Of a stretch of 64,000 nucleotides of DNA, positions 1-64,000 are shown piece after piece. The notes below the pieces were generated by a model that did no database searches, was not told the origin of the DNA, and worked only from the letters and a program-made list of their open reading frames with translations. Where the stretch lies: NCBI GenBank assembly GCA_029860345.1, contig JAOUBJ010000010.1, positions 1 through 64,000 on the forward strand, in the 5' to 3' direction. Numbering within the stretch: position 1 is the stretch's first letter; each line of letters opens with the position of its first letter. The position numbers were made by a program, and so were the translations under genes. Origin of the DNA: Candidatus Zixiibacteriota bacterium (GTDB taxonomy: Bacteria > Zixibacteria > MSB-5A5 > GN15 > FEB-12).

Positions 1-42
1 AGGTAATCTTGCTTGGAATCTCCACCCATAATCGCGTCTCCT

Positions 43-119
43 TTCGGTAACATCAATTATGAGTCAACGTATCATTCGACCCTGACAATTCCCGGCACTT
101 CGGTAACATTAATTGTGAG
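43..119. repeat. Pair of 21-bp imperfect direct repeats upstream of pth
   Basis: Two copies at 43-63 and 99-119 share 19 of 21 bases, both beginning TTCGGTAACAT and ending GTGAG or ATGAG. They lie 56 bp apart, start to start, just upstream of the -35 box at 154. A tandem arrangement close to a promoter is what an operator pair would look like, but no known binding motif is recognised. They could also be a remnant of a dispersed repeat. Confidence 0.6.
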
Positions 120-153
120 GCAATTCGGGCTGCAAAACACCCTCCAAAACCGC

Positions 154-182
154 TTGACAGGTGGGGGCGATTTTCCTATACT
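154..182 (+). promoter_or_regulatory. Sigma-70-type promoter for pth
   Basis: TTGACA at 154-159 and TATACT at 177-182 are separated by exactly 17 bp. This is a near-consensus housekeeping promoter. A start site near 189 would leave a leader of about 20 nt before the ATG at 209. Confidence 0.75.
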
Positions 183-208
183 GGCGGGCTGCCGTGGGCA
201 GCGTTGTT

Positions 209-781
209 ATGCTCTCGCTTTTTGTTGGACTGGGAAATATCGGCGCCGCCTACTCAGGCACACGCCACAATGTCGGCTTTGAGGTCGTGCGAAAGGTCGC
301 CATAGCCCTCAAGGCCGTGCTCCAGCCGGCAACTGCCGAGTACGACTGGGCGGTGGCGAGACATGGCGACAACGAGACAGTGTTGATGCTGCCTCGGCTT
401 TACATGAACCGCTCCGGTGCGGCGATTGAGGCTCTTTTACAGAGAAAAGAACTGACCAAATCGCAGATGTTGGTGATAGTCGATGATGTCCACCTACCGT
501 TGGGTCGGTTGCGTTTTAGGCGCGACGGTTCCGACGGCGGTCACAACGGTTTGGCCTCGATTATTGAAACGCTCGAAAGTGAAAACTTTGCCAGATTGCG
601 TTTGGGAATCGGCGCCCCGCCCGATAATATTGACAGAGCCGAGTATGTGCTGAATCGCTTTGAACGCGAGGAGATAGAACCGAAAGAAAAAATGATTACC
701 GCCGCAACCGAGGCGGTCCTGTTTGCCAAAGACCATTGTCTCGACGAGGCAATGACAAAATATAATATTAACCCTGCCTGA
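209..781 (+). CDS. pth: Peptidyl-tRNA hydrolase
   Basis: A 190-residue protein of normal family length. Pth cleaves the ester bond of peptidyl-tRNAs released prematurely from ribosomes, recycling tRNA in the cytoplasm. Seen in the sequence: the N-terminal FVGLGNIG stretch with Asn10, the catalytic GTRHNVGF motif with His20, and VDDVHLPLG followed by GSDGGHNGLASI, all diagnostic. I chose the ATG at 209 because the family motif begins at residue 3 from there; a longer reading from 161 would run back into the promoter at 154-182. It precedes rpsF by 66 bp and is probably transcribed with the ribosomal cluster. Confidence 0.97.
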   Translation: MLSLFVGLGNIGAAYSGTRHNVGFEVVRKVAIALKAVLQPATAEYDWAVARHGDNETVLMLPRLYMNRSGAAIEALLQRKELTKSQMLVIVDDVHLPLGRLRFRRDGSDGGHNGLASIIETLESENFARLRLGIGAPPDNIDRAEYVLNRFEREEIEPKEKMITAATEAVLFAKDHCLDEAMTKYNINPA

Positions 782-847
782 CTTTCTTCACTTTATCCTG
801 AGTCAGGCCGTTTGAACCTTAAACAACGTCCACAGGGAGGATACCTG

Positions 848-1645
848 ATGAGACTGTACGAGACCACATTCATTATTAACCCTCAAACCGACGATGCCAC
901 CATCGACGCACAGGTCAAGGCGGTGACGGATATTATCACCTCATCCGGCGGGAAAATCGTCTATGATAACCTCATGGGCACGCGTCGCATGGCCTACCCG
1001 ATCAAAAAGCTGACTCAGGGCTATTACGCCAATTTCATCTTCGAAGCGCCAAAGACAGTGGTGGCCGGTATTGACCGTCACATGCAACTGAACGAGGCCT
1101 ACCTAAGGCATCTGACTATCGTGTATGAAGGGCAAATCCCCGACAAAGATGCACCCCGAATGGAAGATGATCGTTCCTTTGGACGCCCGCGAGGTGGCTA
1201 CGGTGATCGACCCCATGGCCGCCGCGAAGGCGGACGCGACGGATTCCGCGATAGAGGTCGACCGGAAGGAACCGGCCGCAGACCTGCTGGTACCGAACCT
1301 CAAGAGAGTAAACCGGCGGCCGAACCAGTGGCGAAGGCAACCGACGAATCTGCGACCGAAACCAAGGTTGAAAAACCAGCTACCCCGGAACCGGTTGTAG
1401 CCAAGGAGACGGCCGCCGAAACGCCGCCGCCGGCACCACCGGCGCCGACGCCGGAACCGACACCGGCCCCGACGCCGGAACCGACACCGGCCCCGACGGC
1501 AGAGCCGACTAAGGCAACCGAGCCTGAACCGACCCCCGAACCGGCCGCGGCTGAGCCCAAACCTGAACCACCCATTCCTACCCCACCGGTTGCCCCCGCC
1601 GAAGAGACCGCTACCGAAGAGTATCGTGAGGACGAGGAACTGTAG
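848..1645 (+). CDS. rpsF: Ribosomal protein S6 with long acidic/proline-rich C-terminal extension
   Basis: Residues 1 to about 95 form a normal S6 domain (MRLYETTFIINPQTDD at the start, GTRRMAYPIKK and GYYANFIFEAP inside), a 30S subunit protein that pairs with S18. The protein is 265 residues, whereas S6 is usually 95-140. After the domain comes a basic Arg/Gly-rich segment (about 108-150) and then a low-complexity Pro/Glu/Ala/Thr tail to the end with tandem PTPEPTPAP units (near 1447-1500) and a last acidic EEYREDEEL. The ATG at 848 has an AGGGAGG ribosome binding site at 834-840. The gene order rpsF-ssb-rpsR common in bacteria is altered: no ssb lies before rpsR. The function of the tail is unknown. 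Confidence 0.95.
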   Translation: MRLYETTFIINPQTDDATIDAQVKAVTDIITSSGGKIVYDNLMGTRRMAYPIKKLTQGYYANFIFEAPKTVVAGIDRHMQLNEAYLRHLTIVYEGQIPDKDAPRMEDDRSFGRPRGGYGDRPHGRREGGRDGFRDRGRPEGTGRRPAGTEPQESKPAAEPVAKATDESATETKVEKPATPEPVVAKETAAETPPPAPPAPTPEPTPAPTPEPTPAPTAEPTKATEPEPTPEPAAAEPKPEPPIPTPPVAPAEETATEEYREDEEL

Positions 1646-1732
1646 TGGATCGCTGCAACCGACTGGTTAAACTCCACGGCCGACTCCGGCTGAGCTCCAG
1701 TGCGTGGTGTACGGCCTGGGTGCCAAACCCAT

Positions 1733-1760
1733 GTCACCCTGAGCGCAGTCGAAGGGTGAG
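1733..1760. repeat. Dispersed palindrome of the GAGCGNAGTCGA family
   Basis: The stretch TCACCCTGAGCGCAGTCGAA followed by GGGTGA is an imperfect palindrome in the short gap between rpsF and rpsR. Relatives sit in most non-coding stretches of this window, for example near 16135-16250, 19609-19650, 24531, 38551, 44636, 44780, 55743, 59760, 59885, 60605 and 61026, in both orientations. Confidence 0.75.
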
Positions 1761-1843
1761 CGCGGTCGATGCAAGGGCAGACGAGGACGGCCACATGTGG
1801 TTTCCACTTGTCGCCCACGAAGTAAGTTGAAAGGAATAATGAT

Positions 1844-2077
1844 ATGGCTGAGATGAGAATGAGACGACGGAAGATATGCCGCTATTGTGAAAACAAAATC
1901 GAATATGTGGACTATAAGGACGAGCGATTACTTCGCCGTTTTGTGAACGAACGCGGGAAGATAATCCCCCGCCGCATCTCCGGAAACTGCGCCCGCCACC
2001 AGCGAAAACTGACCGTTGCGGTCAAAAGAGCGCGTATTCTGGCAATACTGGCCTTTGAGAGTGAATCTTATAGGTGA
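1844..2077 (+). CDS. rpsR: Ribosomal protein S18
   Basis: A 77-residue, strongly basic protein. The [22 protein letters not shown] core and the following [15 protein letters not shown] segment are typical of S18, the 30S partner of S6. A CRYC pair near the N-terminus and the CARH pair later could form a zinc site, as in the C+ form of S18. The ribosome binding site is AAAGGAA upstream of the ATG. It sits 198 bp after rpsF, and the next gene probably begins inside its last codons. Confidence 0.96.
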
Positions 2078-3116
2078 GAAAGCGGCCCCAACGGTGGCCC
2101 CGCAGGAAACGGTAGAAAACAGCCGACGGAGCACCCATGTTCTGACGGCTGTTCTCTTCCCGATTGTCGTAATCCTGACACATTCGGAATCTGTCGTTCA
2201 GGTGCCTTTTCTGCTGACGCTGCTGATCTCTGTCGTGGCCTACTTTGCCACCATGTATCTATTCTACGGGATAGCTGAGTTGGCTTTCGACCGGCGAACC
2301 AATATGCTTTGGGGCAGCGCCGTTACTGCCTTCATTCTGGGTTTTCTGGTCTCAGGGTTGGCCAATATCTGGCCACTTCTGACGGGATGCAGCATGATGT
2401 TGTTTGGCGGCGTGATTGCCGGTCGTATGATGGCCGACGAAAAGCCGATCGGCCGGGTTTATCTGTTGGCCGGATTTGCCGTCGTCGTTTTTTTCACGGC
2501 CCAGTTCTCCAGTCTATGGGGACCTGTCATGGCGAAGATGACTGAAGATCTGCCGACGATTCTGACCGAGCTGGAGTCTCTGTACAGTTCACTTGGCGCC
2601 AGTGCCGAGACTGCCCAGGACGCCCTGAATCAAAGTGCCAAGATGTTTACGGCACTGACCAGAGTTGTTCCGGCGTTGACTTTGTTGGGAGCGCTCTTGC
2701 AGTTCAGTTTCGGGTTTCTGGCTTTCAGTTACGTAATGGGACGACGTTATCCAGAGAGACGCTTGTGGATACCATTCAGTAACTGGCGGGTGCCGTTTGC
2801 TGTTACCCCGGTTCTGGCTGTGGCCATATTAGCGCGCCTGATGGGTAGTGAGACGGTCCAGTTGGTTTCAGACAATGTCCTGGCCATTCTGGCTGTCTAC
2901 TATTCTATTGCCGGGCTGGCTTTGATCGAGTATTATATGAACAAGTTGAGTCTGTCGCCTCTGTTGAGAATCAGCTTCTACCTGCTGCTGTTCGTGACGC
3001 AGTTCTGGAGCTTTCTGGCGGCGGCGGCTCTGTTTGGAACCCTGATCCTGTTGGGGTTTGTCGATGGTTTCGCCGATTGGCGGAAAAAGGAACCTCAGGC
3101 TACTGAGGCGGTGTAA
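2061..3116 (+). CDS. Polytopic membrane protein, DUF2232-like (YybS family)
   Basis: About 351 residues with roughly eight hydrophobic segments. Predicted membrane protein of the DUF2232/YybS type, a family of unknown role that often lies between rpsR and rplI. The stretch near residue 110 ([19 protein letters not shown]) and a central soluble loop with [20 protein letters not shown] match the general plan of the family. The start is uncertain: GTG at 2061 overlaps the end of rpsR by 17 bp, while GTG at 2094 is an alternative with GGTGAG upstream. A reading from 2016 overlaps rpsR much further and is less likely. It may affect ribosome assembly or division, but this is only from gene neighbourhood. 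Confidence 0.8.
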
Positions 3117-3154
3117 ACAAGAGAGTATTTGTGGTTTTATAGGAAGGTCCAACG

Positions 3155-3601
3155 ATGAAAGTAATATTGAGAGAGGATGTCGCTGATATCGGCCAGGCCG
3201 GTCAGACTGTCGAGGTAAAAGACGGCTACGGTCGGAACTACCTGATTCCCCGTAATCTGGCTATTGTGGCCAGCAAAGGGAACCTTAGATCAATCGGCGA
3301 GGTCACCAAGCAGAAAGAACTCCGCGAACGCAAGCTCCGTCGTGAAGCCGAAGTTGTCAAGGAGAAGATAGAGAAGCTGGAGTTGTCGGCCGAAGTGCTG
3401 GTCGGTGAAGAGGACAAGGTGTTCGGATCGGTCACCGTTCACGACATTGTTGAATTGCTGTCCACCGAAGGTATCACCGTACCCAAACATACGGTCAAGC
3501 TGGACGAGCCGATCAAGGTGCTGGGTGTCTACACCGTACCGATCAAGATCGAAAAAGATGTCACGGCCGAGTTGAAACTCTGGGTAGTAAAGAAAACCTG
3601 A
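3155..3601 (+). CDS. rplI: Ribosomal protein L9
   Basis: A 148-residue protein of standard length. The N-terminal MKVILREDVADIGQAGQTVE and GYGRNYLIPRNLA segments are the L9 signature; a long connecting helix rich in Lys/Glu follows (about 50-80), then the C-terminal RNA-binding domain. L9 binds 23S rRNA and protrudes from the 50S subunit, helping keep the reading frame. AGGAAGG at about 3141 is the ribosome binding site. The stop is 2 bp from the next start, so the two genes are almost certainly co-transcribed. Confidence 0.97.
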   Translation: MKVILREDVADIGQAGQTVEVKDGYGRNYLIPRNLAIVASKGNLRSIGEVTKQKELRERKLRREAEVVKEKIEKLELSAEVLVGEEDKVFGSVTVHDIVELLSTEGITVPKHTVKLDEPIKVLGVYTVPIKIEKDVTAELKLWVVKKT

Positions 3602-3603
3602 GT

Positions 3604-4101
3604 ATGAACCTGATCGAAGCGACCGTTGAGGGTCTGGCCATGGATATGACCACCAACTCGCCCGTGGTCATCCTCTCACCCCTTGGGCTGGACAAGGTTT
3701 TACCGATTTGGATCGGTCATGCCGAGGCCTGGGGAATCGCTATGGAACTGTCCGGCATCAGCTCGAAACGCCCGATGACTTACGATTTACTGAAAACCGT
3801 AATCGGCGCTGTGGAGGCCAATGTGGATCGGGTGGAAGTCACCGAGTTGAAGGATCAGACATTCTTCGCCCGCATCCATCTGACCTGCAACGATCACACT
3901 CACCAGATCGATGCACGACCTTCAGACTCAATCGCCCTGGCATTGAAAACCAAGGCGAAGATCTACGTCAATGAGGAACTGTTCAGTCTCTCAGCAGACG
4001 ACCAAACATCCGAGCCGCCGCCGATGCCGACCGATCCGGAGTCCTTACGAGAACGTCTGAAACGGATCAACCCAGAAGATTTCGGGAAATATCAACTCTG
4101 A
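3604..4101 (+). CDS. Bifunctional nuclease family protein (BFN/DUF151)
   Basis: A 165-residue protein. The core runs from EATVEGLAMDMTTNSPVVIL through LPIWIGHAEAWGIAMEL to DARPSDSIALALKTKAKIYV, which are the hallmark blocks of the BFN/DUF151 family. Plant and bacterial members have been reported as nucleases acting on RNA and DNA; the role in bacteria is not settled. The C-terminal 40 residues are Pro/Glu-rich and end with LRERLKRINPEDFGKY, also common in the family. Its stop overlaps the next ATG by one base. Confidence 0.88.
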   Translation: MNLIEATVEGLAMDMTTNSPVVILSPLGLDKVLPIWIGHAEAWGIAMELSGISSKRPMTYDLLKTVIGAVEANVDRVEVTELKDQTFFARIHLTCNDHTHQIDARPSDSIALALKTKAKIYVNEELFSLSADDQTSEPPPMPTDPESLRERLKRINPEDFGKYQL

Positions 4102-5900
4102 TGCAGAAAAAGCTGTGGCCGGCCCTCATTGGTCTCACTTTACTGGTCGCTTACTCGATCGCTCTCTGCGCCGCCGGGATCGAGGACCAAAAGGAAGTGG
4201 TGGCCGAGTACACCAAGGGTCGGCGGCTGATGAGAGAGTCCGACTATTTCGGAGCTTCAAAAGTCTTCCAGCAACTTGAGGGGCGGTTCCCGGACAGTAA
4301 GAATCTTGATCTGTTCGTCCTGCACAGGTCCAAGTGTGACTTCTATCTCGGTGAGTTTGCAAAAGCCGCGGCCGGTTTCAGTTTTTTCTTAAACCGCTTC
4401 GCAGGTTCAGCCGAGACCCCTTATGCTCACTTCTTTCTGGCCAACTGCCAATACCGTCAGGGGCAGGGCGCCGAAGCGGTGCAGAATTATCTCGATGCCT
4501 ACCGACTGTCACAAGACAATCGGCTGGATGACCTGGTGCGCAGATCCATAGAGGCTGCCTTGGCCAATGCCTCTGCGGTCACACTTGATCCCACCTTTCT
4601 GGAGAACATCCCGGAACACAAACGATGCCCTATCGTTCGATCCACGGCACCCTATTTGGCTCAATCAAGCAACCGAGCGGCAGCCGAAAGGCTGCTAACG
4701 GCATGTGGTGAGCAGATGGATCGGTATCAGCGTCGGGTACAAAACTCGTCACCATCCAACGAGACCTTGTCGATACCGATGATGTTGCCGTTCTCCGGTG
4801 AACTTTCAGGATATGGTCAGGAGATTTACAATGGCGCGGTGATTGCGGCCGAACGGTTCCGTCGGGAGTCCGGCCTGCTCATTGAATTGGTGCCCCACGA
4901 TACCAAAGGTGACCCCATGGAGGCAGCGCGGCTGGCCGCCGAATTGTCTCAGGACAGGTCCATCCCGGCTGCTATCGGTCCTCTGACCTCGGATGCCGCT
5001 GCTGTAACCTCGGCCACCTTGGCTTGTCGTGAGCTGCCTTTGGTGATCCCGGCCGCCACCCAGGCGGGGTTGGCTCGTTTGTCAAAGAACACTTTTCAGT
5101 TGTCTCCGAATATCGAGTTACAAGGGCTGATAATGGCTCAGTACGCAGTCGACAGCCTCAAAGCCGACTCAGCGGTCATCGTGACATCGACCGCCGCCGA
5201 TCACTTGCGAATGTCACGCGCGTTTGCCCGGAGGTTTGAGACTCTGGGAGGAGAGGTGGTGGCGGTAGAGTACTATCGATCACGCGACAAAGATTTCGGA
5301 CCGTATTTGCGTGATGTCAAAGCGATGCTGTGGGACCGTCATCCGGATTCCATTTTTTTCACCAACGAGTACGGTGACACTCTCGACCCCGACGGTATCC
5401 CTGTACAAATCGACTGCCTCTACCTGCCCGGCTCACCACAACAACTGAGGCAGTTATTGCCGCAAATACACTTTTACAAAATCGAAGGCGCCTACCTCGG
5501 TAGTGACGGCTGGGCCGACGATGCCATTCTCAGGCTTGGCGACGATGTCACTCGTGGCGCTGTCCTGCCGTCGCCGTTCCTATCGGCCTTTAACTCCGAG
5601 GAATACACTCAGTTTGCCGCCGCCTATGATACTCGGTACGGCATGCAGCCACCCCGCCTGGCAGCCCTTGGATATGATGCTCTCAGGCTGATCTCATTGA
5701 CGATAGCCGAGTCTGCGGGAGACAGGGACAAACTTGTAAAGCGATTGGCTGCAACCCGCGACTTTGTCGGCGCTTCCGGGCGGATCACCTGGTCGGATCA
5801 GCGCGAGAATACAAATATGCCACTCTATCGCATCAGTTCAGGCGTTGCCCAACCGCTAACACCGCCCACAACTGTCGCCGACGAACCACCCATCGAGTGA
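4101..5900 (+). CDS. TPR plus LivK-like periplasmic binding protein
   Basis: 599 residues. A hydrophobic N-terminus (about 5-25) looks like a signal peptide or anchor. Residues about 30-160 contain TPR-like units (YFGASKVFQQLEGRFP, AETPYAHFFLANCQYRQGQ), similar to outer-membrane lipoprotein TPR modules. From about 225 a type I periplasmic-binding fold follows (IPMMLPFSGELSGYGQEIYNGAVIAAE, then PAAIGPLTSDAA and LVIPAATQAG), as in branched-chain amino-acid receptors and the LpoA-like activators of peptidoglycan synthases. With no transporter genes next to it, a LpoA-like or sensory role fits better than nutrient uptake, but this is inference. It begins at an ATG that shares a base with the previous stop. 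Confidence 0.8.
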   Translation: MQKKLWPALIGLTLLVAYSIALCAAGIEDQKEVVAEYTKGRRLMRESDYFGASKVFQQLEGRFPDSKNLDLFVLHRSKCDFYLGEFAKAAAGFSFFLNRFAGSAETPYAHFFLANCQYRQGQGAEAVQNYLDAYRLSQDNRLDDLVRRSIEAALANASAVTLDPTFLENIPEHKRCPIVRSTAPYLAQSSNRAAAERLLTACGEQMDRYQRRVQNSSPSNETLSIPMMLPFSGELSGYGQEIYNGAVIAAERFRRESGLLIELVPHDTKGDPMEAARLAAELSQDRSIPAAIGPLTSDAAAVTSATLACRELPLVIPAATQAGLARLSKNTFQLSPNIELQGLIMAQYAVDSLKADSAVIVTSTAADHLRMSRAFARRFETLGGEVVAVEYYRSRDKDFGPYLRDVKAMLWDRHPDSIFFTNEYGDTLDPDGIPVQIDCLYLPGSPQQLRQLLPQIHFYKIEGAYLGSDGWADDAILRLGDDVTRGAVLPSPFLSAFNSEEYTQFAAAYDTRYGMQPPRLAALGYDALRLISLTIAESAGDRDKLVKRLAATRDFVGASGRITWSDQRENTNMPLYRISSGVAQPLTPPTTVADEPPIE

Positions 5901-5911
5901 TGCGGCAAGCA

Positions 5912-5939
5912 TTGCTTTTTATCTCAGATAGATTATATT
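5912..5939 (+). promoter_or_regulatory. Putative sigma-70 promoter before the 5985 gene cluster
   Basis: TTGCTT at 5912-5917 and TATATT at 5934-5939 with a 16-bp spacer. It lies just after the stop of the LivK-like gene and about 45 bp before the next start. Confidence 0.5.
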
Positions 5940-5984
5940 CAACGCACATTAAAGGACCCACGTTAATGACCAAAGGGTACGACT

Positions 5985-6185
5985 ATGGATGACAAGAAAG
6001 TCGCTTTGAGAATGGTGATCGACGGTAAGGAACGCGAGGTATCTTATGAAGAACTTGCCCTGTCCAACAACCTCGCCCAGGAAGCGCTGGTCAGACTCCT
6101 GATTGAGAAAAAACTGTTTGAGCCCAAGGAACTTATTGACATCATGGAGAAGGTCAAGAAAGAACGGTACCGACAGGCCGAGTAG
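5985..6185 (+). CDS. Small hypothetical protein (66 aa)
   Basis: A 66-residue charged protein with no recognised family. It appears all alpha-helical: the first third (MDDKKVALRMVIDGKEREVS) could be a small beta-hairpin, then SYEELALSNNLAQEALVRLL and a Lys/Glu-rich last helix. The ATG has an AAAGGG stretch upstream. It is followed 7 bp later by a membrane protein gene, and the three small genes 5985-7175 look like one unit. No function can be assigned. Confidence 0.7.
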   Translation: MDDKKVALRMVIDGKEREVSYEELALSNNLAQEALVRLLIEKKLFEPKELIDIMEKVKKERYRQAE

Positions 6186-6192
6186 GAGTGTC

Positions 6193-6714
6193 ATGGCCGA
6201 CCCCCAACCGAACGCTGATAATTCTCAGAAGTGTGGCGCATCAGCGTCGACCCAGCTCACACCAAACGAGCAGGGCGACTCACTTCAGTGGCGTTGCCAC
6301 CCGGTCAAACGTCGACTGTCGGTATCCTTCGCGGTGTCGTTGTTCATTATCATAGTGGCCATGGCTGTATTCTACAGCACCGATTCCAGAGTCTTCACGG
6401 TGTTGGCCCTGGTGGTTATGCTCGGCTCTCTGGCCAAGTTCTACTTTCCAACAAGCTATCGACTAACCGCCGAAAATGTAACCGTCAAAACGACCACTAC
6501 AACGATCAGTAAACCATGGTCGCAGTATCGCAGTTTCTATCCCGACAAGAACGGCCTTCTGCTCTCGCCGTTTGCCGAACCCTCAAGGCTTGAAAACTTC
6601 CGGGGGCTTTATCTGATGTTCTCGGGCAATCGGGACGAAGTTATAGCCTTTGTGCGCGACCATATCGGAAAACCACCGCAGTCGAAAACTTCCGCAGGTG
6701 AACAGCAGACATGA
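6193..6714 (+). CDS. Two-TM membrane protein with a PH-like cytoplasmic domain
   Basis: 173 residues from the ATG at 6193, chosen because GGAG lies 5 bp upstream; a longer reading from 6103 would overlap the preceding gene. After a polar N-terminus come two hydrophobic segments (LSVSFAVSLFIIIVAMAVFY and VFTVLALVVMLGSLAKFYF) and then a beta-rich part (SYRLTAENVTVKTTTTTISK, WSQYRSFYPDKNGLLL, LYLMFSGNRDEVIAFVRDHI). This order resembles bacterial PH-domain (YcxB/bPH) proteins, of unknown role. It overlaps the next gene by 4 bp (ATGA). Confidence 0.65.
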   Translation: MADPQPNADNSQKCGASASTQLTPNEQGDSLQWRCHPVKRRLSVSFAVSLFIIIVAMAVFYSTDSRVFTVLALVVMLGSLAKFYFPTSYRLTAENVTVKTTTTTISKPWSQYRSFYPDKNGLLLSPFAEPSRLENFRGLYLMFSGNRDEVIAFVRDHIGKPPQSKTSAGEQQT

Positions 6715-7175
6715 GTTTCTTTAAGTCCAACCGGCAACTGCCCGATCCGGAAAAGCCGGCATTGCCCGCCGAGGAGGATGCCGTACTGGAGAAGCTGGCC
6801 CAAAAAGTTGTCGCATGGAAGATGACGGTCCCGGCTATACTGGCGCTTGAATCGGTAAAGCCGCTAAATTTTATCGGTTCACAGGCGATGGTCTTCTTCG
6901 AGCCGATCATTCAGTCGGTGTTTAGTATCAAGGATTACGACACTCTCCGATGTGCTTTGGAGAAACGCGAAACGATCGAAATCCTGTTGTTGAAAATTGA
7001 GGCTCACGACGTAGTCGCCCAGGCTCGAGAGAAGCGCATCAAGAAGTTCATGAAAGCCGAGCGGAAGAACTGGAGATGGTACCAGCGTTATCTGGGTGTC
7101 TTCGTACCTAAGACCATTGTACCCGACGACGTTCTTGATCCTCCTGAAAAGAATTCCGACACAGCCACAAGTTAA
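6711..7175 (+). CDS. Hypothetical protein (154 aa)
   Basis: 154 residues, no recognised family. A central amphipathic stretch (VVAWKMTVPAILALESVKPL, then FIGSQAMVFFEPIIQSVF) could associate with the membrane, followed by charged helices with AREKRIKKFMKAERKNWRWY. The start overlaps the upstream gene by 4 bp, so translational coupling with the PH-like membrane protein is likely. Function unknown. Confidence 0.65.
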   Translation: MSFFKSNRQLPDPEKPALPAEEDAVLEKLAQKVVAWKMTVPAILALESVKPLNFIGSQAMVFFEPIIQSVFSIKDYDTLRCALEKRETIEILLLKIEAHDVVAQAREKRIKKFMKAERKNWRWYQRYLGVFVPKTIVPDDVLDPPEKNSDTATS

Positions 7176-7184
7176 GTCACGACT

Positions 7185-7218
7185 GGGTGGCCCGGACTTC
7201 AGTCCGTGTTTCGATGAT
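7185..7218 (+). repeat. Degenerate REP (RAYT-associated family)
   Basis: Begins GGGTGGCCCGGAC and continues with GTCCG and GTTTC; it is a mutated relative of the REPs at 18873, 19553 and 26537. The CCCGGACG stem is damaged (ACTTCAGT in place of ACGTTCGT). Confidence 0.55.
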
Positions 7219-7248
7219 TTGTGCCCGCGTGATCTTCAGATGGCGCGG

Positions 7249-7525
7249 GAATGACAGCCCGGTGTCCGGACGTTTTGTGCGTGGTGTACGTCCTCGTGCG
7301 CCACGTCAGGATTGCCCAGACGTTCTTCTGCTGGGTGGCACCCTCAAACCCGGTTTGGGGGTGGCTCTTGTCTTCTCCGTCCCAGACAAGGTTTGAGACG
7401 GCCACTCGGCGGCATGACAGAGATGCCGCTCTACTAAGAAAAGATGGATTCCCGCCTTCGCAGGAATGACAGCCCGGTGTCCGGACGTTTTGTGCGTAGT
7501 GCACACCCCTGTGCGCCACGTCACG
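7249..7525 (+). repeat. Two 62-bp imperfect direct repeats
   Basis: Copies at 7249-7310 and 7464-7525 share GAATGACAGCCCGGTGTCCG, then GACGTTTTGTGCGT, and end GTGCGCCACGTCA. A shorter relative lies in reverse orientation near 26491-26535. Confidence 0.7.
7333..7407 (+). repeat. Compound palindrome, outer stem with two inner hairpins
   Basis: Starts GGGTGGCACCCTCAAA and ends with GTTTGAGACGGCCACT. Outer GGGTGGC pairs with GCCAC(C/T)C, CACCCTCAAAC pairs with GTTTGGGGGTG, and CGTC..AAAC-type halves pair around AAGG. Full relatives: 18778-18852 and 60666-60745; half-copies: 15772-15802 and 15896-15927. Confidence 0.7.
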
Positions 7526-7595
7526 TCTGCCCGGTCAAAGCGGCGGGTTCACGCCGCGGCGCGCAGGCGAAGATGGACCCGCCAAACTTTGCGAG

Positions 7596-7624
7596 GCGCG
7601 AAGCGCAAAAAAGTGATTTATCAC
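7596..7624 (-). terminator. Mini-hairpin pair at the stop of the DUF4340 gene
   Basis: On the plus strand: GCGCGAAGCGC (7596-7606), an A-run, then GTGATTTATCAC (7613-7624). Read on the minus strand, a 5-bp stem GTGAT-AA-ATCAC lies 1 bp after the stop codon and is followed by TTTTTT, a terminator-like layout, then a second small hairpin. The same arrangement recurs at 16208, 19692, 59949 and elsewhere. Confidence 0.55.
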
Positions 7625-7625
7625 C

Positions 7626-8990
7626 CTACGATTCTGTCGGCTTTACCACCATGTCGGCGCGGGTGCGGCGGATTTTGCCGTAGCTGTCGGCAGAAATCAC
7701 ATAGTACCACTTGGCAAAACGTGCGTTGAGTTCGTCCGCTCGCTTCTGACCATCGGCCAGGTCGCGTTCCCACTTGACATAGGCATCCTGCGCCAAACGG
7801 TTGGCCCGGTCCTCTTCGGTCCAGGTGGAATCCGGTTTACCTTGATACGACTTGTCGGTTGGCGGGGTCGGTTTTTTGCCCAGCATCGACTGATCAAACT
7901 CGGCGGTGACGAACAGGTAACGATTCTCCGCCGGACCGGATGCCTCCTGTTGTTCAACGCCGCCGGCTGTCAGCGCATCGCCGGAACCATAGGCGATCTC
8001 ACCGAACCGAAGGATGTACTTGACACCCTCTTTGGTCAAAGCCTGCAATTCCCCTTCGTTGGACAAAAGTTGGCCGTCGCGCGAAAAGAAATACCCTTTG
8101 CTCTGGAGCGAGTAAGCATCGGCCTGAGAGATTTTCGTTCCCTCGGCCAGTTCGTTCAATGATTGGGAAACACCTTCCGGTTTGGGGCGCACCCCGACTA
8201 TTCTCAAGTCTTCTAAAGCTGTCAGCAACTCCTGCATCTTGGTGGAGTCGACCACCTTTCCTGACGGCATCTTGTTGGCTTTCCAGGTCTCGCCCTCTTT
8301 GGAGAGAACCAGTTCATCGCGACGGTCGACGCTTCGTGTACGTTCGTTGATTCGGTAGTCTTTGACCAGGACCTTCCGGAGTTTGAATTTCTGCACATCA
8401 AGCAGATTGGTCTCGATCCAGTCTTCAAAGCGGGTAGACAAATCAATATCGACCCTGGCTGCATAGACCCGGTTTTGATCCGGTACTCGGACAAAGCGCA
8501 ATCCTTCGCGCCCGCCCACCGGGCTACCGACGATGAAGTCGGCCAACATCTGATTGCCCGAGCCCTTGAGGGTCACCCGCTGTCCTCTACCGGTCAGGCT
8601 GGCCGCTTCATCCATTGGGTCGATCACGCCCAAAGCCTCGTGGTCAGCGACCGTACTCGATCGGAAGTCGTCCTTTTTGATACCGATCACGCCGGCGGCT
8701 GTCTTGGCCAGACGGTCCTTGCCGTCGGCCGGGTAATCGTGGTGCGAAGGAATGGTCCAGCGTCCACCATCGAACGTCACTTTGAACGGTTTGGCCGAAG
8801 CAGTGGTTTGGTCGTAGTCGATCACTTCGAGCGTGGTGGCTTCATTGGGATCAACAAAGTCCGGGAAGAACTCCTCACCCTGATCCAGAAAGGCTTCGGA
8901 CGTGATTTTGTCCGGTGCCGTAACCATGGCCAAAAGCAAAAGCACGACGGCGGTGCCGATATAGTAAGCTGTTTTCTTGGTTTCGTGCAT
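7626..8990 (-). CDS. DUF4340 domain protein, GldG-associated
   Basis: 454 residues. One N-terminal membrane segment (about 8-24, AYYIGTAVVLLLLAMVTAP) is followed by a large extracytoplasmic part containing the repeated DUF4340-type motif (FTFDGGRWTIPSHHDYPADG, then LVLSKEGETWKANKMPSGKV). Proteins of this type are regularly encoded right after GldG-like ABC auxiliary proteins and probably form part of the same envelope complex; their biochemical role is unknown. The start is 3 bp from the stop of the upstream permease gene, so it is the third gene of a likely operon. A mini-hairpin follows the stop directly. Confidence 0.82.
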   Translation of the reverse strand: MHETKKTAYYIGTAVVLLLLAMVTAPDKITSEAFLDQGEEFFPDFVDPNEATTLEVIDYDQTTASAKPFKVTFDGGRWTIPSHHDYPADGKDRLAKTAAGVIGIKKDDFRSSTVADHEALGVIDPMDEAASLTGRGQRVTLKGSGNQMLADFIVGSPVGGREGLRFVRVPDQNRVYAARVDIDLSTRFEDWIETNLLDVQKFKLRKVLVKDYRINERTRSVDRRDELVLSKEGETWKANKMPSGKVVDSTKMQELLTALEDLRIVGVRPKPEGVSQSLNELAEGTKISQADAYSLQSKGYFFSRDGQLLSNEGELQALTKEGVKYILRFGEIAYGSGDALTAGGVEQQEASGPAENRYLFVTAEFDQSMLGKKPTPPTDKSYQGKPDSTWTEEDRANRLAQDAYVKWERDLADGQKRADELNARFAKWYYVISADSYGKIRRTRADMVVKPTES

Positions 8991-8993
8991 GGC

Positions 8994-11648
8994 TTAACTC
9001 CTCAACCTTCTGGCGGCAATGGCCCCTTCGTACTCTCGTTTGCGCCTCCTGACAAAAATCATGACGCCCATAGCAAAGACCGGAATCGGCGGCAGCAACA
9101 CGGCCAGACTTTTGATCCGGGTCTGGATACCACGCACTGCCGTTTCCATCTTTTCTTTCGATGCCTGCACGGTCGCTTCTTTGCGTGTTTCGATGTTGGT
9201 TTTCATCGCCTCGAAACGACGGTTCTCGACCTCCTGCAGGTTCTGAGCCATTATTTGCTTGGTCTGCTGATCGAGGTCGGGCCGGTTCTGTACTTCGGCC
9301 ACTTTTTCGTTTAATCGTTGTTGGGCATCGGCCAACGCCTGTTGCGCCTGAGACTCAGCCTCTCTTTCTTCCGTCATCCTCTGTTCGACAAAGCCGCGCG
9401 TCTGGGCTTCGACCGTTTCAAGGGTACGATGTTTGACCCGCTTCTTGCGCAGATCGATAAACGATTCGTCACTTACCAGCATATCCATGCAATTGAGAAC
9501 GAATGTGACGTTGTCGAAATTGAGATTCTGCATGCCACGCTGACGAATCTGGAAGAACTGTTCGCTGATGAAATCCAGGTCGGCAATCACGGTGAGATTG
9601 ACCGTGTTAAGTTTCGATTGGTCCTGGCCGGGCGAGGTTGAGTTGCCGCGAACATTTGCGGCCAGCGTATAAACCTCACCACTCTGCACGCGACGGGGGT
9701 TCCGATTAAGGGTCATGCCGAAGAAACTGCGTTGCACCAACTGTTGAAAGTTGAGCGAACCCGATACCCGTCCGGTGCGCAAGAGTGGCTCAAACTCAAG
9801 GGTACTACCGGCCGCCTTGTTGAGACTGCCGGGGTAAAGCACCACCATCTCCTGCAATCCGGCGCTGGCCCGATTCATACTGCTGAAGGCATCAACGGTC
9901 TGGTTGCCTTCGCCCACGAAGATGATCTCCGGTTGCAATTGCACCAGGTCCGGATGCGGGTTGTAGGTATCCCAGGTTACCTGCATCGGATTGAAACCGA
10001 CCCCGAGTTCGGTCATAAACTGGTTGATGTTTCCTTTGGGTTCCTGCGGCTGTTGTTGTTGCTGGAACGGGTTGGTGTTGCCGCCGGCCGGAACAGCCGG
10101 AGACAGGCCGATGTTGACAACCGGCAACGGATCAACCAACAATAGCGTCGGGTTTCCGGCCAGGATGTATGCTTTGAGGTTGTCCATCTCAGGCTGGGTC
10201 AAGGACGATGGTAGCGCTACCAAAAGCCCATCCATCGGTTCGGTGATAGGTTCGGCGGCCGAAATCTGTGCGATCTCGTATTGCTTGTTCAACTCGGCCA
10301 CCACCGACCAGGGCGGTTGGGAGTTCATGGTCTGATAATCGAAGCCGCCGGACAGTTTTACCGCCGTGGCCAGGATACCTATCTTTTTGCGTTGCGTGTT
10401 GACCGCAACGCGAATGCTCCGAATCAGTTCATATTCCACCGGCAAGCCGCGATCAAAAAACGGAATCACCATTTCATTGACACCCGAGGCGAAAGCCACC
10501 CCCATGAACACTTTCTCAGCGGCTCCGCCGACACCCATAACATCGCGCGGCATGATGCCGAATTTTTCACGCGCATCGCGGGCCTCGTCGGTGAAGGGCT
10601 CGGTATCATGAATTATAACCTGCACGTTCTGACCACCGAGCGCAGAGATCTCCTTGAGCTTCCCAACCAAGTTGGCCCGGGTCTGCACCATCAGACGAGG
10701 CACCTCGGGGCTGATGAAGGCCTGCACCAAAATGGGCCGGTCATCCGGAATCTGACTGATAAGCTCTTCACTTTCATCGGACAGGGAGTGCAACTGTTCC
10801 GCGGTGGAATCAAGGCGGAACTCGGCCCGTCCGACCACGGCGTTAAGACTTATCAGAGCCACCACCAACGCCACGGCGCGGGCCAGATGATGTATCCAGA
10901 ACCGGTAGCCTCCCGCTTCGGCCGGCCAGTGCCGGCGTCCGAGCAAGATGACGTTGATATACAGCACTGCTGAGGCGACTGAGATAAAATACAAAAGCCC
11001 CGAGAAACTTATGACACCGATGGCAAAGTCGGCGAAGTATGCAAATACGCCGATCGGCGCCAACCATTCCTGAAGAGCATCGCTTACCACCCACTGGGAG
11101 GAGTTTACAAACACGAAAGCAGAACAAAAGACAGCACCCAGGACAAATCCGACCGTCCCGTTGGCCGTCAACATCGATGCCAACATGCCGACCGACAAGA
11201 GCGCCGCACCGATAAGCCAATAGCCAAAGTAATTGGCGAACATCAACCCGATGTCGGGGCTACCCAGCCAAAAGAGGACAAAAATGTGGCTGACCGACAG
11301 AAGTAGTGAAGCTGTATATATCCCAAGTACGGCCATATATTTGCCGAGTACGATTTCCAGATCGGTGGCCGGCAGCGTCAACAGTAGTTCATCGGTGCCG
11401 GCCCGGCGTTCATCGGCCCAAACGCCCATGGTCAGGGCCGGGACAAACAAAACCAGCAACAGGGGGAAAAGACTGTTCAACTGGTCCAGGTTGGCCAGAT
11501 TGTCGGCAAAGAAACGCTGCTGCCAGAAGGCTGCCGCGGCGCTCAGAAGTATGAACAGCGTTACGAACACATAGCCGGTCGGGCTGGCAAAGTAGGATCT
11601 GAGGTCCCGTTTGGCCAGAGTCAGGATCATCTCTTTGTTGATGCTCAT
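8994..11648 (-). CDS. Fused ABC permease and Gld-type auxiliary protein (GldF-GldG fusion)
   Basis: 884 residues from the ATG at 11648, which overlaps the upstream ATPase stop by 4 bp (ATGA). Residues 1 to about 245 are an ABC-2 permease with six hydrophobic segments (starting [20 protein letters not shown], with [20 protein letters not shown]). From about 260 a GldG-like auxiliary domain follows: one TM, then a periplasmic Rossmann-like part ([40 protein letters not shown]), a Gln/Pro-rich loop, a coiled coil (about 775-850) and a C-terminal TM with an RRRKREYEG tail. In Bacteroidetes GldF and GldG are separate proteins needed for gliding; here they are one chain. The substrate is unknown. 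Confidence 0.85.
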
Positions 11649-12406
11649 ACCGTCCCCGCTTCCTTGGCCGCCGGACGACCGTAGTTGGTCAACTTGTAGA
11701 ACGCCTCTTCCAGCGATTCGTCGCGGCGCAGTTCGTGGTAGCCGCCGTCGAACAGAAGCCGACCCTCGTGAATGAACAGTACGCGGTCGGCGATTGCTTC
11801 CACCTCCTGAAGGATATGCGTTGAAATCAGGACGGTTTTGGACTGCGCCAACTTGGAAATATTGGTGCGAAAATCGCGAATCTGGTTGGGGTCCAACCCA
11901 GCCGTCGGTTCGTCCATAATGAGGACCTCCGGATCGTGCAGAAGGGCCTGGGCCAGCCCGACACGCTGACGGTAACCGCGCGAGAGCTTGCCTATCGGCT
12001 TCTCCAGCACTTCGCTGATAGCGCATGATTCGGTTACCGCCTCAATTCGGTCGCTGAGAGCTTGGTTGGCCATACCCCGGGCCGAGCCAAAAAACTTGAG
12101 CAACTCCACCGGCGTCATCTCATCATAAAGAGGACCGTTCTCCGGAAGATACCCCAGCCGTCGTGAAGCCTCAAGCCGCTGTGAGCCGACGTCAAGTCCG
12201 GCAATCGACGCCGTTCCTTCGCTGGGTGCCAAAAACCCGCTCAGAATGCGCATAGTGGTCGACTTTCCAGCGCCGTTGGGTCCCAGGAATGCGACTATCT
12301 GCCCGCTGGCGATTGAAAAGTTGATATCCTCGATAGCCACGAAGGCGCCGTAGTATTTGCTTAGGCCCACGGCTTCAATCATGGCCGGGGTGGATGCTTC
12401 GTTCAT
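11645..12406 (-). CDS. ABC transporter ATPase, GldA-like
   Basis: 253 residues with all ABC ATPase motifs: Walker [10 protein letters not shown] (about 42-50), Q-loop region [15 protein letters not shown], signature [15 protein letters not shown], Walker [16 protein letters not shown] and the switch His in [19 protein letters not shown] hydrolysis would power the fused GldF-GldG protein encoded next. The order ATPase, permease/auxiliary, DUF4340 is a conserved Gld-like cluster. It is first in its operon, behind a promoter at 12496-12524. Confidence 0.9.
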
Positions 12407-12495
12407 AGTCTTACCTCGTGTTTTTTCAGCACCATCACCAATGAAACCTGATAAGTGTGTTCCAGATCTGGCTCTTTTTTTTCAAAACAGGGTCC

Positions 12496-12524
12496 AAAAT
12501 ATACCCGTTCGGGTTGCCTGTCAA
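12496..12524 (-). promoter_or_regulatory. Promoter of the GldA/GldFG/DUF4340 operon
   Basis: On the minus strand TTGACA (12524-12519) is followed after 17 bp by TATTTT (12501-12496). A start near 12489 would give a leader of about 83 nt before the ATPase gene. Confidence 0.6.
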
Positions 12525-12811
12525 TAGCCAGAATTGGACCGTTGCACTGCTGTCGGGCGCTTCAGTCGCCTCAAATTTATTTATATTCGTTTGTCGAATT
12601 GAAGTTCCAGACAACCACAAAAAAAGCTACTCGGAGCAGGTAAGGCGCAGACCTTTTAGCAGTAGGTCAGAAGCCCTGTGCTCCGGACACAGATTGTACA
12701 GTGGTGTTGGGCGACCCCGCCCGACACATTCGGTAGGTCAGGACCCCTGTGCTCCTGACTCTTGGTCACCGTCAGGTGCGTAAAGGACCTGACCTACAAT
12801 ACTGCCCTCTG

Positions 12812-12836
12812 GCAGTCAGGCGAGTCGCCTGACTGC
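12812..12836. repeat. Perfect palindrome, GCAGTCAGGCG family
   Basis: GCAGTCAGGCG and CGCCTGACTGC around an AGT loop: an 11-bp perfect stem. A second copy with a 14-bp stem is at 44584-44614. Confidence 0.8.
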
Positions 12837-12865
12837 ACCTGCAATTTGAACTTCCCGACGACCAC

Positions 12866-12897
12866 AAAAAAAAGCCACTCCTTAAAAGGAGTGGCTT
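12866..12897 (-). terminator. Intrinsic terminator of the 13005-15587 gene
   Basis: AAGCCACTCC and GGAGTGGCTT pair around TTAAAA; on the minus strand the hairpin is followed by eight T. It lies about 110 bp downstream of the stop at 13005. Confidence 0.8.
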
Positions 12898-13004
12898 ACT
12901 AATCGCATCCGTAGGGCAGAACCGCTTCTGGCTCTGCCGTTCTCATTTGTCGGAACCGCTAATCCGCCGCGGCGGACGACCTACACAAGTAATGAATCGC
13001 GGGG

Positions 13005-15587
13005 TTACTTCAGCAACATCATTTTCCGCGTTTGGGAGTACCCTGTCGTTTCCAACCTGTAAAAATACACTCCGCTGGCTGTGTTACTACCGTCGAAAAC
13101 GGCAGAGTGAGCGCCCGCTTCGAGATGACCGTTGACCAACTCGGCTACTTTCTGACCCATGACGTTGTAGACAGCCAGTTTCACCAGTCCGCCAACCGGC
13201 AGGCTGAAGTCTATCTGCGTGTCCGGGTTGAACGGGTTCGGGTAGTTCTGGTGCAGAGTGTATGTGGATGGTGTCACGGCGCCCTTGAAAGCGTTCTTTA
13301 TCAGCACACCTTGAGCCCGCCGCCCGTCGGCAGCCACCAGCGCCGATCCGATCTCCCATCTACCCGGAATCTCAACGATCTTTCGAATGCCGGCTTCGAT
13401 GCTCTCACTGCCATCGAGATCAAGCAGTCCGATCCGCAGACGGTCGTCTACGAATCCATACAGTAAATCCAGGCGGTCACCCATCAGATTGACCGGCTCT
13501 GCGACAGTCTCGCCAACCAGCCGGACTTCCAAGCCTCGAAGTACCTCAGGCGCTTCGAGAACGATTGCTGTGCTACCGTTTTCGTAGACAGCAGCCATAG
13601 TGATAGTTTCATTGATGGCTATCTTCGGGCCGCCCTCGCCGAGGCATCCGCACACCGGCGCGGCACCGCCCTGGAAGAAGTAGTCGACGAAGTACACCAA
13701 ATCGGCGATGTTCGGCCCGGTGCAGGAACCGTTGACATCCATGGAGTTCATTATTGCCGGCGGAGGACCACCATTGAACATGAAGTCGACCATGTAAACG
13801 AGATCGCCAATGTCCACGGTACCGCTGCCGTCCATGTCTCCGGGAGTGTATGGCGGCACTTCGGTTACATCTCGCTCGCGGTCGAATCCAGCTTCAACGT
13901 CCAGGCCGTCGACATCGGCAAACAGCAAATTCCTGACCGGATCATGGGACAATGCTGTGTCCCAATGGACCAAACTAGGCACGTCACACTCGGCGTTCAG
14001 CGACTTGAAGTGGATGTTGAATAAGGCGTGTTCCCCGGTCGGGATTGATGCCCCCATCGAGTTGGCCAAAGCCATATAGAGAAAACCGGAATCAGGTTCA
14101 ACTGAACTGAAAGTGTAGTCCCAGTTCTCAGTTTGGAGACCGACTCTCGACAGCGAATCAACGGCAACACCAACAGGGATTTTCAACGGGATCGAGGCAC
14201 CCTTGATCGGCTGCGTGAGTTTGACATGAACGGGCTGAACCATGTTCCCCGTTTCGACCGTTACTGATGGTACTACCAGTGAATCGCCTGAGCTGGGCAG
14301 CACACCCAAAATCTCGAAACAGTGAGGTCCATCCCAGGCAGGTATAACCCCGGCTGTGGACTCAAGCGCCCATAACCAATACCCGCTGGGCGGATAGAAG
14401 GCCGAGTCTAAACAGAGAACCTTGCCTTCCTGGGCGCCATCGACTTCGGTGTGGATTAACAGCGATACATTGTCGAAACCATCCTCCAGGCCCGGCCCGA
14501 CCATTCGTACACCGCCAAAACCGACCGTGTCGGCTCCGAATCCGTCGCAACTGTGGTGGGTGGTTTCAAAGTGCAGCTCAAATCTGTCCCACCAGCCAAG
14601 GGCGGTAGTGTCGCCCACAGCCGGTTGCCAGGTAGCGCCATCGGGCGAATAAAGCCTGAATCCGTTGGTGAATCCTTGAACGGCATACCCGGTCATGTTG
14701 GTCATTCGAAGATGATAAGTTAGCGGCACATCCGACCACAGGCCATTGTTTGATGGACTATAACCGGAGACATGATCGAGTGAAACTGAAGCTTCACCGG
14801 GTGGCGGCTGGGCAATTGTGAAACAATGGGGACCCGCCCAGATTGGGGCAAATCGCATCTTCCCCTTGACCGACCACATCCAGGCACCGCCATTCCCGAA
14901 GAAACTAGAGTCGATACAAATCGTCTTACCTTCATCGGCGGCATCAAAAGGTCCGATGGTCGCACTAAAAGCCATTGCGTCCTCTGCAACCTCCATACCC
15001 CCCGATAGTGACATTCCGATATATCCGAACAGATCGTCACCATCCCCTCCAGGACCATACGGCTCCACCCGCTTGATTAGATCAAAAGTCGGATTATTCA
15101 AAGTGTCCACGGTAGTTGTCGGCCAGGTCGCACCGTCCGGCGAGTAAATTCGGAAACCGTTGTTAACCGCCGTAATGATTGAGTCGGTAGTGTTGATGAA
15201 CCGAATGTAGAAGACGATCGGTATACCGGTCGAAATCACTCCGGGACTGACTTCTCCTCCGACATGACTCAGTGTGACCATTCCAGCGGGGTACGGTGTA
15301 CAATCCGTCGGTCCCACACAGGGTGCAGGCCCACCGAAAAACAAGAAGTTCAGGTAATAATCGATATCTCCAAGATCGACCCCTGGGCAGAGATCCATGT
15401 CGGCGGCCGATGGATCAGGCGGTGGCGGTCCATTAAAGTACAGCCAGTCTATCATGTATGTCAGATCAGTAATATTAAACGTGCCGTCGTCATTGACGTC
15501 CCCACACGCCGATTTGGCCTGTGCCAGTGAAGTAACCGGCAAAGCCAGCACCAGCACCACCGTCAGGTTGAGCAGTAACTTCATCAT
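13005..15587 (-). CDS. Secreted cohesin-like/dockerin protein with T9SS sorting domain
   Basis: 860 residues. Signal peptide 1-24 (LLLNLTVVLVLALPVTSLAQA). A dockerin-like module follows at about 27-90 (CGDVNDDGTFNITDLTYMID, with Ca-loop Asp/Asn spacing). Two homologous beta-domains at about 98-260 and 270-430 each carry an NGFR(I/L)YSPDGATW motif. Residues about 440-575 resemble a cohesin-like fold (VPSVTVETGNMVQPVHVKL, ALFNIHFKS), then a second dockerin-like module at about 585-655. The last 80 residues are a T9SS type A sorting domain (NYPNPFNPDTQIDFSLP, SGVYFYRLET, final RKMMLLK). Export across the outer membrane by T9SS and cell-surface display are expected. The cohesin assignment is by eye. 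An AGGACAGGACG stretch precedes the ATG. Confidence 0.85.
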   Translation of the reverse strand: MMKLLLNLTVVLVLALPVTSLAQAKSACGDVNDDGTFNITDLTYMIDWLYFNGPPPPDPSAADMDLCPGVDLGDIDYYLNFLFFGGPAPCVGPTDCTPYPAGMVTLSHVGGEVSPGVISTGIPIVFYIRFINTTDSIITAVNNGFRIYSPDGATWPTTTVDTLNNPTFDLIKRVEPYGPGGDGDDLFGYIGMSLSGGMEVAEDAMAFSATIGPFDAADEGKTICIDSSFFGNGGAWMWSVKGKMRFAPIWAGPHCFTIAQPPPGEASVSLDHVSGYSPSNNGLWSDVPLTYHLRMTNMTGYAVQGFTNGFRLYSPDGATWQPAVGDTTALGWWDRFELHFETTHHSCDGFGADTVGFGGVRMVGPGLEDGFDNVSLLIHTEVDGAQEGKVLCLDSAFYPPSGYWLWALESTAGVIPAWDGPHCFEILGVLPSSGDSLVVPSVTVETGNMVQPVHVKLTQPIKGASIPLKIPVGVAVDSLSRVGLQTENWDYTFSSVEPDSGFLYMALANSMGASIPTGEHALFNIHFKSLNAECDVPSLVHWDTALSHDPVRNLLFADVDGLDVEAGFDRERDVTEVPPYTPGDMDGSGTVDIGDLVYMVDFMFNGGPPPAIMNSMDVNGSCTGPNIADLVYFVDYFFQGGAAPVCGCLGEGGPKIAINETITMAAVYENGSTAIVLEAPEVLRGLEVRLVGETVAEPVNLMGDRLDLLYGFVDDRLRIGLLDLDGSESIEAGIRKIVEIPGRWEIGSALVAADGRRAQGVLIKNAFKGAVTPSTYTLHQNYPNPFNPDTQIDFSLPVGGLVKLAVYNVMGQKVAELVNGHLEAGAHSAVFDGSNTASGVYFYRLETTGYSQTRKMMLLK

Positions 15588-15771
15588 CGTCCTGTCCTCG
15601 TCTTGTTAGTGTTGCACATATCTTCCTTCTGTGGTTAGAAGAAAGTCCTCACCTGCGAACCTATTAACAATATACCGATCCCGTGCTCAAAAGCAACCCG
15701 CAAGTGCTCCAACAGTAGGTCGACACCCCTTTGGTTTCGACATCACGCGCTTCGCGTGATTCTCGTGTCCA

Positions 15772-15802
15772 CCGTCCCAAACAAGGTTTGAGACGGCCAC
15801 CC
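15772..15802 (+). repeat. Half-copy of the compound palindrome
   Basis: CCGTCCCAAACAAGG followed by TTTGAGACGGCCACCC: only the second inner hairpin and outer right arm are present. Confidence 0.7.
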
Positions 15803-15895
15803 GGAATGTCATTCTGGCGGAGGCTAGAATCCAGTCTTCGAATATAGAACTGGATGCCGGATCAAAGTCCGGCATGACAGGCTTGGATGTTGTTC

Positions 15896-15927
15896 CCCGT
15901 CCCAAACAAGGTTTGAGACGGCCACCC
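15896..15927 (+). repeat. Half-copy of the compound palindrome
   Basis: A second, nearly identical copy of the half-element at 15772, 124 bp further on. Confidence 0.7.
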
Positions 15928-16207
15928 ATAATCGTTCTCGCGTTCGTGGGCGGCAGACGTCCACATCTGCCGCCTGATGCGTCCTGGCGGAACCGCCAAG
16001 AGGGTTCCGCCCTACGTTACTTCTGACAGGAGCAGTAGGTCGAAACCCCTGTGGTTTCGACATCACACGCTTCGCGTGGTTCTATGGCTTTGTATTGGTG
16101 GTCAAAGAAAAAACAGGCCTGCCTGTCGAAACCTCGCCCTTCGACTCCGCTCAGAATGATGTTGGTTTGACTCATGCTTCGACTGCGCTCAGCATGACAT
16201 GAGGAGG

Positions 16208-16237
16208 CCGCGAAGCGGCAAAAAAGTGATTTATCAC
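16208..16237 (-). repeat. Mini-hairpin pair (CCGCGAAGCGG + GTGATTTATCAC)
   Basis: CCGCGAAGCGG (16208-16218), an A-run, and GTGATTTATCAC (16226-16237). The first stem is CCGC/GCGG here but GCGC/GCGC at 7596, a compensated change. Confidence 0.7.
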
Positions 16238-16275
16238 CCTTCGACTCCGCTCAGGGTGAGGTTGCAAGCTAGAAA

Positions 16276-16316
16276 GCGATTTATCGCCGCGAAGCGCATA
16301 AGGGTGATTTATCACC
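16276..16316 (-). repeat. Triple mini-hairpin abutting a stop codon
   Basis: GCGATTTATCGC (16276-16287), CGCGAAGCG (16288-16296) and GGTGATTTATCACC (16303-16316). The last one overlaps the TAG stop (16318-16316) of the minus-strand Asp-box protein gene by one base. Confidence 0.7.
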
Positions 16317-18640
16317 TAGGGACAGGCCAGCGGCGCCGGACCGCCGGTGAACATATAGTCGACCAAATAGACCAGGTCGGCAATGTCGATAACATCGTCA
16401 CCGTTGAGGTCGGCTTCCTCGTCATTGAGCGGAGCCGGTCCACCGTTGAACATCCAATCGACCATATAGACCAAATCGGAGATATCAATACTGTCTCCAA
16501 CGTCGCCATCAACATTGCCACGAAGCCCAATGCACCCCCCACAGGGGTCGAGGTAACAGTAGTTGAAATCACCCTGGTACACTGCGCCAACCAGTTCACC
16601 ACAGTTGCCGGGTGTTAGGTTGAAACAGTCTTCGGCAGTACAGCATGCGCCACGCGCTGTGCTTACCTCACAACAACTGGGAACAGGGAAGCCGTTTACA
16701 AACACACTCATTCCGAATACGAAGTAATCTTCATACATCTGAACATCTTCGTGATCGATCTGACAATCGCCGTTCATGTCGGCGGAGTAAGGCACCGGTG
16801 GCGCCGGGCCGGTCCCCTCAACGTAGTCAATCAGGTAGGTCAGATCGCTGACCGAAAGTATGGCGCCGTCGTCATTGACATCGCCGGTGGCAAAACAGGT
16901 GGGTGCGGTGTAGTAGAAGGAGTAGATTTCAGAGTAGTCTGATGAATCTCCGACTGAGGTGCGGAAAGCTTTCACTCGCCAGAAGTAATCTTCACCCGGT
17001 ACCAGCGGCGGACCGTAGTTGGGAACCTGGTTACTGGCCGTGCCGGCCACGAAAAGATAACTCGTGAAAAGACTGTCTTCTGAAAACTCCAGGCGGTAAT
17101 AATCATCGTACTGCTTCCAACTGGTGGACCACTTAAAAGTGAAGGCGGAATCGGCGACCGATGCGCCGTCGGCCGGGGACAGTAGTCTCGGTTTCATGAA
17201 CGGGATCGTCCAGTTGGCGCCGTAGACATCCTGGTTGCCATGACGCGTGTCGGTCCAGGTGGCGTTGATATGATCATTGAATGCGGTCACGCCGATATAC
17301 TCGGCGATCAGCCCGGCTTGAGGGGATCGTTTGCCGGTGATCTCCATCCGGGGATCATCAGGCGCCGGAGTCGTGCGTCCGGAGAGTTTCAAGCTGCCGG
17401 GATCAATTGATATCTCGGAGATGCGGTGGTTGGTCGTAAAGGTGGCACCGCCGTCGAATGAGTAGGCTGCAAAAGCGTCGAATTGAAAGTGATTTATGAC
17501 GTCGGTGCGCTGATCGTACCAGAGACAAACCAGAGTACCTTCCTCGTTGCAGATCAACCAGGGATGGAACTGGTCGTAGGGCGCGCCGACTCCGATATAG
17601 TCATCGTTTATGTAGACAGGGTCGGACCAGGTCGCACCGCCGGTGGTCGAACGGACCATTTCGATATTGTAGTCCTGAAACTCCCAGTTATCCGGATCCA
17701 TATTGGCGTAGGCTACATAGATATTGCCATCGTGCGTCCCACCCCAAACATCGGTGGCAACTACCGGTTGGTTGTATACATTAACGCCACCGTCCACCGT
17801 CCCCCAATTGCCGACAGTATGACGGATCACTTCGGGGTCGGCGAAACTGACGCCGCCATCGGTCGACTTGGCCATCTTCAACGCCGTGAAATAGTCGCAG
17901 GTAGTTGTATCAAGGTCGCCGCCAATCCACATGACATATACCGATCCGTCGCTACCCACTGCCGGACAGGCAAACTGACCGGCGTCGAGTTCCCCCCAGC
18001 CGCAGGCCGACCCGTCCTGAGTAGGACCCACAATGACCGTGTCTTCGAAAGTCTGAGCACCGTCGGTGGAGCGGACGAACATCATGCGCGTCGGATTGGG
18101 GAAACGGGCCCAGGCGACATAGTAGTTGCCCGAATGGGGACCGTTGGTGCGGTCGACAACGGTGAACTGCTTATCCTCGAAGTACGGTCCCACTGTGTCA
18201 ACCAGTGTGACCGGACCGGTCCAGCTTACTCCTTTGTCGGTCGATCTCAACACCGAGATATATGATGAATCCCAGATAGTCGTCGCACTCGGCTCGTAAT
18301 CCAGCACACAGAGATAGAAGTTGCCGTCATTGTCGACCGTCAGGCAGGGGTCCGACTGTCTGGACAACACTTGCATGCTTGGATGGATCAGCGAGTCAAT
18401 CCAAAAATCGTTGGCTAACCACGAACGACCGATCCCAACCTGGCGATAGCCCAGTCTGAAATCGCGCCAGACTGCAATGATGACCGTTGAATCGGTCGGA
18501 CAGGTCCATATCTGCTCTTCGTTCTGAAGTTCCGGGGCGAAAGAGCTGATTCTATAATTTAACGGGATCGGTGGCTGAGCCGCCGCCGATACAGCTAGCG
18601 CCATAATGCCGAGGGCAATTAGAGTGGTTGCCGGTTTCAT
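16316..18640 (-). CDS. Secreted Asp-box (sialidase-like propeller) protein with two dockerin modules
   Basis: 774 residues from the ATG at 18640, chosen because GAGGAA lies upstream and the signal peptide (LIALGIMALAVSAAAQP) then starts at once. At least five Asp-box units are visible (RSTDKGVSWTGP, KSTDGGVSFADP, RSTTGGATWSDP, YSFDGGATFTT), as in sialidase and BNR propellers; no sialidase catalytic set was recognised, so the activity is unknown. A fibronectin III-like part (about 510-620) precedes a dockerin-like module (GDVNDDGAILSVSDLTYLID) and a second one at the very end (ISDLVYMVDWMFNGGPAPL, then ADLVYLVDYMF). There is no T9SS sorting domain; the protein stops right after the last dockerin. 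Confidence 0.85.
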   Translation of the reverse strand: MKPATTLIALGIMALAVSAAAQPPIPLNYRISSFAPELQNEEQIWTCPTDSTVIIAVWRDFRLGYRQVGIGRSWLANDFWIDSLIHPSMQVLSRQSDPCLTVDNDGNFYLCVLDYEPSATTIWDSSYISVLRSTDKGVSWTGPVTLVDTVGPYFEDKQFTVVDRTNGPHSGNYYVAWARFPNPTRMMFVRSTDGAQTFEDTVIVGPTQDGSACGWGELDAGQFACPAVGSDGSVYVMWIGGDLDTTTCDYFTALKMAKSTDGGVSFADPEVIRHTVGNWGTVDGGVNVYNQPVVATDVWGGTHDGNIYVAYANMDPDNWEFQDYNIEMVRSTTGGATWSDPVYINDDYIGVGAPYDQFHPWLICNEEGTLVCLWYDQRTDVINHFQFDAFAAYSFDGGATFTTNHRISEISIDPGSLKLSGRTTPAPDDPRMEITGKRSPQAGLIAEYIGVTAFNDHINATWTDTRHGNQDVYGANWTIPFMKPRLLSPADGASVADSAFTFKWSTSWKQYDDYYRLEFSEDSLFTSYLFVAGTASNQVPNYGPPLVPGEDYFWRVKAFRTSVGDSSDYSEIYSFYYTAPTCFATGDVNDDGAILSVSDLTYLIDYVEGTGPAPPVPYSADMNGDCQIDHEDVQMYEDYFVFGMSVFVNGFPVPSCCEVSTARGACCTAEDCFNLTPGNCGELVGAVYQGDFNYCYLDPCGGCIGLRGNVDGDVGDSIDISDLVYMVDWMFNGGPAPLNDEEADLNGDDVIDIADLVYLVDYMFTGGPAPLACP

Positions 18641-18777
18641 CGTGTTGTTCCTCGTATGTGCAAGTACGTTTGCGGTGTGTACCTTCTGCCTTTGTGTACA
18701 TACCAAATATACGGGTTAAACCGTTCTTTCAAAGAGATTTGATCGGTCGGAACGGGTGACAGTCGTTGACTTCATTG

Positions 18778-18852
18778 GGTGGCACCCTCAAAGCCTCTTT
18801 GGGGGTGTTTCTGTTGTTTCCCCGTCCCAAACAAGTTTTGAGACGGCCACCC
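18778..18852 (+). repeat. Compound palindrome, full copy
   Basis: GGGTGGCACCCTCAAAG at the left, CTTTGGGGGTG closing the first inner hairpin, CGTCCCAAACAAG opening the second, and GACGGCCACCC at the right. The outer GGGTGGC/GCCACCC pair is intact. Confidence 0.75.
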
Positions 18853-18872
18853 GACCGAAGACACAGATGGCT

Positions 18873-18905
18873 GGGTGGCCCGGACGTTCGTCCGGGTTTC
18901 AAGAT
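18873..18905 (+). repeat. REP, left of the RAYT gene
   Basis: 33 bp beginning GGGTGGCCCGGACG with a CCCGGACG-TT-CGTCCGGG hairpin and ending TTTCAAGAT. It is identical over all 33 bases to the copy at 19553-19585 and in the same orientation. Confidence 0.85.
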
Positions 18906-18961
18906 TGGCATATCCGTTGGTTGGGTAGAACATAAGCAATCATTCCATATTGTTCATCGTT

Positions 18962-19001
18962 CCGCAGGGTCCTTTCCGCCTTGGCGGATGAGACCCTGCG
19001 G
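18962..19001. repeat. Nested palindrome (CCGCAGGGTC family)
   Basis: CCGCAGGGTC (18962-18971) pairs with GACCCTGCGG (18992-19001), enclosing a second stem TCCGCC/GGCGGA (18975-18980/18983-18988). Relatives: 38458-38498 and 55633-55673. Its position 1 bp from the RAYT stop could make it a transcription end or a recognition hairpin. Confidence 0.75.
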
Positions 19002-19002
19002 C

Positions 19003-19512
19003 TCAGAAGAGCCAATCTTTCCAAATGGGAATCGGCCCCCTCTTATCAGTCAAGTATGACGAAGCACTTGACCACTCCCAACGCTCCGCCTGAACACAAA
19101 GACCGGCCTTCCCTGGGTTGTTATGTATGTATTCCAGTTTTGTTCGGAAGACTATCTCAGATTCTATTGCTTGTCGATCGTAACCGGTTTCCCAAATCGA
19201 GGACTTTCCAGGGGCGCCGATGTTGAGTCCGTGCTGGGCCAAATACTTCTTGAAGTCACGCATGAAGGCCGAAAGATGTTTGCCATCTATAACAATTAGA
19301 AGGTGTATGTGAGTTGGCATGAATACATAGCCCGGCAGGAGAGCGCTGTACTTTTCCATGTAGAACTTCAATGATTCGGCAATAGCTTCGTAAACACCCG
19401 GAATGTCTCCGTAGCGTTCGTGGCGAAAGAAAGATGTGGTCACAAAAAAACACGAACCATGACCCTGTTCTTTGAAGCGTAATCCCATAGGTCGAATAAG
19501 CTGTCGGGTCAC
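19003..19512 (-). CDS. REP-associated tyrosine transposase (RAYT, Y1/IS200-like)
   Basis: 169 residues if started at GTG 19512, or 161 from the ATG at 19488; the start is undecided. The HUH motif is MPTHIHLLI (about 65-73) and the C-terminal helix LEYIHNNPGKAGL carries the conserved Tyr and the RAYT 'YIHxNP' block; SSASSYL follows, also typical. RAYTs are single-copy, domesticated Y1 endonucleases that nick and move REP palindromes. Two identical 33-bp REPs flank it (18873-18905 and 19553-19585), which supports the assignment. All key residues appear intact, so the enzyme may be active. Confidence 0.92.
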   Translation of the reverse strand: MTRQLIRPMGLRFKEQGHGSCFFVTTSFFRHERYGDIPGVYEAIAESLKFYMEKYSALLPGYVFMPTHIHLLIVIDGKHLSAFMRDFKKYLAQHGLNIGAPGKSSIWETGYDRQAIESEIVFRTKLEYIHNNPGKAGLCVQAERWEWSSASSYLTDKRGPIPIWKDWLF

Positions 19513-19552
19513 AATTTTGGCAAGCCAAAATCAGGACCCAACAGAACATTGC

Positions 19553-19585
19553 GGGTGGCCCGGACGTTCGTCCGGGTTTCAAGAT
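19553..19585 (+). repeat. REP, right of the RAYT gene
   Basis: Identical to 18873-18905, same orientation, 40 bp upstream of the RAYT start. Followed by a GAGCGGAGTCGA-type palindrome at 19609-19650. Confidence 0.85.
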
Positions 19586-19691
19586 AGCTTCGATGGTGAT
19601 CAACCTCACGCTGAGCGGAGTCGAATCCTGCCCTTCGACTGCGCTCAGGGCGGTCCTTCGGACCAGTGGTTTCGACCTACCCAACCAGAGA

Positions 19692-19746
19692 GCGATTCAT
19701 CGCAACGTGATGTATCACCGCGAAGCGCAAAAAACAGGATTGCCTG
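19692..19746 (-). terminator. Four mini-hairpins abutting the metalloprotease stop
   Basis: GCGATTCATCGC (19692-19703), GTGATGTATCAC (19707-19718), CGCGAAGCG (19719-19727) and CAGGATTGCCTG (19735-19746). The last touches the stop codon at 19749-19747; on the minus strand it is followed by TTTTTT, as a short terminator would be. Confidence 0.6.
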
Positions 19747-21858
19747 CTACAAACAGGCCACCGGCGCCGGTCCATCGTTGAACATAAAGTCGACGACATA
19801 CACCAAATCAGCGATATCAATCTCACCACTACCGTCCATGTCGGCCTCACCCGTACACGGCGGCACCGGTCCGTCGTTGAACATAAAGTCAACGAGATAG
19901 ACCAAATCGGCGATATCGATTCCACCGACATTGTCGACGTTACCTCTCAGCTGGCAGCACAGCGCATCGCACACATCGCCGATACCGTCATTGTCTTGAT
20001 CGGCCTGGTTCAGATTGGTAGAGTCGGGACAGTTGTCGCACAAATCGCCCAGGAAGTCACTGTCGGAGTTCTGCTGATCGGGATTGTGGGTCTCGACACA
20101 GTTGTCGCAGTAATCACCGACATCATCGCTATCGTGGTCTTCCTGAGCCGGGTTACCATCATTGACGCAATTGTCGCAACTGTCACCGACGTTGTCCGCA
20201 TCCAGATCGCTCTGATCAGCGTTGGCCAGCAGCGGACAGTTGTCACACAGATCGCCGACATCATCGCCGTCGGCATCAAGCTGATCGGGATTGGCGGTGT
20301 TGGGACAGTTGTCATCGAGATCAGACACGCCGTCATCGTCGGCGTCGAAAAAGAGCGGGTTGTAAACATGAACAGCCAGTTGATCTCCGTCGCGACTCAG
20401 CACCTCGACTATGATGCCGGTGGGTCCGGAGTAACCGTCGCTCGACGGCGTCGTCCCGGGTCCAAAAATAGACTTACCAGGTACTTCGTTCGTAAAAGGA
20501 GCGCCGATCCTGGTTTCGTAGGGATACCACCAGTCGGCGCTGTCACTCAGTACGCCGCCGGGGTTGTTGGTGTAGTCCATCGATGGATTGTACCCTGCGT
20601 CTTCCAGAGCTACCATGTAGTTAGGGAAGTCCGGCCAGCCATCGTTGGTCATATACCAGTGAACTGAGTCGTGAACATGGGTAATGATCAGCCCGCTGTT
20701 CAGAGTGTCGGCCCCGAACGACAGGTCGGGCCAGAGCCAGACAGAATAATCGCCATCGAAATGGTCAAACTGGGCTGTCGATTGAGCGTTGCGATACTCA
20801 AGCAGAAAGTACTCACCTTCTGCAACATCAATCGGAAGTTTGAACAGCGAGTTGTTTTGATGGGTCTCTATGTCGTTCATGATTATCGTCGTATCGACAC
20901 CTTCGAGTACAATCGGTTCGTTGTAGCCCAGCTTGGCTTTGCACCAACCGCTGAGATGCGGCACCGTTTTGCCGCGATGCATCTTCTGGTATCCCCCGTA
21001 GGCCATGATGCAATAGTTGACCATGGGGTGGTCATTGGCATCATTCGGAGTGGTATAAGTACTCAGGTCCAGCTTGGCGTCGTAATCATAAAGGTCCGGC
21101 AGTCCCATGTTATGTGTCAGTTCATGAGCAAAGACCCTGATGGCGTTGAGGCTGTCTTCGCCTGAGTAGAAAATCGGAAAGGTGGTGTCCCTCAATGGCT
21201 GCAACTCAGGCGATGTATTCCACCTGGTAACATACATGCCCCCGTCGAAAGGCCCCGGCGCATTCTGTGCACTGTAGCCGGTGGCAAAAGACCAGATGTC
21301 CGTCGGGTCATGACTGTCTTCCTGACCGGTGCCGGACCGGACGATGACAACCGCGTCGACATAACCGTCATTGTTGCCGTCATACTGCGAATAGTCGATC
21401 GCAGTGTCCAGCGAGTATATTATGTCGGTGACGAACTCGTAGAGATTGAAATTGCCACCGCTGTAAGACCCACCGTTCACCCAGCCGTAGCAATCACCGT
21501 CGACCGCCTGTGTGCCGTATGAGACCTCATCGAAAAAGTCCGCCATCGATCCGGACGCCCACTCGTTGCGCGAGAACAGAAGGGTATCCATAGTCTCTTT
21601 CGAGTAGGTTGCCGGGCGGTCATCCCAGTCGACCAGTATTGCCACCACTTTGACCGTATCGCCATCGAAACGGAATGATTCGATTTCCTGACGCTCAGTT
21701 CTGCTCAGCAGCGAGGTTGGGTCACCGCCGAGGGTCTTGGCGAATTCGCTCGGTGGTAGATCATGAATCAGCGCCGGACGGATTTTCTCGGCGCTTGAGG
21801 AAGCGACCAGCAGACCGGTGCAAAGAAGTGACAGAGAGATGGCTTTGACGAATTTCAC
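19747..21858 (-). CDS. Secreted M6-type metalloprotease with TSP3 repeats and dockerin
   Basis: 703 residues from a GTG at 21858, preceded by AGGAGGT at ideal distance. Signal peptide FVKAISLSLLCTGLLVASSSA. The catalytic zinc motif HELTHNMGLPDLYD (near 248) is that of M6 peptidases (immune inhibitor A type); the prodomain-like part has IKxVAILVDWDDRP and MADFFDEVSYG. From about 495 at least five calcium-binding thrombospondin type 3 repeats follow (DADDDGVSDLDDNCPNTANP and similar), then two dockerin-type halves (IDIADLVYLVDFMFNDGP, EIDIADLVYVVDFMFNDGP). No T9SS sorting domain is present. It would act outside the cell on protein substrates, perhaps held by a cohesin-like partner. Confidence 0.88.
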   Translation of the reverse strand: MKFVKAISLSLLCTGLLVASSSAEKIRPALIHDLPPSEFAKTLGGDPTSLLSRTERQEIESFRFDGDTVKVVAILVDWDDRPATYSKETMDTLLFSRNEWASGSMADFFDEVSYGTQAVDGDCYGWVNGGSYSGGNFNLYEFVTDIIYSLDTAIDYSQYDGNNDGYVDAVVIVRSGTGQEDSHDPTDIWSFATGYSAQNAPGPFDGGMYVTRWNTSPELQPLRDTTFPIFYSGEDSLNAIRVFAHELTHNMGLPDLYDYDAKLDLSTYTTPNDANDHPMVNYCIMAYGGYQKMHRGKTVPHLSGWCKAKLGYNEPIVLEGVDTTIIMNDIETHQNNSLFKLPIDVAEGEYFLLEYRNAQSTAQFDHFDGDYSVWLWPDLSFGADTLNSGLIITHVHDSVHWYMTNDGWPDFPNYMVALEDAGYNPSMDYTNNPGGVLSDSADWWYPYETRIGAPFTNEVPGKSIFGPGTTPSSDGYSGPTGIIVEVLSRDGDQLAVHVYNPLFFDADDDGVSDLDDNCPNTANPDQLDADGDDVGDLCDNCPLLANADQSDLDADNVGDSCDNCVNDGNPAQEDHDSDDVGDYCDNCVETHNPDQQNSDSDFLGDLCDNCPDSTNLNQADQDNDGIGDVCDALCCQLRGNVDNVGGIDIADLVYLVDFMFNDGPVPPCTGEADMDGSGEIDIADLVYVVDFMFNDGPAPVACL

Positions 21859-22033
21859 GGTGGGACCTCCTGGTTTGTCTTCGGCCGCCATCCTGCCGCA
21901 AGGTTTGTACTGGGCGGCTTGGTGACGGATCGCAACGGATGTAACTTGCTGTAAATATACCGTAAAAGCTCCACACGGCAAGGTGTAATCGGCCAGGAAC
22001 AGGGATGATGCGGACCAGTTGGGTTTTGTAGAG

Positions 22034-22069
22034 AAAAAGCGGCCGCCCGAGGGGCAGGGCGGCCGCTTT
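22034..22069 (-). terminator. Intrinsic terminator of the GGDEF-like gene
   Basis: A 13-bp GC-rich stem AAAGCGGCCGCCC / GGGCGGCCGCTTT with an 8-nt loop; on the minus strand it runs into TTTTTC. It lies 31 bp after the stop at 22100. Confidence 0.85.
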
Positions 22070-22099
22070 GGAAATGGGAGGTATAAAAAACAGGGGTCT

Positions 22100-22540
22100 T
22101 TAGTTGTTGGTCTCCAAGGGCGCGATGTCACTGAGCATTTGCTGAACGGTACGCGCTCCGGCAGCATCCGGAAACGACGCCATCTCCAAAGGGATGACAT
22201 GATCGCCGGAATCTGAGCTAACCGACTGAAAACTGCTGCGGATTATCTCGGCCACACGACGGCCGGCTACTTCGGCCCCCTGGCGCGGCGTTTCCGGCAG
22301 CAAAACAGCCACTTTCCCGGTTTCGACTAAAGCCGTATAATCGACCGAACGGGTATTGCCGGTGACCAAATCGACCAGCTTAGCCAGATCGGCAATCTCG
22401 CCTCCACCAGAATCGGCCTCGATCGAATTGAGATCAAGTACTATCAGGGAAACGAATATCCTGTAGCGCTCAGCGCGTTGAAGTTCTCTTCCAACACGTT
22501 CCACAAACGGCTTTACATCGGCTGCTGTTGTCATGTTCAT
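22100..22540 (-). CDS. Degenerate GGDEF-like domain protein
   Basis: 146 residues, cytoplasmic. The fold pattern of a diguanylate cyclase domain is visible: VGRELQRAERYRIFVSLIVL(D), a variable helix, then TRSVDYTALVETGKVAVLLP where active enzymes have R..D...R.GGDEF....LP, and AGRRVAEIIR after it. The GGDEF signature itself is replaced by VETGKV, so cyclase activity is very unlikely; a binding or scaffolding role is possible. It stands alone between two long gaps, with a strong terminator after it. Confidence 0.6.
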   Translation of the reverse strand: MNMTTAADVKPFVERVGRELQRAERYRIFVSLIVLDLNSIEADSGGGEIADLAKLVDLVTGNTRSVDYTALVETGKVAVLLPETPRQGAEVAGRRVAEIIRSSFQSVSSDSGDHVIPLEMASFPDAAGARTVQQMLSDIAPLETNN

Positions 22541-22871
22541 AATTCTATCCGCCGTCTGTCTTCTGCGACAAACTACTGTTCAATCCTTGTACAGCAAGAT
22601 TCATTCCGCTATCGACTATCGACGCTAATCTGTGGATAACCTATTTCAACCATGACCGGAAGGACCCTTTTGCCCTTGTTAGCCAATGCAATACAAGCAA
22701 TCCGGGTACAAACTTTGTCAACAGGGCTGCGCCAAATATGGACCCTCACTTTCCGCGAGGCGCATTCAAATGCACAAAAATTGCACACTTTTTGACATGG
22801 CACGACTATGGACAAGCCAGGATCGGCCTTGACCGAAAAGTCTCAAATACTGTGGCAACCTTAGGAAGAAT
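22541..22871. other. Non-coding gap, promoter region of the GGDEF-like gene
   Basis: Nothing coding seen. One perfect DnaA-box-like TGTGGATAA occurs at 22631-22639. No dense repeats, unlike other gaps in this window. Confidence 0.5.
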
Positions 22872-24311
22872 CTACTTGGTGGCGTTGAGATTGTAATCTT
22901 TGATTTTGTAAAGGAGCGAGCGGTAGCTGATCTCCAGCATTTCCGCGGCTCTTCGGCGGTTCCAGTTGGTTTTGGTAAGCACTTCGCCGATCAGCTTCTT
23001 CTCTTCGTCGGCAATGATTTTCCCAATCCTGTGTTTGAGCGAGTATCCCTGATCGGCCGAAGACGAAACACCGGCCATCTCGGGCACCAGGGACGGCACA
23101 GCTGTTTCCGAACCGGGTGAGCCGATTGTCTGATGGGCAGTGGCTGCTATCAGATCGGTGACGATTGACTCATCTTCGCGGACCACCACCTGTTTGATCA
23201 TGTTTTCCAACTGGCGTACATTGCCCGGCCAGCCGAAAGACGTCAACTGATTGATGGTCTCCGAAGACAGATGCGTGATCTCTTTTTTGTACAAGGCGGT
23301 GTACTTATCCAGGAAATGATTGACCAGAAGCGGTATATCCTCCGGTCGCACTCTCAGAGGCGGCAGAAACAGCGTGATCTCATTAAGACGGTAGAACAGA
23401 TCATCGCGGAATCCCCGTTCTTTGATAGCTACCTCGAGATCGCGGTTGGTGGCGCAGATGATTCGGACATCGACATGGATATTACTGATCCCGCCGACCC
23501 GCACGAATTCTTGCTGTTCCAGCACCTGCAACAGCTTCGACTGTAACTCCATCGACATGTCACCGATTTCGTCGAGGAAAATAGTGCCCTTATCGGCCAC
23601 TTCAAAACGACCCTGTTTGGTCTTATGGGCGCCGGTAAAGGCTCCCTTCTCGTAGCCAAACAGCTCCGCCTCCAAAAGATCGCGGGGTATCGCGGCGCAG
23701 TTGACCTTGATAAACGGACGGTCGGCCCGCCGGGATAGCTGATGCAACGAACGGGCGGCTATTTCCTTGCCGGTACCGGACTCGCCGCGGATCAGCACGG
23801 TCAACTCCGAATCGGAGACTTGCTCGATCACCGATTTTACTTTCAGCATCGCGCCGGAATCGCCCACAAAGCCTGAGTAGGCGTCGTCTCTGGACTGAAG
23901 CTCGGTTTTGAGTTCGCGTACTTCGGTTTTCAGACGACTGCGCTCCAGGACACCATTGATATGAATCTCGATTTCCTGAACATCGAACGGCTTATTGATA
24001 AATTCAGCGGCACCGAGCTTGACCGAATCGACTACGTACTGCGTATCACCGTGGCCGGATACCATAATTACTTCGGGGCGGCTGTCGGCTTTGTTGAGCC
24101 GTTCGAGTACTTCCAGCCCGCTCATTCCGGGCATTTTGATATCCAGCAAGATCAAGTCGGGCGTCTCGGTTGAGACCATCTGGATACCTTCGATACCGTC
24201 GCGGGCCGAGATAAACTCAAACCGCTTGGAGAGTCCTTCTTGCAGTATCCAGGAGACTTTGGGGTCGTCGTCGATGACGAGTATTTTGATTTTTTCTTTA
24301 CTCTTGGCCAT
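22872..24311 (-). CDS. NtrC-family sigma-54-dependent response regulator
   Basis: 479 residues in three parts. Receiver 1-120 (VIDDDPKVSWIL, phospho-acceptor in LILLDIKMPGMSG). AAA+ domain about 145-385 with Walker A GESGTGKEIAARSL, the sigma-54 contact loop GAFTGA, Walker B-type GTIFLDEIGDM and the arginine-finger region FRDDLFYRLNE. C-terminal Fis-type helix-turn-helix (NWNRRRAAEMLEISYRSLLY). It would activate promoters of the -24/-12 class when phosphorylated. No kinase is adjacent, though three histidine kinases lie within 25 kb; the partner is unknown. GAFTGA is intact, so sigma-54 activation should work. Confidence 0.95.
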   Translation of the reverse strand: MAKSKEKIKILVIDDDPKVSWILQEGLSKRFEFISARDGIEGIQMVSTETPDLILLDIKMPGMSGLEVLERLNKADSRPEVIMVSGHGDTQYVVDSVKLGAAEFINKPFDVQEIEIHINGVLERSRLKTEVRELKTELQSRDDAYSGFVGDSGAMLKVKSVIEQVSDSELTVLIRGESGTGKEIAARSLHQLSRRADRPFIKVNCAAIPRDLLEAELFGYEKGAFTGAHKTKQGRFEVADKGTIFLDEIGDMSMELQSKLLQVLEQQEFVRVGGISNIHVDVRIICATNRDLEVAIKERGFRDDLFYRLNEITLFLPPLRVRPEDIPLLVNHFLDKYTALYKKEITHLSSETINQLTSFGWPGNVRQLENMIKQVVVREDESIVTDLIAATAHQTIGSPGSETAVPSLVPEMAGVSSSADQGYSLKHRIGKIIADEEKKLIGEVLTKTNWNRRRAAEMLEISYRSLLYKIKDYNLNATK

Positions 24312-24707
24312 AGTATAAAGTCGCTATCTGCCTGAATTATCGGCAAAAGCGGCTCTTAATCAAGTCCCATTTACGTTTTTCTTGCTTATTTCCCGCAAAA
24401 CTCTGCAAATGGCCGGAATGAACAGCGTGTGACCCCTCTTTGTCATTCTGGCGAAGGCCAGAATCCAGTTTTTCAGGTAGGTCGAAACCCCTGCCCCGAA
24501 GGGGTCGCGAAGCGAGGTTTCGACATTAGCCATGCTTCGACCCCGCTCAGCATGAGGTTGGACCGTCCGGCGCATTGGAAATGGGTTCGTTTTGGCCCTT
24601 TTCAAGTTTGCATATTGTCTTTTCCCGCTTTTTTGAGGAATCACCGACCTGCAACAGACCCCTTCCGCAAGAGTACCGTAGCGGTGCTTTGCGAGTAACA
24701 GGTAGGA
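24312..24707. other. Non-coding gap with promoter and palindromes
   Basis: The NtrC-type gene has a candidate minus-strand promoter at 24336-24363. Further on are a TCATTCTGGCGAAGGCCAGA palindrome (about 24442-24465), a GTAGGTCGAAACC element (24477-24525) and a GCTTCGACCCCGCTCAGCAT copy (about 24533). No gene. Confidence 0.7.
24336..24363 (-). promoter_or_regulatory. Putative promoter of the NtrC-type regulator
   Basis: On the minus strand TTGATT (24363-24358), a 16-bp spacer and GATAAT (24341-24336). Confidence 0.5.
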
Positions 24708-26180
24708 TTATTGTGTGGAGTCGAAGGGTGGCGGCGTCTGAGACCCAACCAACTCGTTAATAAACTCCATGATCAGCCGCCGCAGCTCGATGGTTAATGA
24801 ATCGCCCGGAGCGTATTTCAGGGAGCTGTCACAACTGTTGAGCGCCTCCTCAAACCGAAGAAGAATGGCTAGAGAAGTGGCTCGGCCCGTCCAGGCTTTG
24901 TCTTGTTCAGGATCGGAAGCCAATGCGCTATCGAAACTGGCAATCGCTTCCTCGTGACGATCGAGCATGACCAGACCGTGACCGCGGCTGCGCCAGGCTT
25001 CACGAAAGTCAGGCTGGTAAGCCAGAGCGCTGTCGTAACTGGCGATTGCTTCCTCGTAACGTTCCAGTTCGTTCAGGTCACGACCCCGGGCGAACCAAGC
25101 CTTATCGAGACTAGGTTCAAGGGATAGGGCATTATCGTAACTGGCGACCGCTTCTTCGTAAAGGTCAAGGGCACCGAGAGCACGGCCACGGCTGTACCAG
25201 GCATCGCTGCGGTTGTGTTTGTAGGCCAGTGCACTGTCATAACTGGCAATAGCTTCTATGTAACGATCGAGTTTGCCCAGCGCGATACCCCGGTTGTACC
25301 ACGCTCCATGATCGTCACGCTCATAGAACAGAGCGCTATCGAAACTGGCAATTGCTTCCTCGCCGCGTCCGAGTTCGGCCAACGGGATGCCGCGATTGCT
25401 CCAAGCTTTAACCATGTCTGGTTTGTAAGCCAATGCACTGTCAAAACTGGCAATAGCTTCCTCGTGACGATCAAGTCTGCCGAGAGCAACACCGCGGTTG
25501 TTCCAGGCATTATGGTCGTCTGGTTGGTAAGCCACAGCACTATCGGCGCTAGCGATGGCTTCTTCGTGAAAACCGAGGTTATTGAGCGTACTACCGCGGT
25601 TGGTCCAGGCAACATGTGACTGTGGACTGTATGTGACGCAACTGTCGAAGCAGTTGAGCGCGAGCGTGTTCTCCCCTAGCTTGGAGAACGCAACCCCCTT
25701 GTAGAAAAACACCTCAAATCGCTGGCTCAGGTCTTCGCCTGCCGCTGTGAGTGCATAGCCGAGATGAGTTAGCGCCTCATGATACTCTTCCAAACCGATA
25801 GCCACTTTGCCACTGTCGAGCGCCGTTTTGACGATCCCCTCCAGGCACTCCGCCTGCTCATAGGCGAGGGCTTGGCATTCGGGATCAGGATCTGCTTGAC
25901 CTGCCGATTTCTTAATGAGCGCTTCAAGGCTGTCCATTTTGCAGGTCATCTCGTTACCGAGGCTGTCAACTTTGCCAGATATGATGGTGTCTACATCGGC
26001 TGGGGTAGCGGGTTTATCCGATGGCCAGAAGCCCACGAAGGCTATCAGCACGCCGATGGCTTCCACGACTATTCCCAGAATAATGCCGCGCCGCGCCGGC
26101 CACTTACGCAGTTTACCTATCTTGATGACCAAACCGGCCACGGCAGTCGTAAAGAGCAGAATCGATATGATCAATCCCAA
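24708..26180 (-). CDS. Membrane-anchored TPR protein
   Basis: 490 residues from a TTG at 26180, chosen because a perfect AGGAGGT lies 7 bp upstream and the hydrophobic segment then follows immediately. Two membrane segments (LGLIISILLFTTAVAGLVIK and GIILGIVVEAIGVLIAFVGF), a polar linker, then from about residue 140 at least nine 34-residue TPR units in a regular row (EEAIASFDSALAYKPD and AWNNRGVALGRLDR recur). TPRs mediate protein-protein contact; the partner is unknown. The DNA of the repeats is also similar from unit to unit, suggesting recent internal duplication. Confidence 0.85.
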   Translation of the reverse strand: MGLIISILLFTTAVAGLVIKIGKLRKWPARRGIILGIVVEAIGVLIAFVGFWPSDKPATPADVDTIISGKVDSLGNEMTCKMDSLEALIKKSAGQADPDPECQALAYEQAECLEGIVKTALDSGKVAIGLEEYHEALTHLGYALTAAGEDLSQRFEVFFYKGVAFSKLGENTLALNCFDSCVTYSPQSHVAWTNRGSTLNNLGFHEEAIASADSAVAYQPDDHNAWNNRGVALGRLDRHEEAIASFDSALAYKPDMVKAWSNRGIPLAELGRGEEAIASFDSALFYERDDHGAWYNRGIALGKLDRYIEAIASYDSALAYKHNRSDAWYSRGRALGALDLYEEAVASYDNALSLEPSLDKAWFARGRDLNELERYEEAIASYDSALAYQPDFREAWRSRGHGLVMLDRHEEAIASFDSALASDPEQDKAWTGRATSLAILLRFEEALNSCDSSLKYAPGDSLTIELRRLIMEFINELVGSQTPPPFDSTQ

Positions 26181-26536
26181 ACGTCGACCTCCTACCCTGC
26201 AGTATAGCGGACGGCGAGGACAGGGACAATGCCTAAGTTCACTGTGCGCCATGACTCACGCAAATACACCACCAACTCCCCCTAAAGTGCGCCCACGCAA
26301 CCATCCATAAGGAGCAGGAAATGGATACCAGTACAAAGCAATCCGCCGCACCCCACACCGCCAAACCGGTCCAGCCTCGTAATCACCATCGATTCTATTT
26401 CCCCAGAACAAAAAACACGCCAGACGAACCCATTTGCTCAGGGGGGCTGGCCGGAAAAACGTTTTTCCGTAAAACGAACCCATTTCCCCCGTGGCGCACG
26501 AGGATGTACACCACGCACGAAAAACTCGGCCTGACC

Positions 26537-26566
26537 TGAAACCCGGACGAACGTCCGGGCCACCCA
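26537..26566 (-). repeat. REP, inverted orientation
   Basis: Reverse complement of the RAYT-flanking REP: AAACCCGGACGAACGTCCGG followed by GCCACCC. The hairpin is intact. It is about 7 kb from the RAYT. Confidence 0.8.
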
Positions 26567-26694
26567 AATACTGAAGGCAACGGCTATTTTCTTCATCCCC
26601 TCTTGAGAGGGGAGGCCCCGCCGAAGGCGAGGACGGGGTGTGTTCTTCGAAAGGAGATGCGGATAATAGAACTATCGATCAGTCATTAAGAACT

Positions 26695-26739
26695 CCCACA
26701 GCAAGCTGTGGGGCACCCATTCATGGGCAGGCAAGCCTG
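26695..26739 (-). repeat. Three tandem mini-hairpins at a stop codon
   Basis: CCCACAGCAAGCTGTGGG (26695-26712), CCCATTCATGGG (26716-26727) and CAGGCAAGCCTG (26728-26739). The row ends 1 bp before the TAA stop (26743-26741) of the last gene of the ten-gene array. Confidence 0.7.
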
Positions 26740-26740
26740 T

Positions 26741-28879
26741 TTATGTCTGATACGGGAAATAGAGCGTAAAGGTAGAGCCGTCGCCGTCGGTCGAAGCAAC
26801 CGATAAAGTGCCGTTGTGCGCCGAGATGATCCGTTCCACCACGGCCAGACCCAGCCCGGTGCCGGTCTCTTTACTGGTATAGTAGCGGTCGAAAACTTTG
26901 GACAGGTTCTCTTTGCGGATACCTATCCCGGTGTCGATAATTTTGATCGCAAGATAATCGGTCTTCTTATGCTCCGGCTGTTCGATCATACCCTTGACCG
27001 ACAAGGTGCCACCCTCGGGCATGGCATCGATCGCATTCATAAACAGATTCAACAACGCTTCCATGATCTGGTTGCGATTGACAATCTGCTCCCAGTTGGC
27101 CTTGGCGAAATGCGAATTGAAACCGACCTTGCTCTTTTTCAAGTCCGGCCCGACCAATTCGGCGGCCCGCTTGACCACCACGCGCAGGTCCACTTTTTCT
27201 GTAGCGTACTTGTTGGGGTTGGAAAAGTCGACCAGCTCGCGGACCAGTTCGTTCATGCGATGAATCTCGCCCTCGACCATCTTCATAAACTCGGCTTCCT
27301 GAACCTGCGGCCAGCGTTTCTTGATGATTTGAAGACCGCCTTTGATCGAGGTCAGCGGTTTGCGCAAATCGTGCGAGATTTCACTGATCATGTTGCCCAT
27401 AGTCAACAGCCGGGTGGCGTTCAAAAGGGACTTTTCCCGCTCAAACAACAAAGCCGCCTGTGAGATGACCAGTTTGGCCAGCGAGATATCCTCGACACTG
27501 TATGGCGACTCGGATTCGGCGCCCACACAAAACAGATGGGCCAGTTCGCCGTACTTGATGATCGGTACGGCCATGAAAGCAGCTTTTGGATCAGGGAGGT
27601 GATCGTTTTTGGCCAGGGCTTCGGCCACTTGCGAAGAAATCTCGGCCACGTTGCTTAGATCCATTGTTTCAAGGTCCATCTGGGTCAATGAGACGGTGTC
27701 GCGGTTGACCCTGGCCAGGTCAATGCCGCCCGAGTCGGTCAGCGGAATCTTCTCGGTGCCGGACGCGCCGCCCAGCACCAGCGTGCGGTTGTACGAATCC
27801 CAGTCGAACCACAGACCGTAGTCGGCCGGGAAGACCCGTTTGAGCTTATCGGTAAGAATCGACCGGAACTGGTTGAGCGATTGAATCTGCGGTAGTTCGC
27901 CGGCCACTTCGTGCAAAAGCTCGAACTCCACCAGCCGTCGTCGATTTTTCTCGAACTGGTTGGCATCATCGACGGCCACGGCCGCCTGGGCGGCGAAAGT
28001 GGTCAGCAGTTTCAGGTCGTTTTCATCGAAAACGCCGCCGTCCTCTTTGTTGGCCATGTTGATGACCCCGATGACGCGACCCTTTATTACCAACGGCGCG
28101 CACAACAACGACGCCGCACCGTACCGTTCACGATTGATGCGGCCAAACTGTTGGTGCGACTCTACATCCTCGATCATCAACGGCTCGCCGGTCTTGGCCA
28201 CATGTCCGGCAATCGATGTACCCACCGGCAACCGGGTCTTGGCCACCACCGAAGGCTCCAGCCCGATGGCCGCTTCTATGGTCATCGTCTCGCCGTTCTC
28301 CTCAAGTAACATGATCGATCCCACTTTGGCTTCGGTAACCGACGAGGCCAGGACGACAATTTGTCTGAGCAACTCCTGGAGGTTGGCCGTTGAACCGATC
28401 GATTTGCCTGCTTCATAGAGCGCGTTGAGTTCGTTGATACGCCGCTCCTGGAGCATGGTGGAGATTTTCAGCCGTTCCAGGAGGCTCCGTCTGTCGAGGA
28501 TTGAACTCCGTCGTTCGAGAGCACGCCTGACCGCCAACTGGAGCTTGGCGAACTCGATCGGCTTCATCAGGTAGTCGTAGGCGCCGCGAGCCACCGCCTC
28601 GACCGCCGAGTCCAGAGCTGCATAACCGGTCATAAGGATGACCGGGATTTCCTCGTCGACTTCCTTGACGATGCTGAGTAAGCCGATGCCGTCAAGTTTG
28701 GGCATTTTGATGTCGGTGATTACCAGATCGGTTTTGTGTTTGCGGATCGCCTCAGCCGCAGCCGGGGATTCCTGATATGCGTCAACTTCGTAACCGTCGC
28801 CGGTAAGCAGCTTTGTCAACGAGTCGCACATGCGCTTCTCGTCGTCGACCAAGATTATTCTTTCAGCAGTCTTTTGCAT
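26741..28879 (-). CDS. Soluble hybrid sensor: receiver, two GAF domains, histidine kinase
   Basis: 712 residues from the ATG at 28879 (AGGA upstream; overlaps the previous gene by 17 bp). Order: receiver 1-120 (IILVDDEKRMCDSL, LVITDIKMPKLDG), GAF about 165-320, a second GAF-like part about 330-490, a phospho-acceptor helix with EISHDLRKPLTSIKGGLQII (about 500-560), and an HATPase domain with NLFMNAIDAMPEGG, DTGIGIRKENL and GTGLGLAVVERI. No membrane segment, so it senses a cytoplasmic signal. The N-terminal receiver means it can be controlled by another kinase, plausibly the GAF kinase encoded just upstream. Its downstream target is unknown. Confidence 0.9.
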   Translation of the reverse strand: MQKTAERIILVDDEKRMCDSLTKLLTGDGYEVDAYQESPAAAEAIRKHKTDLVITDIKMPKLDGIGLLSIVKEVDEEIPVILMTGYAALDSAVEAVARGAYDYLMKPIEFAKLQLAVRRALERRSSILDRRSLLERLKISTMLQERRINELNALYEAGKSIGSTANLQELLRQIVVLASSVTEAKVGSIMLLEENGETMTIEAAIGLEPSVVAKTRLPVGTSIAGHVAKTGEPLMIEDVESHQQFGRINRERYGAASLLCAPLVIKGRVIGVINMANKEDGGVFDENDLKLLTTFAAQAAVAVDDANQFEKNRRRLVEFELLHEVAGELPQIQSLNQFRSILTDKLKRVFPADYGLWFDWDSYNRTLVLGGASGTEKIPLTDSGGIDLARVNRDTVSLTQMDLETMDLSNVAEISSQVAEALAKNDHLPDPKAAFMAVPIIKYGELAHLFCVGAESESPYSVEDISLAKLVISQAALLFEREKSLLNATRLLTMGNMISEISHDLRKPLTSIKGGLQIIKKRWPQVQEAEFMKMVEGEIHRMNELVRELVDFSNPNKYATEKVDLRVVVKRAAELVGPDLKKSKVGFNSHFAKANWEQIVNRNQIMEALLNLFMNAIDAMPEGGTLSVKGMIEQPEHKKTDYLAIKIIDTGIGIRKENLSKVFDRYYTSKETGTGLGLAVVERIISAHNGTLSVASTDGDGSTFTLYFPYQT

Positions 28880-30275
28880 TCTGATCCTGGTTGTCATCGC
28901 CGGCGGCCGGCAGGTCGATCTGGAAACAGCCACCGACGTCTGTGTTCCTATAGGTTATCGACCCACGATGCCTTTTAATTATACCATAGCAAACCGAAAG
29001 CCCCAGGCCGGTCCCCTTGCCGGGTTCTTTGGTGGTGAAAAACGGTTCGAAAATCCTGGGGATCAGTTCGGACTGAATCCCCGGTCCGGTATCGCAAAAA
29101 GTGACTTGGACATGCTTCGGCGAAGTTCGAATGGCGACCTCCAGACGCCCGCCCGCCTGCATCATGTCAACGGCGTTGATAATGATGTTCAAGAACACCT
29201 GTTTGAGATTCTCGGGTACACCGCTCACTTCGGGGCAGTCGCAGCTTAAGTCTCTCACTACTTCAATGTTGCTCGAAGTGAGTTTTCTGTCCATCAGTTG
29301 CAGGACCTTTTCGATTAGGCGACAGACATCGACCGGCACATATTTTAGTCCGCGCGGGCGATGGAAATCAAGAAGTTGTCTGACGATGCCCGCAATCCGG
29401 TCGATCTCCTCGCTGACTACATCGACATACGAGGTTGCTTCGACATTGTACGACTCTGCCCGCCTGATCAATTGCAGATAGTTCTTGATAATGCCGAGCG
29501 GGTTATTAATTTCATGCGCAACTTTGGCCGACATTTCGCCCAGAGCCGCAACGCGCTCCGTCTGCACCAGCTGTTCCTGGGCTTCTCGTAACTGACGGGT
29601 GGCCATCTTTTCGGCCGCATAAAGGCGTGCGTTTTCAATTGCCACCGATATCTGGCTGCCGAGCACGGACAAAAACTCAATGTCGTCCATCTCAAACATG
29701 CGGTCGGAAATCTTGTCGGAAATGACGAAAACTCCGGTCAGTTTCGATTGATATAGCAGCGGAACAACCAGCCCGGGATGGAATCCTTCCAAAATGAGCT
29801 TTTCATCCTGCTGAGCTGTTTTGTCGATCAGTTCGCCTGTGGGCAACGGACGGTTGAGACTGGCAAGATAGGACAACAGCGAAGAACCGGCGGTGAACGA
29901 GCGATGCTGGTTGGCTGAATAGTTGGCGCCCCTGGCCTTGGCCTGGACCAGTCGGGTGGGGTCTTCCTCCGCCGGCAGATAGATAGCCGCCCTGGATGCG
30001 CCTACCTGGGCCAGGGCCGTCAGGATGAAGGTGTCCAGCAGCGTGTCGTAATCAAGGACGGAATTGAAATTGCGACTGATCTCAAATACAGTATAAAGGT
30101 CAAAAATCTTTCGCTTCAGCTGCCGGTTGGTCCCGGTCAGGGAAGCGACTTTTTCGGCGAACTCCTCAAGCTTCAGAACCTCACGAGCTGTGGAAGAAGG
30201 GTCGTTCTTCACAGCTTGGTTCGCCTTGGGCACAGAAGATGAGCTGTCCTTTTTCTTGTTAATGTCGGCGCACAT
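28863..30275 (-). CDS. Soluble GAF-domain sensor histidine kinase
   Basis: 470 residues. A Ser/Lys-rich start, a coiled coil (about 28-60), a GAF domain (about 65-225, with LDYDTLLDTFILTALAQVGA and FEMDDIEFLSVLGSQISVAI), a phospho-acceptor helix (AHEINNPLGIIKNYLQLI) and an HATPase domain (NIIINAVDMMQAGG, DTGPGIQSELI, GTGLGLSVCYGI). All kinase motifs are intact; no membrane segment. It lies 2 bp after folC and overlaps the next kinase gene by 17 bp, so the two are probably made together and may form a relay. Confidence 0.92.
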   Translation of the reverse strand: MCADINKKKDSSSSVPKANQAVKNDPSSTAREVLKLEEFAEKVASLTGTNRQLKRKIFDLYTVFEISRNFNSVLDYDTLLDTFILTALAQVGASRAAIYLPAEEDPTRLVQAKARGANYSANQHRSFTAGSSLLSYLASLNRPLPTGELIDKTAQQDEKLILEGFHPGLVVPLLYQSKLTGVFVISDKISDRMFEMDDIEFLSVLGSQISVAIENARLYAAEKMATRQLREAQEQLVQTERVAALGEMSAKVAHEINNPLGIIKNYLQLIRRAESYNVEATSYVDVVSEEIDRIAGIVRQLLDFHRPRGLKYVPVDVCRLIEKVLQLMDRKLTSSNIEVVRDLSCDCPEVSGVPENLKQVFLNIIINAVDMMQAGGRLEVAIRTSPKHVQVTFCDTGPGIQSELIPRIFEPFFTTKEPGKGTGLGLSVCYGIIKRHRGSITYRNTDVGGCFQIDLPAAGDDNQDQNAKDC

Positions 30276-30277
30276 GG

Positions 30278-31561
30278 CTATTTGAGTTTCTCAAGGTACT
30301 CCCCGACCAGATAATGGGAGCCGGCAACAACTATAGTATCGTCAGGCCGGCACCTTTTCACAAGGCGCTGGAACGCCGAAACAAGACTGCCGGACTGATA
30401 GACCGGTACACCGGAAAAGTCCACTCCACTGGTCAACTCATCAAGATCAGCCCGGCGTCTGGTCTTTAGGGGTACCAGGTGGAACTCAAGGGCGATCTGA
30501 TTCAGCAGGCGGAACATCTCCCGATGGGGTTTGCGCTGGACAAAGCCGGTTATTATGTGCGCTTTTCGCCCTTTGAAGCGAGCCCCGAAAGTCTTTACAA
30601 AGGCTGCGACGCCGGCTGCATTGTGACAGACATCTAAAACAACGGTCGGTTGGCCACGGCGTTTGAGTACTTGAAACCGGCCCGGCCATTGGACCTGTCT
30701 CAGACCCTTTCGCATGGCCTCAACAGGAATGGAGATGCCGAGTTTGTCGATTATGCTCAGCGCTTTCAGGGCCAGCGCGGCGTTGGTAAGCTGATGGTGA
30801 CCGGCCAGCGCGGTGGACAGTTTTGTCAGGCGCCATCCGTTGGCTTGAAAATCGAAACTTAGCTCTGACGGGTGGGTCTTGAAATCCGAACTGGTCAAAC
30901 GGTGCATCGGTGCGCCCAGTTCTTTGCAGCGCCGTTGAATCTCCAGGCGAGCAATGTCCGGCAAGAGGCTGATCAGGTGAGCAGCGGAGGGCTTAATGAT
31001 TCCGGCTTTTTCGTAGGCGATCTTTCTGAGCGAAGTGCCGAGGATTTCGGTGTGGTCGCGGCTGATATCGGTAGTTATTGTCAGGATCGGCGCCAAAACA
31101 TTGGTGGCGTCGAGCCGACCGCCCAGTCCGGTCTCGATCACGGCCAGGTCGACCCGGGCCCGTTTGAAATAATCTAAGGCCATGGCTGTGATCAGCTCGA
31201 AAAACGACAACTTGCGGCGGGCCAGTTCGCGTCGGTGGCGGTCGATAAAAGCCGTTACTGAACGTCGTGGAATCATACGACCATCCACCCGCATTCTCTC
31301 GCGAAGAGTGACCAGGTGCGGGGAGGTGAACAGTCCGGTTCTGTAACCACTGGTGCCAAGGATGCCGGCTATCATAGCCGCCGTGGAACCTTTGCCGTTG
31401 GTTCCGGCCAGATGGATAGTCGGGTAGGCATGCTGCGGTGAGCCGATATCTTCAAGGAACTGCGCGATGTTCTCAAGCCCCAGCTTCATGCCGAAAAACT
31501 CCCGAGAGAGAATGAATCTTTCGGCTGAAACATAGCTATGTTCCAACGCTATTTTCTCCAC
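30278..31561 (-). CDS. folC: Folylpolyglutamate synthase / dihydrofolate synthase
   Basis: 427 residues. Adds glutamate to dihydropteroate or to tetrahydrofolates with ATP. Seen: the Mur-ligase P-loop HLAGTNGKGSTAAMIAGIL (about 50-70), FTSPHLVTLRERMRVDG, LAVIETGLGGRLDATN and TDISRDHTEILG, all FolC signatures; the C-terminal part has VLDVCHNAAGVAAF. The start overlaps the end of accD by 13 bp. The pairing accD-folC is widespread in bacteria. Confidence 0.95.
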   Translation of the reverse strand: MEKIALEHSYVSAERFILSREFFGMKLGLENIAQFLEDIGSPQHAYPTIHLAGTNGKGSTAAMIAGILGTSGYRTGLFTSPHLVTLRERMRVDGRMIPRRSVTAFIDRHRRELARRKLSFFELITAMALDYFKRARVDLAVIETGLGGRLDATNVLAPILTITTDISRDHTEILGTSLRKIAYEKAGIIKPSAAHLISLLPDIARLEIQRRCKELGAPMHRLTSSDFKTHPSELSFDFQANGWRLTKLSTALAGHHQLTNAALALKALSIIDKLGISIPVEAMRKGLRQVQWPGRFQVLKRRGQPTVVLDVCHNAAGVAAFVKTFGARFKGRKAHIITGFVQRKPHREMFRLLNQIALEFHLVPLKTRRRADLDELTSGVDFSGVPVYQSGSLVSAFQRLVKRCRPDDTIVVAGSHYLVGEYLEKLK

Positions 31562-32391
31562 ATTGCGCGAAGGAGTTTGACCACGGTGTTGCGCAGGTCC
31601 TGGCGGGGGACGATTTTGTCGAGGAATCCTTTTTCGAGAAAGAACTCAGAGGATTGAAATCCCTCCGGAAGGTCCTGGCCGATCGTCTGCTGAATCACCC
31701 GCGGTCCGGCGAAACCGAGCAGGGCCTTTGGTTCTGCGATAATCACGTCGCCGAGTGAGGCATACGAGGCCATGACTCCGGCCGTGGTCGGATTGGTCAG
31801 AATGGAGATGTAAGGGATACACTTCTCCGACAGGATGGCCAACAGCGCCGACGTTTTGGCCATCTGCATCAGCGAAAGGATACCCTCCTGCATCCGAGCG
31901 CCACCGGAGCATGAGACGATAATCAGCGGTACTTCTTGTTCGATAGCCCGCTCGATCGCTCGACCGATTTTCTCTCCGACTACCGAGCCCATCGACCCGC
32001 CGATAAACGAAAAATCCATGATTGCAAACGACACCGGGATTTTTTCGATGCCGGCCATACCGGCCGTGACTCCCTCCACCGCACCCGACTTCTGTTGCGC
32101 CGCCTTGATGCGGTCGGGATATTTCTTGGAGTCTTTGAACTTGAGCGGGTCTTTTGAGGTCAGGTCCTTATCGTATTCTTCGAGTTTGCCGCCATCGAGC
32201 AAAAGACCGATATACTTGCGGCTGGAAATCCGAAAGTGAAAGCTACAGTTGGGACAGACCCACAACAGTTGCTCCATTTTTTTACTGTAGACAATCTCGC
32301 CGCACGAGGTGCACTTGGTCCATAACCCTTCCGGGATGTTCTTCTTTTCTTTGGACTCAATGCCGGATTTTGATTTCTTAAACCATTCCAT
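31549..32391 (-). CDS. accD: Acetyl-CoA carboxylase carboxyltransferase, beta subunit
   Basis: 280 residues from the ATG at 32391 (MEWFKKSKSGIESKEKKNIP is the usual AccD start). A four-Cys zinc finger follows (CTSCGE, then CPNCSFHF). The crotonase-like core is intact: IGGSMGSVVGEKIGRAIE, IVSCSGGARMQEGILSLMQM, LTNPTTAGVMASYASLGDV and EPKALLGFAGPRVIQQT. With AccA it transfers the carboxyl group from biotin to acetyl-CoA, the first step of fatty-acid synthesis. No accA in this window. Confidence 0.97.
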   Translation of the reverse strand: MEWFKKSKSGIESKEKKNIPEGLWTKCTSCGEIVYSKKMEQLLWVCPNCSFHFRISSRKYIGLLLDGGKLEEYDKDLTSKDPLKFKDSKKYPDRIKAAQQKSGAVEGVTAGMAGIEKIPVSFAIMDFSFIGGSMGSVVGEKIGRAIERAIEQEVPLIIVSCSGGARMQEGILSLMQMAKTSALLAILSEKCIPYISILTNPTTAGVMASYASLGDVIIAEPKALLGFAGPRVIQQTIGQDLPEGFQSSEFFLEKGFLDKIVPRQDLRNTVVKLLRAMWRK

Positions 32392-32413
32392 AGTACAGTC
32401 ACGCTTTTGCGCA

Positions 32414-32902
32414 TCAGTCGCGCTGGTGCTTGTTACCAAGATAGTACACCATCACCTGTGCATCCTCTACCGGGTTTTGGTAGTAGTTGGGACGCCTGTA
32501 CAACTGATGAAAATCGTGCTTTCTGTAAAAAGCTACGGCTTCGACATTACTGGGCCGCACTTCCAACAGAAGGCATTCACATTTTGCCTCAGTCACGATC
32601 CGTAAAATACGGTCAAGGATATGTTTGGCAACCGATTTTCTGCGATACCCTTCGGCCACAGCAATGTTGGTCAGGTGCGCTTCGACGTCGATAATCAAGT
32701 AGCACGCATAAGCCACCACCAGGCCGTCGATTTCGGCAACCAGAGCGCCCCATGAAGGTTCGGTCAGGGCTTCGGCAAAGGCACTTATCGACCAGGGATC
32801 GGAGAACAATTGTTGCTCCATGCGGCCGACCAGCGGCAGGTCTTCTTCAACCATGGGCCTGATCGTTACCACCGGGTTGTCAGTCTTTTCGGCGTTGCTC
32901 AT
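32414..32902 (-). CDS. rimI: Ribosomal-protein-alanine N-acetyltransferase
   Basis: 162 residues, single GNAT domain. Acetylates the N-terminal Ala of S18 and other proteins. The acetyl-CoA loop is RRKSVAKHILD (usual R/QxxGxG/A, here with Ser in place of the first Gly), preceded by AHLTNIAVAEGYR and followed by LLLEVRPSNVEAVAFYRKHDF and RRPNYYQNPVEDAQVMV, a RimI hallmark. It overlaps tsaB by 23 bp, the usual tsaE-tsaB-rimI order. Confidence 0.92.
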   Translation of the reverse strand: MSNAEKTDNPVVTIRPMVEEDLPLVGRMEQQLFSDPWSISAFAEALTEPSWGALVAEIDGLVVAYACYLIIDVEAHLTNIAVAEGYRRKSVAKHILDRILRIVTEAKCECLLLEVRPSNVEAVAFYRKHDFHQLYRRPNYYQNPVEDAQVMVYYLGNKHQRD

Positions 32903-33563
32903 AGCGAATCTCGGCTTGGGACTTCTGGATGTACAGAGGTTCCAGGCTGCTCAGGTCATCAAGGTCGCTGGCCTCAAGCCGGCTCATGCCGATCTCAAGA
33001 ATATCCGAGGCATCAAACTCAAGACACCATGGCACCGAGGCATCCGACATAGGATTCAAGTGATCCGGCAGCTCAAAGCCAATGGTGGTAACTGAGCGCC
33101 CGGCCACAAACTGCTCGAACTGTTCCACTCGGACGGAGCGGACCTGTTCGGGATCAACGCGCCCCCGGCTGAACAGTCCAACAAAACTCTCATCGGCCTT
33201 AAACGGCACGACCACGCAAACGTCACTTGAAACCTCGCGCAGTTTGTGACAAGCTATATCAAAGAGCGACACACCGACCACCGGGATACCCAGGGCCTCA
33301 GCCATTCCTTTGGCCGCCGCCAGGGATATCCTCAAGCCGGTAAACGAACCGGGACCGATACAGACCACTATAGCATCAATCTGATCGCTCTTCGCTGAGG
33401 CGCTGTTCAGCAGGTCCTGGACTTTGCGCATCAACACTTGTCCGTGTGAGGTTCCGACGTTTTCGCTCAGTTTCACAAAACGATCATCGCCGAACTTCAG
33501 GGCCAGGTTCATCTGTGATGTCGAAGTGTCGATGGCCAGGATATGTCGGTAGGTTGCGGCCAT
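32880..33563 (-). CDS. tsaB: tRNA t6A biosynthesis protein TsaB
   Basis: 227 residues. Partner of TsaD in adding threonylcarbamoyl to A37 of ANN-reading tRNAs. The ASKHA-fold N-terminus ILAIDTSTSQMNLAL, the GTSHGQVLMRKVQDLL helix and IVVCIGPGSFTGLRISLAAAKG are typical. It overlaps tsaE by one base and rimI by 23 bp. Confidence 0.95.
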   Translation of the reverse strand: MAATYRHILAIDTSTSQMNLALKFGDDRFVKLSENVGTSHGQVLMRKVQDLLNSASAKSDQIDAIVVCIGPGSFTGLRISLAAAKGMAEALGIPVVGVSLFDIACHKLREVSSDVCVVVPFKADESFVGLFSRGRVDPEQVRSVRVEQFEQFVAGRSVTTIGFELPDHLNPMSDASVPWCLEFDASDILEIGMSRLEASDLDDLSSLEPLYIQKSQAEIRYEQRRKD

Positions 33564-33997
33564 TATGATTTCACGTGAGTTAGGTTTATCTGCCGTGTCT
33601 TTTCATCAATAATCTGAAAGTCCACCAGGTAATAGGCCGGGGGCAAACATTCGGCAGCCTTGTCACCCCACTCAACGACGATCAGACCCCGACGCCCGAG
33701 ATAATCGTCCCAACCGATTTCGTATAGTTCCGACGGGTCCTGCACTCTATAGAGATCGAAATGAAAAAGCGGACGTTCACCCGGGTATTCGTTGACGACC
33801 GTATATGAAGGTGAATTGACAGTTTCTGTATCCAGCCCCAATGCCTCGGCCAGACCGCGCACGAACACCGTTTTGCCGGCGCCCAATTCCCCCTTGAGCA
33901 CCAGGAGATCTCCGGGTCTCAATAGCGGGACCAGTTTGGAGGCGAGCGCCTGTGTCTCAGTCTCACCGTGCGACACGATTTTTATCTCAAATGTCAA
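33563..33997 (-). CDS. tsaE: tRNA t6A biosynthesis ATPase TsaE
   Basis: 144 residues. The P-loop ATPase of the t6A pathway: Walker A LKGELGAGKTVFVRGLAEAL, SPSYTVVNEY, FHFDLYRVQDPSELYEIG and IVVEWGDKA are all family blocks. It is 4 bp from the PorX gene upstream and shares a base with tsaB downstream. Confidence 0.96.
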   Translation of the reverse strand: MTFEIKIVSHGETETQALASKLVPLLRPGDLLVLKGELGAGKTVFVRGLAEALGLDTETVNSPSYTVVNEYPGERPLFHFDLYRVQDPSELYEIGWDDYLGRRGLIVVEWGDKAAECLPPAYYLVDFQIIDEKTRQINLTHVKS

Positions 33998-34001
33998 CGG
34001 C

Positions 34002-35561
34002 TTACCTCGGTGTCATGACGGCCAGGGGCACGACCATCTCTTCAAGTGAAACACCGCCGTGCTGGAAGGAGTTCATAAACTGACGCACCATCTCGTTGTA
34101 GTTGTTGGGATAAACGAAGTAGAAATCTTCCTTGGCGATAATGTAGGTGGTAGCTAAGGTCATCATGGGAAGACGGTATTGCGCCGGTTTCTTGATGAGT
34201 ATAGAATCCTTCGGGTCGGAGTTGAGGTTGTCGCCGTACTTGTAGCGAAGGTTGGTCGAGGTCGATCGCTTGCCGTGCGCGATGGTGCCTCGCTGGCAGA
34301 GTATGGAACCATGGTCGGAGGTCACTATCACGGTAAAATCGCGCGCCGCGAAAGCCTTCAGTATGGTAAACAGCGGCGAGTGGGTGAACCAGCTCTTCAT
34401 CAAAGAACGAAAGGCGGCATCATCGCCGGCAATCTCCTTCAGAATCATGTTGTTGGACCTACCGTGGGCCAGGATGTCCAGAAAGTTGAACACAAAAGTT
34501 ACCATCGAACTGTCGTAGAAATCAGCTATCCGTTTGGCCAGAGCTTCTCCCTGAGAGTTGTCATACACTTTGTGATAACGCATCTTGGGCTCGAAGCGCA
34601 GACCGTGGCGAGCCAGGTTGTCATGGAAGAAGCGTTCTTCATTGCGATTAAGTGAACCCTCGTCCTGCGAGGAATAATTGTCCGGATGGGCGCGGTGAAT
34701 GTCATCCGGAAACAGACCCGCAAAAAGAGCATTGCGGGCAAAAGGGGTAGCGCTGGGTAAAATCGAAAAGTACGACTCACGTTGTATATTGTAGAACTCG
34801 GCCAGCATCGGCTCCACCAGCATCCACTGGTCCAGACGCATGCAATCGACGACAACAAACAAAACCTTGCGGCCGCTTTTGGCCTCGGGCACAACGTATT
34901 TACCGACCACGTCGGGAGAAAGCACCGGGCGCTTGTCGTCCTTGAGCCAGTTGAGATACTGTTTGTCCAGATACTTGGTAAACTCCAGGTTCCACTCCTT
35001 GCGGGAACCATCAAGCATCTGCTCAAGGCCGGTGTCCGGATTGTCGTCCAATTCGAGGTTCCACGAGGCCTGTATCCGGGCCGCCTCGTGCCAGTCTTCG
35101 GGTTCCAATGCGCCGTACAGTTTCTCGTTGAACCGATTGATCTCGGAGATGTATCGTTTCATCGATGACCCGGTGATGATCTTTTTCGATTCCAGCAGTC
35201 GTTTGATCACCAACAGGATTTGTGAGGGGTTGACAGGTTTGACGAGATAGTCGTCGATCTTGGAACCGATTGCGTCGTCCATCAAAGACTCTTCTTCGGA
35301 CTTGGTTACCATCACCACCGGCAGATGCGGCTGAAGCTCTTTGATTTCTTCAAGCGTGCTCAAGCCGTCCCGCACCGGCATCATTTCATCGAGAAGCACG
35401 AGATCGTAGGTATCTTTTTGCACCATGGCAATGGCGTCGTCACCGGACATGGCGGTGGCCATGGCGAACCCTTTCTTTTCCAGAAAGAGGATGTGTGCTT
35501 TGAGAGAATCGATCTCATCGTCTACCCATAGAATCTTGCGGCCGGCGGTCGGTTTGTTCAT
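34002..35561 (-). CDS. porX: PorX-type response regulator with PglZ domain
   Basis: 519 residues from the ATG at 35561; P. gingivalis PorX has nearly the same length. Receiver 1-125 (KILWVDDEIDSLKAH; phospho-acceptor Asp58 in YDLVLLDEMMP; Lys in DYLVKPVNPSQI), a helical linker (about 130-215), then a PglZ alkaline-phosphatase-like domain (VLFVVVDCMRLDQWMLVEPM, ILPSATPFARNALFAGLFPD, FLDILAHGRSN, VIVTSDHGSILC). In Bacteroidetes PorX controls T9SS gene expression and its PglZ domain acts on oligonucleotides. The kinase gene porY lies 17 bp upstream, and T9SS cargo genes occur in this window, supporting the same role here. Confidence 0.93.
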   Translation of the reverse strand: MNKPTAGRKILWVDDEIDSLKAHILFLEKKGFAMATAMSGDDAIAMVQKDTYDLVLLDEMMPVRDGLSTLEEIKELQPHLPVVMVTKSEEESLMDDAIGSKIDDYLVKPVNPSQILLVIKRLLESKKIITGSSMKRYISEINRFNEKLYGALEPEDWHEAARIQASWNLELDDNPDTGLEQMLDGSRKEWNLEFTKYLDKQYLNWLKDDKRPVLSPDVVGKYVVPEAKSGRKVLFVVVDCMRLDQWMLVEPMLAEFYNIQRESYFSILPSATPFARNALFAGLFPDDIHRAHPDNYSSQDEGSLNRNEERFFHDNLARHGLRFEPKMRYHKVYDNSQGEALAKRIADFYDSSMVTFVFNFLDILAHGRSNNMILKEIAGDDAAFRSLMKSWFTHSPLFTILKAFAARDFTVIVTSDHGSILCQRGTIAHGKRSTSTNLRYKYGDNLNSDPKDSILIKKPAQYRLPMMTLATTYIIAKEDFYFVYPNNYNEMVRQFMNSFQHGGVSLEEMVVPLAVMTPR

Positions 35562-35578
35562 AGTCGTTCCAGTAGTTC

Positions 35579-36838
35579 TCAGGTTTTGGTTTCGCTGTTG
35601 AGCGGCAGGCAAATCTCAAAAGTAGTTTCGCCCGGCTTGGATTTTGTCAAAGATATTTTGCCGCCGTGGTATTCTTCCACGATCCGCTTCACCAATGTCA
35701 GTCCCAAGCCCCACCCCCTTTTCTTGGTGGTGAATCCGGCTCTGAAGATTTTTCGTGCCGCCGGTGGCGCAATGCCGGCGCCGTTATCGGTGACCTCAAT
35801 GACTACTTCATCACCACTGGTGGTCAGCCGTGTGGTCAATTCCACTCGACCGCTGCGAGCCTCGACCGCCTGTAAGGCGTTCTTGACCAGGTTCTCAAGG
35901 ACCCATCCGAGCAGTTCGGCATTGAAGTTGATCGACGGCAGGTCGCCGGCGTTCAAGACCAGCTTTACGCCCTCACCTTCGTAGGGCAGGCGACGTCGGT
36001 AGTACTCAAGGGTGTCCTCGGCCAGTTTGTTTAGGTCGTTTAGCACCAGGTCCGGAGCCGAGCCGATCTGTCCGAACCGGTTGGCCACTTTTTGCAAACG
36101 GTCGACATCGGCTGAGATGTTCTCGATAGTGTCGCCAAGCAAAGAACTATCAACACTGCTGGTGTCGACACCACACTCCGAGCGCATCACCTCCAGCCAG
36201 CCCATCATTGAAGTAATCGGTGTCCCCAACTGATGCGCCGTCTCTTTGGCCATACCGACCCAGATATGCCGCTCTTCGCTTTTGCGGATGTTCTGAAATC
36301 CGATGATCCCGACCAACATGAAAGCTACCACAATGCCTATCTCCACAAACGGCATCATGCGCAACTGATCGATCACCGGCGGGTCGCCATAGCAGAAGTA
36401 ATTGACATAACCCTGGCCAAAGTGCAGTGGGAACTGGTTCCCCTGAGCGGTCATTCGGTCGGCGATCTTTTTCAACTGCGCTCTGGTGACTGTGGTGGTG
36501 TCGGTCAGATCAAGGTCTGGAATATTGCGCCATTGAATCGGCGTGCGGTTGGCATCGAGGACTATTATGGGGAGAGTAGCTTTTAAGATAATCTCTTCAA
36601 AAACAAACGGCAACTCTTCACCCGAAGTCGGCGAGTTGGCGGCCAACTGCCAGAGACGGACATACTTCTCCGCCTGCGTGCGGGTGTCGGTCTGAAGCTG
36701 ACCGATGACATCAAATGTGTACCAGATAAAAATCGCCGATACCACCGCCACCCCACCCAGCAAAAAGACTTTCAGGAAAGTCGATTTGCCGATGTAAAGG
36801 GCGTCGATGCGGCGAGAGATTTTTGACTTGCTTGCCAT
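35579..36838 (-). CDS. porY: PorY-type sensor histidine kinase
   Basis: 419 residues. Two membrane segments (about 22-46, FLKVFLLGGVAVVSAIFIWY; about 165-187, FVEIGIVVAFMLVGIIGF) enclose a periplasmic loop of about 115 residues. The kinase part begins IWVGMAKETAHQLGTPITSM with the phospho-His, the form found in PorY kinases. ATP-binding motifs: NLVKNALQAVEARSG, VTDNGAGIAPP, KRGWGLGLTLVKRI. It is most likely the partner of PorX, encoded 17 bp downstream. The start shares one base with the serS stop. Confidence 0.85.
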   Translation of the reverse strand: MASKSKISRRIDALYIGKSTFLKVFLLGGVAVVSAIFIWYTFDVIGQLQTDTRTQAEKYVRLWQLAANSPTSGEELPFVFEEIILKATLPIIVLDANRTPIQWRNIPDLDLTDTTTVTRAQLKKIADRMTAQGNQFPLHFGQGYVNYFCYGDPPVIDQLRMMPFVEIGIVVAFMLVGIIGFQNIRKSEERHIWVGMAKETAHQLGTPITSMMGWLEVMRSECGVDTSSVDSSLLGDTIENISADVDRLQKVANRFGQIGSAPDLVLNDLNKLAEDTLEYYRRRLPYEGEGVKLVLNAGDLPSINFNAELLGWVLENLVKNALQAVEARSGRVELTTRLTTSGDEVVIEVTDNGAGIAPPAARKIFRAGFTTKKRGWGLGLTLVKRIVEEYHGGKISLTKSKPGETTFEICLPLNSETKT

Positions 36839-38103
36839 CAGCCTATCTTGTCCGCTCCACCCATGTACGGCCTGAGAACCTCCGGGATGGTGATAGTGCC
36901 GTCTGAGTTCTGATAGTTCTCAAGTATGGCGGCGTACAGCCGGGCCAGCGCCTGTCCCGATCCGTTGAGGGTGTGGACGAATTGCACCTTGCGTTCTTCA
37001 TCGCGGAACCGCGCATTCATCCGACGCGCCTGAAAGTCATCGAACGTCGATACCGAAGAGATTTCGATGTACTTATCAACGCCTGCGCTGTACAGTTCCA
37101 GATCATAAGTCCGGGCCGAGGCGAACGACAAATCGCCGCTGGCCAGCACCATCACACGATATGGAATCTTAAGACCTTGCAGCACTTTCTCCGCCTGGCC
37201 GAGCAATTTGTCAAACTCCTCAAGAGAGTTCTCGGGTCGACATATATGAACCAGCTCCACCTTGCCGAACTGATGGACCCGAGTCATGCCGCGTGTATCC
37301 TTGCCGGCGGCGCCTGCTTCGCGCCGGAAACAGGGGGTGTAACCGACCAGATGGATCGGAAGTTGGGTATGGTCGATGATCTGACCTTTATAGATATTGG
37401 TCAAAGACACTTCAGCCGTCGGGATCAGGTAGAGATCGTCCTCGTCCATTTTGTACATGTCATCGGCCAGCTTGGGCAACTGACCGGTGCCGAACATAGT
37501 GTCGGCGGTGACCAGAATGGGCGTGGCACACTCGACATAGCCGTCGGCCAGATGCATGTCGAGCATATAATTGTACAGCGCTCGCTCCAACCGCGCACCC
37601 ATCCCCTTGAGCAGATAAAACATCGATCCGGACAGCCGCGCCGCTGCCTGGAAGTCGATGATTCCCAGTTTCTCGCCGATCTCCCAATGTGGCAGGACAT
37701 CGAAATCTTGTGCCGGTTTCTCGCCCCAATCGCGCACGAACTTGTTGGATGTTTCATCTTTGCCTACGGGGACATCATCGTGGGGCAGATTGGGCACCCA
37801 GCTTAGTTTGGTTTGCAGTTCCTGTTCCAGTTCGCGCAGTTTGCCATCGAACGCGGCGATCTCTTCGCCTACTTTGCGCATGGCGGCGATAGCATCGTCG
37901 GCCGGTTCGCCCGCTTTTTTCTTCTTGGCGATTTCGGCAGAGGCTGTGTTGCGTTGGCTTTTTAGCTGTTCGACCTGGCGAATGATTTCGCGTCGGTCTT
38001 CATCCAGCTTGACTATCTGGTCGATATCACTCTTGTCGTATTTTTTGGTCAGCCCTTGTTTGACTGTGTCCGGGTTTTCCCGGATGAATCTCATGTCGAG
38101 CAT
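36838..38103 (-). CDS. serS: Seryl-tRNA synthetase
   Basis: 421 residues, class II synthetase that charges tRNA-Ser. Starts MLDMRFIRENPDTVKQGL with the long antiparallel coiled coil (about 30-100). Motif 2 is CFRREAGAAGKDTRGMTRVHQF; motif 3 is NGSGQALARLYAAILENYQN. AGGA stands 7 bp before the ATG. First gene of a ten-gene minus-strand array (38103 to 26741) with gaps no larger than about 22 bp. Confidence 0.97.
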   Translation of the reverse strand: MLDMRFIRENPDTVKQGLTKKYDKSDIDQIVKLDEDRREIIRQVEQLKSQRNTASAEIAKKKKAGEPADDAIAAMRKVGEEIAAFDGKLRELEQELQTKLSWVPNLPHDDVPVGKDETSNKFVRDWGEKPAQDFDVLPHWEIGEKLGIIDFQAAARLSGSMFYLLKGMGARLERALYNYMLDMHLADGYVECATPILVTADTMFGTGQLPKLADDMYKMDEDDLYLIPTAEVSLTNIYKGQIIDHTQLPIHLVGYTPCFRREAGAAGKDTRGMTRVHQFGKVELVHICRPENSLEEFDKLLGQAEKVLQGLKIPYRVMVLASGDLSFASARTYDLELYSAGVDKYIEISSVSTFDDFQARRMNARFRDEERKVQFVHTLNGSGQALARLYAAILENYQNSDGTITIPEVLRPYMGGADKIG

Positions 38104-38175
38104 AAACGTTCCTGTGTTAGGTTCCTACATTCTTAGTCGTTATTTAGCCACAAGTTCCCTCCCGCGCAACAGAAA

Positions 38176-38228
38176 ACCCACAAGTGGGTCTTTTGGCGCT
38201 ACGCGGTGATTTATCACCGCGAAGCGCG
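38176..38228 (-). repeat. Mini-hairpins with a long ATTTAT stem
   Basis: ACCCACAAGTGGGT (38176-38189), GCGGTGATTTATCACCGC (38203-38220, eight pairs around TT) and CGCGAAGCGCG (38218-38228). Here the element is in an upstream region, not at a stop codon. Confidence 0.7.
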
Positions 38229-38457
38229 AGATTGCCGCGTCGGTCACTGCGTTCCCTCCTCGCAATGACCAGCCACCCGTCATGTCATGCCGAGCGGAGC
38301 AACCGTAGGTCGAAACCCCTGGTCCGCAGGACCGCCGTAGGCGGGTTTCGACATCCCGCGCGGCGCGGGATTCTTAGGCTTTGTCTTGTGGATGGAGATG
38401 TCGAGGTATGGGCGATTGACCCGTAGAGCAGAACCGCTTCTGGTTCTGCCACTCTGA

Positions 38458-38498
38458 CCGCAGGGTCACACCCGCCTCCGGCGTGCAGGACCCTGCGG
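38458..38498. repeat. Nested palindrome (CCGCAGGGTC family)
   Basis: CCGCAGGGTC and GACCCTGCGG enclose CGCC-TCC-GGCG. Same outer arms as at 18962-19001 but a different inner stem, again perfectly paired. Confidence 0.8.
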
Positions 38499-38697
38499 AA
38501 CAGTCGCCAAAACCCACCGAGTCTGAAGACTCAGTGGGCACAAGGTTCAAGCCATGTCATGCCGAGCGGAGTCGAGGTATGAACGCGGTCGAAGCATGAG
38601 CCATAATCACAGTATTTGTCCCCAAAACCCCCGAATGCGATGGTCTGCACCGCCTTAACAAGCCAATATCGAATGCGAAAAAAGCTCAAATAAGGTG

Positions 38698-38726
38698 TTG
38701 ACATCACCAAATCGGTCCGATATACT
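38698..38726 (+). promoter_or_regulatory. Promoter of the RRM-protein gene
   Basis: TTGACA (38698-38703), exactly 17 bp, TATACT (38721-38726): the same two boxes and spacing as the pth promoter at 154-182. A start near 38733 gives a leader of about 175 nt. Confidence 0.8.
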
Positions 38727-38908
38727 TAATAGTCAAGAATGGTTTCCGTCGTTGTTTTTTTCTATGATTTGTTTTTCTCAACAAAACTATGAATTAGCTG
38801 ATTATCGGGACCGACGCGCAATTGTGCGCATTAACGGGTTTATTCCGACTGACGTTTTCCCCGTAGGGTGAGGTTTGTTGTTGGGATGAGCACAAGTGGA
38901 GTGTAGAA

Positions 38909-39223
38909 ATGAATATCTACATCGGAAATCTGTCGTTTGATGCGACGGAAGATCAACTACGCCAGGCGTTTGAAGGCTATGGCGAAGTCTCAAGCGTCAA
39001 TATTATCAAGGACAAGTACACCGGAGAATCCAGAGGATTCGCTTTTGTGGAAATGTCCGGGCAGGACGAAGCTCAGGCCGCTATTGCCGGTCTGAACGGC
39101 CAGGATTTGAACGGCCGGGCGCTGAACATTAACGAAGCACGCCCGCGCACCGAAAACCGCGACCGTGGCGGTCGTGGCGGCGGTGGCCGTGGCGGCGGCG
39201 GTGGTGGCGGCGGACGCTGGTAA
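38909..39223 (+). CDS. RRM-type RNA-binding protein with glycine-rich tail
   Basis: 104 residues. One RNA recognition motif: RNP2 IYIGNLSF and RNP1 RGFAFVEM, followed by an Arg/Gly tail (GGRGGGGRGG). Small proteins of this kind bind single-stranded RNA and in cyanobacteria respond to cold. The gene has its own promoter, an unusually long leader (about 38733-38908) and an intrinsic terminator, so it is a single-gene unit; regulation through the leader is plausible. The ATG follows GTGGAGTGTAGAA. Confidence 0.95.
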   Translation: MNIYIGNLSFDATEDQLRQAFEGYGEVSSVNIIKDKYTGESRGFAFVEMSGQDEAQAAIAGLNGQDLNGRALNINEARPRTENRDRGGRGGGGRGGGGGGGGRW

Positions 39224-39599
39224 ACAGTGGTTTCGCTGCTGATATACAGCAGTTGTCAAAAAATGAAAGAGGTCGGCAAGATGCCGGCCTCTTTTTTTGT
39301 GCGCGAAAGGGCTTGTTGAAAAAGCCTCTGTAGCCTGTTGCGGTGGGTTCTGTCCGCCGCGGCCGACGCAAGCGAATTCGTGTGACCCGCCGCCACTGTG
39401 TCACATTGAGTTAGGTGTCGGGTCACCACTACGCCTTCGGCGCGTTCAGGACCCGACACAACAAACCACGGACTTTATCAACACTCCCCAGCGGTGCGCT
39501 TGCCTTTGAATAAGCCGGAATTGCGCTTCCCAATGCACAAGTCAGGTGCTATATTCGTCTTATAGGAGGAACGGACAGGTCGGACGGAGGAAACGAACT
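39224..39599. other. Non-coding gap after the RRM gene
   Basis: Holds the terminator at 39268-39298. The stretch 39340-39500 has GACCCGCCGCC- and GGGTCACCACT-like arms but no clean palindrome. A TATATT at 39550 might be a -10 box for the next gene, without a good -35. Confidence 0.6.
39268..39298 (+). terminator. Intrinsic terminator of the RRM gene
   Basis: AGAGGTCGGCA and TGCCGGCCTCT pair (one G-T pair) around AGA, followed by seven T. Confidence 0.9.
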
Positions 39600-41528
39600 A
39601 TGACGCAGGGAACCAGGCGTTATAACCTATGGGGCGGATCAAACCGGTGGTGCCGGATGCGATGGCCAGTAGTGTTGGCCTGCTTGGCGGTGCTCGGATG
39701 TGAGCGCAGTACGGTCGGCACCGATCAACTGGCCCAGCCGGGCTGGCAGCCGCAACACGCGACCTTTGAGGGCAATCAACTCTATGCCGTGGCTCTGGCC
39801 GACAAGAATGTCGGTTGGATCGTCGGCGGTGAAGGGGCCATCCTGCATTCTGAGGATGTCGGCGCCAATTGGAGCTACCAGAGTTCGGGTACGGTCCACG
39901 ACTTGCGCGGCGTGGCCGCCTTTGATGGCGACACAGCCTGGGTGGTCGGGCAAAAAGGATCGGTACTGCGCACGATCACCGGCGGCCGGGTATGGCTCCC
40001 CTGCTTCGTCGGGGTACCAGACCACAACTACAACGCCGTGGCCTATGTTGATGCCCATCATGTCTGGGTGGTCGGAGATACCGGAACGATCATAACAACC
40101 TCCGACGGCGGCCGCAGTTGGCGCCAGGTATCCGGGTCAGTGGAGTATAATCTTCGTGGCATCGCCTTTGTTGACAGTCGGCGCGGCACGGTGGTCGGCA
40201 CCGATGGGACTATCCTTGGTACCAACGACGGCGGTGCTACCTGGGAGGAAGTATCCAGCGGTACCAAGCAGCATTTGTTGTCGGTCTGTTTTTCCGGTGA
40301 CAAAGGCTGGGCGGTAGGTTCAGGCGGCGCTATAGTATACACAGCCGACGGCGGCGCTGGTTGGTCGCTCCTGGAAAGCCCGGTCGGTGAGGATTTAGTC
40401 GATGTGGCTGTTTCCGACCAAGCCGACGTGTGGGCGGTGGGGCGAGGCGGCACGATTCTCTCCTCTTCCGACAGCGAACACAATTGGCAAGTCCAACCCA
40501 GCCCCACCAACCGAGACCTGTACGGGTTGTCTGTCAACTCTGGTTCCGGCTGGATCGTAGGCGCCTACACGCTGCTTCGCGCCGCCAACTCAGGCGGCTG
40601 GCTGGACAATTCGTCCGGGACATTTCCTCTGGCCACACTTGAGGAAGTTGTTTTTGTAGATGATGACAACGGCTGGGCGGTCGGGTATGGCGGCAGTATC
40701 CTTCGCACGGTCGACGGCGGCCACAGTTGGGACTATCAATCGCTGCGCAAGAATTCATGGTTCTACGATGCTCACTTTATCAACAAAGACACCGGCTGGC
40801 TGGTCGGTAGCGTGGGGCTGTTCCCTTATGACGGTCTGGTTGTCGGTACCGTTGACGGCGGGCAAAACTGGCAGCCCCAGCCCAGGTTCGACAGTGTCAC
40901 ATTCCGGGGATTGGTATTCGCCGATTCTACCGATGGTTGGATTGTCGGAACGGCCGAGCATGATACGCACCGCGGCATTATCTACCATACCGCCGATGGC
41001 GGTCATACCTGGCAGAAACAAGATTCTACGCTTTGGGAGCTATATGATATCGAGTTCGTCTGGTTCTACACCGGCTGGGCGGTTGGCCGTAAAGGGCTGA
41101 TCGTGCGAACGGTGGACAAGGGTGCGCATTGGAGCTCAGACGGACTCGACACCACCGGCGTGATCGATCATGACGTCACACTGAGGGCTGTAACGTTCAT
41201 AGACGATAACGTCGGATGGGTGGCGGGTGACGACGGTAGTGTCTATCGCACGCTGGACGGTGGAGTTACCTGGGTGAAGCAGACCACCGGGACGACACAC
41301 GATCTGGCCGATGTGCTGTTTATCGATGAGCGCACCGGATGGGTAACAGGTATGGACGGATTGATCCTGTACACCTTCAACGGCGGTGCTTATTGGACCA
41401 TTCAGGGAGGCGGGATGAATCGAAACCTTTCCTGTATTACCTTCATCAATGCTTACAACGGCTGGATCGTCGGCGAGAACGGCACGATACTGAAAACCAG
41501 CCTGGGTGGCCGTTGGTACGCGCGGTAG
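39600..41528 (+). CDS. YCF48-like beta-propeller lipoprotein
   Basis: 642 residues from the ATG at 39600, with CGGAGG 9 bp upstream; the ATG at 39657 is an alternative that would give a shorter N-region. A lipobox-like VLACLAVLGC suggests a lipoprotein. The rest is about 14 repeats of a VGWIVGxxGxILxTxDGGxxW type (for example GWIVGGEGAILHSEDVGANW, GWAVGYGGSILRTVDGGHSW), the YCF48/PSII-stability-factor propeller, two propellers' worth. Plant and cyanobacterial YCF48 helps photosystem II assembly, but in heterotrophs such proteins are surface or envelope proteins of unknown use. Confidence 0.85.
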   Translation: MTQGTRRYNLWGGSNRWCRMRWPVVLACLAVLGCERSTVGTDQLAQPGWQPQHATFEGNQLYAVALADKNVGWIVGGEGAILHSEDVGANWSYQSSGTVHDLRGVAAFDGDTAWVVGQKGSVLRTITGGRVWLPCFVGVPDHNYNAVAYVDAHHVWVVGDTGTIITTSDGGRSWRQVSGSVEYNLRGIAFVDSRRGTVVGTDGTILGTNDGGATWEEVSSGTKQHLLSVCFSGDKGWAVGSGGAIVYTADGGAGWSLLESPVGEDLVDVAVSDQADVWAVGRGGTILSSSDSEHNWQVQPSPTNRDLYGLSVNSGSGWIVGAYTLLRAANSGGWLDNSSGTFPLATLEEVVFVDDDNGWAVGYGGSILRTVDGGHSWDYQSLRKNSWFYDAHFINKDTGWLVGSVGLFPYDGLVVGTVDGGQNWQPQPRFDSVTFRGLVFADSTDGWIVGTAEHDTHRGIIYHTADGGHTWQKQDSTLWELYDIEFVWFYTGWAVGRKGLIVRTVDKGAHWSSDGLDTTGVIDHDVTLRAVTFIDDNVGWVAGDDGSVYRTLDGGVTWVKQTTGTTHDLADVLFIDERTGWVTGMDGLILYTFNGGAYWTIQGGGMNRNLSCITFINAYNGWIVGENGTILKTSLGGRWYAR

Positions 41529-41944
41529 GCCTTGTTAGTCCGTAAAGCCGCACCAACCGGGCAAAAAGGACCAGATAATCCTTGACACGGGAATCCGCTT
41601 TCACTAGATTCCTGGTGGACGAGGGTTAGGAATCCAGCATCATTGGATCGCACATCTAGCTAGGTTCCTGATTACCAAGCATACAGATTATGGCTGAGAA
41701 CATCCACGCAGGTGGACAACCGTTATGGTGGACCGCCGGCGCCGGGATGCAATCGCGGTGCTGGCCGAGTAGGTCCCCGAGAGGAGGTATCTTATGGGAA
41801 TCGTCTTTTAAGACGTCGTTCACCGAGGTCCCGATTCGATAGCGGTACGGACCGTCAGGGCTGCACCGATATGTGCTTCGAATCGGCAAGTTCAGCAGGT
41901 TTACCAAGGCGTGGCGGTCTTGGAGCAAAGGGAGTAACACTATC
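41529..41944. other. Long leader region of the first cohesin/dockerin cargo gene
   Basis: Promoter at 41582-41610, then a leader of about 330 nt. In it: an inverted repeat GGAATC/GATTCC over the -10 box (41590-41612), a GCCGG-N-GGTGCTGGCCGAGTA block (about 41735-41772) also found in the leader of the 48885 gene, a five-codon reading frame with GGAGG in front (ATG at 41794), and a CGTCTTTTAAGACG palindrome (41802-41815). No larger gene. Confidence 0.6.
41582..41610 (+). promoter_or_regulatory. Promoter of the first cohesin/dockerin cargo gene
   Basis: TTGACA (41582-41587), 17 bp, TAGATT (41605-41610). Upstream AAAAAGGACCAGATAATCC closely resembles the sequence before the TTGACA at 48216. Confidence 0.6.
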
Positions 41945-44533
41945 ATGAATCAAGATAATGGACAACTTGAGAGCGGTCATTCCGCACATTACGGTGGAAT
42001 TGGCGGTGGACGCACTGGGCTGGTACTCGCTGGTCTCATGTGGTCGCTGTTCACACTGACTTTTCTTGCCGTGTCCGGGGGTGCAGCTACTCTCGGCACC
42101 GTGACAGTAACTGATAATACGGACAATGACACAGAAACGCACGCCGGGTGGAGGTGGGAGAAGGCAACTTCACACACCGTGTCCATGACACCCGGGAACT
42201 GCGGTGCCAACGTGCATCACAAGAGTATCCTAGCGATAGACGTGAGCGCCAGTGGCGGCGACCACGATGCCTCTTGGCTCGTAGACTATACCGTCCAGTT
42301 CGATGTCATCACGACACCGGGCGACGCCTACGATCTCTATATAGAAACCAGCCGCCTGATGAGCATGGTCGTCAATAATGACGGCGGCGCGTGGGCCTGG
42401 GCCGAACTCGGCGCTGTCAACGGTTCATACACCGGGCCCTCCGGCGCCGGGACACTGGATTTGGGCTCGTTTGAGGATATTGACAACGACAGTAACCATG
42501 GCTCAGACGTGTGTCAGGATATAAATGATGGTCCTGCAGTTTTCCATATCAATCACGATCAACCCTACTCTTTCGCGATCCGTTTCACATGGACCGCTCA
42601 CGTAGGATCCGAGAACCAGGGGCTTATCGGTGGGGATGAGGCCGCGATCCGAGGTGGGATTGCTCAGTCCATAAGCCCCAGATTGTGGGCCGGAGATTAT
42701 CCGGGCGATCCTGATCATCTCGATTGTGGTACCGGGCGTAACATTTCAACCGATGGCCACTTTGTGAAGCTGGACCTCATCAGTTCCGTGGTCGAAGGTG
42801 GTGTCACTCAGTCCATAATGAAGAAATATCTTTTCGGTCCGCCGAGACCTTGTCTTTATGAGACGTGGGGCTGGGCGGGGTGTCTTGGTGACAATTACGA
42901 TGTCGATTTGTACTATACCAATTCAACCACTATGCAAGTGGTGTGCACTGATCGCATCGAGGTTCGAGATGGACGTCGCCAATGGTACACGGCCTTGGAT
43001 TGTTGGGATTGCAGCGGCGACTTTGTGGCCTGGTTGCTGACCGATATCCCTGGCAAGGACGGCGGCGACGGAAACAGCATTAGCGGTACTTTTCCACTGC
43101 AGCGCGTCTATGAGATAGACAACACCCCGGCGATTGCAATCGAAAAAACCCATGCCACGCTGCAGGGGCAATATGAACAAGTCTCCATTACTATTGCCAA
43201 CTCACAGCTCCTAATGGGGGGATTCGATTTCCTGATCGCTTATGATGCCTCTGCCTTGGCGACTCCCGAGGTGACACCGGGTCAACTGCTGGAAGATTGC
43301 GGTTGGGAGTACTTCACATATCGACACGGCGCCGACGGCAACTGCGGCGATGCCTGTCCATCCGGTCTGGTGCGCATTTTTGCCTTGGCAGAGACCAACA
43401 ACGGCCCCAACCACCCCATCTGCTTCGGACCTCCGGATACCGACCCGCATGAGCTGGCCAACATGAGATTCCTGGTGACCAATGATCGCACATTCGAGTG
43501 TCAGTATGTGCCGATCAAGTTCTTCTGGACCGACTGCGGTGATAACTCGGTGTCGTCGGTGGACGGTGAACTGATGTTCGTTTCCGATCATGTCTACGAA
43601 TTCGAGGGCACGGATATCACCGATCCCAGCTTTGGTTTTCCGACCTATTTCGGTGTTCAGTCGGAGTGCTTCGAAGGTGGAGATCCCGATAAACCGACGC
43701 CGCTGCCATTGATTGACTTCTATAACGGCGGGATCGATATCGTCTGTGCCGACTCGATCGATGATCGCGGTGATGTCAACCTCAACGGTGTGGTCAACGA
43801 AGTTGCCGACGCCGTGCTGTTCAGCAATTACTTCGTACACGGTATTTCGGTCTTTAACGTCAACGTCGAAGGTCAGATCGCGGCCTCCGACGTCAACGCC
43901 GATGGGATCGCTCTGTCGGTGGCCGATCTGGTCTACCAGATTCGTATAATCACCGGTGATGCCCTGCCGTATCCTAAACTCACCCCGATAACGGCCACGG
44001 CCGATCTTGTCAACGGTGTCCTGTCGGTGGATGCTGACATGGGTGCTGCTTATGTCGTGGTGGACAACTCTGTGACGCCTGTGTTGCTGGCTGAGTCGAT
44101 GGAGATGAAATACCATTACGACGCCGACCATGATCTGACTCGCATCCTTGTCTACAGCATGGAGAAAGATCGACGATTCGCAGGTGACTTCCTCGGCGGT
44201 ATCGACGGCAGCGTGATGACTCTGGAGATGACCACCTACGAAGGCAGTCCGGTGACATCCAAACTGGTGCCGGATGAGTTCGCACTGTATCCCAGTTACC
44301 CGAACCCGTTCAACCCGGTCACGACGATACCGTTCGCCTTGGCGACTTCGGTTGACTATGACCTTGTGATCTACAACTCTCTTGGTCAGACGGTGAAGAC
44401 GTTCAGCGGCCACTCCGGTCCCGGTCTTGAACGCATCGACTGGAACGCCTCTGGCTACGCCAGCGGTGTCTACTTCTATCGATTGACAGCCGGTGATTTC
44501 ACCGACACCAGGAAGATGGTGTTGTTGAAATAA
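41945..44533 (+). CDS. Secreted cohesin-like/dockerin protein with T9SS sorting domain
   Basis: 862 residues from the ATG at 41945 (AAAGGGAG upstream). A hydrophobic segment (about 27-47, TGLVLAGLMWSLFTLTFLAV) should be the signal sequence. Residues 50-400 form a beta-rich part without recognised family. From about 415 comes a cohesin-like domain (IEKTHATLQGQYEQVSITIA, MGGFDFLIAYDASAL), then CGWEYFTYRHGADGNCGDAC, and at about 635-705 a dockerin-like module (DRGDVNLNGVVNEVADAVLF, SDVNADGIALSVADLVYQIR). The last 80 residues are a T9SS sorting domain (YPSYPNPFNPVTTIPFAL, SGVYFYRLTAG). The C-terminal 460 residues are closely similar to those of the 48885 gene product. Confidence 0.85.
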   Translation: MNQDNGQLESGHSAHYGGIGGGRTGLVLAGLMWSLFTLTFLAVSGGAATLGTVTVTDNTDNDTETHAGWRWEKATSHTVSMTPGNCGANVHHKSILAIDVSASGGDHDASWLVDYTVQFDVITTPGDAYDLYIETSRLMSMVVNNDGGAWAWAELGAVNGSYTGPSGAGTLDLGSFEDIDNDSNHGSDVCQDINDGPAVFHINHDQPYSFAIRFTWTAHVGSENQGLIGGDEAAIRGGIAQSISPRLWAGDYPGDPDHLDCGTGRNISTDGHFVKLDLISSVVEGGVTQSIMKKYLFGPPRPCLYETWGWAGCLGDNYDVDLYYTNSTTMQVVCTDRIEVRDGRRQWYTALDCWDCSGDFVAWLLTDIPGKDGGDGNSISGTFPLQRVYEIDNTPAIAIEKTHATLQGQYEQVSITIANSQLLMGGFDFLIAYDASALATPEVTPGQLLEDCGWEYFTYRHGADGNCGDACPSGLVRIFALAETNNGPNHPICFGPPDTDPHELANMRFLVTNDRTFECQYVPIKFFWTDCGDNSVSSVDGELMFVSDHVYEFEGTDITDPSFGFPTYFGVQSECFEGGDPDKPTPLPLIDFYNGGIDIVCADSIDDRGDVNLNGVVNEVADAVLFSNYFVHGISVFNVNVEGQIAASDVNADGIALSVADLVYQIRIITGDALPYPKLTPITATADLVNGVLSVDADMGAAYVVVDNSVTPVLLAESMEMKYHYDADHDLTRILVYSMEKDRRFAGDFLGGIDGSVMTLEMTTYEGSPVTSKLVPDEFALYPSYPNPFNPVTTIPFALATSVDYDLVIYNSLGQTVKTFSGHSGPGLERIDWNASGYASGVYFYRLTAGDFTDTRKMVLLK

Positions 44534-44851
44534 CTTCTGTGGGGCGGTTGGGCGAGGTAGCCCAACACGAAATCTCCACGTCCGGTGCAGTCAGGCGAGT
44601 CGCCTGACTGCACCTGCTAGGCAGGCTCGTTCGGTCACCCTTCGACTCCGCTCAGCACGAGGTGACGGCGCGCGAAATGCTGCAAGAAAAGATGGATGCC
44701 GGATCAAGTCCGGCATGACAGAGGAAGGAGATTGCCGCGTCGGTCACTGCCTTCCCTCCTCGCAATGACTGCCCACCCTGTCATGCCGAGCGGAGTCGAG
44801 GCACGAGCGGAGTCGAAGTATGAGCGCAGTCGATGCATGTTAGTAGAACGT
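44534..44851. other. Non-coding stretch between convergent genes
   Basis: Contains GTTGGGCG-AGGTA-GCCCAAC (about 44551-44571), a perfect 14-bp-stem palindrome (44584-44614), TTCGACTCCGCTCAGCACGA (about 44641), a GGATGCCGGATCAAGTCCGG element (44692-44722), an ATTGCCGCGTCGGTCACTG element (44730-44770) and GAGCGGAGTCGA copies (44780-44840). No gene. Confidence 0.75.
44584..44614. repeat. Perfect 14-bp-stem palindrome
   Basis: GGTGCAGTCAGGCG and CGCCTGACTGCACC around AGT. Same family as 12812-12836, with three more base pairs. Confidence 0.85.
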
Positions 44852-47224
44852 TTACCCCGGGTCCAAGGGTAGACTTACCGTGAACGTCGTCCCCTGGCCC
44901 GGTTCGCTTGCTACCGTAATGTCGCCCTGATGGTCGCGCATGATCTGATAACAGATAGCCAGCCCAAGACCTGTTCCCACCCCGACACCTTTGGTCGTGT
45001 AGCCGGGATCAAAAACTTTGTCCAGCCGGTCGGGGGGAATCCCTTCGCCGGTATCGGAAACCGTAATGACACCCATTCCATCGCGCACCGCAGTTTGGAT
45101 CGTGATCTCTCCACGACCGCTGATGGCTTCTTTGGCATTGGCCAATAGATTGAGGAATACCTGGTTAAGTTGACTGGGATAGCAGGCGATCCGGGGCAGG
45201 TCACCATATTCTCTGTTGACGATAATATTCTGCGCCAGTTGTCCGTGCAGCAGACCGATAGTCTCATCCAGACAGTCGTGTACATCCACTCGCTGCAACT
45301 CAGCTTCGTCCAAACGGGCGAAGCTTCTGAGTCGTTTTACAATGCCGGCAATCGAGTCTGCTCCATCCCCGACATTTCGGCTGGATGCCTCGGCCACGTC
45401 GAAGGTCTTGTCCAGATCGGTCATTCGCTTCGGATCGACCTCGGCGCCGGCCAGAAGTTGACGCAGTCGTCCGACAGCGCGGTAGGCCGTGTTGTTGTTA
45501 CTTGCCATGGCGCCCAGGGTATTGTTGATTTCATGCGCAATACCAGCAACCAACATTCCCAGCGAGGCCATTTTCTCCGACTGGACCAATCGGGTCTGAG
45601 CGGTGACAAGATCGACCATGGCCTTCTGCAACTCATTGCGCGCCTGTTCAAGTTCATCACGTTGGAGCGAGATCAACTCCAGGTTTCGCCGTACTTTTCT
45701 GCGATGATAGTTGGTCGCCACCAAGGCTATAGCCAGCAGACCAAGAACGGCGAGAAAAGTCCAACGATGTCGAACCATAAAGGTCGTCAACCTGGCCAGG
45801 AATGGTTGCTCCTCAAAGTATACGACCAACGATTGAGGTTCGATCAGGTCTCTCAGCAACAGAGGTGATACAGCCAACTCCGGGTCGAAGTCCAGCCTGT
45901 GCGAATAATCATAATTAAACAGACCCTCGTACTGTGCAAGCAGGCGGAAATCCCCATCCAGCAGAAAGGTCATGCCGTCAGCCGTGGAAACAATCAGTTG
46001 ATTCCTGCCGTTGTCAAGAAAACCCCCGACTTTCCAAACACTCGGTTCGGTCTCAAATTGGTATCGACCTATTTCGGTCAGCATCTTATCGTACACTATG
46101 ATTTGGCCGCCTGTCGTGGTCAGCAGAATCTCGTCACTGCCGTCGGCGTCCAGATCGCCACCGATCAGTTGGCGCACGACCGGGCCCTCAGGCAACCTCA
46201 GGGAATCCAGCAGAAGCCCGTCGGTTGAAAAGAGTCGTATTAGGCTTCCCGCCTGGCCAACGGTGTCGGATTCACCAAAACAGGTGTAGGTGAGTAGTTC
46301 CTCGTCGCCGTCCCCGTCCATATCCATTGGCATTAGACCGATCTGACTGAATATCCCACCCAGCACGATGTGCCAGCGTTCATTCCCGTTTTTGTCAAGC
46401 CCGATAAGATAGGAATGTCGATCATCCATGGCATCGGTCGACACAGCATTCCCCATCGACATTACGGCAATCGCCGCTCCCGTGATCCGACCGGAAGCGT
46501 CCCTGGTAACAAATGGCCCCATCGGCAAACCGGTGATGTCATACTTCCACAGCACCGAATCGCCACGCCAGTCCAGACAGTAGTATGTCCGGGGAAGCAG
46601 ATCGAAGCCTGAGAAGGCGGTCACCAGGAATTCATCCACGCCGTCGTCGTTGAAGTCCTCAGTCTTTGAGATTTTGCAGCCACCGTCCCAGCGTCCGTTG
46701 GAGTTGCTATCAACGAAAGTGAAGAGATGATGCTTGTACTCGGTCTCACCACCGACTTCAACCATCTCCACCCAAACTCCGTCCCCCAGTTGATATGTAA
46801 ACGCGACTTCATACTCTCCGTCACCGTCAAAATCTCCACCCATGGGAACCATAAGGTGCCACACCCTTCGATTCACCTGATTGATTGCGCCACCTGCCAA
46901 AAGGTCGCGCCAGAAGACTATGAAACTGAGTGTATCCTCGCGCCAATGATTGGCTACTTCCCAGGCTCCCGGACGGTCCTGGCCGGGTACCGCCATCGGA
47001 GTTATGGACCCAGTACCGGATTGGAGCTTGATTACACCGTGAGTTTTGAATTGGTACGGAAGAAGGGACGCCTCTTGAGCGCTTTCAACGGTCCGCACCG
47101 CGAAGATCGCCGGAGCCGAGAGAACCAGGGACACAATTACCAAAGCAACCAGTTTCACCAACTGCCTCCTCCAAAAGTCTGACCGAATATAGTTGTCCTG
47201 CCGGATCAGGGAAAGTGAAATCAT
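44852..47224 (-). CDS. Sensor histidine kinase with periplasmic FG-GAP/propeller-like domain
   Basis: 790 residues from the ATG at 47224. An N-terminal membrane segment (about 20-42), a periplasmic part of about 450 residues with repeated Ca-binding loops (GGDFDGDGEYEVAF, EDFNDDGVDEFLVT, PMDMDGDGDEELLTY, GGDLDADGSDEILL) as in FG-GAP/VCBS propellers, a second membrane segment (about 500-520), a coiled coil, a phospho-acceptor helix (GIAHEINNTLGAMAS) and an HATPase domain (NLLANAKEAISGRG, DTGEGIPPDRL, GTGLGLAICYQI). The periplasmic part could detect an extracellular polymer or protein. It is flanked by two paralogous T9SS cargo genes. No receiver gene is adjacent. Confidence 0.88.
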   Translation of the reverse strand: MISLSLIRQDNYIRSDFWRRQLVKLVALVIVSLVLSAPAIFAVRTVESAQEASLLPYQFKTHGVIKLQSGTGSITPMAVPGQDRPGAWEVANHWREDTLSFIVFWRDLLAGGAINQVNRRVWHLMVPMGGDFDGDGEYEVAFTYQLGDGVWVEMVEVGGETEYKHHLFTFVDSNSNGRWDGGCKISKTEDFNDDGVDEFLVTAFSGFDLLPRTYYCLDWRGDSVLWKYDITGLPMGPFVTRDASGRITGAAIAVMSMGNAVSTDAMDDRHSYLIGLDKNGNERWHIVLGGIFSQIGLMPMDMDGDGDEELLTYTCFGESDTVGQAGSLIRLFSTDGLLLDSLRLPEGPVVRQLIGGDLDADGSDEILLTTTGGQIIVYDKMLTEIGRYQFETEPSVWKVGGFLDNGRNQLIVSTADGMTFLLDGDFRLLAQYEGLFNYDYSHRLDFDPELAVSPLLLRDLIEPQSLVVYFEEQPFLARLTTFMVRHRWTFLAVLGLLAIALVATNYHRRKVRRNLELISLQRDELEQARNELQKAMVDLVTAQTRLVQSEKMASLGMLVAGIAHEINNTLGAMASNNNTAYRAVGRLRQLLAGAEVDPKRMTDLDKTFDVAEASSRNVGDGADSIAGIVKRLRSFARLDEAELQRVDVHDCLDETIGLLHGQLAQNIIVNREYGDLPRIACYPSQLNQVFLNLLANAKEAISGRGEITIQTAVRDGMGVITVSDTGEGIPPDRLDKVFDPGYTTKGVGVGTGLGLAICYQIMRDHQGDITVASEPGQGTTFTVSLPLDPG

Positions 47225-47325
47225 GGACTGAATACTCCTGTGAAGGGAACTGCAGGAGCGGGCATTGCTCACCAGTCAATCTCTGGGTAAAACTCCCGAT
47301 AACTACAAAAAAGGGAGTATCACCT

Positions 47326-48129
47326 GTGCGGACGATCTACCAAAAGACAATTCCCCACACCAATTCGGAAATGGCAATTCGTGCTTTTTCTCTTATCTTT
47401 GCCCTCAGCCTCATGTTTGTCTGGGGCTGTGAAAAAGACACGGGCACAGGCAGCGGCCCGATCGATTTCAGCTACGACGAAGAATGGCCGGCCAATCTCG
47501 ATGCCATCCTGACCGACACTTTTGCCGACAGCACCGACGATCAAGTGGGGTTGCCGACCTGGCAGGACGGACCACCCTATTCGGAACCGGTACCGTTTCC
47601 CTCGGTTGACGTGACACAGATAATCCTCGGCGTCGACAACGGCTTCTTGTACATGCGCGTCGATTTTGCAGGCGTCATTCCAAGTGAAACGGTGGTTATC
47701 GATTCATCGGGCGAGATCGAGCACCAGAACGTCACCAACCAGGGGATGAATATCGCACTCAACTCCGACAACGATCTGGACACCGGTGCCAATGGTGAGG
47801 GTGTCTGGGGAGTCGATATTTTCTTTGCTGTTGGCTTCACCTATGGCCAACACAGTATGGTCTACGCTAACTGGGATTTTTCGAACCACGATGTCCACCT
47901 GCACAACCAACAGCTCTACGGTGAAGCAGGACTTGGCGGACAGGGTTACGACCATGTAGTAGTCCGGTACAAGATTTCAGGTTTAGGGTCCTATTTCCCC
48001 TTGGGCACGACCATCGAATTCGGATCGTGGTCTGAGGCTGAGAGTTACAACGATGACGGAAGTCTCAAGTATCATCACTTCGCATTCGATCCGTTCACGG
48101 CTGTGACCTGGACCATCCCCAGCCAGTAA
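47326..48129 (+). CDS. Putative secreted lipoprotein, beta-rich
   Basis: 267 residues from a GTG at 47326 (AGGGAG 8 bp upstream); the ATG at 47371 is an alternative. An N-terminal AFSLIFALSLMFVWGC looks like a lipoprotein signal, although Trp at -2 is unusual. The mature part is acidic and beta-rich (QIILGVDNGFLYMRVDF, WGVDIFFAVGFTYGQHSMVY), somewhat like CBM9/DOMON-type sugar- or haem-binding domains, but I do not recognise it firmly. It is transcribed divergently from the sensor kinase, about 100 bp apart, which suggests a link. Confidence 0.65.
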   Translation: MRTIYQKTIPHTNSEMAIRAFSLIFALSLMFVWGCEKDTGTGSGPIDFSYDEEWPANLDAILTDTFADSTDDQVGLPTWQDGPPYSEPVPFPSVDVTQIILGVDNGFLYMRVDFAGVIPSETVVIDSSGEIEHQNVTNQGMNIALNSDNDLDTGANGEGVWGVDIFFAVGFTYGQHSMVYANWDFSNHDVHLHNQQLYGEAGLGGQGYDHVVVRYKISGLGSYFPLGTTIEFGSWSEAESYNDDGSLKYHHFAFDPFTAVTWTIPSQ

Positions 48130-48884
48130 GCTTCGGGGCCGTTCGGCCCCCCGCGAGCCGCCTGACCGATAGCCTGTAAAGGCGCTCCAAGCGGCTAAAA
48201 AAGACAAAATAGTCCTTGACAAGCAGCTCCCAGTTCCTTAAGCTGTGTGCGGACGGAACTGGGAATCCATCTTCGCTTAAACATCACGCCAGGACATCTC
48301 GTCAGCACAACTCGCCAGGCCATCAAACGGCATCCCTGAATCCAGACCTGTAGGTGACCAGTCGAGATAGACGTTGTCGTGCCGGAATCACAGCAGCGTC
48401 GGTACTGGTCGAGTATTGGGCTAAGACATGAAGGGCACAGTGGACACCAGAGAAAAGACCGGATCGGCCGAGGTTCCAGAACCGACGGCTATGTCCTGGT
48501 CAGACTCCGTCGCGTTGCGGGCATGGTCGGGGGGCGAGTCGGACCGTAGCGGTCAATCGTCGATCACCGGCTGTCGTGTGAGGAACAGAACAAAGGAGTT
48601 CAATCTCCAAATGATAAGCGAACTACCAACCCAAAGGAGGCAAACGAGAGAGCTATCGATTGATGAGGCGTGGGCTTCGTCGACGTATTCGACTGAAATC
48701 GACGGGAGCTTACGCTCGGATACGGGTAGATTCGGGGGACCGGCATGGTTCGCCAAAATCAACGGACAAACTCTACAGAATAGATGCACGTGCTCACAGT
48801 CGGACCGCGATCCTCCAGTCGCAGGTACTTCTTTGCTGAGCGGATCGACGGCGCGGGCAGTAACACTAACCATTGGAGGTTACC
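48130..48884. other. Long leader region of the second cohesin/dockerin cargo gene
   Basis: A promoter at 48216-48244 is followed by about 640 nt without a convincing gene. The leader contains a perfect inverted repeat CCCAGTTCC/GGAACTGGG (48229-48237/48255-48263) around the -10 region and a GCCGG..GGTACTGGTCGAGTA block (about 48380-48415) shared with the 41529-41944 leader. A 156-codon frame at 48428-48898 has atypical composition and runs over the real start; I do not accept it as a gene. Confidence 0.55.
48216..48244 (+). promoter_or_regulatory. Promoter of the second cohesin/dockerin cargo gene
   Basis: TTGACA (48216-48221), 17 bp, TAAGCT (48239-48244). Upstream AAAAAAGACAAAATAGTCC is very like the sequence before 41582. 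The -10 lies in the loop of a 9-bp inverted repeat. Confidence 0.5.
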
Positions 48885-51800
48885 ATGCGATTCGGTAAAC
48901 TCTCAACCATCCTCACGGTATCGCTGCTGGCGATCTGGGTGATACCCAGTGCGTTCGCTCAGATAGAAGAAAAGGGTGTTCCCGTGAGTTTTGGCATTAC
49001 CACCAGGGCTGTACTTCAGCCTGTATCAATGCCGCCGATTGATATCCCGGCCCTCTTAGTGGAGGATAGCATACAAGAGGAGCAGGGCTACCCGTTCCGA
49101 TTCGGTTACGGGTACGATGTACACTATGACCTCGATAATTCGGGCAGTTGGGAAGACTTGTCCGACGGCAGCAGATTATGGCGCTTTCGCATCGAATGCC
49201 CCGGCGCCTTCTCGATTAACCTCATCTACGATGATTTCTGGCTGCCCAAAGGCGCCCGGTTGTTCGTTTACAACGAAGACCGCAGTATGGTGATAGGCGC
49301 CTTTACTGAGGAAAACAACAAAGAATACCGCCAATTCGCCACCAGGCCGGTCAAAGGGGACGTGACCATCCTGGAATACCATGAACCGGCCGACGTCGAG
49401 CAACCCGGGATTATCAGTATCCAGCGTGTTGTACACGGCTACAAGGATATTTTCCATTGGAGCACGGTCAAAGATTTCTTAAGAAACTACGGAGATGCGG
49501 GCACCTGCAACAACAATGTAAACTGCCCGGAAGGTGACCCTTGGCATAATGAAAAACGCTCGGTAGCAATGATTCAACTGGCCGGCGGGACCAGGTGGTG
49601 TTCGGGTTCGCTGGTCAATAATGAACCTGGCGCCGACAGACAGTATTTCTTGACCGCGGAGCACTGTGGTACCGGCTTCGGAACCTGGATTTTCATGTTT
49701 AACTACCAGAGCCCCACCTGTATCAACGAGGATGGGCCTACCTACATGACGGTGTCGGGCTCTACCAATAGAGCCGTCAATGCTAATTCTGACGTCAGAT
49801 TGGTTGAGATCGACGAGGCGATCCCGCCCTTGTACAGAGTGTACTACGCCGGTTGGAATGCTCTCAACCAAACCCAGACCTCGGCCACCGGTATCCATCA
49901 CCCCAGAGGTGATATTAAGAAGATATCGTTTTCCACCAGCGGCACCACTACCGCCGATTACCTCGGGTCCTCCGGTTCAGGAACCAGTCATTGGCGAATA
50001 GTATGGACTGACGGTACCACGGAGGGCGGGTCGTCCGGTTCACCGCTCTTTGATCCTAATCGTCGGATTGTTGGTCAGCTTCATGGAGGCTGGGCATCCT
50101 GTACACAAATGAGCCAGCCCGATTACTATGGGAAATTCAGCCAATCAATGGACTTCGGCACCAGTTCGGCGAATCGTCTGCGAGAGTGGCTCGACCCGGA
50201 TGCCACCGGCACGGACCTGCTTGACGGCCGAGACGGCTATGACCTTGAGGCAGCGGTCCTGCTGATCGACAGAACCGGCTCGATGTCACTCCTCACGGCT
50301 GACGGTCGCACTAGGTTTGAAGTGGCGATCGAATATGCCCGACAAGACGCCGAGGAAATCTACGAGAATCATCCGGGGGTATCGGTACTGGTAGGTCATT
50401 TCGAAACCGATAACGTGATCGTGGCTGGGCAACCCTGGCGGACGGATTTGACCAACGTGTTGGCTGATATCACTGCTGTTGAGGCTCTGGGGACCGGCAA
50501 TATGACGCCGTTAGCCGATGCCATTTCCGAAGCGGCTGATGTTCTGGCCGGCGCCTCCACGCCGGGATTCGGAAATCTCTATATCTACACCGATGGAAAC
50601 GAGAATTATTCGGAAATCGGGAGCTCAGAATATACCGTTACCGGCCCCTGTTACAGCGATCTGATCAACTTCCCGGATGACCCGGCTGACGTGATAGCAG
50701 GTACAGGAACCGGTATTGACTGGGACTATGGATGCGATCCGGGTGATCCCGGCTCGAACTGTGGAGACTATCAGGAGTGTGTGGCCGATGAACTCATCGC
50801 TGAAGGAATTATCTATGCACGTTACTTCGGCCTGCCGATTCTGAAGAGCGGAACCGACCCAGAAGATGAGAGCCGCACACCGATGGACGCACTTGCCACC
50901 GACGCGAGTGGTCTTGACGGTGGCACCGGTCGGGACAGCGAAGGCCTGAAGTTCTTCCGCTACCTGGCCGAAGCCTCCGGAGGCGAGTTCCAATTCGTGT
51001 CGGATGTCAATCAGCCGCCTATCGCAAGCTGCCAAGACGTCACGGTCTACGCCGATGCCGACTGTCTCGCCTGGGCTTCGATTGACAACGGCTCCTACGA
51101 TCCGGACGGCGACCCCATCATGATCGTGCAGGTCCCCACCGGTCCGTACCCACTGGGTCAAACCCTGGTCACCCTGACGGTCAGCGACAATTTCTTGTTA
51201 TCCAGTTCCTGCCAGGCCACGGTGACGGTGGTTGACACTACCTCTCCGGTCTGTATCCCGCCCGATGACGCCACGATCTTCCTGTGCACCCCCACGGAAA
51301 TCTGCCTGCCGGTAGCCTGCACGGACAACTGCGATCCCAATTCGACCATAACTGTCGTTGGTGGCCCCGGAGAAATCGTTGGCAATCAGTCGTGGTGCTA
51401 CACCCCGCCCGGCAACGGAACCTACGACGTGACGATGCGTTGCACCGACTCAAGCGGCAATTCCTGCGATGCGGAATTCTCCGTGACTATTTGGATGGCC
51501 CAACTCGCCATCGAGAAGACACACAACACGTTTCAGGGACAGTTCGTAGATGTCTCCATTACGATTGTGGGCTTAAACCTCCCCATGGGTGGTTTCGATG
51601 TCCTGGTGGCCTACGACGCTTCAGCCCTGGGTCTGCAATCGGCCACGCCCGGACCGCCCTTTTATGATCCCGCGCCGGACGGCTGCGGATGGGAGTACTT
51701 CACCTATCGCTTCGGACCCTTCGGTAATTGCGGCGACGCCTGTCCATCAGGGATGGTCCGTATTTTCGGTTTGGCCGAGACCAACAACGGACCCAATCAC

Positions 51801-52943
51801 CCGTCATGTTATGGTGTGCCCGACAGTGATCCGCACGAATTGGCCACGATGACATTCCTGGTCACCAACGACCGGACTTTCGAGTGCCAGTATGTGCCGA
51901 TCTGGTTCTTCTGGGGTGATTGTGGTGACAACACCATTTCAAGCCAGGATGGCGGCGTGTTGTATCTGGACCGCCTCATTCACGACTACGACGGCAGATT
52001 GATCTGGGATGAAGACGATGACGATCAATTCCCGGAAGATGAGAGAATACCGTATGTGGGTGCTCCGGATTACTGTTTGAACCCGGACCCGAATAAACCG
52101 TCTCCATTCCGCCTGACCTGCTTTGTCAACGGCGGTGTTGACATCGTCTGCGCCGACTCGATCGATGCTCGCGGCGATATCAACCTCAACGGTGTGCCCA
52201 ACGAAGTCGCCGACGCCGTGCTGTTCGGCAGGTGGTTCGTGATCGGCGGCGGATGCTGGCCTATAGGGCCACCAGTGGAGGCCTATATCGCGGCGACCGA
52301 TGTCAACGCCGACGGTATCACGCTGTCAGTAGCTGATTTCGTTTACCTCGTTCGCATCATCACCGGCGATGCTCTGCCCTATCCGAAACTCTCACCGGTA
52401 ACAGCCGACGCCGATCTTGTCAACGGCGTGTTGTCTGTGAATACCGATATGGGTGCGGCATACGTCGTGGTCGAAAACTCTATCACGCCGCGACTGCTGG
52501 CTGAGTCGATGGAGATGAAGTACCAGTACGACGTGGATAATAATCTTACTCGCATACTGGTCTTTAGTCTGGAGAAAGATCGACGCTTCTCAGGTGACTT
52601 CCTTGGCGGTGTCGAGGGCAACGTGATGATTTTGGAGATGGCTACTTATGACGGCACTCCGGTGACGACCAAATTGGTGCCGGATGAGTTCGCGCTGTAT
52701 CCCAGTTACCCGAATCCGTTCAACCCGGTCGCTACGATATCGTTCGCCCTGGCTCAGCCGGTGGACTATGAACTGGTGATCTACAACAGCCTGGGTCAGA
52801 TGGTGAAGACGTTTAGCGGCCACTCCGGTCCCGGCTTCGAACGCCTTGACTGGAATGCCTCAGGCTTCGCCAGCGGTGTCTACTTCTATCGACTGACCGC
52901 CGGTGACTTCACCGACACCAGGAAGATGGTGTTATTGAAATGA
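48885..52943 (+). CDS. Multidomain T9SS cargo: serine protease, vWA, HYR, cohesin-like, dockerin
   Basis: 1352 residues from the ATG at 48885 (TTGGAGGT upstream). Signal peptide LSTILTVSLLAIWVIPSAFA. A propeptide-like part to about 200, then a chymotrypsin-fold protease with His in FLTAEHCGTG, Asp in NSDVRLVEID and Ser in GGSSGSPLFD, like lysyl endopeptidases. From about 455 a vWA domain (AAVLLIDRTGSMSLL, MIDAS-like). About 710-870 are two HYR-like modules (PPIASCQDVTVYADADCLAW, VDTTSPVCIPPDDATIFLC). Then a cohesin-like domain (IEKTHNTFQGQFVDVSITIV), a dockerin-like module (RGDINLNGVPNEVADAVLFG) and a T9SS sorting domain at the end. A surface protease with adhesion modules is likely. Confidence 0.88.
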   Translation: MRFGKLSTILTVSLLAIWVIPSAFAQIEEKGVPVSFGITTRAVLQPVSMPPIDIPALLVEDSIQEEQGYPFRFGYGYDVHYDLDNSGSWEDLSDGSRLWRFRIECPGAFSINLIYDDFWLPKGARLFVYNEDRSMVIGAFTEENNKEYRQFATRPVKGDVTILEYHEPADVEQPGIISIQRVVHGYKDIFHWSTVKDFLRNYGDAGTCNNNVNCPEGDPWHNEKRSVAMIQLAGGTRWCSGSLVNNEPGADRQYFLTAEHCGTGFGTWIFMFNYQSPTCINEDGPTYMTVSGSTNRAVNANSDVRLVEIDEAIPPLYRVYYAGWNALNQTQTSATGIHHPRGDIKKISFSTSGTTTADYLGSSGSGTSHWRIVWTDGTTEGGSSGSPLFDPNRRIVGQLHGGWASCTQMSQPDYYGKFSQSMDFGTSSANRLREWLDPDATGTDLLDGRDGYDLEAAVLLIDRTGSMSLLTADGRTRFEVAIEYARQDAEEIYENHPGVSVLVGHFETDNVIVAGQPWRTDLTNVLADITAVEALGTGNMTPLADAISEAADVLAGASTPGFGNLYIYTDGNENYSEIGSSEYTVTGPCYSDLINFPDDPADVIAGTGTGIDWDYGCDPGDPGSNCGDYQECVADELIAEGIIYARYFGLPILKSGTDPEDESRTPMDALATDASGLDGGTGRDSEGLKFFRYLAEASGGEFQFVSDVNQPPIASCQDVTVYADADCLAWASIDNGSYDPDGDPIMIVQVPTGPYPLGQTLVTLTVSDNFLLSSSCQATVTVVDTTSPVCIPPDDATIFLCTPTEICLPVACTDNCDPNSTITVVGGPGEIVGNQSWCYTPPGNGTYDVTMRCTDSSGNSCDAEFSVTIWMAQLAIEKTHNTFQGQFVDVSITIVGLNLPMGGFDVLVAYDASALGLQSATPGPPFYDPAPDGCGWEYFTYRFGPFGNCGDACPSGMVRIFGLAETNNGPNHPSCYGVPDSDPHELATMTFLVTNDRTFECQYVPIWFFWGDCGDNTISSQDGGVLYLDRLIHDYDGRLIWDEDDDDQFPEDERIPYVGAPDYCLNPDPNKPSPFRLTCFVNGGVDIVCADSIDARGDINLNGVPNEVADAVLFGRWFVIGGGCWPIGPPVEAYIAATDVNADGITLSVADFVYLVRIITGDALPYPKLSPVTADADLVNGVLSVNTDMGAAYVVVENSITPRLLAESMEMKYQYDVDNNLTRILVFSLEKDRRFSGDFLGGVEGNVMILEMATYDGTPVTTKLVPDEFALYPSYPNPFNPVATISFALAQPVDYELVIYNSLGQMVKTFSGHSGPGFERLDWNASGFASGVYFYRLTAGDFTDTRKMVLLK

Positions 52944-53008
52944 CCTAAACCACTCTGTTCCGTGGGCGGCAGACGTTCGTGTCTGCGCCCGATGTCGGTA
53001 CTAACAAA

Positions 53009-53044
53009 GCCCGGCGTGTTACGCGATGCGCCGGGTTACTTTTA
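53009..53044 (+). terminator. Putative terminator of the large cargo gene
   Basis: CCCGGCG (53010-53016) pairs with CGCCGGG (53029-53035), followed by TTACTTTT. Upstream is a GGGCGGCAGACGT palindrome (about 52962-52988) related to 15949-15976. Confidence 0.6.
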
Positions 53045-53082
53045 ACTACTTGGTTTTGGCCCGCGGGCAGGCGGCTAAAATC

Positions 53083-53111
53083 TTGACAATTGTACTCAAA
53101 AGTGCTTTAAT
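53083..53111 (+). promoter_or_regulatory. Promoter of the SPT-like/GNAT gene pair
   Basis: TTGACA (53083-53088), exactly 17 bp, TTTAAT (53106-53111). It places transcription start near 53118 and supports the TTG start at 53146. Confidence 0.75.
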
Positions 53112-53145
53112 CGGCTGTCCGCAGAACCCGGAGAAAGGAGCCGAT

Positions 53146-54372
53146 TTGCCGCCCGAAGAAAAGACCGGGGTCAAGTGCCCCGACCTGTTCGAAAAGTGCT
53201 TCCAGTACACAACGCCACAGGATATTCGCAACCTGGGCATCTACCCCTATTTCCGTCCCGTCCAATCGGCGCCCGGTAATGAGGTCGTGATCGATGGTAA
53301 AGAGTGCATCATGATCGGATCCAACAATTACCTCGGATTGGTCAACCATCCCAAAGTAAAAGAAGCCGCCGCCGCCGCCGCTCTCAAGTATGGCTCCGGA
53401 TGCACCGGTTCACGGTTTCTCAACGGCACTCTGGATTTGCATATTGAGCTTGAACACCGGCTGGCGAAATTCATGCAACGTGAGGCGGCCCTGGTCTTCT
53501 CAACCGGATTCCAGACCAATCTGGGTACTATCTCCACGCTGGTCGGCAAGAGTGATGCGGTCTTCATTGATCGGCAGGATCACGCCTGTATTGTCGATGG
53601 TACTCGTCTTTCCTACGGCAAGATATATAAGTTCGCCCATAACGATATCGATGACTATGAACGGGTCGTCAAAAACGTGGTCAATAACGGCCATCGCGGC
53701 GGTATGTTGGTGGTGGTCGACGGTGTCTTCTCGATGGAGGGCGACATCATAGACCTACCGCGCCTGGTCGAGGTATCTCAGCGCTATGATGTGCGCGTGA
53801 TGGTCGACGATGCCCATTCGGTCGGCGTACTCGGTGAGACCGGCGCCGGTACGGCCGAGCATTTCGGTTTGCTTGACAAAGTTGATATCACCATGGGCAC
53901 ATTCTCCAAGTCGTTCGCCTCGCTGGGTGGTTTCATTGTGGCCGATGCGGCCGTGATCGAGTGGGTCAAACATACCGCGCGGGCGCTGATATTTTCAGCC
54001 TCGATTCCGCCGTCCAACGCAGCGGCCGTGCTGGCGGCCCTGGACATTATCGAAACCGAACCGGAGCGGCGCGAACATCTCTGGAAGAACGCCCATCGGA
54101 TGAAGCGGGAGTTCGCAGGTCTCGGGTTTGATGTCGGTCGTACCGAGACCCCGATTGTGCCAATCGTGATCGGCGGTGACATCGAGGCGTTCGAGTTCTG
54201 GAAAGCGCTGTTTGATCGCGGTGTATTCACCAACCCGGTTGTCTCGCCCGCGGTGCCGCCGGGGCAGGCGATGATACGCACTTCGTACACAGCCACGCAC
54301 ACCGACGAGCATCTTGACCGGGTCGTTGAAATCGTGGCCCAAGTCGGTCGCGAAAAGGGACTAATCTCCTAA
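53146..54372 (+). CDS. Alpha-oxoamine synthase, serine palmitoyltransferase-like
   Basis: 408 residues from a TTG at 53146, chosen because AAAGGAG lies 5 bp upstream and a promoter lies between 53083 and 53111; an in-frame reading from 53026 would start before that promoter. PLP-dependent fold type I: GSNNYLGLVNHPKV, YGSGCTGSRFLNGTLDLH, MVDDAHSVGVLGETGAGTAE and the PLP-Lys in TMGTFSKSFASLGG. The family joins an amino acid to an acyl-CoA (KBL, BioF, SPT). The N-terminal GIYPYFRPVQ and the lack of biotin or threonine genes nearby favour serine palmitoyltransferase, first step of sphingolipids; BioF or KBL cannot be excluded. Confidence 0.85.
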   Translation: MPPEEKTGVKCPDLFEKCFQYTTPQDIRNLGIYPYFRPVQSAPGNEVVIDGKECIMIGSNNYLGLVNHPKVKEAAAAAALKYGSGCTGSRFLNGTLDLHIELEHRLAKFMQREAALVFSTGFQTNLGTISTLVGKSDAVFIDRQDHACIVDGTRLSYGKIYKFAHNDIDDYERVVKNVVNNGHRGGMLVVVDGVFSMEGDIIDLPRLVEVSQRYDVRVMVDDAHSVGVLGETGAGTAEHFGLLDKVDITMGTFSKSFASLGGFIVADAAVIEWVKHTARALIFSASIPPSNAAAVLAALDIIETEPERREHLWKNAHRMKREFAGLGFDVGRTETPIVPIVIGGDIEAFEFWKALFDRGVFTNPVVSPAVPPGQAMIRTSYTATHTDEHLDRVVEIVAQVGREKGLIS

Positions 54373-54377
54373 ACTCC

Positions 54378-55505
54378 ATGGCTACCGTCAACATCTTAGA
54401 AGTAGAATCGTCGGCCCATCTGAACGATTTTATCGACCTGCCAAATCGACTATACAAAGGTGATCCCAACTACGTAACGCCGCTCAAGTCGGAACGACTC
54501 GAATTCTTCGACCGCGACAAAAACCCATTCTATAAAACTGCCAAAACCAAACTGTTTCTGGCCGAACGCGACGGTGAGCTTGCCGGACGGATCGCCATTT
54601 GTGTTAATTTCACCCACAACGAAGTTCATGAAGAGCAAACCGGGTTCTTTGGTTTTTTTGAGTGCGTGGACGATTTCGAGGTTGCCTCGGCCCTGCTGAA
54701 GACAGCCATGATCGAATTGAAGCGCGAAGGAATGGAAAGGATGCGGGGACCGGTCAGTTTCTCCACCAATCATGAGTGCGGTTTCCTCATCGAAGGCTTC
54801 GACTCGCCGCCGGTGATCATGATGACCTACAACAAACCGTACTTGCCTCGGTTGGCGGAGAAATTCGGGCTCAAGAAAGGGATGGACCTCCTGGCTTACA
54901 AGCTGACCAAAGAGAACCCTATTCCCGACCGCGTCCAGAAGATTGTCGAAAAACTCAGGAAACGTTCGGGCGTGACCTTTCGCAATATCAGGATGAACGA
55001 CTTCGCCAACGAGGTGCAGCGCATCCGGCGCATCTACAACGAAGCCTGGGAGCACAACTGGGGTTTTGTGCCCATGAACGAAGACGAGTTCACCTATCTG
55101 GCCAAAGGGCTCAAGCAGATTGTCGAACCGGAACTGTTGTTCATCGCCGAGCACGAGGATCGACCGGTGGCCTTTTTGATGGCCGTGCCCGATGTCAACC
55201 AGGCGTTGATCCATCTAAAGGGGAAGTTGATGCCGAGCGGTGTTTTCAAACTTCTCTGGCACACCAAGATCAGCAATAAAATCGACGGCGTTCGCGTGAT
55301 GACCATGGGTGTGGTGCCGGATTTCCGCAAGCGTGGTCTGGATTCGATCCTTTATGTGGACGTGTTCAACCGTGGTATCGAGCGTGGCTATCGCTGGGGG
55401 GAACTGTCCTGGATACTCGAGACCAACGAGTTGATGCGTAGCGCTATCGAACAGATGGGGGCTGACTTGTACAAACGTTACCGCATCGTTGAGATGCCTT
55501 TGTAG
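54378..55505 (+). CDS. GNAT-fold acyltransferase paired with the SPT-like gene
   Basis: 375 residues, 5 bp after the SPT-like gene and surely co-transcribed. The core is a GNAT fold: FLAERDGELAGRIAICVNFT in the N-terminal half, and LLFIAEHEDRPVAFLMAVPD and VMTMGVVPDFRKRGLDSILY (acetyl-CoA-loop region) in the C-terminal half, so a double or extended GNAT. Family members are widespread but of unknown substrate. Next to an SPT, an acyl transfer to the sphingoid base, as done by the bacterial ceramide synthase of Caulobacter (also a GNAT-type protein), is an attractive guess only. Confidence 0.75.
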   Translation: MATVNILEVESSAHLNDFIDLPNRLYKGDPNYVTPLKSERLEFFDRDKNPFYKTAKTKLFLAERDGELAGRIAICVNFTHNEVHEEQTGFFGFFECVDDFEVASALLKTAMIELKREGMERMRGPVSFSTNHECGFLIEGFDSPPVIMMTYNKPYLPRLAEKFGLKKGMDLLAYKLTKENPIPDRVQKIVEKLRKRSGVTFRNIRMNDFANEVQRIRRIYNEAWEHNWGFVPMNEDEFTYLAKGLKQIVEPELLFIAEHEDRPVAFLMAVPDVNQALIHLKGKLMPSGVFKLLWHTKISNKIDGVRVMTMGVVPDFRKRGLDSILYVDVFNRGIERGYRWGELSWILETNELMRSAIEQMGADLYKRYRIVEMPL

Positions 55506-55812
55506 GCCCACGCTCAATCACCAAAGCAAGAAGTAGGGTGGGTCCGTCTTCGGGACCCGCCAAATCAAGAAAAACACGGCTTGATCGTGTCAGGACCACA
55601 AGGGTCCCGACCTACTGGGGCTACTAAGCGTAGCGCCGGGTCTCACCCGCCTGCGGCGCGAAGGACCCAGCGCAACATTTAGGTTGTGCAGCAGGTGTCG
55701 GGCGGAGTCGCCCAACACCACCAATGATGCCCGACGGCATGCTTCGATTCCGCTCATGCTTCGACTCCGCTCAGCATGAGGTTTGGGTGACTCAGGATGG
55801 AGTTGTTGTGGG
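55506..55812. other. Non-coding stretch between convergent genes
   Basis: Palindromes: GGTGGGTCC..GGACCCGCC (about 55537-55562; relatives at 58646 and 60861), GTCAGGACC..GGTCCCGAC (about 55589-55616), a nested element (55633-55673), GGTGTCGGGCG..CGCCCAACACC (about 55691-55718) and GCTTCGACTCCGCTCAGCAT (about 55758). No gene. Confidence 0.75.
55633..55673. repeat. Nested palindrome (CCGCAGGGTC family, diverged)
   Basis: GCGCCGGGTC and GACCCAGCGC enclose CGCC-TGC-GGCG. The outer stem has one mismatch; the inner stem is as at 38458-38498. Confidence 0.7.
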
Positions 55813-58395
55813 TCAGTCAACCGCCGTCGCTTGTCGTGGGAGTTTGAAATCGACAAAGTAGAGAGTGGTTATCAGAAGCCCCAGCCACAAAACCAGAATC
55901 CCACCGCCCATAATTTGGTAGTAATTGTCTTGTGTGTACAACAACCTGTAGCCGCTTTCCAGGGTCTCCGCCGTAAGATCAGCGACAAGTCCGGCGAGAA
56001 TTCCGTACCTGAACAAACACCAGAGAATGATTCCCACGCTCAAGAGCGAGATCACGCCGACAAGATTTGCGGCCTCCGGCGGACCCGAGCCTTGATCCCA
56101 AATTGCGGCCAGGCACAAAACAATCCACACGACCCAGATCCAGTTGCCCAGCTTCAAATACTGCTTCAGCACTACGATTACAGCGAGCCCGACGAGTATA
56201 ACGGTAGTAATTGCCACCACCTGGGAGGCCAGATTCCCAATCCGCGGCAGGAGCGTAACCAGCAGGTCTTCTCCATAGAAGGGATAGATATCAACTTGGT
56301 AAAGTCGCAGTACGATTCCTTTTAGCAAAAGTGGAAAGATGGCCAGGGCACCAATGGTTAATCCTATGGCGCCACATCGCGCCCAGACTTGTCCGGGAAA
56401 TCTCAGGGTCATCGCTTCCATCACGCCCGACAAAGTGTCAGGCCGCGTATTCCTCAAGACACTGTAGGCGACTCCGATCAAGAGAAACGCCGCCAGCCCG
56501 ACAATGGTTGCGCTGAGTAGCAACGCCACCACCATCTGCTCCAACATTTCGCCAATCCCACTCTCAAAGTACGGATAACGAAAGAAGCCTGTTTCGGCCA
56601 GCGGATCTACCAAAAGCAAGGCCGCCAGGGCGACATACAGGTGTAAAGGTGGTACCCTGAACCACTTTTTGCGCACAGCTATGAAAATGGTAAAGAACAA
56701 GCCGATAACACAGATGCCCACCGCGAACAGTATTCCAATCTCCTGTTCGTCAGCCATACTTCGCGACAGCATCGGTGGAATCTCAAGTGAACTGGCAGCT
56801 TTGACTAAGGTGGCACCGGCCAGAGTGAGTGATGCTACCGGAGTGAGGCCGCCGGCAAGAGTGTCTGATGCGCGCCATCGGAACTCCCTTTTCGGTCGCC
56901 CCTGGGCATCAGATTCGATAATCGGCAGCAGCGTCAGTCCGGACAGTTCCGCTCCGAACAGTTGATTGGCCAGACCCAAAGCCAGAACTGACGCCGAGTC
57001 GGACGATATCGAGTCAGGGACAAAATCCGGTCGCATCACATGGAACACCGAGTCGATCCGGCCGGTTGCGTCGATCACTATATAGAAGCGATCCTGATGA
57101 TCGGCACTGGCCGCGATCGTTCGATACCTGAAGGTCGGCTCCCATGTTTCCTGATCCAGCCATTCGGATCGCGACAAGTCCGACTGTCGTATTATTCGCT
57201 GACGATACTGATTGACCCTCGGCTGGGTGTGAAGGCGATATCCGTAGAGACTGATATCGAGGCCGTCCAGGAACTGTTGGGCCAGTTGCTCGGCATCCTC
57301 GCTCGATATCTGTACGCGGTCCAGGGCCACAGTTTGAGGACTGGGCCAGAAACTCAAAGCGGCGACCACGCCGACGGCAATTGCAACAGCCACATATAGC
57401 ACCTTTCGCGAAGGTAGCATAGGAAGCGAAGGGACATTTGCGGCAGGTTCTGATAATGAGTCTGTCCCCCCCGCGGCCTGGGTCGATACCTGGGTGGTCT
57501 GCAAGTCAGGGCTTCCCCCCTTTAACTCCCGGTCAAGTCTACCGATATCAGCGAGGAGTTCGTCGGCCTGCTGATACCGCAAATCGGGATTTTTCTCCAG
57601 ACATTTGGATAACAGATGCCAGAGCTCAAACGGTACGTCGGTGAGGTGTTCGTCGAGAGCCGCTGGTGCATTGGTGGCTATGTTGTTGGCTGTTTCAGCC
57701 GGGTACTTGCCGTCGAATGGTCGATGACCGGTTACCATCTCGTAGATCAGAGTTCCAAGGGAGAACAGGTCGGTTCGATGGTCCATCGCTTTGCCGGTGA
57801 CCTGTTCCGGCGACATATAGGCGACAGTGCCGATAGTCGAGGCGGTCTGTGTGGAGTCCTCTTCCAGGTCGCGCCGGGCCAGGCCAAAATCGAGAATCTT
57901 GACCATCCCGTCCGTCGTGAGCATGATGTTGTGGGGTTTGATGTCGCGATGGATAATGCCCGCTTTGTGCGCCGCGCTCAGCCCCCCGGCGATCTGCTTT
58001 ACGAGGGTGATGGTCCTATCGATAGATAGGATTCCCTCGTCGAACACTTCGCGCAGTGACCGACCGCCGACCGATTCCATAGCGAAATAGGGACGGCCTT
58101 CGTGCTCGCCGACCTCGAAAACCTGAACGACATTGGGATGGTTGAGCGCAGCCACGGCTTGGGCTTCACGGGTGAAGCGGGTTCTGAGTTCGGAGTTGGA
58201 CAGGCTGTCGAGCGGGAGGAATTTGAGAGCGACCTGCCGTTTCAGTTTGCTGTCGTCGGCCAGATAGACCTCGCCCATACCGCCTTCACCCAGTTTTCGC
58301 ACGATCCCAAAATGGTCAACGCGCACACCGGGTCCTAATGACTGAAAGGTCCGGGTCTTGTCGTCGTCGCGATTCTCAGGTTCCAAGATCGACAC
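55813..58395 (-). CDS. Membrane Ser/Thr protein kinase with large polytopic C-terminus
   Basis: 860 residues. Hanks-type kinase at about 28-290: GEGGMGEVYLA glycine loop, VALKFLP Lys, HRDIKPHNIML catalytic loop, DFGLARR, GTVAYMSPEQ. After a linker a membrane segment (about 333-352), an extracytoplasmic part of about 200 residues, and from about 555 to the end roughly eight hydrophobic segments. Typical bacterial kinases have one TM and a sensor domain; the polytopic second half is unusual and matches no transporter I recognise. It could sense a membrane signal directly. All catalytic residues are present, so activity is expected. Single-gene unit. Confidence 0.87.
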   Translation of the reverse strand: MSILEPENRDDDKTRTFQSLGPGVRVDHFGIVRKLGEGGMGEVYLADDSKLKRQVALKFLPLDSLSNSELRTRFTREAQAVAALNHPNVVQVFEVGEHEGRPYFAMESVGGRSLREVFDEGILSIDRTITLVKQIAGGLSAAHKAGIIHRDIKPHNIMLTTDGMVKILDFGLARRDLEEDSTQTASTIGTVAYMSPEQVTGKAMDHRTDLFSLGTLIYEMVTGHRPFDGKYPAETANNIATNAPAALDEHLTDVPFELWHLLSKCLEKNPDLRYQQADELLADIGRLDRELKGGSPDLQTTQVSTQAAGGTDSLSEPAANVPSLPMLPSRKVLYVAVAIAVGVVAALSFWPSPQTVALDRVQISSEDAEQLAQQFLDGLDISLYGYRLHTQPRVNQYRQRIIRQSDLSRSEWLDQETWEPTFRYRTIAASADHQDRFYIVIDATGRIDSVFHVMRPDFVPDSISSDSASVLALGLANQLFGAELSGLTLLPIIESDAQGRPKREFRWRASDTLAGGLTPVASLTLAGATLVKAASSLEIPPMLSRSMADEQEIGILFAVGICVIGLFFTIFIAVRKKWFRVPPLHLYVALAALLLVDPLAETGFFRYPYFESGIGEMLEQMVVALLLSATIVGLAAFLLIGVAYSVLRNTRPDTLSGVMEAMTLRFPGQVWARCGAIGLTIGALAIFPLLLKGIVLRLYQVDIYPFYGEDLLVTLLPRIGNLASQVVAITTVILVGLAVIVVLKQYLKLGNWIWVVWIVLCLAAIWDQGSGPPEAANLVGVISLLSVGIILWCLFRYGILAGLVADLTAETLESGYRLLYTQDNYYQIMGGGILVLWLGLLITTLYFVDFKLPRQATAVD

Positions 58396-58725
58396 TCCGG
58401 TCTGACGAGCCTGCGTTTTTCTCAGCTTGTTTAACTACCGAATTTAGTTTGGATTATTCAACGGCGCAATCTCAAAACAATGGGCAATTGACCGTATGTG
58501 CTGCACGCTGGCGTCGCACCGCCAGGCCGACAAAAAGTCGGGACCGCGAGGGTCCCGACTCCCAAAAGAGGTACTAATGGATGTCCTGCCAAGCGCTATC
58601 GATACACTCGCAAGACGGTGGTTTATTTCTTGCTCAGTTTCCAGTAGGGCGGGTCCGTCCTCGAACCCGCCGTCCGTCTTAGTGCCCGCGTGATCTTCAG
58701 ATCGCGTGGGTTAGCTTTCCACCAC
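58396..58725. other. Non-coding gap before the membrane kinase gene
   Basis: Upstream region of the kinase gene; on the minus strand a weak TTGCGC-N17-TAAATT pair is present. A GGGCGGGTCC..GAACCCGCC palindrome lies at about 58645-58673 and a GATCTTCAGATC at 58692. No gene or RNA seen. Confidence 0.6.
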
Positions 58726-59721
58726 CTACGGCACCAAATACTCAGGCGAACGCGGCAACTCCACCGCCGCCTTGATACTGACATGCTCCTGCTCGGTCGC
58801 CTGGATCGATTGTATCACCCGCTCGAACCCGATACCACAGCCGGATGACTGACCCTCGGCCTCGTCCAGAATCTCGAAATACCAGTTGAACTGCGCCGGA
58901 TCGACACCACTGTCGACAATGTGATCGTACATGTACGACTCTTCGAACTGCTTCTTGCAGATGGATGAGCTACCCTCGCGCACTGCGCCACCGACCGACT
59001 CACCGGCGTTGGGCAACAATAGATCGCAGCAGAGCGTCGTGCCGTTGTCGCGCTTCATGCTGAAGAACTTGATCACACCGCCCTCTTTGGGACGCGGATC
59101 GGATGGGTAGAGTGTCACAAAGGTCGGCAGGTTGTTGAGAATCTTGCACAGGTCCTGCTCTTCGGCCGCACCGAGGTCATCGCCGTGCTCAAGTTCGTGG
59201 CCGTTTTCATTCAGCAGGGCAACAGCCGCCTTGTAGGAGATGCGATTGAACGGCTGATTGACATAGCTTTTCAGCAGTTCGTTATCGAACAATGACAGAC
59301 TGGCCGAGTACATCTTCTTGATCAACGACTCGATATGGTCCATCAATCCGGCCAGTTCGAAATCGCGTGCCTCGAACTCGATCAGTGTGAACTCGCACAG
59401 GTGCCGGTCGGTCACTTTGCGCTCCTGGCGGAACGACGGACCGATCGTGTACACCCGGTTGTGGGCGACGGTGAACGCTTCGAGATAAAGTTGCCCGGTT
59501 TGACGCAGGAACATTTTGGCATCGGCTCCTTTGTCGTCGTACATATCAACTGGCATGGCGTTGGGGAACCATTCGCAGGACCCGGTAGCGCCGGTGATAT
59601 GCGGTACCTGGATTTCCATGAACGAATGGTCCTTGAACCAATCCCGGGCGGCTTGCAGGGTTTTGGACCGAAGCTGACTGGTTCTGATGTACTCGCCTTT
59701 GCTTACTGCCAGGTGTCTCAT
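58726..59721 (-). CDS. AsnRS-like class II protein lacking the anticodon-binding domain
   Basis: 331 residues, complete, with AAAGGAG before the ATG. It is a class II synthetase core of the Asx subclass: motif 2 VYTIGPSFRQERKVTDRHLC(EF), a MFLRQTGQLYLEAFTVAHNR stretch before it, and motif 3 GCGIGFERVIQSI. The OB-fold anticodon-binding domain of about 100 residues found in AsnRS and AspRS is absent: the core begins 15-20 residues from the start. Archaeal relatives of this build (AS-AR) make asparagine from aspartate and do not charge tRNA. That role, or modification of another molecule, is possible here. The annotation 'asparaginyl-tRNA synthetase' would be misleading. Confidence 0.82.
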   Translation of the reverse strand: MRHLAVSKGEYIRTSQLRSKTLQAARDWFKDHSFMEIQVPHITGATGSCEWFPNAMPVDMYDDKGADAKMFLRQTGQLYLEAFTVAHNRVYTIGPSFRQERKVTDRHLCEFTLIEFEARDFELAGLMDHIESLIKKMYSASLSLFDNELLKSYVNQPFNRISYKAAVALLNENGHELEHGDDLGAAEEQDLCKILNNLPTFVTLYPSDPRPKEGGVIKFFSMKRDNGTTLCCDLLLPNAGESVGGAVREGSSSICKKQFEESYMYDHIVDSGVDPAQFNWYFEILDEAEGQSSGCGIGFERVIQSIQATEQEHVSIKAAVELPRSPEYLVP

Positions 59722-59948
59722 TGTAGCATCTCCTTTGGGTTGGGGTAATTGAAGTCGTCCGTGTCACTCCGAGCGCAGTCGAGGAGCGACAACAGTGACC
59801 CTGCGATTCTGTATGGTTTACTTTTGGTAATTCCGTTGATTTGGTGCCCCACCCCGCCTGGGCGCGGCTGTGGGTTCTGGCTTGTCACCCCGAGCGGAGT
59901 CGAGGGGCGACGACCAACACCTGCTTCTGACTGAGTGAATGGCAGCTG

Positions 59949-59978
59949 GCCGCGAAGCGGCAAAAAGCCATTTATGGC
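59949..59978 (-). repeat. Mini-hairpin pair
   Basis: GCCGCGAAGCGGC (59949-59961), an A-run and GCCATTTATGGC (59967-59978). The stem of the second hairpin is GCC/GGC, differing at all three positions from GTG/CAC at 7613 in a paired way. Confidence 0.7.
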
Positions 59979-60077
59979 CCCGAGCGGAGTCGAGGGGCGA
60001 CTATTAACCTCACCCTGAGCGAAATCGAATGGCCAGGTTTCGACAACTGTAGGGCAGGATCCCTGCGATCCTGCCAC

Positions 60078-60150
60078 GCGCGAAGCGCAAGAAGCCCATT
60101 TATGGGCGGCTTGACCGGCCGCGAAGCGGCAAGATGGCAGGCTTGCCTGC
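60078..60150 (-). repeat. Mini-hairpin cluster
   Basis: GCGCGAAGCGC (60078-60088), GCCCATTTATGGGC (60094-60107), a further GGCCGCGAAGCGGC (about 60117-60130) and GCAGGCTTGCCTGC (60137-60150). Confidence 0.7.
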
Positions 60151-60155
60151 TGGCC

Positions 60156-60188
60156 AAAAAAAAGGCCACCCGCACAATACGGGTGGCC
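60156..60188 (-). terminator. Intrinsic terminator of the candidate RNA
   Basis: GGCCACCCG (60164-60172) pairs with CGGGTGGCC (60180-60188); on the minus strand the 9-bp stem is followed by eight T. Confidence 0.85.
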
Positions 60189-60330
60189 AATAAAGGCAAT
60201 ACGATAGGGACAACAGGTCCCCTTTGTGGGGAGATTAGCCGACATGGACGCTCCTTTGGTTGGATCGCCTTCGGCTTTGCGCACTCATTTTGTGCTCTTT
60301 TGTCCCTACTGATATATTCATGTCTCTGAA
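60156..60330 (-). ncRNA. Candidate structured RNA, about 175 nt
   Basis: Bounded by a promoter (60337-60365) and an intrinsic terminator. In RNA direction a 9-bp closing stem joins UAGGGACAA (60308-60300) with UUGUCCCUA (60213-60205). Inside lie a GCAC/GUGC hairpin (60295-60281), an AGCCGA/UCGGCU stem (60276-60237) and a UCCCC/GGGGA hairpin (60232-60218). An alternative GCC-GAA-GGC hairpin (60275-60267) competes with the second, as in switching RNAs. No known riboswitch or 6S pattern was recognised. A short frame with AAAGGAG and ATG at 60245 lies within; it runs through the terminator, so it is probably chance. The nearest downstream gene on this strand is the AsnRS-like gene, 435 bp beyond the terminator. 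Confidence 0.5.
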
Positions 60331-60336
60331 AGCTCT

Positions 60337-60365
60337 ATTAAATCGACCTGTTGAATATATGTCAA
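60337..60365 (-). promoter_or_regulatory. Promoter of the candidate RNA
   Basis: On the minus strand TTGACA (60365-60360), exactly 17 bp, TTTAAT (60342-60337). Same boxes and spacing as the promoter at 53083-53111. Confidence 0.7.
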
Positions 60366-60523
60366 TAAAAAAGAACGGAGTTTTTTTTGTGGGGGGGCTA
60401 TGCTTCCTCCGCGATTTTTCTGCCGGTCTGAGATATCTCAACAAGTTCTGCATCAAGAGGAATCTCTCTCTCCTTGATGAGTCGAGAACCCACCCACCCT
60501 GCTATTGAAATGAGGGTGGCTGC

Positions 60524-60552
60524 GCGCGAAGCGCAAGAGACCCATTTATGGG
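60524..60552 (-). repeat. Mini-hairpin pair
   Basis: GCGCGAAGCGC (60524-60534) and CCCATTTATGGG (60541-60552). Confidence 0.7.
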
Positions 60553-60665
60553 CGGCTTGACCGTGACGCCCACGGCTTGACCGTGACGCCCACGGCTTGA
60601 CCGTGTGTTATGCCGAGCCGAGTCGAGGCATGAATTCCTGTGGCTCAGCCCACTCCTCGACTTCC

Positions 60666-60745
60666 GGGTGGCACCCTCAAAGCTTCTTTGGGGGTGACTA
60701 TACTACCTGGTGCTTCCCTCCCAAACAAGGTTTGAGACGGCCACA
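60666..60745 (+). repeat. Compound palindrome, full copy
   Basis: GGGTGGCACCCTCAAAGC, CTTTGGGGGTG, a variable middle part and CCCAAACAAGGTTTGAGACG followed by GCCACAC. The inner hairpins are intact; the outer right arm is changed by one base. Confidence 0.7.
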
Positions 60746-61079
60746 CATCCCCGCGCGACCTGAAGATCACGCGGGCACAACAAGCACCCCTCGACTGCGC
60801 TCGGGGTGACATGGAAGGGTCGCTCAATGTCATGGTGAGCGGAGTCGAACCATGAATCCCGTAGGGTGGGTTCGTCTTCGAACCCGCCATCTTCGGTAGG
60901 TCAGGACCCTTGTGGTCCTGACAAATGCGGCAGGTCTCCAAGAAAAGAGAGACCTGCCCTACAAAGACTGGATTCCGGGTCAAAGCCCGGAATGACAATC
61001 GAAGAACTGTCCGCACTCTGTTCACCCTGCGACTGCGCTCGGGGTGACATGAAAGGATCGCTCACCATGAGGTGAAGGA

Positions 61080-61118
61080 GAGCGAAGCGCTCAATACCCA
61101 TTTATGAGCGATTCATCA
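61080..61118 (-). repeat. Diverged mini-hairpins overlapping the RIC stop
   Basis: GAGCGAAGCGCTC (61080-61092) has a perfect 5-bp stem; CCCATTTATGAG and GCGATTCATCAC after it are partly decayed. The last runs to the stop codon at 61118-61116. Confidence 0.5.
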
Positions 61119-61832
61119 CTGTCTCAGTTTCTCTTCAAGGGCGATGGCGCGGGGGAAGAGGATGCTGCTTTCTTTGAGGATATGCTGGTGAATATCGAAT
61201 TCCAACTCGGCCAGGCCCTGCAATAGCGCCTGGTAAGTCGTGCATCCATCTTCCGGAGGCTGGTACCCGTTGGTAAGGGACTTGAGATCGGACAGGGCAT
61301 TACCAGCGTTGTTGTGTTCCATTTCCATCACGCGGATCGGGTTGGCCACATCGCCACAATGAAATTCGGTTTCGCCGGTCGTGTCCATCTGACGAATAAT
61401 CGGAAACAGTACTTGCTCTTCTTTAGCCAGATGCTGGGTCAGCTCTGCGGTCAGGGCGCTCAATGTCCCCGCGACCCTGGTCAATTCCGGATGACGCTCT
61501 GAGTGCGCGTTGACCACTTTTTCCATCAGATCGCTCAGACGGGGAAGCTCTTTTCTAAGGTAGACATGATGGGTCGCTTCGATATGATCGGCCAGTTTGG
61601 TCACGCTGGCTTCGCGCCAGTCGGTGCTATCGACCTCTTTCACTTCGGCGTCCGATTTGGTCAGCGCGGAGAGGATCTCATCGGCGTCGATCCCTTTTTC
61701 TTTGCATGCTTCACTTAGGGGAACATGGCCGCCGCAACAGTAGTCCAGGCCGTACTGCTCAAAGACCCGTGATCGGCTGAGTTTTTCTGCGACTATCTGT
61801 CCGATCGGAGTTTCCAGTGTGCTTTCCTGCAT
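61116..61832 (-). CDS. ric: Iron-sulfur cluster repair di-iron protein (RIC/ScdA/YtfE family)
   Basis: 238 residues. Di-iron hemerythrin-like protein that repairs Fe-S clusters after nitric oxide or oxidative damage. N-terminal ScdA_N domain with YGLDYCCGGHVPLSEAC (about 27-43), then the hemerythrin-like part with His/Glu ligands in HIEATHHVYLRKELPRL, HSERHPEL, LTQHLAKEEQVLFP, EMEHNNAG and DIHQHILKESSILFPRA. GGAG precedes the ATG. A perfect FNR/DNR-type palindrome lies 61 bp upstream (61893-61906), so induction under low oxygen or NO is likely. Monocistronic. Confidence 0.95.
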   Translation of the reverse strand: MQESTLETPIGQIVAEKLSRSRVFEQYGLDYCCGGHVPLSEACKEKGIDADEILSALTKSDAEVKEVDSTDWREASVTKLADHIEATHHVYLRKELPRLSDLMEKVVNAHSERHPELTRVAGTLSALTAELTQHLAKEEQVLFPIIRQMDTTGETEFHCGDVANPIRVMEMEHNNAGNALSDLKSLTNGYQPPEDGCTTYQALLQGLAELEFDIHQHILKESSILFPRAIALEEKLRQ

Positions 61833-61892
61833 TTTGTATCTCCATACGTTAAGAAGTTTCGAAGAAACTACGATGCCAGACCTGGCAAGTCA

Positions 61893-61906
61893 TTGACCTA
61901 AGTCAA
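61893..61906 (-). promoter_or_regulatory. FNR/DNR-type operator upstream of ric
   Basis: TTGAC-CTAA-GTCAA, a perfect palindrome of the CRP/FNR half-site form. If it is centred at -41.5 the start would lie near 61858, and TAGTTT (61870-61865) stands where the -10 box is expected. The fit with an Fe-S repair gene is good. Confidence 0.7.
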
Positions 61907-61997
61907 TTAATATCCCTTTCAATTTCCCTTGTACAGACCTACGAGCTAAAACCAACTGCGCCCGGTATGACAGAAATAACTTGCGGAGCTCATGAGG

Positions 61998-62020
61998 CCC
62001 ATTTATGGGTGATTCATCAC
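61998..62020 (-). repeat. Mini-hairpins overlapping the permease stop codon
   Basis: CCCATTTATGGG (61998-62009) and GTGATTCATCAC (62009-62020). The TGA stop of the permease gene (62019-62017) lies inside the second hairpin's stem. Confidence 0.7.
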
Positions 62021-64000
62021 TCTTCGCGGATCGCGTCGACCGGGTTGGTGCGGGCGGCCCTGATTACTTGCATACTGACGGTGCCAAGGGCCACGACCAT
62101 AACGGTAAATCCGGCCAAAAGAAAAACTCCCAGCCCAATCTCGGTACGATAGGCGAAGTTTTCAAGCCAGCGGCTCAATGAGTAGTAGGCAACCGGCCAG
62201 GCGACAATGTTGGCTATAGCGCCGAGTATAACAAACTCCCTGGTCAGCATGCCGGTGATACTGGACACCGAGGCGCCTAACACCTTGCGAATACCGATAG
62301 CCTTGGTCATGCGGGTGATACTGAAGGCCGAAAGCCCGTAAATGCCGAGCACGATTATGACAATGGCCAAAAGTGAAAACAGACTGTAGACACGACCGAA
62401 CCGTTCATCGGATTCGTACTGTTGATGATAGTAGTCATCAAGGAAGAAATACTCAAACGGATTGCCGGGGAACATCTTGTCATATTGACCGCGCACTGAT
62501 GCAATCGTTGCCTGAACATCCTGAACATTGGTTTTGACGGCAATCATGCCCATCGTACCCCGACCGTAAGGCATCAGACGAAAAATGTGCGGTTCGACAT
62601 CCACTTTGAGGGATTGCTGGTGATAGTCTTTTAGTACGCCGACGATCGTGTATATCTCGCCCCAATATTCGACCTGCTGTCCGACCGCGCTGTCTGCGCC
62701 CTCAAAGCCCATCCACTGCACCGCCGTCTCGTTTAAGATCAAGGCCTCTTTGTCGGTGGGGAATTCCACGGAGAAATTTCGTCCGGCGGCGAACTCAAGT
62801 TCGAAGGCATCGGCGAAGTCATAGTCGATACCCACGATCTGGTAGTTCTTGCTTTGGCTGATATCTTCGCCTGCTTTGTGGATACCACCGGCGTCCCAGT
62901 ATATCTGGCGACCCGGCACCTCGGTCACATGGCATACCCTGTTGATCTCGGGAAACGACATGAGAGTTTCTTTGAGTGTTTCAATATCGGTTCCATAGGA
63001 TTCCTTGTTCCTCACGCGCGGCGCCTTGATGACCATGGTTTGATCCATGTTAAAACCGAGAGTCTGACTGCGCATGAAACTGACCTGCCCGAATACAGTT
63101 ATCGTGGCCATCACCAAAACCAGCCCTACCGCGAATTGAAAAACCACCAGGGCTTTGCGCAGGCGGATGCCCACCGACGAATTTCCCCATTTTCCTTTGA
63201 GAACCGAGGCCGGTTTGAACGAGGCCATGGCCAAAACCGGGTAGAGTCCGGAAAGGAATACGCCCACGAATACCATCACACCCAGCGCGCCAACGAACCA
63301 GGCGCGGCTAAAGAGCCCGATATTGTCGGGCATCCCAGTTAGCGAGTTGAAGACCGGCTGAAATAACGCTACCAGAATCACGGCGCATGATGCAGCGATC
63401 AGGTTGGTGACACCGAATTCGAAGAAGTGCTGCACGACGATCTGCCGACGGGTGGCGCCGACCACTTTGCGCATCCCGACTTCCCGCGCCCGACTGACCG
63501 AACAGGCGGTGGCCAGGTTGACGAAATTCACCCAGGCCATGATCATAATGAAGAGTGCAATCAAGGCCAGAATGTCGACCGACTCACGATCACCGTTCGG
63601 CTCGTACTCCTGCATGAAGTGCGAGTTGAGATGGATGTCGGTCAGCGGCTGCATTCTAAGGTCGATGGTCATGTTGTATTCAGCCAGCCAGGGGCACTCT
63701 GCATTGATCATCGGTTGCAGACTTTTCTCAAAGGCAATGGGATCAGTGCCGGGTTCCATAATCAGATATGTGTACACGCCGGTATGTCCCCACGCCTCAG
63801 TATACTCCGGACCCATCTTGGCCGCCATATTCTCCCACGGCAGAAGGAAGTCGAACTTGATGTGCGAGTTCTTTGGGCAATCCTTAAAAATGCCCGTTAT
63901 CTGGTAGTCGGTCTTCTTGTCAATACTCAGCGTTTGGCCGATAGGGTCTTCATCGCCAAAATACTTCTGCGCCGTCGACTGTGAGATAAAGGCATGGTTT
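62017..64000 (-). CDS. MacB/FtsX-type ABC transporter permease, 5' end outside window
   Basis: 661 residues visible; the frame is open to the window edge, so the N-terminus is missing. The visible start belongs to a periplasmic MacB-type core domain (AFISQSTAQKYFGDEDPIGQ, then DYQITGIFKDCPKNSHIKFD). Two FtsX domains follow, each introduced by the AREVGMRKVVGATRRQI or TKAIGIRKVLGASVSSI signature, with about four membrane segments in the first (about 190-350) and four in the second (about 525-655). The architecture is that of large permeases from Bacteroidetes-type genomes, involved in efflux of peptides or lipoprotein transport. The ATPase partner is not in the window. It ends with RTNPVDAIREE, usual for the family. 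Confidence 0.9.
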   Translation of the reverse strand, partial: NHAFISQSTAQKYFGDEDPIGQTLSIDKKTDYQITGIFKDCPKNSHIKFDFLLPWENMAAKMGPEYTEAWGHTGVYTYLIMEPGTDPIAFEKSLQPMINAECPWLAEYNMTIDLRMQPLTDIHLNSHFMQEYEPNGDRESVDILALIALFIMIMAWVNFVNLATACSVSRAREVGMRKVVGATRRQIVVQHFFEFGVTNLIAASCAVILVALFQPVFNSLTGMPDNIGLFSRAWFVGALGVMVFVGVFLSGLYPVLAMASFKPASVLKGKWGNSSVGIRLRKALVVFQFAVGLVLVMATITVFGQVSFMRSQTLGFNMDQTMVIKAPRVRNKESYGTDIETLKETLMSFPEINRVCHVTEVPGRQIYWDAGGIHKAGEDISQSKNYQIVGIDYDFADAFELEFAAGRNFSVEFPTDKEALILNETAVQWMGFEGADSAVGQQVEYWGEIYTIVGVLKDYHQQSLKVDVEPHIFRLMPYGRGTMGMIAVKTNVQDVQATIASVRGQYDKMFPGNPFEYFFLDDYYHQQYESDERFGRVYSLFSLLAIVIIVLGIYGLSAFSITRMTKAIGIRKVLGASVSSITGMLTREFVILGAIANIVAWPVAYYSLSRWLENFAYRTEIGLGVFLLAGFTVMVVALGTVSMQVIRAARTNPVDAIREE

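Follow-up and report, generated by a model that had tools for sequence, protein, structure and literature searches.

The transposase gene described here lies in a 64,000-nucleotide stretch of a Zixiibacteriota contig, to which we refer as the window, and it is surrounded at close range by two kinds of palindromic repeat, namely a pair of REPs headed by GGGTGG and a pair of composite hairpins headed by GTT. The features concerned are the following.

18873..18905, plus strand: GGGTGG-headed REP of another family than the GTT hairpins, taken for a bystander, 53 bp beyond the proposed element
18959..19001, plus strand: 3' composite hairpin, head GTT at 18959-18961, inverted with respect to the 5' hairpin, heads outward
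19003..19488, minus strand: Y1 (HUH/Tyr) transposase gene of RAYT type, 161 aa, probable ATG start (MGLRF)
19501..19547, minus strand: 5' composite hairpin, head GTT at 19547-19545, 10-bp outer stem, 3/3 internal loop and inner stem; lies 12 nt upstream of the ATG
18959..19547, no strand: proposed element GTT-hairpin / transposase / hairpin-AAC, 589 bp, same layout at 24 of 28 homologues
19553..19585, plus strand: second, identical GGGTGG-headed REP, read as a bystander, in direct orientation, 5 bp outside the element
38458..38501, minus strand: solo GTT hairpin, covariance model 50.1 bits
39337..39462: REPIN-like GTT doublet (39337-39393 plus, 39415-39462 minus) with a 21-bp spacer
55633..55676, minus strand: solo GTT hairpin, covariance model 44.7 bits

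The ATG at 19488 was taken as the probable start of the transposase gene since MGLR or a close variant begins nearly all homologues, and this gives a protein of 161 aa; the alternative is a longer open reading frame of 169 aa with a GTG start at 19512. The protein matched Pfam Y1_Tnp with 25.8 bits (cut-off 23) and scored 75.5 bits with NCBIfam REP_Tyr_transpos, which is under the cut-off of 80 of that model. Its closest solved structure by sequence is the E. coli TnpA_REP 4er8 (E=2e-12), which was also the closest by fold when a predicted model (pLDDT 87.8) was searched with Foldseek (rank 1, E=1.7e-9, TM 0.70). H60, H62 and Y120, which form the HUH motif and the catalytic tyrosine (YIxxNP), were invariant in all 28 aligned homologues, the alignment set being 28 intact proteins from 27 genomes. 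The sequence-only reading of this DNA had called the gene between the REPs a RAYT, and this is borne out by the Y1_Tnp match and the likeness to 4er8, the catalytic residues being unaltered in relatives. The HUH motif of the window protein is PTHIH, the lineage has mostly PSH or PTH (P[ST]HxH) with WM or WE as its W motif, and the chain stops shortly past the WSSA region with no C-terminal HTH extension. Judged from these sequence features, the gene encodes an intact RAYT-type (TnpA_REP-like) Y1 transposase with predicted activity on single-stranded DNA. Of 132 Zixiibacteriota genomes, 27 (the own genome among them) hold homologues with 44-58% identity, usually one close copy per genome, and the named records of the lineage belong to Zixiibacteriota or candidate division GN15. 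No further close copy of the transposase unit was found in the own genome, and no second gene lies between the GTT hairpins, so that the transposase is alone in the element. Two readings of the protein and its locus were dropped: a defence system, for which PADLOC matched 0 families, and the idea that an S/T ahead of the first His is peculiar to the lineage, since more distant Y1s of several phyla have it too.

The two REPs are exact matches of GGGTGGCCCGGACGTTCGTCCGGGTTTCAAGAT at 18873-18905(+) and 19553-19585(+), with 0 in 100 shuffles, and the same sequence recurs with 3 mismatches at 26533-26565(-) and, in decayed form, at 7185 (76% identity to the reference REP). Thus two identical 33-bp REPs in the same direction, an inverted copy reported at 26537 and a decayed one at 7185 are indeed present where the sequence-only reading had placed them. 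When REP copies were mapped in the genome, as that reading had proposed, the 23-base REP core with up to 3 mismatches was found at 19 places (reversed control 0), and allowing any 4-base loop and 1 mismatch gave 21. The core was exact in 6 of the 19 copies, all 6 of which have the same 29 bases (GGGTGG...TTTCA), followed in 5 of 6 by the tail TTTCAA, and the window pair is the commoner 30-base form extended by three bases (GAT). Since the 33-bp identity amounts to the family consensus with only GAT extra, it is weak evidence of recent events and tells only that both REPs are consensus copies. Furthermore, no link between the REP family and the transposase was seen, as GGTGGCCCGGAC REPs occurred in 6 of 27 transposase-bearing against 14 of 105 other genomes (Fisher p=0.24), the latter including five sister species of the own genus, and the abundance of GGTGG REPs across the phylum does not follow transposase presence; the recent movement that had been read from the perfect identity is therefore not sustained. 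Close REP pairs elsewhere in the phylum (n=10, starts at most 111 bp apart) comprised 8 outward-headed inverted and 2 direct ones, so that the direct pair in the window is not the usual doublet of this REP family. It may be noted that in 3 of the 19 genomic copies a GGGTGGCCGTCTC palindrome stands within a few bases after the window-type REP.

Inside the REP pair, and abutting the transposase, sits the pair of GTT hairpins, which had been missed in the sequence-only reading; its suggestion that other palindromes might be moved by this enzyme agrees with the position of these hairpins on both sides of the gene. The covariance model scored 56.9 bits for the 5' hairpin (19501..19547) and 42.7 bits for the 3' hairpin (18959..19001), and on folding as single-stranded DNA they gave dG -12.5 (z -5.8) and dG -17.3 (z -7.3), respectively. 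A palindrome scan around the homologues revealed a common architecture of about 45 nt, in which the head GTT is followed by a 10-bp outer stem with GGTC/GACC, an internal loop, an inner stem and a loop; the inner half of the outer stem is mostly CAGGTC or NNGGTC and the internal loop commonly YTG / TGT. Such hairpins were present near all 28 homologues, in 27 cases by a simple detector and in the last (L066) by the covariance model, and the simple detector placed them on both sides of the gene in 24 of 28; among the exceptions, L026 has no upstream hairpin and that of L059 is 184 bp off and in the wrong orientation. The detector demanded a GGTC/GACC stem and thereby selected for pairing itself; what stays independent of it is the head, the internal loop and the kinds of change. 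The head, which was no part of detection, was GTT in 42 of 51 gene-adjacent hairpins. Strict matches numbered 106 in 7,179 bp beside the genes versus 6 in 54,811 bp farther away, both strands being counted, and the GTT-headed hairpins were oriented consistently, with 20 upstream (+) and 22 downstream (-) against 2 upstream (-) and 4 downstream (+).

The stems also covary. In an alignment of 48 of the 51 hairpins, which left out the two of L032 (no inner stem) and the downstream one of L055, changes on both sides were seen in 14 of 16 stem pairs, making up 169 such cells, a result reached in 0 of 500 shuffles. The covariation score was 0.503 versus 0.179 in shuffles, none of 500 being as high, and it fell sharply if the partner was slid. 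RAYT genes are described in the text of Nunvar 2010 (PMC2817692) as always flanked by two inverted REPs, and at our locus it is the GTT hairpins, and not the GGGTGG REPs, which flank the gene in this manner. As a separate observation, at L034 (G042:C73) the end of the transposase gene and its 3' hairpin are tandemly repeated behind the gene, which we read as a trace of hairpin-to-hairpin duplication.

The hairpins follow the transposase across the phylum as well. They were found in all 27 transposase-bearing genomes (median 25), as against a median of 1 in the other 105 (Mann-Whitney p=5e-10), these counts being lower bounds with at most 46 candidates scored per genome. In 11 mixed genera the bearer had more hairpins in 10 (p=0.006), a within-genus comparison that corrects for kinship only crudely. 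Hairpins also occurred in 58 of the 105 genomes with no close transposase, 9 of which have 20 or more, and among the six sister species of the genus, four (G001, G003, G005 and G006) carry 35-40 hairpins and no close transposase; this implies that hairpins persist or spread alone, or that another enzyme serves them, or that the gene is missing from the draft assemblies. At 18 other Y1 loci (4 in the own genome and 14 more distant ones in the phylum) we noticed no GTT hairpin match at all, and matches among 80 genome-contig loci were confined to Zixiibacteriota or GN15 records apart from one weak pair at the Ignavibacteria locus L172.

Within the own genome the hairpins are widely dispersed. 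The covariance model gave 122 matches, which together with two from the window amount to at least 119 non-overlapping places, a lower bound since 150 of 1,869 candidates were scored. A 400-kb sample yielded 5 matches, 4 of them new with respect to the genome-wide scan, and as about 10 would be expected for 119 evenly spread copies, the copies are uneven and their total uncertain. Of 20 hairpin pairs at most 250 bp apart, 15 were outward, 2 inward and 3 direct, and in 9 of the 15 outward-headed doublets the spacer is exactly 21 bp long. These spacers are alike in one or other orientation, 4 of 8 agreeing with the reference spacer in at least 15 of the 21 positions, where the random expectation for agreement in at least 14 is about 0.0003. 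The similar 21-bp spacers and outward heads indicate that the doublet is REPIN-like and asymmetric, and that it shares its outward layout with the transposase element. We also observed a 182-bp block, 97% identical between window 39307-39488 and G000:C6 about 152857-153038, which comprises a GTT doublet and flanks with GGCTTGTTGAAAAAGCC and is a larger repeated unit than the doublet. At G000:C8:30489-30779 there are three direct tandem GTT hairpin variants with a 122-bp period, in which GGTTC/GAACC replaces GGTC/GACC.

On this evidence we consider it highly probable that the cognate repeat of the RAYT is the GTT composite hairpin adjoining it in inverted orientation on both sides, and not the GGGTGG REPs farther out, and that the solo and doublet hairpins are its non-autonomous population. 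The hairpin, whose structure, covariation, gene association and dispersal are described above, would fold on single-stranded DNA and be bound through its foot and conserved internal loop, which the enzyme would read. The GTT(C/G) foot would then guide the choice of cut site, the part played by GTAG in known RAYTs, and the catalytic tyrosine would cut and subsequently rejoin, by a catalytic logic which we take to be that of IS200/IS605 (IS608). Solo hairpins and 21-bp-spaced outward doublets would be non-autonomous REP/REPIN-like copies to which the RAYT lineage gave rise, and the GGGTGG REPs would be present simply since the intergenic region is REP-rich. These REPs would belong to a separate GTGG system, perhaps that of C3, another RAYT of the own genome, which lies amid GGGTGG-headed palindromes of two kinds; that the C3 enzyme acts on the window-type REP is suggested by these surroundings.

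An enzyme serving both families, its own GTT hairpins and the GTGG REPs as an ancestral leftover, is the alternative which survives best. Of 14 sister Y1 genes in the phylum, 8 do have a GTGG hairpin on either side, but the REPs have no significant link to the enzyme, as seen from the genome counts above, and the many GGGTGG REPs around C3 offer them another partner, so we regard dual service as improbable. Slightly less probable in our view is that the GTT hairpins serve the transposase gene as bidirectional terminators, or block its translation, and are not substrates of the enzyme. They adjoin the start and stop codons and fold stably, but more than 100 copies lie away from the gene, outward doublets with a conserved spacer (9 of equal 21-bp spacing) are not accounted for, the unpaired head is conserved, and the hairpins are absent at the 18 other Y1 loci; such a role and that of substrate may also coexist.

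The remaining alternative concerns the history of the locus. The left flank gene was matched in 3 of 6 sister species of the genus, two of which were used, G001 (74%) and G006 (70%), and for the right flank gene none of the six gave a match at E<=1e-60. Both species used have the left gene, after which homology resumes at window 22041, so that 18600-22040 (about 3.4 kb) is missing; this stretch holds the REPs, the transposase and a long ORF (19747-22200) which reads like a candidate secreted metalloprotease. The edges of the gap match neither REPs nor GTT hairpins, and insertion of a small element is thus neither proved nor excluded; no empty site for the GTT-hairpin element was found, and neither G001 nor G006 shows a clean empty site of the kind that the sequence-only reading had suggested looking for. 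In IS608 hairpins of the same strand stand at both ends. That the two direct REPs are likewise the ends of a recently moved, IS200-like REP-RAYT-REP unit, as had been proposed from their perfect 33-bp identity and same orientation, is the least probable reading of all. In its favour, G001 and G006 both lack a block with the transposase at the corresponding position, and sister Y1 lineages do carry GTGG heads. Against it, the REPs are external to the GTT hairpins, a direct pair of GT[AG]G hairpins (one on each side of the gene, at most 200 bp away) was found at only 2 of 28 homologue loci, namely the window and L037, where the sequence is a different GTAG one, the identity is accounted for by the family consensus, the unit has no second genomic copy, the REP family is unlinked to the gene and pairs mostly outward, and the sister gap extends far beyond the right REP.

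Other repeats were noticed in the window and the genome. More GTAG- or GTGG-headed hairpins of other sequences lie at window 15946-16061, 38423-38452, 60049-60077 and 60896-60922, and a TTCGACTSCGCTCAG palindrome family has many direct and inverted copies (1729-1758, 16139-16274, 38551-38601, 55738-55794 and 60785-60874). Six tandem copies of a repeat with a 102-nt period, 62-75% alike, occupy 24911-25566. GGGTGGCACCCTCAAA and (reverse) CGTCCCAAACAAGGTTTGAGACGG, both GGGTGG-headed, stand side by side as a BIME-like composite at window 7332-7409, 18776-18854 and 60665-60748, and both palindromes are also found around the C3 RAYT.

The own genome has four further Y1 genes, five in all, and several REP families alongside them. 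At one of these RAYTs (L001, G000:C2:378274) three direct GTAG REPs about 100 bp apart lie upstream and one inverted REP downstream, which indicates that direct REP repeats occur beside another RAYT of this genome too. To our knowledge, nearly all described RAYT systems have kept the GT[AG]G foot. As GTGG hairpins flank 8 of the 14 sister Y1 genes and GTT hairpins none of them, and the transposase lineage carries GTT, the change of head happened between relatives. In a tree of 124 of 127 loci with usable protein (L169, on the same contig as L033, was dropped), 30 lineage members cluster with a node support of 0.215, which rises to 0.993 on inclusion of L041, L050 and L176. L041 and L050 have no GTT hairpin, L050 showing GTGG heads on both sides, and given this and the support of 0.215 the head switch can be placed only roughly. 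We see about even chances that the RAYT lineage switched the guide head of its cognate REP from GT[AG]G to GTT, with sister lineages keeping GTGG.

Among known systems, the element resembles RAYT/TnpA_REP (E. coli rayT, Stenotrophomonas, Pseudomonas; REPtron) in its single Y1 HUH gene, inverted hairpins with an unpaired foot, and dispersed copies and doublets; it differs from those with GTAG or GTGG REPs in its GTT foot and in a hairpin of about 45 nt built of a 10-bp outer stem, an internal loop and an inner stem. As GT[AG]G is absent and GTT prevails (42/51), we did not file it as a canonical GTAG-class RAYT and classed it as a variant. Corneloup 2021 (PMC8266576) shows that the choice of cut dinucleotide depends on the foot, and that TnpA_Sm no longer cleaves when the foot is GTTG. 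The main text of Quentin 2018 (PMC6006769) describes 'atypical secondary structures' with no GT[AG]G foot for TnpA_Y1 subclass 2.6 (RAYT group 5) and class 3, and our hairpins are similar in lacking this foot and in having copies elsewhere in the genome. The tyrosine motif YIH[QN]NP of subclass 2.6 fits the window protein, but by its description that subclass has NH[LIV]H, WQ and about 179 aa and is mostly from Bacteroidetes, whereas here we have mostly P[ST]HxH, WM/WE and 161 aa in Zixiibacteriota, and the class 3 foot is described as CnGA in contrast to GTT (PMC6006769). The transposase lineage may be a branch near subclass 2.6, though the main text of that paper does not give its foot and hairpin. 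The TIRtron/TIRYT elements, as described in Di Nocera 2013 (PMC3733652), likewise have a RAYT-like gene between inverted repeats, of which some are self-complementary and dispersed. Most TIRYTs are placed by the main text of Quentin 2018 in subclass 2.1 and described as having a GGGGWSAS motif and an HTH at the C-terminus (PMC6006769); this filing was dropped, as the 161-aa protein has no C-terminal HTH and GGGGWSAS is absent from the hairpin consensus. Filing under IS200/IS605 (IS608), which shares the fold of the transposase, was also dropped in view of the single close copy in the own genome, the 44-58% identity between genomes and the lack of a tnpB-type second gene. In the literature covered, which left supplements and most subscription papers outside its scope, we found no description of GTT-footed REPs or of Zixibacteria RAYTs.

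RAYTs are thought to coevolve with their own REPs, and of this recognition the GTAG foot is what is understood best. Should the foot direct the cut in the way known for IS608 and TnpA_Mb, the predicted cut dinucleotide of the present lineage would be (G/C)A and not CT, and the residues of the enzyme that read the foot would have had to change accordingly. The finding also calls for caution in REP-rich genomes, where the repeat that seems by eye nearest to a RAYT may not be its partner. The GTT lineage, its GTGG sister enzymes and dozens of covarying hairpin variants together make a ready substrate panel for the recognition code.
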